Notes under the pieces: generated by a model | The model's input: only the letters and a program-made list of their open reading frames with translations | What the model was told of the DNA's origin: nothing | Database searches by the model: none | DNA from: a virus | Direction: 5' to 3' (one strand) | Virus record (IMG/VR): IMGVR_UViG_3300047562_001284 | Location: 1 to 27,728 of that record | Length of the DNA stretch: 27,728 nucleotides | Translations under genes and position numbers: made by a program | Part shown: one piece after another, positions 1-27,728 of the stretch | Position numbering within the stretch: the stretch's first letter is position 1 | Layout of the letters: each line of letters starts with the position of its first letter

Positions 1-1428
1 TCCTGTTGGCCCAAAAACTGTATCCATAAACGAACGTGCCTTGTCACCAAAGCCTGCAAAACTTCTAGAACCCGGTGTGACTAATTCCATAATAGTATCA
101 CCTAAGGATCTCATAGCATCAAGGAAGCCGCCGCTTGCACCTGCTGCATCATAAAACAAATCAACAAAGTATCTTCTTAGTCTTGTAACTGCATCTTCAA
201 AACGTCCAAGTGTACCAGTTATCAAGTCTCTGCGTTGTTGTTCTGCTCTAGCAGCCGCGACATCTCTGTCAGTTAATCTATTCAGTTGATGTGCCGAGTC
301 AAGTATTTCAGCAATAGCACCAGTAACACCGCCGCTCATTCTCATTTGATCAAGTTGTGCTTTACTAAAGCCGCTGGCCATTCTTTCTAGTTGCGGACCA
401 AAGTTTGTACCAAGTTCTGAAATTACTTCATCAATAGTAGCACCACCTGCAAACATACGTTGAGCAAATTCGGTAATACCCGGAACTTGGCTTGATAATG
501 CTCTACCTAAATCAGTTTGAGCAACTCCGTCCATAAGGTCACGCAATCCATCTGCTAACGGACCTTGTAGTTCTGTGTCAAGGAACGCAAGTGTTTCTCT
601 AAGGTTTGCTTGTGCTTGTCCGCTTAATCTATTAAGTTGAGATCTAACACCAGCATCTTGTATTTGTCGTTGCATTGCGTTTTCAATTTCTCTACGCTGC
701 AATCCTGTGATCTTTGCAAGTTTGTCAAGTTGTAATATGTAGTTCGCTGCGGACTGTTGTTGTGCTGCATCAAATCTTAATGTTTGACTACTGCTTCTAC
801 GTTGAAGATCTAAAAATCCAACTAACCCTTCGTTTACATCTTCGATAGTAAATCCCATTTCAAAGAACTGTTGTCCAACTCCTCCTCTGAAATTTCTACT
901 AAACTCTCCAAGATTTCTAGCGCCTTGGGTTACAGTGCCGCCAAAACTTGCAAGTGTCTCTGAATTTCTTCTAACCAAGTTTGAAAACTCATCAAGTTCC
1001 ATTCCGCTGTTGGCACTTGCACTTATCATATCAAAAATGCTGTTGTTAAAACTTGCTCCTACGCTCGATAAACTTCTCCATGTATCAATGTTTTGATCAA
1101 GATATCTAGTAAGTTGTGTAATACTAGCATTTGCACCAAATATTGCCGAAGAGAAATCGCTTACACGTCTTCCGCCAAACACAAATTCTTTAGCACCTCT
1201 GCCTATACCAGAAGCGGCATCTTTCATTGCTTGTGTAAACTTACCTGTTTCTTTGGTTGCTTCAGTTATACGTCTGTTGTATAATTGTTGGGCACGGGCA
1301 GCGGCAGAAGCACCAGCACCTTGAGTTTTGCTTTGCTTTTCTATTGCCGATAGCAAGGATAATAGCGTTGCTTCACTGGCAACACCTTCGAACCCGCCTA
1401 CGTTCTTAATTTCAACTTCATCAACCAT
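1..1428 (-). CDS. Tail tape-measure-like structural protein (partial, N-terminal 476 residues)
   Basis: An uninterrupted reading frame runs from an ATG at 1428 on the minus strand to the window edge, so the C-terminus is missing. The visible part is rich in Ala, Gln, Ser, Arg and Leu, is mostly predicted-helix-like, and has no signal peptide. It starts MVDEVEIKNVGGFEGVASEA and contains repeated amphipathic stretches such as LQLDKLAKITGLQRREIENA, which fit a long helical tail-interior protein. I recall similar N-termini in marine T4-like phages, where they are called tape measure or structural proteins; this is memory, not a search. No strong Shine-Dalgarno is seen before the ATG. A minus-strand late-promoter-like GATAAATA lies at 1478-1471. 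The neighbouring gp26-like gene is divergent. Alternative: another large helical virion protein. Confidence 0.62.
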   Translation of the reverse strand, partial: MVDEVEIKNVGGFEGVASEATLLSLLSAIEKQSKTQGAGASAAARAQQLYNRRITEATKETGKFTQAMKDAASGIGRGAKEFVFGGRRVSDFSSAIFGANASITQLTRYLDQNIDTWRSLSSVGASFNNSIFDMISASANSGMELDEFSNLVRRNSETLASFGGTVTQGARNLGEFSRNFRGGVGQQFFEMGFTIEDVNEGLVGFLDLQRRSSSQTLRFDAAQQQSAANYILQLDKLAKITGLQRREIENAMQRQIQDAGVRSQLNRLSGQAQANLRETLAFLDTELQGPLADGLRDLMDGVAQTDLGRALSSQVPGITEFAQRMFAGGATIDEVISELGTNFGPQLERMASGFSKAQLDQMRMSGGVTGAIAEILDSAHQLNRLTDRDVAAARAEQQRRDLITGTLGRFEDAVTRLRRYFVDLFYDAAGASGGFLDAMRSLGDTIMELVTPGSRSFAGFGDKARSFMDTVFGPTG

Positions 1429-1432
1429 AATT

Positions 1433-1446
1433 AACTGCGCACTTTT
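1433..1446 (+). repeat. 14-base element AACTGCGCACTTTT, copy 1
   Basis: The sequence AACTGCGCACTTTT occurs here and again, identically, at 16085-16098. In both places it is followed within 4 to 7 bases by a TATAAATA-type late promoter. It contains the palindromic core TGCGCA. Its position just upstream of the box suggests a regulatory role, but no known protein site is recognised. Confidence 0.6.
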
Positions 1447-1450
1447 CTAA

Positions 1451-1458
1451 TATAAATA
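1451..1458 (+). promoter_or_regulatory. T4-type late promoter box TATAAATA upstream of gp26-like gene
   Basis: The octamer TATAAATA is an exact match to the known T4 late-promoter -10 element used by gp55-bound RNA polymerase. It lies 36 bases before the ATG of the gp26-like gene, leaving room for a start site near 1464 and a Shine-Dalgarno GGAG at 1480-1483. A gp55 homologue is encoded in this window, so the cognate factor is present. Confidence 0.75.
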
Positions 1459-1470
1459 AGTATATGTAAG

Positions 1471-1478
1471 TATTTATC
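1471..1478 (-). promoter_or_regulatory. Late-promoter-like box GATAAATA facing the tape-measure gene
   Basis: Read on the minus strand this is GATAAATA, seven of eight bases of the T4 late box. It is 43 bases upstream of the tape-measure-like start. It faces the plus-strand TATAAATA at 1451-1458, so the two predicted start sites nearly coincide. Assignment is by motif only. Confidence 0.45.
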
Positions 1479-1493
1479 CGGAGAAAAAATACT

Positions 1494-2342
1494 ATGTCAA
1501 ACAACCCACTAGCCAAACATTTTAGACAACCAAGGCTATACATTAAACTACCCAGCGAAGGTACTTGGTACCCACCAGGATCATTGGAGTTAACAGAAAC
1601 TGGCGAATATCCAGTGCTTGCCATGACTGCAAAAGACGAAATCATGTTTAAAACACCTGATGCGTTATTAAATGGACAAAGCACAGTAAATGTTATTCAA
1701 AGTTGTATGCCTAACATTAAAAATGCTTGGAACATACCTAGCATTGACTTAGATGTTATACTTGTAGCAATACGCATTGCTACATACGGTGAGAAATTAG
1801 AAATTACCAGTTATATCAAAGAACTTGACGATGACAGAACTTGGGAAATTGATTTGCGTGAAGTCATTGATACATTAACTTCTCAAAGTTATGATAACAT
1901 TACTTCATTTGGAGACTTTAAATTTGAGTTTGTTCCACAGAGTTACAAATCATTTACAGAAATAGCATTAAAGACTTTTGAAGAGCAACGCATACTCAAG
2001 ATAGTCAACGACGATACTATGTCTGAAACTGAAAAACTTGCAAGGTTCAATGAAACATTTACTCGTTTAACTAATTTAAATATCAATGCTGTACTTAATA
2101 GTGTTGTAGCAATCAAATACCAAGATGAAGATCCTGTAGTAGACAAAAGACACATTGCAGAATTTTTTGAAAACAGTGACAAAAATTTGTACAAACATAT
2201 TATTGATCACATTGATGTACAAAGAAAAAAGTTTTCTATACCAATGCAAAAACTTATGTTTACACCCGAAGACCGAGAAAACGGTGCGCCAGAATTTATT
2301 GAGATGCCAGTAACGTTTGACCAATCAAATTTTTTCGCATAA
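1494..2342 (+). CDS. 26: gp26-like baseplate hub subunit (T4 baseplate protein family)
   Basis: This 282-residue protein resembles the T4 baseplate hub protein family that includes gp26. The N-terminal third has the typical pattern: RLYIKLPSEGTWYPPG, then an acidic/threonine segment, then VLAMTAKDEIMFKTPDALLN and a following VIQSCMP. These features are how I recognise it; family members act inside the baseplate hub during assembly. T4 gp26 is about 208 residues, so this is longer, with a charged C-terminal extension. The ATG at 1494 has GGAG at 1480-1483 ten bases upstream, and a late-promoter box precedes it. The stop codon (2340-2342) is followed at once by the gp51-like gene, with which it forms a two-gene late unit ending at the terminator at 2552-2579. 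The assignment to gp26 rather than another member of the family is an inference. Confidence 0.72.
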   Translation: MSNNPLAKHFRQPRLYIKLPSEGTWYPPGSLELTETGEYPVLAMTAKDEIMFKTPDALLNGQSTVNVIQSCMPNIKNAWNIPSIDLDVILVAIRIATYGEKLEITSYIKELDDDRTWEIDLREVIDTLTSQSYDNITSFGDFKFEFVPQSYKSFTEIALKTFEEQRILKIVNDDTMSETEKLARFNETFTRLTNLNINAVLNSVVAIKYQDEDPVVDKRHIAEFFENSDKNLYKHIIDHIDVQRKKFSIPMQKLMFTPEDRENGAPEFIEMPVTFDQSNFFA

Positions 2343-2347
2343 GGATC

Positions 2348-2566
2348 TTGGCCTGGCCGGTTGAGCAAATTCTAAAAGAGGTTGAGGTCCTTGAAAATCA
2401 AGTTAAACAAATTAAGTTTGATATTTCTAGACTGTGTTGGTATATGAGAGGCAGTGTCTCTTATACCGAAGCAATGGATATGGCACCAGACGAACGTGAA
2501 ATTGTTGCTAACCTCATAAAAGAAAATCTAGAGACTGCTAAGAAAACAAATCAGCCGTTCTGGTAA
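2348..2566 (+). CDS. Small gp51-like baseplate hub assembly protein (TTG start)
   Basis: A 72-residue acidic protein with a coiled-coil-like N-terminus (EQILKEVEVLENQVKQIKFD) and a conserved-looking C-terminus with WYMRG, SYTEAMDMAPDER and KKTNQPFW. I recall short proteins with this pattern directly after gp26 in T4-like phages, where they are annotated as gp51 hub assembly factors; T4 gp51 itself is much longer (about 249 residues), so the name is tentative. No ATG gives the full frame: the first usable codon is TTG at 2348, with AAGGA at 2341-2345 only two bases away. The first in-frame ATG (2444) would lose the N-terminal helix. The stop codon lies inside the loop/stem of the terminator. 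Confidence 0.55.
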   Translation: MAWPVEQILKEVEVLENQVKQIKFDISRLCWYMRGSVSYTEAMDMAPDEREIVANLIKENLETAKKTNQPFW

Positions 2567-2579
2567 CGGCTGTTTTTTT
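2552..2579 (+). terminator. Rho-independent terminator after the gp26/gp51-like unit
   Basis: An 8-base-pair perfect stem, CAGCCGTT (2552-2559) with AACGGCTG (2565-2572), a 5-base loop and a run of seven T (2573-2579). It overlaps the stop codon of the small gp51-like gene. It also sits just past the end of the convergent minus-strand gene ending at 2578, but the T run makes it directional for plus-strand transcripts. Confidence 0.88.
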
Positions 2580-3087
2580 ATTTTGTTACTTTATAACCTG
2601 CTGCTTTAAGTTGATCCATTGCTGCTTTTAGTTTAGGATCTACACCTCCACGCATTGGAGGCATTTGAGGAACATCAGGTTGCGCAAATTTACTTTTACG
2701 TCCGCCAGCACCTTGTGATTTAAATCCGCTTTGTACGGCTTTTTTTAACAGTTCATCAACTTCAGGATTGCTCAATGGTGCTTCATCTGGTGTGCCACCT
2801 GCTTGACGAATACCTTGTAAAGTTTTATCAACAAACCCAGTCGGTAATCCTTTTTGTCCTAAGAAGTTGATCAATTCATCAGGCTGTAGTTGACCTTTAG
2901 CAATGCCACTACCTGCCATCCAAGTAGCAAGATCTTTTTTCATAGCATTTGCATCAGTACCTACATCAAGTTTTGCTTTAGCACCTGCACTACCTAACTT
3001 ACTTGCTATTCCAAGACCAGCACGTTTTAACATACCCATAGGTTTTTCGTTTACTATTTCTTCACTAATAATATCATAAACTTTCAT
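2578..3087 (-). CDS. Unrecognised 169-residue protein, late-expressed
   Basis: I do not recognise a function. The frame could start further upstream, but the ATG at 3087 (MKVYDIISEEIVNEKPMGML) has AAGGA eight bases before it and is preferred. Visible features: a short N-terminal motif KVYDIISE, a Gly/Ala/Lys-rich stretch (residues about 20-45), a central helical segment, then a Gly/Arg/Lys-rich linker (SQGAGGRKSKF) followed by a Pro/Met-rich stretch and a C-terminal helix ending LKAAGYKVTK. No signal peptide or membrane segment is seen. A late-promoter motif CATAAATA at 3131-3124 precedes it, which suggests a virion or assembly role. It is alone on its transcript and converges on the gp26/gp51 unit. 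Confidence 0.8.
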   Translation of the reverse strand: MKVYDIISEEIVNEKPMGMLKRAGLGIASKLGSAGAKAKLDVGTDANAMKKDLATWMAGSGIAKGQLQPDELINFLGQKGLPTGFVDKTLQGIRQAGGTPDEAPLSNPEVDELLKKAVQSGFKSQGAGGRKSKFAQPDVPQMPPMRGGVDPKLKAAMDQLKAAGYKVTK

Positions 3088-3098
3088 TTGAATTATCC

Positions 3099-3126
3099 TT
3101 AACACTGCAATGTTTGTTTATATTAT
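3099..3126 (+). promoter_or_regulatory. Possible sigma70-type promoter for the plus-strand RNA candidate
   Basis: TTAACA (3099-3104), a 16-base spacer and TATTAT (3121-3126) resemble a host-type promoter on the plus strand. A start about seven bases downstream would fall at the first hairpin of the structured region. The -10 overlaps the minus-strand late box, so the two promoters would compete. Weak evidence in AT-rich DNA. Confidence 0.3.
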
Positions 3127-3131
3127 TTATG
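3124..3131 (-). promoter_or_regulatory. Late-promoter-like box CATAAATA before the 169-residue gene
   Basis: Minus-strand CATAAATA matches seven of eight bases of the T4 late box. It lies 37 bases upstream of the ATG at 3087, the same geometry as the TATAAATA box of the gp26-like gene. A perfect 8-bp hairpin (3132-3150) abuts it on the upstream side. Confidence 0.6.
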
Positions 3132-3380
3132 AGTTGAACTACGTTCAACTGTGTTATCGCTTACGCTCAACACATATACTTCGTATTTGATTAATATTTA
3201 AAACAAGCATATGCAAAGCATATGCATTTAATATTATGTAGATTGATCTGGTCAGACGGAACCTCTTGTAAGGTTCCTCCTGCTCAAACATTATGTGAGT
3301 ATCACCAGCCGAGACATTGGAAGTAGGTGTTTTCCGCTGTACAATGGGCTCTGACCTTTCCCAACCTACGTCGACATCAA

Positions 3381-3429
3381 AATATAGTGTATACGCTATA
3401 ATTTACAATTATAGTTTGTACGCTATATT
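3381..3429 (+). repeat. Long hairpin containing an imperfect 17-base tandem copy
   Basis: Twenty-two of twenty-three positions pair (19 Watson-Crick, 3 wobble, 1 mismatch at 3394/3416), closing on a TAC loop at 3404-3406. The same DNA reads as two direct copies of a 17-base unit, 3384-3400 and 3411-3427, identical at 15 of 17 positions, because each unit is itself nearly palindromic. Confidence 0.8.
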
Positions 3430-3575
3430 CTTACCTGCTGCTTCGTTCCTAGTGCAAACAGTTTTTATGTACAATATGCGGTGTTTCGATAGCCAACAGT
3501 CTATCTACATCAATCGGTAGCCCAATTTGTCTGTTGGCTTCCACACTCTGGTGTGTCGATCAATGTGTTACGTGT

Positions 3576-3595
3576 GTAGGGATCGCCTACTTTTT
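3576..3595 (+). terminator. Plus-strand terminator-like hairpin ending the structured region
   Basis: GTAGG (3576-3580), loop GATCG, CCTAC (3586-3590) and five T (3591-3595). The stem is only 5 bp, so it is modest. The loop GATCG is complementary to CGATC at 3557-3561, which could form a pseudoknot or an alternative fold. On the minus strand there is no T run, so it would act only on plus-strand transcripts, which converge here with the GIY-YIG gene. Confidence 0.5.
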
Positions 3596-3628
3596 CCACA
3601 GCGGTATTTCTAAACTGGCCCGCCAACC

Positions 3629-4072
3629 TTATGTGTTGGATTGTTCTGCCTGTTGCTCTAAAAGTGCCTGACGAAGTTTGTCTGAACCGCCTACACGGAC
3701 GTTAATAATACCATTATAGTATTCGTCTGTTTCTAATACACGCCTATCAAATTGTTCTCTTGCCTCTATGTAAGACATTTCTGCTCTACTTTTACAAAAG
3801 TAAAGTATCTCACGTGTAAATTTTTCTTCGCCTAATGCTTCTACGTCTGCTTGAAGTTTATCTGATGACCCCCAATAAGTTTGCCAATCAGATTCTTTGT
3901 AGCCTCTGCGTTTATTTTTTTTGCCTTTGAGAGGTGGCTTGGTTGTTTTAAATCGTGCTAGTTTTTTGCCTATGTACTTACGATTGTTTGTTAAGTTAGT
4001 AATAAGATATACAAAACCTTCAATGCCTTCGGGTATTTCAATAATTTCTTTACCTTTGTATGTCCAATTCAT
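3629..4072 (-). CDS. GIY-YIG family nuclease
   Basis: A 147-residue protein with the GIY-YIG nuclease signature near its N-terminus: FVYLIT (residues 20-25) and, after a short turn, KYIGKK (32-37). A basic stretch (KTTKPPLKGKKNKRRGY) follows, then WQTYWGSS and an acidic helix with YIEAREQFD that could supply the metal-binding Glu. The family includes homing endonucleases (T4 I-TevI, Seg) and T4 DenA; it cuts DNA using one metal ion. There is no separate DNA-binding domain, so it is short for a homing enzyme, and I cannot say whether it is mobile or a domesticated phage nuclease. It is last in the gp55-gp47-gp46 operon, three bases after the preceding stop codon, with only a weak ribosome site. 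Confidence 0.8.
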   Translation of the reverse strand: MNWTYKGKEIIEIPEGIEGFVYLITNLTNNRKYIGKKLARFKTTKPPLKGKKNKRRGYKESDWQTYWGSSDKLQADVEALGEEKFTREILYFCKSRAEMSYIEAREQFDRRVLETDEYYNGIINVRVGGSDKLRQALLEQQAEQSNT

Positions 4073-4075
4073 ACT

Positions 4076-4348
4076 CTATGTATCGGACTTCTTTGCCTCT
4101 TCTTCTCTCTTTTGACGAGCCGCTTTTGCCTTTGGTGTTAAATTGTTTTTTCTTCCGTCTTGTACGTGTCTAATGTGTTCGTTCATTATTTCTGATCGAC
4201 GAAGTTTGCTTAATTTCATAATTTGACTTAGATGTTTTCTAACTTCTCGCCTTTTTAATTCACTAGGACGTTGTTGAAACATTTCGTTTGTTCTAAAATA
4301 TTCTAAGTATTCTTTTACTAGTCGGTCGTGAGTGTCGTCTTCTGTCAT
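4076..4348 (-). CDS. Small highly charged protein downstream of gp46, function unknown
   Basis: Ninety residues, strongly charged and probably all helical, with many Lys, Arg and Glu (for example LKRREVRKHLSQIMKLSKLR) and a Lys/Ala/Glu tail. It starts with an ATG that overlaps the gp46 stop as ATGA, so translational coupling is likely. No domain is recognised. Its place between the recombination nuclease and a GIY-YIG nuclease, and its basic helices, make a nucleic-acid-binding or accessory role possible, but that is a guess. I recall small charged proteins in this position in other marine T4-like phages. Confidence 0.75.
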   Translation of the reverse strand: MTEDDTHDRLVKEYLEYFRTNEMFQQRPSELKRREVRKHLSQIMKLSKLRRSEIMNEHIRHVQDGRKNNLTPKAKAARQKREEEAKKSDT

Positions 4349-6120
4349 TCGTGTACTTCAATATCATTTTCATAACTGGTAAAGCCGTTTTCTTTAACAA
4401 CTTTCATTACATTGTTAACTCTACCTACTAATTCGTCTTTGTGACTGATTAAAAATATGTTTTTGTTACGCTCTCTACCCATTTTCTTTAGGATAGCCAA
4501 TGAATTTTCAACACCTGCGGTGTCCATACCGCTGTCGATAAGTTCATCAATGAACAATAAGTTAACACCTTGGTACAAACTTTCCCAAACATCGCGGAAT
4601 GCAAAGGAAAGACCAAGGATAAGCCTGTTGCGTTCGCCTCGAGACAGGTTATCAAAGTCTAAATCTTGTCCTAACTGTGTAATTTCCACGTTCAAGTCGT
4701 TTTGGAACACTACTTGATGCGGCAATCCTAGTCTATCGAGATAATATGTAAGCCTGTTATTCAAATATGCCAAGTTTTGATCGATAATCTTCTTTCTAAT
4801 GAAAGAATCTTTGTTTGTAAGCAGTTTTAACAAGAAGTCTTGGTGTTCTTTGAGAGAAGTTAATTGATTTACTGTCTCCCAATTGATTTCTTGTAGTGCT
4901 GTATTGGTTAAATCATCAATTTGTGCCTGGTATGGGTCTTCTTCTTGCTGTTTATTTACAAGAGTTTGACGCAAGTTATCTACGTTGTTTCTATGTTCGT
5001 ATGCTTCTTTAGCACTTTCGTAGAAAGTGTTTGGACGACCGTTGATGTCTCCTATTTCTGCAAGCAAATTCATAGTTGCTTCTAGTTTATCAGCAACTTC
5101 TGTTTGATAAACCATTGCATCTGACAACTCTTTTTGCTTTCTAAGAAGAATTTCTTCTTTTTTATCTGCATGAAGTGCTTGACCACAAGTATAACACAGT
5201 GCATCGTCTAGTTCGTGAATATCATGTTCGGCTTTTTCAACACTTTTAGTTGCTCTCATTAGAGCAGCCTCAAGAGTTGCCTTCTCTTTGGTTAAACTAG
5301 TAATGCGGTTGTTTAATTCTGTCCAGTTAGACAAACGTTCGTGCAATTCTAGTTCAGTGTCGATGTCAAGTTTTTCAAATTCTTCGATTGCCAACTCAAG
5401 TTTTTCAATATCTTGCTTCTGTTTAGACTTCCATGCACGTTGTCTATTAGCAAGTGTTTCGATACTTTGTTCGATTTTCTTGTTACTTGCTTCCATTGCA
5501 TTAATTTTAAGAGTTTCTTCGGTGATAAACTCTTTGGTTTCTCTTACTCTTTCTTTTAATGCATCTGCTTTTTCGCTAAGAATAGTAATACCTAATAGTT
5601 GTTCAATGATTTCACGTTGTTCGTTTGTTCTCATCGACAAAAATGGTTCGGTATATGTGTTTAATGCCAAAACATGTTTAAACATGTTATGACTCATGCC
5701 TAGCAAATCTTGTATAGTCTCTTGTGTTTTACGACTATCGCCTTGAGATTCGTCGTTTAAGTCTTCTTGTTCATGCTCATTCACATAAAACTTCAACACA
5801 TTAGGCGATCTACCACGTTCAATGCGATATTTTTGTCCATCTTTTTCAAAATTAAGAGTTACAAGCATACCTTTGTTGTTTGTTTTGTTGATAAGGTTAT
5901 TACGCTTGATATTTGTAAGTGCTTGACCAAATAATGCATATGAAAGTGCATTAATAATAGTAGTCTTACCAGTACCGTTGCGTGATCCAGTGTCATCACC
6001 GCCTTGATCTAGGTTCTCACCAAGCACAAGCGTTAGTTGTTCTCGGTTAAAGTCTACTGCTTGAGTGACATTACCTACACTCATGAAGTTTTTTACAGTT
6101 AAGTCTTTGATTTTAATCAT
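4345..6120 (-). CDS. 46: gp46 recombination endonuclease subunit (Rad50/SbcC-like ATPase)
   Basis: A 591-residue SMC-type ATPase that with gp47 resects DNA ends in T4 recombination-dependent replication. Seen in order: Walker A GSRNGTGKTT (residues 45-54); Q-loop region LALNTYTEPFLSM; two long coiled-coil arms; a zinc-hook CYTCG with cysteines at 309 and 312 between them; ABC signature LSRGER (about 492-497); Walker B LLFIDE with Asp525/Glu526; D-loop SGMDTAG; and the switch histidine in FLISHKDE. All key residues are present. Length is close to T4 gp46 (560). The ATG at 6120 overlaps the gp47 stop (ATGA), which fits a coupled complex, and its own stop overlaps the next gene the same way. Confidence 0.95.
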   Translation of the reverse strand: MIKIKDLTVKNFMSVGNVTQAVDFNREQLTLVLGENLDQGGDDTGSRNGTGKTTIINALSYALFGQALTNIKRNNLINKTNNKGMLVTLNFEKDGQKYRIERGRSPNVLKFYVNEHEQEDLNDESQGDSRKTQETIQDLLGMSHNMFKHVLALNTYTEPFLSMRTNEQREIIEQLLGITILSEKADALKERVRETKEFITEETLKINAMEASNKKIEQSIETLANRQRAWKSKQKQDIEKLELAIEEFEKLDIDTELELHERLSNWTELNNRITSLTKEKATLEAALMRATKSVEKAEHDIHELDDALCYTCGQALHADKKEEILLRKQKELSDAMVYQTEVADKLEATMNLLAEIGDINGRPNTFYESAKEAYEHRNNVDNLRQTLVNKQQEEDPYQAQIDDLTNTALQEINWETVNQLTSLKEHQDFLLKLLTNKDSFIRKKIIDQNLAYLNNRLTYYLDRLGLPHQVVFQNDLNVEITQLGQDLDFDNLSRGERNRLILGLSFAFRDVWESLYQGVNLLFIDELIDSGMDTAGVENSLAILKKMGRERNKNIFLISHKDELVGRVNNVMKVVKENGFTSYENDIEVHE

Positions 6121-7130
6121 TGTAATCCGTTATAAATGTCTAAAAGTGTTTTTTTGCTGTAGTTGTCACTCTCGATACTCATTATTTCGTTACTAACAAT
6201 CTGATCTACGCTTTCAAATTGTGCAATATCGAGTTCGGTGTTGATTTCTTCTAGTTGTTTTTGAGGAATAAGTGTAATTTCTCTACAAGCATATTGATCA
6301 ATGAATGTTTCTTTAATAAAACTTGCTTCTTCATAACTAATAGGCAAATCTAAAGTAACTCTCAAATACATATTAGGTTTGATAAGTGTATCTTTTTCGT
6401 CAATCAGTTGACTTAACTTAACTGTGCGGTACTTAGGACACTGTGACCAGTTAATATACTCTGGTTCTTTATCGTTTTCACGGTCCAGTATCATCATACC
6501 ACGGTCATCATCCCAAGCATCTGCATAGTTGTGCGGGAAAGTGTTACCGATATAATGAATCTTGCCCTGCTTCTGACGTTTATGGAAGTGACCTGAGAAC
6601 ACATACTCTTGATTCTTAAAATGTTCGCTCTTAAGTTCACCGTGATCTGGCATTTGTACCATTGCATTCATGTAAAACGATGGAAGTTCGAAGTGTCCAA
6701 ACAAATATTTTGCTTGTAACTTCTCTATACGCTTCCATTCTTCGCCTACCAGCCACGGAACTAGTGCTACATCGTCTACAACTGTTATATTTTCAATAAT
6801 TGTTACACCAGGAATGTGTTTAGCAAACTCTGTGCTTTTAATATCACGCTTATCTTTGTAATATAAGTCGTGATTGCCTGCAAACATAAAAAATTGTTCA
6901 AATGCAGCACCTAGTTTTTCTAAACTGCGAATTCCTGCGTCCATTGTTGTTAAATTAAGACTGTTTCTGTTGTGATTCCAGTCACCGCAAAAAATTGCTG
7001 TCTCACATCCGTGTTTTTTGGCTGTTTCAATAAACCAATCTACAAAATCTTCACAATCTTGGTTGTGAACACGACTATTTCCTTTCATACCAAAGTGTAT
7101 GTCAGTGAATACTGCTGCTTTTTTAAACAA
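6117..7130 (-). CDS. 47: gp47 recombination endonuclease subunit (Mre11/SbcD-like), TTG start
   Basis: A 337-residue metallophosphatase-fold nuclease, the partner of gp46 (T4 gp47 is 339 residues). Metal-binding motifs are intact: DIHFG (Asp10, His12), GDWNHNR (Asp50), GNHD (residues 85-88), GHFE and GHFHKR further on. The C-terminal half is the helical/capping part that contacts gp46. The start is TTG at 7130: an ideal GGAG (7143-7140) lies nine bases before it, whereas the ATG at 7145 is followed in frame by a stop two codons later. The gene follows gp55 after 40 bases and overlaps gp46 by four bases. Confidence 0.94.
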   Translation of the reverse strand: MFKKAAVFTDIHFGMKGNSRVHNQDCEDFVDWFIETAKKHGCETAIFCGDWNHNRNSLNLTTMDAGIRSLEKLGAAFEQFFMFAGNHDLYYKDKRDIKSTEFAKHIPGVTIIENITVVDDVALVPWLVGEEWKRIEKLQAKYLFGHFELPSFYMNAMVQMPDHGELKSEHFKNQEYVFSGHFHKRQKQGKIHYIGNTFPHNYADAWDDDRGMMILDRENDKEPEYINWSQCPKYRTVKLSQLIDEKDTLIKPNMYLRVTLDLPISYEEASFIKETFIDQYACREITLIPQKQLEEINTELDIAQFESVDQIVSNEIMSIESDNYSKKTLLDIYNGLQ

Positions 7131-7146
7131 ATTAATTTACTCCATG

Positions 7147-7177
7147 CTCGTAACTATACTATTAGTTAAATTACGAG
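7147..7177 (-). other. Hairpin between gp55 and gp47
   Basis: CTCGTAA (7147-7153) and TTACGAG (7171-7177) form a perfect inverted repeat; inner AACTA/TAGTT can extend it with a bulge. The gp55 stop codon is within it and the gp47 ribosome site (GGAG, 7143-7140) lies immediately after it. There is no T run, so it is not a standard terminator. It could modulate gp47 translation or processing of the operon RNA. Confidence 0.45.
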
Positions 7178-8019
7178 TTGTCAACTGAAATCTTTTCTGC
7201 TTCTGTGTAATATCTGTCACGTGCTGCTTCAAACTGTCCTTCCATTTGTCTTGTAAGACTTGGATTTAAGTTATTCATTTCTAAAATATCGTCTCTAATA
7301 CTTTGATTGCGTTTTTCTACGTTAATAACACGAACAAAACTGTTTGTAACTGCTGCTGTGTAGTAAGCAAACGGATTTTGCGATTTACTTTCATCAAATT
7401 GCAATCCAATTTGCGAAAGTTGTAGTATTGCCTGCCCTTTCATTTCGTCGTTGTAAGTATATCCACGTACATTACCACGAGTAGCATAACGGTCAACAAG
7501 TTTTAGCCACATTAATGCTAATTTGTTTGTTGCTTTTCCGTGATCTTTTGAAAAATGTCCGTTTTCCATTCCTCCAGTCCAGTGACTTTTGCCCACACAT
7601 ATTAATTCGTCGTTCTCATTAAATTTAAAATGTTGATATGGCGGAAAATTTAATTTAATTTTATGATCTGCTACACTTTTAGGGTTCTTTTTACGACCGG
7701 GCTCTTCGGGAATATGATCAAATGTCATAACACGAAAAATTAAATCATTTTTTTCTATAGTTTTATAATCAATTTCGCATTCTGATAACTTAACACGTCT
7801 TCCGTTTGCTTTGTGATCTTCGTAAAGTTCTTGTGTTAACTTTTTAGCACGATTTCGTTTTGCTTCGGCAATTGTTCTAACGTTAATTTTACTAACACTT
7901 GTTAAAATAATATCGTATGTTGCATACTCTGGTTCTACAAAACTGCAAAATGTGTTTTTTGACTTGTGTATTTCTGCAAGCATGTCTTTGTTGTTTAAAT
8001 AGTTGACTCTTTTGGCCAT
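7171..8019 (-). CDS. 55: gp55-like late-transcription sigma factor
   Basis: A 282-residue protein whose C-terminal part (residues about 187-244) carries the T4 gp55 signature: YTYNDEMKGQAILQLSQ, FDESKSQNPFAYYTAAVTN and EKRNQSIRDD. gp55 binds host RNA polymerase and, with the sliding clamp, directs it to TATAAATA late promoters. The N-terminal NNKDMLAEIHKSK also fits the family. T4 gp55 is 185 residues; here about 100 residues lie between the two conserved parts, including SHWTGGMENGHFSKDHG. I chose the ATG at 8019 because AGGAG lies seven bases before it; an upstream in-frame ATG at 8070 would run through the promoter. First gene of a five-gene minus operon. Confidence 0.9.
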   Translation of the reverse strand: MAKRVNYLNNKDMLAEIHKSKNTFCSFVEPEYATYDIILTSVSKINVRTIAEAKRNRAKKLTQELYEDHKANGRRVKLSECEIDYKTIEKNDLIFRVMTFDHIPEEPGRKKNPKSVADHKIKLNFPPYQHFKFNENDELICVGKSHWTGGMENGHFSKDHGKATNKLALMWLKLVDRYATRGNVRGYTYNDEMKGQAILQLSQIGLQFDESKSQNPFAYYTAAVTNSFVRVINVEKRNQSIRDDILEMNNLNPSLTRQMEGQFEAARDRYYTEAEKISVDNS

Positions 8020-8041
8020 AATTTCTCCTAGATTTGTAATT

Positions 8042-8070
8042 ATAATAATATACGCAGTTAATTTTGTCAA
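8042..8070 (-). promoter_or_regulatory. Sigma70-type promoter for the gp55-gp47-gp46 operon
   Basis: On the minus strand TTGACA (8070-8065, exact -35 consensus), a 17-base spacer and TATTAT (8047-8042) form a near-consensus host promoter. The start site would be about 8035, giving a short leader with the gp55 ribosome site. A second -10-like TATAAT (8044-8039) overlaps. This fits early or middle expression before late sigma is made. Confidence 0.75.
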
Positions 8071-8077
8071 CTAAATA
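8070..8077 (+). promoter_or_regulatory. Weak late-promoter-like box before gp48
   Basis: ACTAAATA matches six of eight bases of the late box. The predicted start would lie at the GGAG of gp48 (8083-8086), leaving almost no leader, so either the real promoter is different or the transcript is nearly leaderless. No better plus-strand late motif is seen in 8020-8095. Confidence 0.25.
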
Positions 8078-8095
8078 CTATTGGAGTATTCGTAC

Positions 8096-8971
8096 ATGGC
8101 AAACTTTTTAAATGGACTAAACAATTTTGTTAATACCATCAATTCAACTGCACAGCAAGTTGGGTCGGTTCTTAATACTGTAAACAATGTCAGAAATGCG
8201 TTTAGGCAAGTTACAAATCCGGCATCATTTATGTCTAATGTTAGATTAGGCAATCTTCCTGCCGGCGCTACATATCAACCTACACAATATACAACAGCAG
8301 GTTGGACCGGATTTGGTGAAGACACAGGCGGGTCAGATTGGCGTGTTAGATTAGAAGTACCTCCTATACCATATTTTCAAGATAGTGCTGTATTGCAACC
8401 TTTAGCAACAAGTAATAATTCAATGGTGTTTCCAACAACCCCACAAATCATGATTACACACTCTGCAAATTACAGTTCAATAGCACCTACACATAGTAAT
8501 TATGCCTTTCCGGTATATCAAAGCAGTCAAGTAGAAGATATCACAATAACAGGCGAATGGCCTGTTGAAAACGAAATTGACGGACTGTATTGGATTGCTA
8601 GTGTACACTTTTTAAGAAGTTTAACAAAAATGAGTTATGGCAAATCGTCTAATCAAGGCGCTCCGCCTCCTCTAACCAAGTTGAGAGGATACGGCGATTT
8701 TGTTTTTAATGGTACTCCTTGTATTTTAAAACTTTTTACAACTGATCTACCTGATAGTGTAGATTATATTCGTGTTCCTGTTGGAAGTAATTTTAGTTCG
8801 CAAAGTGAAATACCTGAAATAGCAATTACTTCAGGACAATATGCTATGGTTCCTACTTTAAGTAGATTAAGTATTACAGTACAACCTGTATACAGTAGAG
8901 ATAAAATTAGAAACTTTAGTTTAGACGACTATGTAAGAGGACAAAACTTCGGCAACGGAGGATTTATTTAA
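8096..8971 (+). CDS. 48: gp48-like baseplate tail-tube cap protein
   Basis: A 291-residue protein with the gp48 pattern: RLEVPPIPYF, VFPTTPQIMITHSANYSS, PTHSNYAFPVYQSSQ, then ITITGEWPVEN, a hydrophobic YWIASVHFLRSLTKMSYG, GAPPPLTKLRGYGDF and a terminal VPTLSRLSITVQPVYS. In T4, gp48 caps the baseplate and starts the tail tube (T4 length 364; this is shorter). The N-terminal 45 residues are helical and low in complexity. I chose the ATG at 8096, with GGAG at 8083-8086 nine bases upstream, over an in-frame TTG at 8081 that would overlap that site. Its stop overlaps the next start by one base (TAATG). Confidence 0.88.
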   Translation: MANFLNGLNNFVNTINSTAQQVGSVLNTVNNVRNAFRQVTNPASFMSNVRLGNLPAGATYQPTQYTTAGWTGFGEDTGGSDWRVRLEVPPIPYFQDSAVLQPLATSNNSMVFPTTPQIMITHSANYSSIAPTHSNYAFPVYQSSQVEDITITGEWPVENEIDGLYWIASVHFLRSLTKMSYGKSSNQGAPPPLTKLRGYGDFVFNGTPCILKLFTTDLPDSVDYIRVPVGSNFSSQSEIPEIAITSGQYAMVPTLSRLSITVQPVYSRDKIRNFSLDDYVRGQNFGNGGFI

Positions 8972-9276
8972 TGTCAGACTTTTATGCAAAAACAAGTCCG
9001 TATTATAAGACAGATATTTCGGCTGGAAACTATTTAGATGTATATTCTAAACGAGTTATACCATCAGAACCAGATGACATACTATATGAAATACAGCCTC
9101 AGTATACTTATAGACCTGATTTGTTAGCATACGACTTGTACGGAAGTGCTAAATTATGGTGGGTATTTGCAGTTAGGAACATGGATACTATAAAAGATCC
9201 TGTTTTTGACTTTGTGCCAGGAAACAAAATATTTTTACCTAAAAAGACTTTGTTAAATTCTATTATAGGAATATAA
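8971..9276 (+). CDS. 53: gp53-like baseplate wedge protein (short)
   Basis: A 101-residue protein with YDLYGSAKLWWVFAVRNMD and DFVPGNKIFLPKK, the LysM-like pattern of the gp53 baseplate wedge family. T4 gp53 is about 196 residues, so this is a short form lacking the distal part, as I recall for marine relatives. gp53 helps link wedges around the hub. Start ATG 8971 has GGAGG at 8957-8961. It lies between gp48 and the large structural gene with one-base gaps, consistent with one operon. Confidence 0.82.
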   Translation: MSDFYAKTSPYYKTDISAGNYLDVYSKRVIPSEPDDILYEIQPQYTYRPDLLAYDLYGSAKLWWVFAVRNMDTIKDPVFDFVPGNKIFLPKKTLLNSIIGI

Positions 9277-9277
9277 T

Positions 9278-11890
9278 ATGGCTATTCAAAAAAACGAGTT
9301 ATCAGGATTTGCTACTTACAACTATAAGTGGACGTTTGGTGCTCTTGGAGCAGGACAAATTAACGATCCGTCGTCGTATAGAGATAACGGCGGCGGCCTT
9401 CCTATTGCTCGTTCTGGAGGATTACCAGACAAACCTGTAACTACTTACATTGAGGATACACTTGGTATTAATGTAGAATTTTTTATCGACGATGTAGAAG
9501 TTGAATATCTTACAACAATGACACCAGGTACAGGTCCAACTTCCGCTACTCAAATAAGATTTAATATAATTGAACCGTACAGCATGGGATTGTTCTTACA
9601 AAGTTTAGTTATAGGATCTCAGCAAGGCGGATTTAGTTCACATCTTAGTGCTCCGTATGTATTAATGTGTGAGTTTATTGGATACACAGACAATATGACT
9701 CCAACAGTTGTAAGCAAACGAGTATTAGCAATAAACCTAACAAACCTCCAGTTTAAAGTAAACGAAGGCGGCTGTGTATACGAAGTTGAAGCAATTCCTT
9801 ACAATCACCAAGGGTTATTAGATACTGTACAATTACCTCAAACAGATGTTGAATTACAAGGTGATACAGTTGAACAACTGTTAGGATCTGGCGAACAAAG
9901 TTTAGCATCAGTGTTAAACAGAAATCAGCAAGAGTTAATAACAACTGCTCAAAGACTTACACCTGATGTTTATAAAATTAGTTTTCCTAGAGATATCTCA
10001 AACAGTACTGGAATTTCTCAAGGTGCATCATTGGTTCCTTCGAGGATTCAAACGTTTCAACCGCTTTTAGGATTTGGAATGGGACAAGTTGATCCTGCAT
10101 TAGCAAGGGCTGCTGGTATAAATCCAACTGCCCAAACTGATAGTAGTTACAGAGCAACTATACAAACTAATCCTAATGCAAATTATATCGGAAATAGTCC
10201 TATTATTCAAGATTTCAATGCATATGGTACTAATCCGTTTGCAGAAGAAAACCAAGTATGGGATCCTACTAATAGAGTGTTTACTAGAACAAACTTAACA
10301 ATCGATCCTGCACGCCGTGTTTTCTCTTTCTCTCAAGGTACAAAAATACAAAAAATTATTGAGGATGTGATTTTAACCAGTGAATGGGCAACTCATTTAC
10401 AAAATCTTGAAGCAGACGAAAACAACATGGTTGATTGGTTTCGAATTGATACAAGAACAACTGTTATTGATCCAGGCGAGGCAGCATTTATTGGCAGACC
10501 TGCTATGGAATTTGAATATGTTGTTGTGCCATACAAAGTACACAAAAGTCATTTTGAACCAGTAAATCAAGATCAAGATTATACACCAAATATTCAAAGT
10601 TGTATTAAAGCATACAACTACTCGTATACTGGTTTAAACGAAGATATTCTTAGTTTTGAATTAGAATTTAACAATAGTTTTTTTAGACCTTTTGCAAATC
10701 TTACATCAGGAACACAAGATGCTCATATTAGTTCTACAATTTTAAATTTGCAACAACAAGCAGGCGTAAGAACTGCACCAGCAGGCGGCCGAGGCGATGG
10801 GTATGCTGAACTAATTCGTCGTAGAGCCGATGCAAGTGCTTTAAATGCGCCTACACAACTTGCACCAATGACGTACGAACTAGGAACCAACGGTGGCGCA
10901 AGTATTAACACAAATAAAAAAGCATTAGCACAAACATTTAGTAATATTGTTTTAAACAGTGACACTGAAAATGTTGTTGTTAATTTAAAAATTTGGGGCG
11001 ATCCGTATTACATGGCAGACAACGATGCTGGTAACTATAGATCGGCGCCAGGGTCAATAAATCAAAATGCCGACGGAACAGTCGACTGGCAAAGATCTGA
11101 AGTTGATATACTTCTAAACTTTAGAAGCGGTATCGATTATGGTGCAAATGGGTTACTTGCAATTGATCCTGCAAGTATGTTTAGTGGAATATATAAAGTT
11201 AATGTTGTTAGGTCTACTTTTAGCAAAGGAATGTTTACACAAGAACTTGAATTGCTAAGAAGACCTAACCAGACTGAAAATAGCATAGAAATAACACAAT
11301 CGTTTGTTGACGCATTTACCAATGGTAATGTTAATGCTGTAAATCAAGTTATAAGTCAAAATTCAACAGGAGGTAGTTTAGTAACTCCTTATATACTTTC
11401 GCTGCCGCCTGAATTACAATCTTTTACTATTTTAGGACAACTAGGACAAATACAGAATATTTTCCAACTACCTCAAAATGCTATTACTGATGCAATACAA
11501 AATGCAAATGCTCTTATAAGCATAGGTAGTTTAACAGCATCTAACCTAGTTTCGACCCTCGGAGCATTGGGCATTGGCGGCGGCGCTATTGCACAAATAG
11601 GACAAATTGCAGGTCAAATTGGACAGTTACAGACTGGGTTAAATACAGCATTACAAAATGTTGGATCGATAATTACACCGCAGTTACAAGGTGCAGTAGG
11701 ACAATTTGCTCAAGCAGCAAGTTTACCAGGAGTACCGACTACTCAGTTAGCAGGATTGCAAACAGTAGGAACACAATTTGCTGGTTTAGCAAGTAATACA
11801 CAAAATGCAATAAGACAAGCAGAGTCGCAAATATCAAATGCATTCCCTAACGCAAGATTACCATCGATACCAAGAATTAGAATAGGATAA
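9278..11890 (+). CDS. Large baseplate/hub-region structural protein
   Basis: An 870-residue protein I recognise only as a virion protein of marine T4-like phages. N-terminal residues 1-180 contain conserved-looking EVEYLTTMTPGTGPTSATQI and FNIIEPYSMGLFLQSL. A central segment has AYNYSYTGLNEDILSFELEF followed by FNNSFFRP, a pattern I have seen in large phage tail proteins. The last ~170 residues (about 700-870) are rich in Ala, Gln, Gly, Ile and Leu (GGAIAQIGQIAGQIGQLQTG) and likely helical. No signal peptide. It sits between gp53 and the gp5-like gene, where hub components lie; a role equivalent to gp27 in holding gp5 is an inference from position only. AGGA at 9267-9270, seven bases before the ATG. 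Confidence 0.7.
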   Translation: MAIQKNELSGFATYNYKWTFGALGAGQINDPSSYRDNGGGLPIARSGGLPDKPVTTYIEDTLGINVEFFIDDVEVEYLTTMTPGTGPTSATQIRFNIIEPYSMGLFLQSLVIGSQQGGFSSHLSAPYVLMCEFIGYTDNMTPTVVSKRVLAINLTNLQFKVNEGGCVYEVEAIPYNHQGLLDTVQLPQTDVELQGDTVEQLLGSGEQSLASVLNRNQQELITTAQRLTPDVYKISFPRDISNSTGISQGASLVPSRIQTFQPLLGFGMGQVDPALARAAGINPTAQTDSSYRATIQTNPNANYIGNSPIIQDFNAYGTNPFAEENQVWDPTNRVFTRTNLTIDPARRVFSFSQGTKIQKIIEDVILTSEWATHLQNLEADENNMVDWFRIDTRTTVIDPGEAAFIGRPAMEFEYVVVPYKVHKSHFEPVNQDQDYTPNIQSCIKAYNYSYTGLNEDILSFELEFNNSFFRPFANLTSGTQDAHISSTILNLQQQAGVRTAPAGGRGDGYAELIRRRADASALNAPTQLAPMTYELGTNGGASINTNKKALAQTFSNIVLNSDTENVVVNLKIWGDPYYMADNDAGNYRSAPGSINQNADGTVDWQRSEVDILLNFRSGIDYGANGLLAIDPASMFSGIYKVNVVRSTFSKGMFTQELELLRRPNQTENSIEITQSFVDAFTNGNVNAVNQVISQNSTGGSLVTPYILSLPPELQSFTILGQLGQIQNIFQLPQNAITDAIQNANALISIGSLTASNLVSTLGALGIGGGAIAQIGQIAGQIGQLQTGLNTALQNVGSIITPQLQGAVGQFAQAASLPGVPTTQLAGLQTVGTQFAGLASNTQNAIRQAESQISNAFPNARLPSIPRIRIG

Positions 11891-11894
11891 TAAT

Positions 11895-14498
11895 ATGCCA
11901 CCGGGTACACGACCTATACGAAATCAAGTCAGAAGAACCTCAAACGAAGTTGAAAATCACACAGGCCCAGGTCCGTATGTTGCCAAAGTTGTAAGCCATA
12001 TGGACCAGGAATATAAAGGAAGTTTGCTTGTACAGTTATTACCTGCACAATTAACAGGGAATAACGAAAGTATAAGAGGAGAAACCATAACAGTTAGGTA
12101 TGCAAGTCCGTTTTACGGTATTACACCAGAACTTGGTCTAGCAGATCAAGATTCTTATGCATATACACAAAAAAGTTATGGCTTTTGGGCAGTTCCGCCT
12201 GATGTAGGATCAAAAGTTTTAGTTATGTTTGTCGAAGGCAGACGAGACATGGGTTATTGGTTTGCATGTGTACCCGAAGATAAAATGAATTTTATGATCC
12301 CAGACGGTAGACCTGCAACAACATTAACAACTCCTGCAACTCCGCAAAACTTACAAGGCAGAAAGTTACCAGTTGGTGAATACAACAAAGCCATTACACC
12401 GGGAAACAACAACGATCCTACTACTTTTGTTAAACCATACAACAAAGACTTCACAGAAATATTAGAAGTCCAAGGTTTGTTAATGGACGAAGCAAGAGGC
12501 ACAACATCAACTAGTGCTAGACGTGAAGTTCCGAGTATGGTTTTTGGTATGAGTACACCCGGTCCGTTAGATAAACGAGGTAATGCACCAACACATATGC
12601 GTGGAACAGAAGGAAACGAAGCAGAAGTCCCTTCAAATCGTTTAGGTGGTAGCAGTTTTGTAATGGACGACGGCGACGAAAAGTTTATACGTGTAACCCA
12701 TGCATCAGACGGTCCTCCTCTTTATGTTAATAAAGAAGCCGGCGAAGCAGGAGGTGATGAAACAATTCCACAAAATGAATTATTACGTTTTAGAACTCGC
12801 ACCGGTCATCAAATTTTATTACACAACAGCGAAGATTTAATTTATATTGCTAATAGCCGAGGCACGGCTTGGATAGAATTAAGCAGCGATGGTAAAATTG
12901 ATATTCATGCACAAGACAGCGTTAGTATTATGAGCGACCAAGACATTAACTTTACTGCTGAAAGAGATTTTAATATTGATGCTGGAAGAAATATCAATAT
13001 GAAAGCCAGTGCTAGATACAGTGATGGACAACCTACACTTAATGGAAAAGAAAGTGGTAGAATTCATTTAGAATCTAGATATGATACAAAAGTAAAAGTA
13101 GATAGAGATTTGCAAGTTGATGTAAAAAATGATTCAGACTGGAATACATTAAAAGATTTTAAACTTACAACTAATGCAAACACACATATTTTATCAAATC
13201 AAAACATTTATGTTACTGCTAATGTTTCGTTTCATCAACAAGCAGGACAGAGTATATTTAGAAATTCAGGATCTGATATATACGACTCGGTTGCTGGAAC
13301 ATTATATCAAACTATAGGCGGAAACATTGACTGTACAACAGGAGGTTCAGTTAATCAAACAGCAAATGGAAATATTTCTCTTTTAGCAGCAGGAAGTGGG
13401 TATTTAACAGGCACTAGCGGTGTACACATATTAAGCGGACAGAGTGCATATATTTCTGGTGCATCAAACATAAACTTAAAAGCATCAGGCGTTCTTGCAG
13501 GAGATGCAGGAGAAGTACACTGGAATAGTGGTATAGCAGGGTCCGCTGCCAGTGCCGACCCCGCAGCAACAACAGGTGCAGTTCCTACACCAGCGACACC
13601 AGCAACAACTGTACCTAACTTACCGACTATTACGTTACCTTATGTAATTCCAGGTGCAGAGCAGCCTTTACCTTATGAAAGTATTTTAGCAAGAGCGCCA
13701 CAACACGAACCTTGGACACACCATGAAAATTATAATCCTCAAGCATTTAAACCTGAAGAAACAGATAGAGAAATTGCTGGAGATTTACCTTCAAACGATT
13801 ATGTTGTTACAGTTGATACATTCTTAAAAGGAAGAACAGGTGTAACTAGTACATATGTTAATGGCTCAGGCGGCGGCGTTGCAAACAATGGATGTATGTC
13901 AAGCGACGGAACACCTGTTAGAGTTGCTGCTCCGGAAGGTAGAGATGGTGCAGAATTCCGTACAGGAAATGGTCCTCTTGCAACAGTTAGATCAAGGTCA
14001 GGTAGAACAGCAGAAGTTGCAGAAGTATTCCGTGAAGCATTCCAAGGATTTATTGACGATCTAGAAGCAACAGGATATGAAATTAGAGTAATGGGCGGCT
14101 ATGCTAACAGAAACGCTGTAGGACAAAGTGTTCCTAGTTATCATGCTAGTGGTGCTGCTATTGACATTAACCCAGATCAAAACGGTTTCTTTAGACCGAG
14201 ACGTAATCCTACACCGACTGATATGCCAGCAAACACTGGACAAATTGCTGCAAGACACGGTTTAGGTTGGGGAGGCAACTGGAATAGTTGTAGTGATGCT
14301 ATGCATTTTAGTGCAGCGAGACGAGAAGGCGGCGCCTGGGATATTCCAAGAAATGGTAGAATTCCATTCCCAGTAGAGCAACAAACTGTGCCTAGTACAG
14401 AAACAGATAATCCAAACTTTACAGCACCGACAACACCAGAAGGATCGGATTCGAGCAACGGTAATACTGTTACAGCACCAGTAGTTGGCCCGCAATAA
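11895..14498 (+). CDS. 5: gp5-like baseplate hub/spike with C-terminal M15 peptidase domain
   Basis: An 867-residue hub spike. Residues about 27-130 form a gp5-type OB fold (PYVAKVVSHMDQ, YGFWAVPPDVGSKVLVMFV, GYWFACVPEDKMNF). A repeat-rich middle, about 310-530, has short beta strands typical of the gp5/VgrG needle (DGKIDIHAQDSVSIMSDQDI). Residues about 535-600 are a Pro/Thr/Ala linker. The C-terminus is an M15/VanY-like metallopeptidase: SYHASGAAIDIN (His750, Asp757) and DAMHF (Asp801, His804), preceded by GWGGNW. In T4 gp5 the cell-wall enzyme is a lysozyme inserted after the OB fold; here none is seen and a peptidase sits at the end. It probably cuts peptide cross-links during entry. AGGATAATAAT precedes the ATG. 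Confidence 0.88.
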   Translation: MPPGTRPIRNQVRRTSNEVENHTGPGPYVAKVVSHMDQEYKGSLLVQLLPAQLTGNNESIRGETITVRYASPFYGITPELGLADQDSYAYTQKSYGFWAVPPDVGSKVLVMFVEGRRDMGYWFACVPEDKMNFMIPDGRPATTLTTPATPQNLQGRKLPVGEYNKAITPGNNNDPTTFVKPYNKDFTEILEVQGLLMDEARGTTSTSARREVPSMVFGMSTPGPLDKRGNAPTHMRGTEGNEAEVPSNRLGGSSFVMDDGDEKFIRVTHASDGPPLYVNKEAGEAGGDETIPQNELLRFRTRTGHQILLHNSEDLIYIANSRGTAWIELSSDGKIDIHAQDSVSIMSDQDINFTAERDFNIDAGRNINMKASARYSDGQPTLNGKESGRIHLESRYDTKVKVDRDLQVDVKNDSDWNTLKDFKLTTNANTHILSNQNIYVTANVSFHQQAGQSIFRNSGSDIYDSVAGTLYQTIGGNIDCTTGGSVNQTANGNISLLAAGSGYLTGTSGVHILSGQSAYISGASNINLKASGVLAGDAGEVHWNSGIAGSAASADPAATTGAVPTPATPATTVPNLPTITLPYVIPGAEQPLPYESILARAPQHEPWTHHENYNPQAFKPEETDREIAGDLPSNDYVVTVDTFLKGRTGVTSTYVNGSGGGVANNGCMSSDGTPVRVAAPEGRDGAEFRTGNGPLATVRSRSGRTAEVAEVFREAFQGFIDDLEATGYEIRVMGGYANRNAVGQSVPSYHASGAAIDINPDQNGFFRPRRNPTPTDMPANTGQIAARHGLGWGGNWNSCSDAMHFSAARREGGAWDIPRNGRIPFPVEQQTVPSTETDNPNFTAPTTPEGSDSSNGNTVTAPVVGPQ

Positions 14499-14507
14499 GG
14501 AATAAAA

Positions 14508-15626
14508 ATGGCATATGAAATAGATCAAATAGACCGAAGATTATTAGACTTAGTTAGTGGCAGAGAATCTGCTGGTAGATATGATGCATTGTATCCTAGT
14601 ACAAAAGATCCGCAAATTCCACAACTTACACTTGCACAAATTGATGCCTATCAAACTAGACGTATTAATTCGGGTATTGCAAGTAGTGCAATTGGACGTT
14701 ATCAGTTTATCCAAAAAACATTACGAAGTGCTAGAGAAATAGCAGGAATTGCATCAAACGTTCAATTTAGCGAAGGTGTGCAGGATTATTTGATGATTGC
14801 TGTTTTAAGAAACAGTAGAAGATTAAACCAATGGAAATCGGGAAGTTTAAGTGATGCAGATTTTTGTCTACAATTAGCAAGAGAATTTGCCAGTGTTCCT
14901 GTTCCTTACGATACACAAGGACACCATAGGTTTGTTCGAAAAGGCGAAACATATTATGCCGGCGATAGACTAAACAGAGCAGGACACAGTGCTGATGCTT
15001 TTATTGCTTGCTTAAGAGATATTAGAAATGGCGGCCCTGGTAATATTGAAGAAATAGATATTACAACTAGCGATGCTACAAACACTTCAGCAGGTACCAG
15101 TCCTGTAACTCAAGCAGAAATACAGGCAGGTGGCGGCCAACGTATACGTGGCGGCAATCCTGCAGACAGGCCTATTGTTGGAAATACTCTTCCTAGTAAT
15201 GTTAATCCATACATTTACAAAACAATTGATCCGTACGATAATCGTTATGATTTTAGAACTGGAGAAAAAGTAAGAGACTTATTAGTAAATGGTACCAATC
15301 CGATTTCTGCTAGTGGCGGGAGTGCTGATAACGGAAGACCTCCTGTTGACGATGGCGGAAGAGACGGACTATCGGGTGATCAAATACGTCAACTTGAAGA
15401 AGGTAGAACTATTCAAACTGAAGATGGCACATTCCTAACTCAACGTACAGTTGATACACCGGCAGGCCCGCAAACAGTTTACGAACGTACACGAGTTGTA
15501 CAAACTCCGGCTGGACCTCAAAATGTTAGAGTTCCGTATGCTAGTGGATCGACTCAACCAAATGTTACAACAACACCTCCGGCAAGACCTGAACCTCAGT
15601 TTGTACGTCCAACAGGTCCGCAATAA
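14508..15626 (+). CDS. GH104-like peptidoglycan hydrolase with low-complexity tail
   Basis: A 372-residue protein. Residues about 8-170 resemble phage lambda endolysin R (GH104 lytic transglycosylase): LLDLVSGRESAGRYDALYP with likely catalytic Glu20, SSAIGRYQF (59-67, the conserved GRYQ), FSEGVQDYLMIAVL and the tail EFASVPVPYDTQG. The remainder is rich in Gly, Pro, Thr and Asn, with the short repeat TPAGPQ twice, and looks disordered or fibre-like. It follows the gp5-like gene, with AAGGA (14496-14500) overlapping that gene's stop codon. Position in the baseplate block suggests a virion-borne wall enzyme rather than a lysis endolysin, and no transmembrane or signal segment or holin is seen. 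The GH104 assignment is by motif recall. Confidence 0.72.
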   Translation: MAYEIDQIDRRLLDLVSGRESAGRYDALYPSTKDPQIPQLTLAQIDAYQTRRINSGIASSAIGRYQFIQKTLRSAREIAGIASNVQFSEGVQDYLMIAVLRNSRRLNQWKSGSLSDADFCLQLAREFASVPVPYDTQGHHRFVRKGETYYAGDRLNRAGHSADAFIACLRDIRNGGPGNIEEIDITTSDATNTSAGTSPVTQAEIQAGGGQRIRGGNPADRPIVGNTLPSNVNPYIYKTIDPYDNRYDFRTGEKVRDLLVNGTNPISASGGSADNGRPPVDDGGRDGLSGDQIRQLEEGRTIQTEDGTFLTQRTVDTPAGPQTVYERTRVVQTPAGPQNVRVPYASGSTQPNVTTTPPARPEPQFVRPTGPQ

Positions 15627-15641
15627 TAAGGTAAATATGTT

Positions 15642-16085
15642 ATGAGTTCTTTAGAAAAAAATTTATATAAAAATTTAAAAGTTAGACAAATTGAAACTGC
15701 AAAACAAAACCCTATAATTAATAAAAGTTATAGGGGTATTAGTACTATTGCAGATTCTAAAGAATTTAGAATCAACGACCTTGCCTTAATTAAACAAGAC
15801 CTTATTAATCATTTTCATATAAGACTCGGTGAAAAATTAGAAAATCCAGAATTTGGAACAATTATTTGGGATGTATTGTACGAACCACTAACTGACACAT
15901 TGCGTGATGCAATTGTACAAAATGTAACGGAAATTGTCAATTACGATCCTAGAGTAAAAGTTGATAAAGTTACAGTTGATACATACGAACATGGCATACA
16001 AGTTCAGTGCAGTTTACTCTATTTAGACTACAGCATAAGCGAACAATTACAATTTAATTTTGATAGAGAAAACGGTTTAATATAA
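15642..16085 (+). CDS. 25: gp25-like baseplate wedge protein
   Basis: A 147-residue protein with the GPW/gp25 family core: NDLALIKQDLINHFHIRLGE, then NPEFGTIIWDVLYEPLTD and a C-terminal beta/alpha part ending in LQFNFDRENGLI. T4 gp25 (132 residues) is a wedge component contacting gp6. It starts with ATG at 15642, with AAGG at 15628-15631; an ATG at 15636 is out of use because it is followed by a stop. Its stop lies in the promoter region of gp6, so gp6 also has its own late promoter. Confidence 0.92.
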   Translation: MSSLEKNLYKNLKVRQIETAKQNPIINKSYRGISTIADSKEFRINDLALIKQDLINHFHIRLGEKLENPEFGTIIWDVLYEPLTDTLRDAIVQNVTEIVNYDPRVKVDKVTVDTYEHGIQVQCSLLYLDYSISEQLQFNFDRENGLI

Positions 16086-16098
16086 ACTGCGCACTTTT
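16085..16098 (+). repeat. 14-base element AACTGCGCACTTTT, copy 2
   Basis: Identical to the copy at 1433-1446. It overlaps the last base of the gp25 stop codon and lies seven bases before the CATAAATA box. The spacing to the box start is 21 bases here and 18 in the first copy. See finding. Confidence 0.6.
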
Positions 16099-16105
16099 TA
16101 ATTTT

Positions 16106-16113
16106 CATAAATA
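16106..16113 (+). promoter_or_regulatory. Late-promoter-like box CATAAATA upstream of gp6
   Basis: CATAAATA matches seven of eight bases of the T4 late box, 32 bases before the gp6 start, with GAGGAA at 16125-16130 in between. It gives gp6 and the giant downstream gene a promoter independent of the gp48-gp25 run. Confidence 0.6.
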
Positions 16114-16137
16114 TTGTAATAGCCGAGGAATGAAAAT

Positions 16138-19100
16138 ATGTCATCAACTGATAGACAAAATAGACTACTTTTAAACGAAGACTGGAAGAAAATCTACCAA
16201 AGTTTTAGGTTCGCAGATTTTAAATCATACGACTTTGATACACTTCGTCGTACAATGATCAATTATCTCCGTACTAATTATCCAGAAGACTTTAACGACT
16301 ATATTGAAAGTAGCGAATATCTTGCGCTAATTGATATGATTGCGTTCCTTGGACAAAACATCAGTTTCCGTATAGACTTAAACGCAAGAGAAAACTATAT
16401 CGATCTAGCCGAACGCAAAGAAAGTGTTTTAAGACTTGCACGTTTAGTGTCATATAATCCGACAAGAAATAAACCTGCAAATGGTCTATTAAAATTTTCT
16501 AGCATTCAAACAACAGAAAATGTTACAGATAGCAACGGTATAAACTTATCAAATAGAAGCATTGTTTGGAATGATAGTGCAAACAGTGATTGGTATGATC
16601 AGTTTATTAAAATTGTTAATGCTGCGCTTCCAGTACAAAATAAATTTGGAAAACCTATAGTTAATGATATTGTAAACGGTGTTCCTACAGAACAATACAG
16701 ATTTAATTCTTCAAATAGTACAACACCGATATATCAGTTTTCTCAAAGTATTAATGGAAAAAACTTAGATTTTGAAGTTGTTAGTACCGGAGTTGAAAAT
16801 TCTGAAATAGTAGAAGAAGCACCCTTACCTGGAAACCAGTTGTCATTTTTATATAGAGACAACGGACAAGGTGCTGGTAGCAATACAACAGGATTCTTTT
16901 TACACTTTAGACAAGGTGTTTTAAAGCGTGGCGAATTTAATATAGATTTTCCTGTACCAAACCAAAAAATTGATATTGATGTAGCAAATATTAACCACAG
17001 CGATGTTTGGTTATACAAATTAGATTCCGACGGCAACGAATCAGACCTATGGACAAAAGTTGATGCAGTTGAAGGTAACAATATTGTTTATAATAGTTTA
17101 AACAAAGGAATTAAAGATATCTTCAGTGTACTAACTAGAACTGACGATAGAGTAAGTTTAATATTCAGTGACGGTGTTTTTGGCACTTTGCCAAAAGGAC
17201 AGTTCCGTACATATTACAGAACAAGTGCAAATTTTGATTACGTTATTAACAGTAACGTGATTAGAAATGTTAATATTAGAATTCCATATATTAGTAAAAT
17301 TGGTAGAGCAGAAACATTAACTGTTGTTGCTGATTTAAAAGTATCAGTATCAAATGCTGCTAGTACTGAGAGTGTAGATAGCATTAAAACAAATGCACCT
17401 AGTACATATTATACACAAAATCGTTTAATTACAGGAGAAGATTACAATCTAGGACCTCTTGCAATAAGCCAAGATATTATTAAAACAAAAAGTGTAAACC
17501 GTGTTGCAAGTGGTATTAGTAGATATTATGATATTTTAGATGCAACTGGAAAATATAGTAATACAAATATTTTTGGTAGCGACGGAGTTCTTTATGAGCA
17601 ATACGTTGATGAAAAAACAAACTTTGAATTTATAACAAGAACTGACATTGAAAGTGTAATTGAAAACAAAATTACAGATATTCTTGAAAATAAAAATTTA
17701 AGAAATTTCTATTTGCGTAATGTTTATAATCAAAGATATGACGAATTAAATTTAAAATGGATTTCAGTAACCAGTGAAACAAATAGAGAAACTGGTTATG
17801 TTGAAGATGCCGATGGAATTGTTTATCAAGTAGGAAGTTTTACCGAAGGTCCTTTAAGATTTTTAGAACCAGAAGCAATGATTAAATTTGTTCCGCCTAC
17901 AGGTTATTATTTCCTTGGGAATGGTTATACTACAGATATTAACAAAAAAGGCGCAACAGAATACAAGTGGTGCAAAATTGTCAGTATCAGCGATGACGGC
18001 ACAGAAGTAACTTCTTCTGGGCTAGGTCCTATTATTATCAATGATCAAATTCCAGAAACATTAGACCTTAAACCAGTTATATCACAAATTAAGCCTAAAT
18101 TTGTTAGAGATTTAATTGATGATGTAAAACTAGAAATTGTTGATCAAGTGTTTTCATATAGAACGTTTGGATTAAGATATGACAGAGAAGATCGCCAATG
18201 GAAAATCATTTTACAAGACGACCTTAATATAAATGGTGATTTTAATTTAAGCAATGCTGGCGACGAAACTGGACAAAATTTAGACAGTAGTTGGTTGTTA
18301 ATTTTTGAAACAAACAACTATAATTATGAAATCACTTTCAGGACATTAAAATACATATTTGAAAGTGATAGTGAAGTTAGATTCTATTACGATAGTAATA
18401 AAAAAATCTACGATAGCAAAACTGGAAAAATTGTCAAAGATAAAATCAGTGTGTTAAGTATCAACACCGATGTTAATTCATCTTCTGGTGCAATACCTTA
18501 TACAGTCGACTTCGATTGGGAAGTATCTAGCGAATACAGAGACGGCGATGGTTATGTGGACAGTAAAAAAGTTGAAGTTGTGTTCTATGACAACGACGAC
18601 GACGGTGTAATAGATAATCCGTTATTGTTTGAAGAAATTGTAGATTTAGACAATTATGTGTTTACAAAACGTACTGAAATTGGCAACAGCGTGTACAATC
18701 AATTTTTAGACAAAGAAACTTACAACATTATACAAGTTGCAAGTTCAGCAAATATTGATACAACTGCAAGTAATAATCCTATATATTATATTGTTAATGA
18801 TGATTTATTTTATCAACTTACTAGTTCTACAAGACAATTAACATTACTGTATGATTATCAAGCACATGTGGGACGCAGTGGATTAAAATTCCAATATATT
18901 CATGCTAGTGATGAAAACAATAGAATAGATCCTAGCAGTACAAATATTATCGATACATACATTTTAACTAAACAGTATGATACACAATTTAGAAGTTGGT
19001 TAAGGGGAGATATTTCTGTAAAACCTTTACCGATGAGCAGCGATCAGATGTACAGAACATATGGTAGCGAAATTAATAAAATAAAAAGTATTAGTGATGA

Positions 19101-19584
19101 AGTTATATATCATCCTGTAAAATACAAATTATTATTTGGAGCCGAAAGTCCAACAGATATGCAAGCAACGTTTAAAATAGTAAAAAACAGTGAACGTGTT
19201 GTAAATGATAACAAAATTAAATCAGATGTTATTAGTGCAATTAACAGATTCTTTGCTTTAGAAAATTGGGACTTTGGAGAAACATTTTATTGGAACGAAC
19301 TATCTACATATATTATGAAAGAATTATCTCCTGATTTAAGTAGTATTGTTATTGTTCCTAATGCAACTACTAGCGAATTTGGCAGTCTTTTTGAAATTAA
19401 AGCCGAGGCAGATGAAATTTTTGTTAGTAGTGCTAAAGTAGAAGACGTAGAAATTATTAGTGCAATAACTGCTGAAAGATTGAAATCTTCAGGAAATATT
19501 GTAACAGAATATTCATCAACAAACTCTGGAGTACAGAGTTCAACAGGATCAGCAAGTAGTACATCTGGAGGCTTTATTTACTAA
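16138..19584 (+). CDS. 6: gp6-like baseplate wedge protein, enlarged
   Basis: A 1,148-residue wedge protein. The N-terminal 110 residues carry the gp6 signature: NYPEDFNDYIESSEYLALID, MIAFLGQNISFRIDLNAREN and AERKESVLRLARLVSYNP. In T4, gp6 forms the ring linking baseplate wedges and controls sheath contraction. T4 gp6 is 660 residues; the extra ~490 residues lie in the middle and C-terminal regions, rich in Asp, Asn, Ser and Ile, without a domain I recognise. The C-terminus is Ser/Thr/Gly rich (STNSGVQSSTGSASSTSGGF). ATG 16138 is preceded by GAGGAA seven bases upstream. Its stop overlaps the next ATG (TAATG). Confidence 0.88.
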   Translation: MSSTDRQNRLLLNEDWKKIYQSFRFADFKSYDFDTLRRTMINYLRTNYPEDFNDYIESSEYLALIDMIAFLGQNISFRIDLNARENYIDLAERKESVLRLARLVSYNPTRNKPANGLLKFSSIQTTENVTDSNGINLSNRSIVWNDSANSDWYDQFIKIVNAALPVQNKFGKPIVNDIVNGVPTEQYRFNSSNSTTPIYQFSQSINGKNLDFEVVSTGVENSEIVEEAPLPGNQLSFLYRDNGQGAGSNTTGFFLHFRQGVLKRGEFNIDFPVPNQKIDIDVANINHSDVWLYKLDSDGNESDLWTKVDAVEGNNIVYNSLNKGIKDIFSVLTRTDDRVSLIFSDGVFGTLPKGQFRTYYRTSANFDYVINSNVIRNVNIRIPYISKIGRAETLTVVADLKVSVSNAASTESVDSIKTNAPSTYYTQNRLITGEDYNLGPLAISQDIIKTKSVNRVASGISRYYDILDATGKYSNTNIFGSDGVLYEQYVDEKTNFEFITRTDIESVIENKITDILENKNLRNFYLRNVYNQRYDELNLKWISVTSETNRETGYVEDADGIVYQVGSFTEGPLRFLEPEAMIKFVPPTGYYFLGNGYTTDINKKGATEYKWCKIVSISDDGTEVTSSGLGPIIINDQIPETLDLKPVISQIKPKFVRDLIDDVKLEIVDQVFSYRTFGLRYDREDRQWKIILQDDLNINGDFNLSNAGDETGQNLDSSWLLIFETNNYNYEITFRTLKYIFESDSEVRFYYDSNKKIYDSKTGKIVKDKISVLSINTDVNSSSGAIPYTVDFDWEVSSEYRDGDGYVDSKKVEVVFYDNDDDGVIDNPLLFEEIVDLDNYVFTKRTEIGNSVYNQFLDKETYNIIQVASSANIDTTASNNPIYYIVNDDLFYQLTSSTRQLTLLYDYQAHVGRSGLKFQYIHASDENNRIDPSSTNIIDTYILTKQYDTQFRSWLRGDISVKPLPMSSDQMYRTYGSEINKIKSISDEVIYHPVKYKLLFGAESPTDMQATFKIVKNSERVVNDNKIKSDVISAINRFFALENWDFGETFYWNELSTYIMKELSPDLSSIVIVPNATTSEFGSLFEIKAEADEIFVSSAKVEDVEIISAITAERLKSSGNIVTEYSSTNSGVQSSTGSASSTSGGFIY

Positions 19585-22500
19585 TGGCTTATAATGACAA
19601 CCAAGAAGATTTTCCTCTTCCAACACCTAATGATGACAACAGAAATTCGGCAACTTTTTTACCTAAATTTTTTAGATCTGATAGAAATAAAAAGTTTATT
19701 GATGCTACAATTGATCAAATGGTCAAACCGGGCGTTGTTGAAAAATTAAGCGGTTTTGCCGGAAGACGTTACGCAAAGTCTGCAACTGTAAAAGACAATT
19801 ATATTGTAGATGTTACACCAGAAAGAGAAAACTATCAATTTGAGCCAGTAACTGTTTACAAAGACGATCTAGGAAATGTTGAACTATTAAAAAACTATAA
19901 TGACTTTATTGGTCAAACAAATTCACTAAAAGGTCCTGTTTTAAATCACAGTTTGTTTAATCAACAAGAATACTATTCTTGGGATCCTCATATCAATTGG
20001 GATAAATTTGTAAACTTTAGAGAATACTATTGGTTACCAATTGGGCCATTACCGATCGGTGTATTTGGACAATCAAGAGAAGTAATTAGTACATATACTG
20101 TTACTGTAGTAGACGAAGTTGACAACTATGCATATGTATTTTCACCTAATGGGTTTACTCGAAATCCGAGAATAAAACTTTTTGTAGGACAAACATATAG
20201 ATTTGAAATAAATGCTCCTGGGCATCCTATGGCTTTTGTTCTTTCAAGAAGCATTGAAGATACTGATTTAGGTGTTGCATTAGATTTAGAAGTTACTGAT
20301 ATCTTGTACACTAAAGGTATTAAGAAATATGTATACGATGTTGATAACAAACTTGTAGAAACAACAAGCGACTTTATCGAAGAAGGTGTTATTGAATTCA
20401 CTATCGGGGAAGATATTCCCGATACCCTTTACTATGTAAGCAAGAATGATGTTAATACAAGCGGAATTGTTACATTTGCTCCTATTGAAGAAAACACCGA
20501 AATTGATGTAGAAGCAGAAATACTAGGAAAGAAAACATATAAAACTGGATCAAGAATACAACTTAGCAACGGCATGAAAGTATTTTTCCAAGGAATTGTA
20601 ACTCCTGAAAAATACAATGCTGGATATTGGTATGTTGAAGGCGTAGGCGATTCGATAAAATTAATCAAAGAACAAGATCTAGAAATTCCATCAGTGTTTA
20701 CAGATGAAATTGAAATACCGTGGGATGCATACGGATATGACAAATATCCGTTTGAAGATGCAACTGCGTTTGCAGGTACAAAAGATTATATTGTAATTGA
20801 TAGAACTAGTGCTGATAGAAATCCATGGAGCAGATATAATCGCTGGTTCCATAAAGAAGTTATTAGAGTTAGTGCAGAAGCAAATAATCAGACAATGGAT
20901 CTTGATCAAGATGCTAGAGCAAAGCGTCCTATTATTGAATTTGAAGCAGGATTAAAACTTTGGAATCATGGTAGTAAAGCAAAGAATAACGTTAACCTTA
21001 TAGATGACTATACTACAGACGTATTCAGTAATATTGAAGGAAGTCTTGGCTATAATATCGATGGAGTTGATTTAACAGATGGTATGCGTGTACTGTTTAC
21101 AGCAGACCCTGACATTTTTGTTAATGGAAAAATATTTGAAGTTAAATTTATTAACCATAACGGAATAAGACAAATTGCACTAGTTGAAACTGATGATACA
21201 AATCCTATAATTGAAGAGTCTGTTCTAATAACTCAAGGCGAGCAATATAAAGGAAAAATGTTCTGGTATAATGGAACAACTTGGAAACAATCACAAGATA
21301 AAACAGAACTTAATCAAGCACCTTATTTTGATTTATTTGATACCAATGGAATACAGTTAAATGACGAAACTTATTATCCTTCAAGTAACTTTAGAGGTAA
21401 TAAATTGTTTTCTTATAAAGTTGGATCTGGAAGCAATGATGTTGAACTAGGGTTTCCTTTAACATATAGAAATATTGCAAACGTTGGCGATGTTGTTTAT
21501 GAATTTAATTTATTAAGTGATACATTTACGTTCCAGGAAGAATTCCTTGAAGGAAATCTAGTATCTACAGATACTACTTTCTTAAAAAAATACAATCGTC
21601 AAGGTGACGATTATGTCTGGGCAAATGGTTGGAAAAAAGCAAAAACAAAAAGCAAACAACCTGTTATACGTCAATATAATGTAGATGTGCAAAAAAATAA
21701 CTTTGCTATAGATGTTTTTGATAATAGCGGAACACTAACTGATCTTGTTGTGCGTGTTATTGTTAATGGTGTTAAAGTAACAAACTACACAATTTCAAAC
21801 ATTAACGGAATTGCAACAGTTGTGTTTGACAACAACTTATCTAAAGATGACATATTAGTATTAAAATGTTATAGTGATGCTAATAAAAATTCAAAAGGGT
21901 TTTATGAAATACCTATTGGTTTAGAAAGAAATCCTCTTAACGAAAACTTAACAATATTAACACTTGGCGAAATTAACGATCACGTGAACACAATAGCCGA
22001 GGATCATCCTGAATTTGAAGGTACAGTTCTAGGAATAAACAACTTAAGAGATATTGGTAATACAACAGAATACGGTAAACGTTTTGTTCAACATACAGGC
22101 CCTGTTAACCTATCACTATATCATACAACTAAAAAAGATGCAAGCCTTTATAAAGCATTAAAATATGCTCGTAGAGAATATGCTAAGTTTAAAAGAAACT
22201 TTATTTCGTCGGCAACTAACAGTGGATTTTATGGCAGTGCAAAAGATCATGTTGACTTAGTTATAAAAAATATTGTGTCTTCAAACAACTCATCTAGTAC
22301 TTTTTATTTTAGTGATCTATTTGGGCACGGCGCTGCTATAAAAACAGAACACGATATTGAATATACAGGATCTGCATATTTTACATTATCAAAAGAATTT
22401 AGTTTAGATAATATTTCAAACAGAGCAGTAGGTGTTTACAGAAATAAAGAACAACTTCTTTATGGCAGAGATTACACATTTAGTAGTAACTTTGTATATG

Positions 22501-25500
22501 TTCACCTTGATCTTGAAGTAGGAGATATAATCGATGTTTACGAGTATGAAAATACAAACGGATTGTGTATTCCTCCTACTCCTACTAAACTAGGACTATA
22601 TCCAAAATATTTTCCAGAAATGTTCATTGATAGAACATACAAACTTTTAGAAACAGATTTTAATATTCCACAAACAGATGATCCTAGTTTAATATCGTTT
22701 GATCTATATGATATAAATTCGTTAATTCCAAACAACGAAATTCGTGTGTTTATATCGCCATCTGGGTCAACTAACTTTACTGAAATTACAGAAGGATTTA
22801 GTATAACTACAAATCCTGATTTTAGAACTATTAGATTTAATGAACCATTAAACGGCGGCCAAACATTACAAATTAGATATCCAGTTGTAGTAATACAAGG
22901 ACACGACGGAAGTATTACTAGAGCATATAACGACTATAGAGACGATTTGTTATTAGAACTCGAATACAGAATTTTTAATAATATAAAAGTTGAATACGAT
23001 GTTAATTTAATTGACATTCATGATTTTATTGGTACAGTTGACCGAGATACTAAAATTAGTAAAACTGAAATTGATAATATCATGCTAGGAGATTTCCAAG
23101 AATGGTTAGAAATTGCAGGATCTCCTGATTATACTAATTTTAATTTCTGGAATCAAACTGATAGTTTTACATACAATTATTTTGGTACTAGAGATTCAGA
23201 ATTTAATAACTTATCTGGATACTGGAGAAACATTTATAAAACATATTTTGACACAGACCGTCCTCATACTCATCCATGGGAAATGCTAGGTTTTTATATT
23301 AAGCCTACATGGTGGAATGAAGTATATGGTCCTGCTCCATACACAAAAGATAACCTAATACTTTGGAACGATTTGTCAGAAGGTATTATAAGAGAACCTA
23401 GACAACTAATAGTAAGAAACAAAAAGTATATTCGTAATAATCTATTAAATTACATCCCAGTTGATAGTAGTGGTAAACTTTTAAGTCCGTTAGAATGCGG
23501 GTTAGTAAAAGATTTTAATATTACACGTACAAGAAACGAGTTCTCGTTTGGAGATCATGCACCAACTGAAACTGCTTGGAGACGTAGTAGCGAATATCCG
23601 TTTAGTTTAATAACTGCATGGACATTATTACAACCTAACCATATTATTGGGTTAGGATTTGATAGAAGTCGTTTAATTAGAAACAAAGTTGGAAATGTTA
23701 TCTATTCGGAGACAAACAAGTGTATACGTTTAGCAGACATAGTTTTTCCTTCAGTATCAAAAGATGAAACTCCTGTATACACAGCAGGACTAATAAATTA
23801 TGTTGCAAATTATATTTCGGTAAGCAGTTCTAAAAAATACGAAAAATATAAATTAGAGTTAGCAGGACTAAAAAACCAACTTGCTGTTAAGTTAGGCGGA
23901 TTTGCTGATAAAACAAAGTTAAAACTTGTTCTTGATAGCAGAAGTCCTTTAAACAAAACAAGCGTATTTGTACCAGACGAAAACTACAAAATAGTTTTAA
24001 ACAAAAGTAACGCACTTGAAACTGCAACATTTAGCGGAATTATAATTGAAAAAACAACATCTGGGTATATAATTTCAGGATACGATAAAAGTAATCCTCA
24101 ATTCTTATACAATCCACCGAGAGATTTTGCATCCGATCCTGCATTTACAGTAGGTGGCATTAGTGAAGAATATGTAGATTGGAATGCCGGTAGTTTGTAT
24201 ACAAGCGGAACAGTAGTTTTACATGAAAATAGTTACTTTAGATGTAAAGTTAGTCATACAGCATCAAATACATTTGACGAAACTAAATTTTCAAAATTAC
24301 CAGGATTGCCTATTGTTGGCGGTGTTACTGCAAAATACAGAAAGAACTTTGAAGACACTGTTGAAAAATTACCATACGGAACTTTACTAAAATCTGTTCA
24401 AGAAGTTGCAGACTTTATGTTTGGTTATGAAAATTATTTAAAACTTCAAGGATTTAAATTTGAGCATGTAAACAACGATACTGGTGTTCTCGAAAGCATG
24501 TTACTTTCGATTAAAGAATTTATGTTCTTTGTAACACAAAACTGGACTAGTGGAACTCTTATTTCTCTAAGTCCGGCTGCAAATGAATTAAGATTTGAAA
24601 GAGATTATTATGTTGTTGATGATATATTTGATAACTTCTACGAATATAATATATTAACAGGCAATGGTCAACGACTAATTAATGAATTTACAAGTACATA
24701 CAGAACTAATGCAAATCAATTTAACATTAGGCCTGTTAATACAGACGATGGCATCTTCTTAGCCAAACTGCCACTAGTACAAATTGATCATGTTGTTTTA
24801 ATCGACAACGAGACAGATTTTGCAGACGTAATATTTGATACAGTGCCCGGTTATAGACAAGAAAGAATTAAACTTGTTGGATATAGAACTGACAATTGGA
24901 ACGGCGGTTTAAATATTCCAGGATTCTTCTATAACGAAGTTAAAATTTTAGAGTGGCAGATTTATACAGATTACTCAATTGGAGATATTGTTAAGTATAA
25001 AGAATATTTTTATATTGCAAAAGATAAACATACAAGTGATCAATTCTTTAATGCAAATTATTGGTCATTGCTAGACGACGAACCTGCGAGCGAGTTATTA
25101 CCTAACTGGGATTATAAAGTAAATCAGTTTACTGACTTTTATGATCTAGATACTGATAACTTCGATGTTGAACAGCAACGACTTGGGCAACACCTAATCG
25201 GTTACCAGAAAAGAGAATACCTTGCAAATATAATTGAAGATGACGTTAGTCAATACAAATTCTATCAAGGATTTATTCAAGACAAAGGAACAAAAAACAG
25301 TTTAACCAAGTTGTTTGATGCATTAAGTAGTGCTGATAAAGATAGTCTTGAATTCTATGAAGAATGGGCTATTCGTTTAGGACAATATGGTGCAATTGAT
25401 AATTTAATTGAAATAGAATATCAGTTAGATGAAAACAAATATAGAATTGAGCCACAAATTGTAGAATTAGTAACACAAGTTGATACAACAAGAGTTGACT

Positions 25501-27728
25501 TAGTTTATGAGATTCCTGAATACCAAGTTTATAACAAACCTTACAATTATAATCATTCACCGTTTTCGTTAGTTGATAATACAGAAATTTATACAAAAGA
25601 CAATGGTTATGTAAGAGACAGCGATATTAAAGGTGTAATCAGTGGCAGAGATGCAATTTCTGCACTTGACATTGATAGTTTACTGATTGGCGATTTTATA
25701 TGGGTTACAAACGACAATCAAAGTTGGAATGTGCTTAGACATGTTAATACTCTATATTCTGTTGAGAGTGCAACTATAGGACTTCCGGTAGGCTATCAAA
25801 TAGATAGTAACAACGAAATTCAAGATGGATTTACAATTTATACAGATAGATATACTGATATTAAAGTAGGTGAATATATTGGATTAAAAATTAGATCTAT
25901 TCCAGAATTAAACGGATTTTGGAAGGTTGTTTATTCAAGTTTAAACAAGATTGGTCTTAAATCTCCTACGCCTTTAAACTTTAACATTGATGAATTTAAT
26001 GATAGTTCTGTTATTGGTCTAACTAGATTTGTTGAAAGAAGATTTGATAATATCGAAGATGTTAATACAAATATAGAATATCTTCTTTCTGAAGTTGACG
26101 ATACTATTTGGTTAGATGATGCTGGAACAAGCAGTTGGAAAGTATTTACAAATGAACAAATATTTAAAATCCATCAAGAAATTATAAATCCTGAAGTTGA
26201 AGATGATGGATTTGCGGGTTCGTTTTCTGTAAACGAAACTAATACAATCCTAGTTACTAGTAAACCTTTTGCACGTAACAATAACGATGTTGAAAAAGTA
26301 GCAATCTATACAAGATTTAACGATTCACTAGATTTAGAATTAAAACAAGAAATTGAAATTCCAGACTATATAGGCAAACTATCCTTTGATGCTTCAACTG
26401 CGGTTAACGCAGGCACTGACGAAATTACTATTGACGGACACGGAATTTTAAACGGAGAAATTGTTACTTATTTTAACAATAATAACAGTGAAATAGGTGA
26501 TCTAGTAAACAATACACAATACTATGTACAAGTAATCGATCTTGATACAATACAACTTAGCACAGATTTAGCAGGATCAAATATTGTAGATTTAGGCGGA
26601 GTATTGAGTGGAACACATGACATTGTTTCTTCTGTACACTTGTTTGGATATGATGTTTCTTTAAGTTATGACGGAAAATATCTAGCAGTAGGTGTTCCGT
26701 ATGCAAGTAACTTGAATACTCTCTATGCAGGAGAATTAGATCCTGTTGGAACTTATCCTCAAGGCTCTATTGTTAGCGACCGAGGAGTCTTATGGCAAGC
26801 ATTAAGAACAGTCAACGGAGACAACAGCACTATTACTGACATGTCTCAAGATTGGCAACCGATATACCTAATCGAAACAAAAAATATAGGGATTTACAGT
26901 GGATTAACACAACAAGGCGCAGTGTGTATATACGAAAAAAACTCAAATGGGTCGTATCAATTAGTACATACTATTTCTAGCCCTGAGCCAAGATCTAATG
27001 AATACTTTGGAACAAAGGTTGAAATTAGAAAAACTTCAACAAACGATTACAGATTATTTGTAGGTGCGCCAGGCGAAACTGGCATTGATACTGGCAGAAT
27101 ATACTTTTTAGATAACTCAAATGGTAATTGGAGTTACAGCAGAGATAGAGCATACAAAGGTATATGGAGTAATTTACAAAGATACTATATTGACGATGTT
27201 GTATTGTACAACAATAAACAGTACTTGGCATTGCAAGGAACTAATTCACTTTCTCCAGTAACACCTGGAACTAATAGTCTTGTTTGGGAATTACTAACAG
27301 ATGTAGATAACGACTTTGAAACAAATATGGTTGAGCATACAGGGTACATTCCTCACATTGTTCAAAAATTAGAAGAAGACAACGAAGATGTGTACACTGA
27401 TGCATTAAACATTGGTACAAAGTTTGACATTAACAAACTAGGTGATGTTCTTGCTGTTTCGTCTGAATATGCAGATTCTAATAGAAAAGTAACAGTTTAC
27501 AAACATTCTCTAGACAGATGGAAATTTAGCCAAGTAATAGAAACAAATGCAGAAAAAAATGATTTTGGATTGTTTGTTGCAGTAAGCACTGATGGAGACA
27601 TGATTGCTATATCGGCACCCGACGACGATACTCATGAATTAAATGCAGGTATAGTTAAGGTTTATAAAAATACTTATAACGGAACAAACTATCAGTTTGA
27701 AGAAGTACAAACAATTTCAAGTCCGAAA
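19584..27728 (+). CDS. Giant adhesin-like virion protein (partial, 2,715 residues visible)
   Basis: An open frame from the ATG at 19584 (overlapping the gp6 stop) to the window end; the C-terminus is missing. GGAGG (19567-19571) precedes it. Seen in order: a conserved N-terminus (LPKFFRSDRNKKFIDATIDQ, GFAGRRYAKS); a cupredoxin-like segment about 184-220 (KLFVGQTYRFEINAPGHP); a long region with FGHGAAIKTEHDIEYTG and IQGHDGSITRAYNDYRDD; carbohydrate-binding-like modules at about 1533-1572 and 1791-1826; then from about 2350 FG-GAP-like blades beginning near 2354, 2475, 2614 and 2661, with two further CBM-like modules (2389-2424, 2528-2568) between them. Its place after gp6 is that of T4 gp7, but it is over twice as long and I see no gp7 similarity I can name. 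Probably a baseplate periphery or receptor-contact protein; I recall relatives in marine T4-like phages. Confidence 0.8.
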   Translation, partial: MAYNDNQEDFPLPTPNDDNRNSATFLPKFFRSDRNKKFIDATIDQMVKPGVVEKLSGFAGRRYAKSATVKDNYIVDVTPERENYQFEPVTVYKDDLGNVELLKNYNDFIGQTNSLKGPVLNHSLFNQQEYYSWDPHINWDKFVNFREYYWLPIGPLPIGVFGQSREVISTYTVTVVDEVDNYAYVFSPNGFTRNPRIKLFVGQTYRFEINAPGHPMAFVLSRSIEDTDLGVALDLEVTDILYTKGIKKYVYDVDNKLVETTSDFIEEGVIEFTIGEDIPDTLYYVSKNDVNTSGIVTFAPIEENTEIDVEAEILGKKTYKTGSRIQLSNGMKVFFQGIVTPEKYNAGYWYVEGVGDSIKLIKEQDLEIPSVFTDEIEIPWDAYGYDKYPFEDATAFAGTKDYIVIDRTSADRNPWSRYNRWFHKEVIRVSAEANNQTMDLDQDARAKRPIIEFEAGLKLWNHGSKAKNNVNLIDDYTTDVFSNIEGSLGYNIDGVDLTDGMRVLFTADPDIFVNGKIFEVKFINHNGIRQIALVETDDTNPIIEESVLITQGEQYKGKMFWYNGTTWKQSQDKTELNQAPYFDLFDTNGIQLNDETYYPSSNFRGNKLFSYKVGSGSNDVELGFPLTYRNIANVGDVVYEFNLLSDTFTFQEEFLEGNLVSTDTTFLKKYNRQGDDYVWANGWKKAKTKSKQPVIRQYNVDVQKNNFAIDVFDNSGTLTDLVVRVIVNGVKVTNYTISNINGIATVVFDNNLSKDDILVLKCYSDANKNSKGFYEIPIGLERNPLNENLTILTLGEINDHVNTIAEDHPEFEGTVLGINNLRDIGNTTEYGKRFVQHTGPVNLSLYHTTKKDASLYKALKYARREYAKFKRNFISSATNSGFYGSAKDHVDLVIKNIVSSNNSSSTFYFSDLFGHGAAIKTEHDIEYTGSAYFTLSKEFSLDNISNRAVGVYRNKEQLLYGRDYTFSSNFVYVHLDLEVGDIIDVYEYENTNGLCIPPTPTKLGLYPKYFPEMFIDRTYKLLETDFNIPQTDDPSLISFDLYDINSLIPNNEIRVFISPSGSTNFTEITEGFSITTNPDFRTIRFNEPLNGGQTLQIRYPVVVIQGHDGSITRAYNDYRDDLLLELEYRIFNNIKVEYDVNLIDIHDFIGTVDRDTKISKTEIDNIMLGDFQEWLEIAGSPDYTNFNFWNQTDSFTYNYFGTRDSEFNNLSGYWRNIYKTYFDTDRPHTHPWEMLGFYIKPTWWNEVYGPAPYTKDNLILWNDLSEGIIREPRQLIVRNKKYIRNNLLNYIPVDSSGKLLSPLECGLVKDFNITRTRNEFSFGDHAPTETAWRRSSEYPFSLITAWTLLQPNHIIGLGFDRSRLIRNKVGNVIYSETNKCIRLADIVFPSVSKDETPVYTAGLINYVANYISVSSSKKYEKYKLELAGLKNQLAVKLGGFADKTKLKLVLDSRSPLNKTSVFVPDENYKIVLNKSNALETATFSGIIIEKTTSGYIISGYDKSNPQFLYNPPRDFASDPAFTVGGISEEYVDWNAGSLYTSGTVVLHENSYFRCKVSHTASNTFDETKFSKLPGLPIVGGVTAKYRKNFEDTVEKLPYGTLLKSVQEVADFMFGYENYLKLQGFKFEHVNNDTGVLESMLLSIKEFMFFVTQNWTSGTLISLSPAANELRFERDYYVVDDIFDNFYEYNILTGNGQRLINEFTSTYRTNANQFNIRPVNTDDGIFLAKLPLVQIDHVVLIDNETDFADVIFDTVPGYRQERIKLVGYRTDNWNGGLNIPGFFYNEVKILEWQIYTDYSIGDIVKYKEYFYIAKDKHTSDQFFNANYWSLLDDEPASELLPNWDYKVNQFTDFYDLDTDNFDVEQQRLGQHLIGYQKREYLANIIEDDVSQYKFYQGFIQDKGTKNSLTKLFDALSSADKDSLEFYEEWAIRLGQYGAIDNLIEIEYQLDENKYRIEPQIVELVTQVDTTRVDLVYEIPEYQVYNKPYNYNHSPFSLVDNTEIYTKDNGYVRDSDIKGVISGRDAISALDIDSLLIGDFIWVTNDNQSWNVLRHVNTLYSVESATIGLPVGYQIDSNNEIQDGFTIYTDRYTDIKVGEYIGLKIRSIPELNGFWKVVYSSLNKIGLKSPTPLNFNIDEFNDSSVIGLTRFVERRFDNIEDVNTNIEYLLSEVDDTIWLDDAGTSSWKVFTNEQIFKIHQEIINPEVEDDGFAGSFSVNETNTILVTSKPFARNNNDVEKVAIYTRFNDSLDLELKQEIEIPDYIGKLSFDASTAVNAGTDEITIDGHGILNGEIVTYFNNNNSEIGDLVNNTQYYVQVIDLDTIQLSTDLAGSNIVDLGGVLSGTHDIVSSVHLFGYDVSLSYDGKYLAVGVPYASNLNTLYAGELDPVGTYPQGSIVSDRGVLWQALRTVNGDNSTITDMSQDWQPIYLIETKNIGIYSGLTQQGAVCIYEKNSNGSYQLVHTISSPEPRSNEYFGTKVEIRKTSTNDYRLFVGAPGETGIDTGRIYFLDNSNGNWSYSRDRAYKGIWSNLQRYYIDDVVLYNNKQYLALQGTNSLSPVTPGTNSLVWELLTDVDNDFETNMVEHTGYIPHIVQKLEEDNEDVYTDALNIGTKFDINKLGDVLAVSSEYADSNRKVTVYKHSLDRWKFSQVIETNAEKNDFGLFVAVSTDGDMIAISAPDDDTHELNAGIVKVYKNTYNGTNYQFEEVQTISSPK

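Follow-up and report, generated by a model that had tools for sequence, protein, structure and literature searches.

The gap behind the SegE-type endonuclease gene of the window (the whole stretch analysed here, an IMG/VR virus record of 27,728 bases) holds a multiply pseudoknotted RNA of about 420 nt on the minus strand, which is class A of a superfamily of RNAs that occupy one slot downstream of SegE genes and carry identical 7-nt repeats. We put the probability of this identification at about 0.95. If it is true, a superfamily of large phage RNAs has so far gone unrecognised, with only a fragment of one branch, the Polynucleobacter-1 motif, having been catalogued. Large structured RNAs with unexplained jobs are a puzzle in bacterial and phage biology, and the two 7-letter copies, which change together across several sequence classes, provide a sharp clue, as an explanation of this rule should expose the mechanism.

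The gap is bounded by two minus-strand genes, the endonuclease gene and a gene starting at 3105 (GTG) or 3087 (ATG), leaving 523 bases (3106-3628) or 541 bases (3088-3628), respectively, without a convincing open reading frame, in agreement with the gene-free gap of the original prediction. A protein-coding gap was rejected, the frames across it being short throughout and the homologues being separated by insertions and deletions. Both strands fold better than all of 100 dinucleotide shuffles, with z-scores of -3.85 for plus and -4.17 for minus. The Rfam search of the window yields no matching family, including the GOLLD, ROOL and HEARO models as well as the group I and group II intron catalytic cores, and ARAGORN finds no tRNA or tmRNA gene at the RNA. 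A sub-threshold group II match (E 0.53) is seen in a single relative (L327). The window alone thus gives no assignable known class, as had been predicted, while the claim of a structured non-coding RNA is now strongly supported by conservation in relatives and by covariation.

Relatives were fetched through the neighbouring 147-aa protein, and most contigs encoding a relative of it have the same gap sequence after the gene. When 34 non-redundant gaps are aligned, variable hairpins separate blocks that are nearly invariant. The structure derived from 61 sequences is composed of 13 helices and 67 pairs (Table 1), with several pseudoknots formed by helices P0/Ph, X/Y and K. In total, 95.2% of the cells are paired, 34 pairs show changes at both partners, and the double-changed cells number 415 against a shuffled mean of 135, the counts being taken on the same 61 sequences from which the structure was derived. 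Not one of 500 shuffles reaches any of these measures, and sliding the partners by 1 to 3 columns lowers the pairing to 33-44%.

Two of the helices had been proposed from the window alone. Both the long-range stem 3250-3256/3350-3356 and the possible pseudoknot of 3323-3328 with 3364-3369 are real, being kept in all aligned relatives with 99.8-100% of cells paired on the minus strand, and many further stems co-vary. The top covariation among all column pairs (ranks 0 and 1) belongs to helix X, where all four pairs show double changes and the two columns of the strongest pair, 3340/3471, lie 131 nt apart. Helix X forms a pseudoknot with helix Y. Double changes are also found in 5 of the 6 pairs of P0 (97.2% of cells paired) and in 5/5 pairs of Ph (94.4%).

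The RNA starts inside the last SegE codons and ends about 100 bases short of the next gene. Its 5' block is still conserved in L012, L027 and L083, where another open reading frame splits the endonuclease from the RNA, which indicates that this block is a part of the RNA rather than of the gene alone. Hairpins H1 to H3, which separate the RNA core from the next gene, may constitute a 3' tail of the RNA; their stems persist despite wholesale sequence change, and the H2 motif occurs at most once per large contig.

Table 1. Features of the class A RNA and its neighbouring gene (window positions).
Feature	Position	Strand	Observation
SegE-type GIY-YIG homing endonuclease gene, 147 aa	3629-4072	-	Pfam SegE_GIY-YIG, E=6.9e-34
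Class A SegE-linked structured RNA, ~420 nt	3233-3652	-	5' end near 3652; conservation ends (3') at 3233
5' block AGGCA..CAATCCAACACATAAGG	5' end of class A RNA	-	conserved even where non-coding
Helix P0, 5' strand, within endonuclease ORF	3634-3639	-	pairs with 3493-3498 in Ph loop (pseudoknot)
Helices Pa, Pb, Pc of 5' domain	3572-3624	-	covarying
Helix Pd (3560-3565/3508-3513) around hairpin Pe	3508-3565	-	double changes
Hairpin Ph (3501-3505/3488-3492), loop pairs with 3634-3639	3488-3505	-	covariation
Long-range helix X (3468-3471 with 3340-3343, extends towards 3482/3330)	3340-3471	-	covariation
Hairpin P2 with conserved GGAACGAAGC region	3435-3461	-	covarying stem
Interchangeable hairpin module	3381-3429	-	variable in sequence and length; missing in some relatives
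Core: helix Y (GUAGGU 3364-3369/ACCUAC 3323-3328) around UGGG/CCCA hairpin	3323-3369	-	near-invariant
Loop pairing K: GGUCAGA (3350-3356) with UCUGACC (3250-3256)	3250-3356	-	99.8% of cells paired
Direct repeat copy 1, ACATAAT	3290-3296	-	equals copy 2 in the window
Hairpin H4 between direct repeats	3257-3278	-	98.6% of cells paired; varies as G-U on minus only
Direct repeat copy 2, ACATAAT	3233-3239	-	last conserved part
Flanking hairpins H1 (3132-3150), H2 (3153-3172), H3 (3207-3225)	3132-3225	-	between RNA core and next gene

The helices were found by a Watson-Crick-only scan, which makes no assumption on the strand. Across the 13 helices of the 61 sequences, aligned in the minus sense, the non-Watson-Crick cells of the core helices are G-U in 360 cases on the minus strand and in 61 cases on the plus strand, the latter mostly in Pc and Pe, both of which are poorly aligned. 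The core folds better as minus in 58 of 62 distinct core sequences. On the basis of these two counts the RNA is assigned to the minus strand, which is the strand of the neighbouring gene. Single helices follow the same pattern: the wobbles of Ph are G-U on minus, the conserved tandem G-U of Pd would be A-C on plus, and the first pair of K is G-U in 49/61 and G-C in 12/61 sequences on minus.

The original prediction had instead placed an independent RNA of about 460 nt with its own terminator on the plus strand, a version we consider very improbable. Although this strand has a promoter-like site at 3099-3126 and a terminator-like pattern at 3576-3590, and H3 tolerates plus-strand wobbles, both the G-U cells and the core folding oppose it, and the supposed terminator with its T-run sits within the conserved helix Pc, with a covarying helix crossing it and extending beyond to 3634-3639 in the endonuclease ORF. 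The wobble argument for plus came from the hairpin at 3381-3429, which is the interchangeable module of Table 1. With the plus orientation and the plus terminator both unsupported, the transcript of about 460 nt is unsupported as well.

A hairpin of the type TATACGCTA.ACCGTATAT forms this variable module in some class A RNAs (L205:3001-3047, L206:3001-3045, and about 3384-3429 in the window). It is also found between roseophage genes and within the tRNA cluster of Caulobacter phage CcrBL9, and is possibly a mobile hairpin. The roseophage and Caulobacter phage matches were rejected as relatives of the RNA, sharing the hairpin only.

The SegE gene lies directly upstream of the RNA, preceded by a 90-aa gene, gp46 (SbcC-like), gp47 (SbcD-like) and a late sigma factor. 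The slot order gp47-gp46-[90 aa gene]-SegE-RNA is shared within one lineage of large T4-like phages. Comparison of the baseplate and gp46 proteins likewise places large T4-like phages closest among the cultured ones, e.g., Salicola phage SCTP-2, Sinorhizobium phage Phosso and PA5oct. Among the 178 core matches listed, 169 have the endonuclease at most 577 bases away in the expected orientation, and none of the remaining nine has more than 900 bases of room on the endonuclease side, many contigs being fragments. gp46 is upstream in all RNA-bearing loci checked, and Melnitz-type SegE genes, which have another gene context, are without the RNA. A mobile cassette was rejected, the RNA-bearing loci being syntenic. 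Phage records and PHROG 447 often label SegE-type proteins as NAD synthetase, while Pfam identifies them as GIY-YIG endonucleases. For the seg genes of T4, embedded promoters have been described (PMC2988022).

On the other side of the RNA, a minus-strand CATAAATA at 3124-3131, between hairpin H1 and the next gene, resembles a T4 late promoter, and the next gene, which follows the RNA, may thus have its own promoter at this candidate site. The gene itself (2578-3105 and homologous positions) varies in length and sequence among relatives, from about 157 to 520 aa.

The core pattern is present in at least 119 IMG/VR stretches and in two contigs from a single metagenome bin of the Red Sea, and the RNA is single copy per genome. 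The contigs L207 (335 kb) and L208 (153 kb) of a Neomarinimicrobiota bin contain the phage locus and are probably phage DNA that was binned with this genome. Among 50,697 phage records searched, no isolate has the core, and blastn yields no cultured-phage homologue. The class A model gives no match in Phosso, PA5oct, Vibrio phage 2.275.O and Melnitz, in a search that also missed two class B contigs. Unannotated gaps near gp46, both without an Rfam match, are found in Phosso (1,014 bases, L262:7411-8424) and PA5oct (663 bases, L263:7868-8530), being candidate places for further RNAs.

Other SegE loci have divergent RNAs in the same slot, which we group into classes B to E, the class labels beyond A and B being based on few sequences each. 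Class B is found at some SegE loci (L035, L080; 53 contigs among the matches listed). The covariance model R1, built from class A alone, finds class B at the homologous place (L252, 21.8 bits, E=0.0017, the E-values being rough), with weaker, aligned matches in L228, L209 and L231. In L078, L207 and others, a class B-like or other 5' domain is joined to a class A core. The slots of classes C, D and E were found by a scan with the Melnitz SegE protein. A class C sequence, L327, matches Polynucleobacter-1 (Rfam ID RF01718) with 63.4 bits (E=3e-11) directly after SegE, and the record L309 matches it at 107.8 bits, also directly after SegE. Counted from the 5' end of the class C RNA, RF01718 accounts for ~141 nt and no more; by its position, Polynucleobacter-1 forms the 5' domain of this longer RNA behind SegE. 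The window RNA does not match the RF01718 model, neither at the gathering score (37 bits) nor at E<=5, and is therefore not filed under this family.

In all classes, a hairpin is flanked by two 7-nt direct repeats that change together. The class A copies are identical over 7 nt in all but 3 of 107 elements, with ten different 7-mers in use, and 15 of the 17 distinct repeat pairs are identical compared to 2.6 expected from shuffles. The class B repeats are identical in 31/34 cases, and the same identity with other letters is seen in classes C to E (TGCCAAG, TGTCAAG, GGTGAAG, AGATAAT, ATATGAT and others). We know of no RNA family in which two 7-letter copies change together. Most 7-mers of classes A to C fit NNAURAW, with both copies thus containing UGA or UAA, and class D departs from this pattern. 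An early guess that the repeats pair with each other fails, since they change as identical copies. No complement of the 7-mers is located at a consistent place nearby in cis and the 7-mers show no clear enrichment in the flanks, so pairing between RNA segments in cis does not explain the identity. Since the copies are identical and not complementary, three explanations suggest themselves: one RNA copy pairs with the DNA template of its twin copy, both copies bind a single partner, or a template jump is involved.

The first of these is the mechanism we favour, tentatively and with low confidence, by analogy with ColE1 RNA II and with R-loop priming in T4. In ColE1, an RNA II loop seeds an RNA-DNA hybrid, where an upstream segment identical to a downstream one pairs with the template DNA, and the RNA described here likewise has an upstream segment identical to a downstream transcribed segment. 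T4 primes replication from R-loops (PMC3016281). The RNA would be transcribed together with the SegE gene or from a promoter inside SegE, and its fold, through the GGUCA/UGACU pseudoknot and the hairpin, would place repeat copy 1. Copy 1 would then pair with the DNA template strand at copy 2 during the transcription of that stretch and seed a stable RNA-DNA hybrid (R-loop), as the RNA II loop does. Such a hybrid would act in some DNA process at that site, with replication priming being the most plausible one, as at T4 origins with R-loops. Against this R-loop mechanism, 7 bp make a short hybrid, and an R-loop seed would need nothing like the elaborate structure of this RNA.

In nine contigs from classes A, C, D and E with lengths of 55-236 kb (G001-G003, G005, G006, G008, G013-G015; L348-L408), the cumulative GC skew reaches its global minimum 3.5-6.2 kb upstream of the RNA, with the minimum of G006 falling at the contig end. 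This fits a nearby origin and suggests a candidate replication origin region. However, the minimum coincides with a divergent switch in gene direction and not with the RNA itself, and coding-strand bias alone may therefore explain it.

A large RNA acting in trans on its own or with a protein, and comparable in kind to GOLLD or ROOL, is also conceivable, though we would not expect it to prove right. The repeats would then be twin sites for one phage-specific partner, a phage or host RNA or protein, which would explain why they change together, and the large size, several pseudoknots, interchangeable hairpins and domains, and single copy per genome agree with such a role. The partner would have to change along with the repeats, however, the 7-mers have neither complement nor enrichment near the locus, and half-changed pairs are almost missing, although a wobble-tolerant RNA partner should permit them. 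A rather unlikely explanation is a 3'-untranslated element of the gp47-gp46-SegE messenger, controlling its end, stability or translation. No 3' element of such size and with such pseudoknots is known to us, the identical repeats are left unexplained, and the RNA stays intact where another open reading frame intervenes after SegE (L012, L027, L083). Its orientation and single strict location directly downstream of SegE, overlapping the gene end, would nevertheless fit, as would the listing of Polynucleobacter-1 as probably cis-regulatory (PMC2864571, Table 1).

The position of the RNA could also indicate a guide or scaffold of the SegE endonuclease for RNA-assisted homing, where the internal copy and the identical 3' edge of the element are arranged as a guide and a target would be. 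SegE adjoins the RNA wherever room exists, and the Melnitz-type relatives have neither this context nor the RNA. We regard such a role as improbable, since SegE, at 147 aa, is a simple GIY-YIG protein lacking additional domains, the locus is syntenic rather than mobile, and no RNA requirement is known to us for the T4 Seg endonucleases. Most remote is a DRT2- or DRT10-like system, in which a reverse transcriptase would copy the RNA and jump between templates, with the repeats marking the ends of the template. Identical short repeats at both ends of a structured stretch would suit it, but the nine large contigs yield no RVT_1 match while the controls were detected, and template jumping is unlikely for lack of a reverse transcriptase domain there. 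A common rule for the superfamily is possible but doubtful, namely that the internal 7-nt copy has to match the 3' edge because the RNA pairs there with its own DNA, starting replication through an R-loop, or because it guides SegE to that site.

GOLLD and ROOL are large ornate RNAs, some of them located in phages, which the class A RNA resembles in being long, pseudoknotted and mostly from environmental DNA, whereas the gene context differs and the window has no Rfam match. Identical repeats have, to our knowledge, not been described for GOLLD or ROOL. ColE1 RNA II and the R-loops of T4 origins would work alike, with no sequence relation to the RNA. The free-standing seg homing endonucleases of T4, including segE, belong to the same family as the protein beside the RNA, but T4 segE is located between inh and uvsW (PMC2988022), whereas the window gene comes after gp47-gp46 and is joined to the RNA. 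Polynucleobacter-1 was found in Burkholderiales and fresh-water DNA, with an RNA nature and a cis-regulatory role both rated as probable (PMC2864571, Table 1; Weinberg et al. 2010). This motif, orphaned since 2010, can now be placed in large T4-like phages, immediately after SegE, as part of a bigger RNA. The window RNA differs from the class C RNAs bearing it in the sequence of the 5' domain and of most of the core. What the two have in common is their place right behind SegE on its own strand, with gp47-gp46 further upstream, along with a comparable 3' module and the pair of identical 7-nt direct repeats that bracket a hairpin close to the 3' end. Judged from these relatives at the same locus, the window RNA appears to be distantly tied to the orphan family Polynucleobacter-1.
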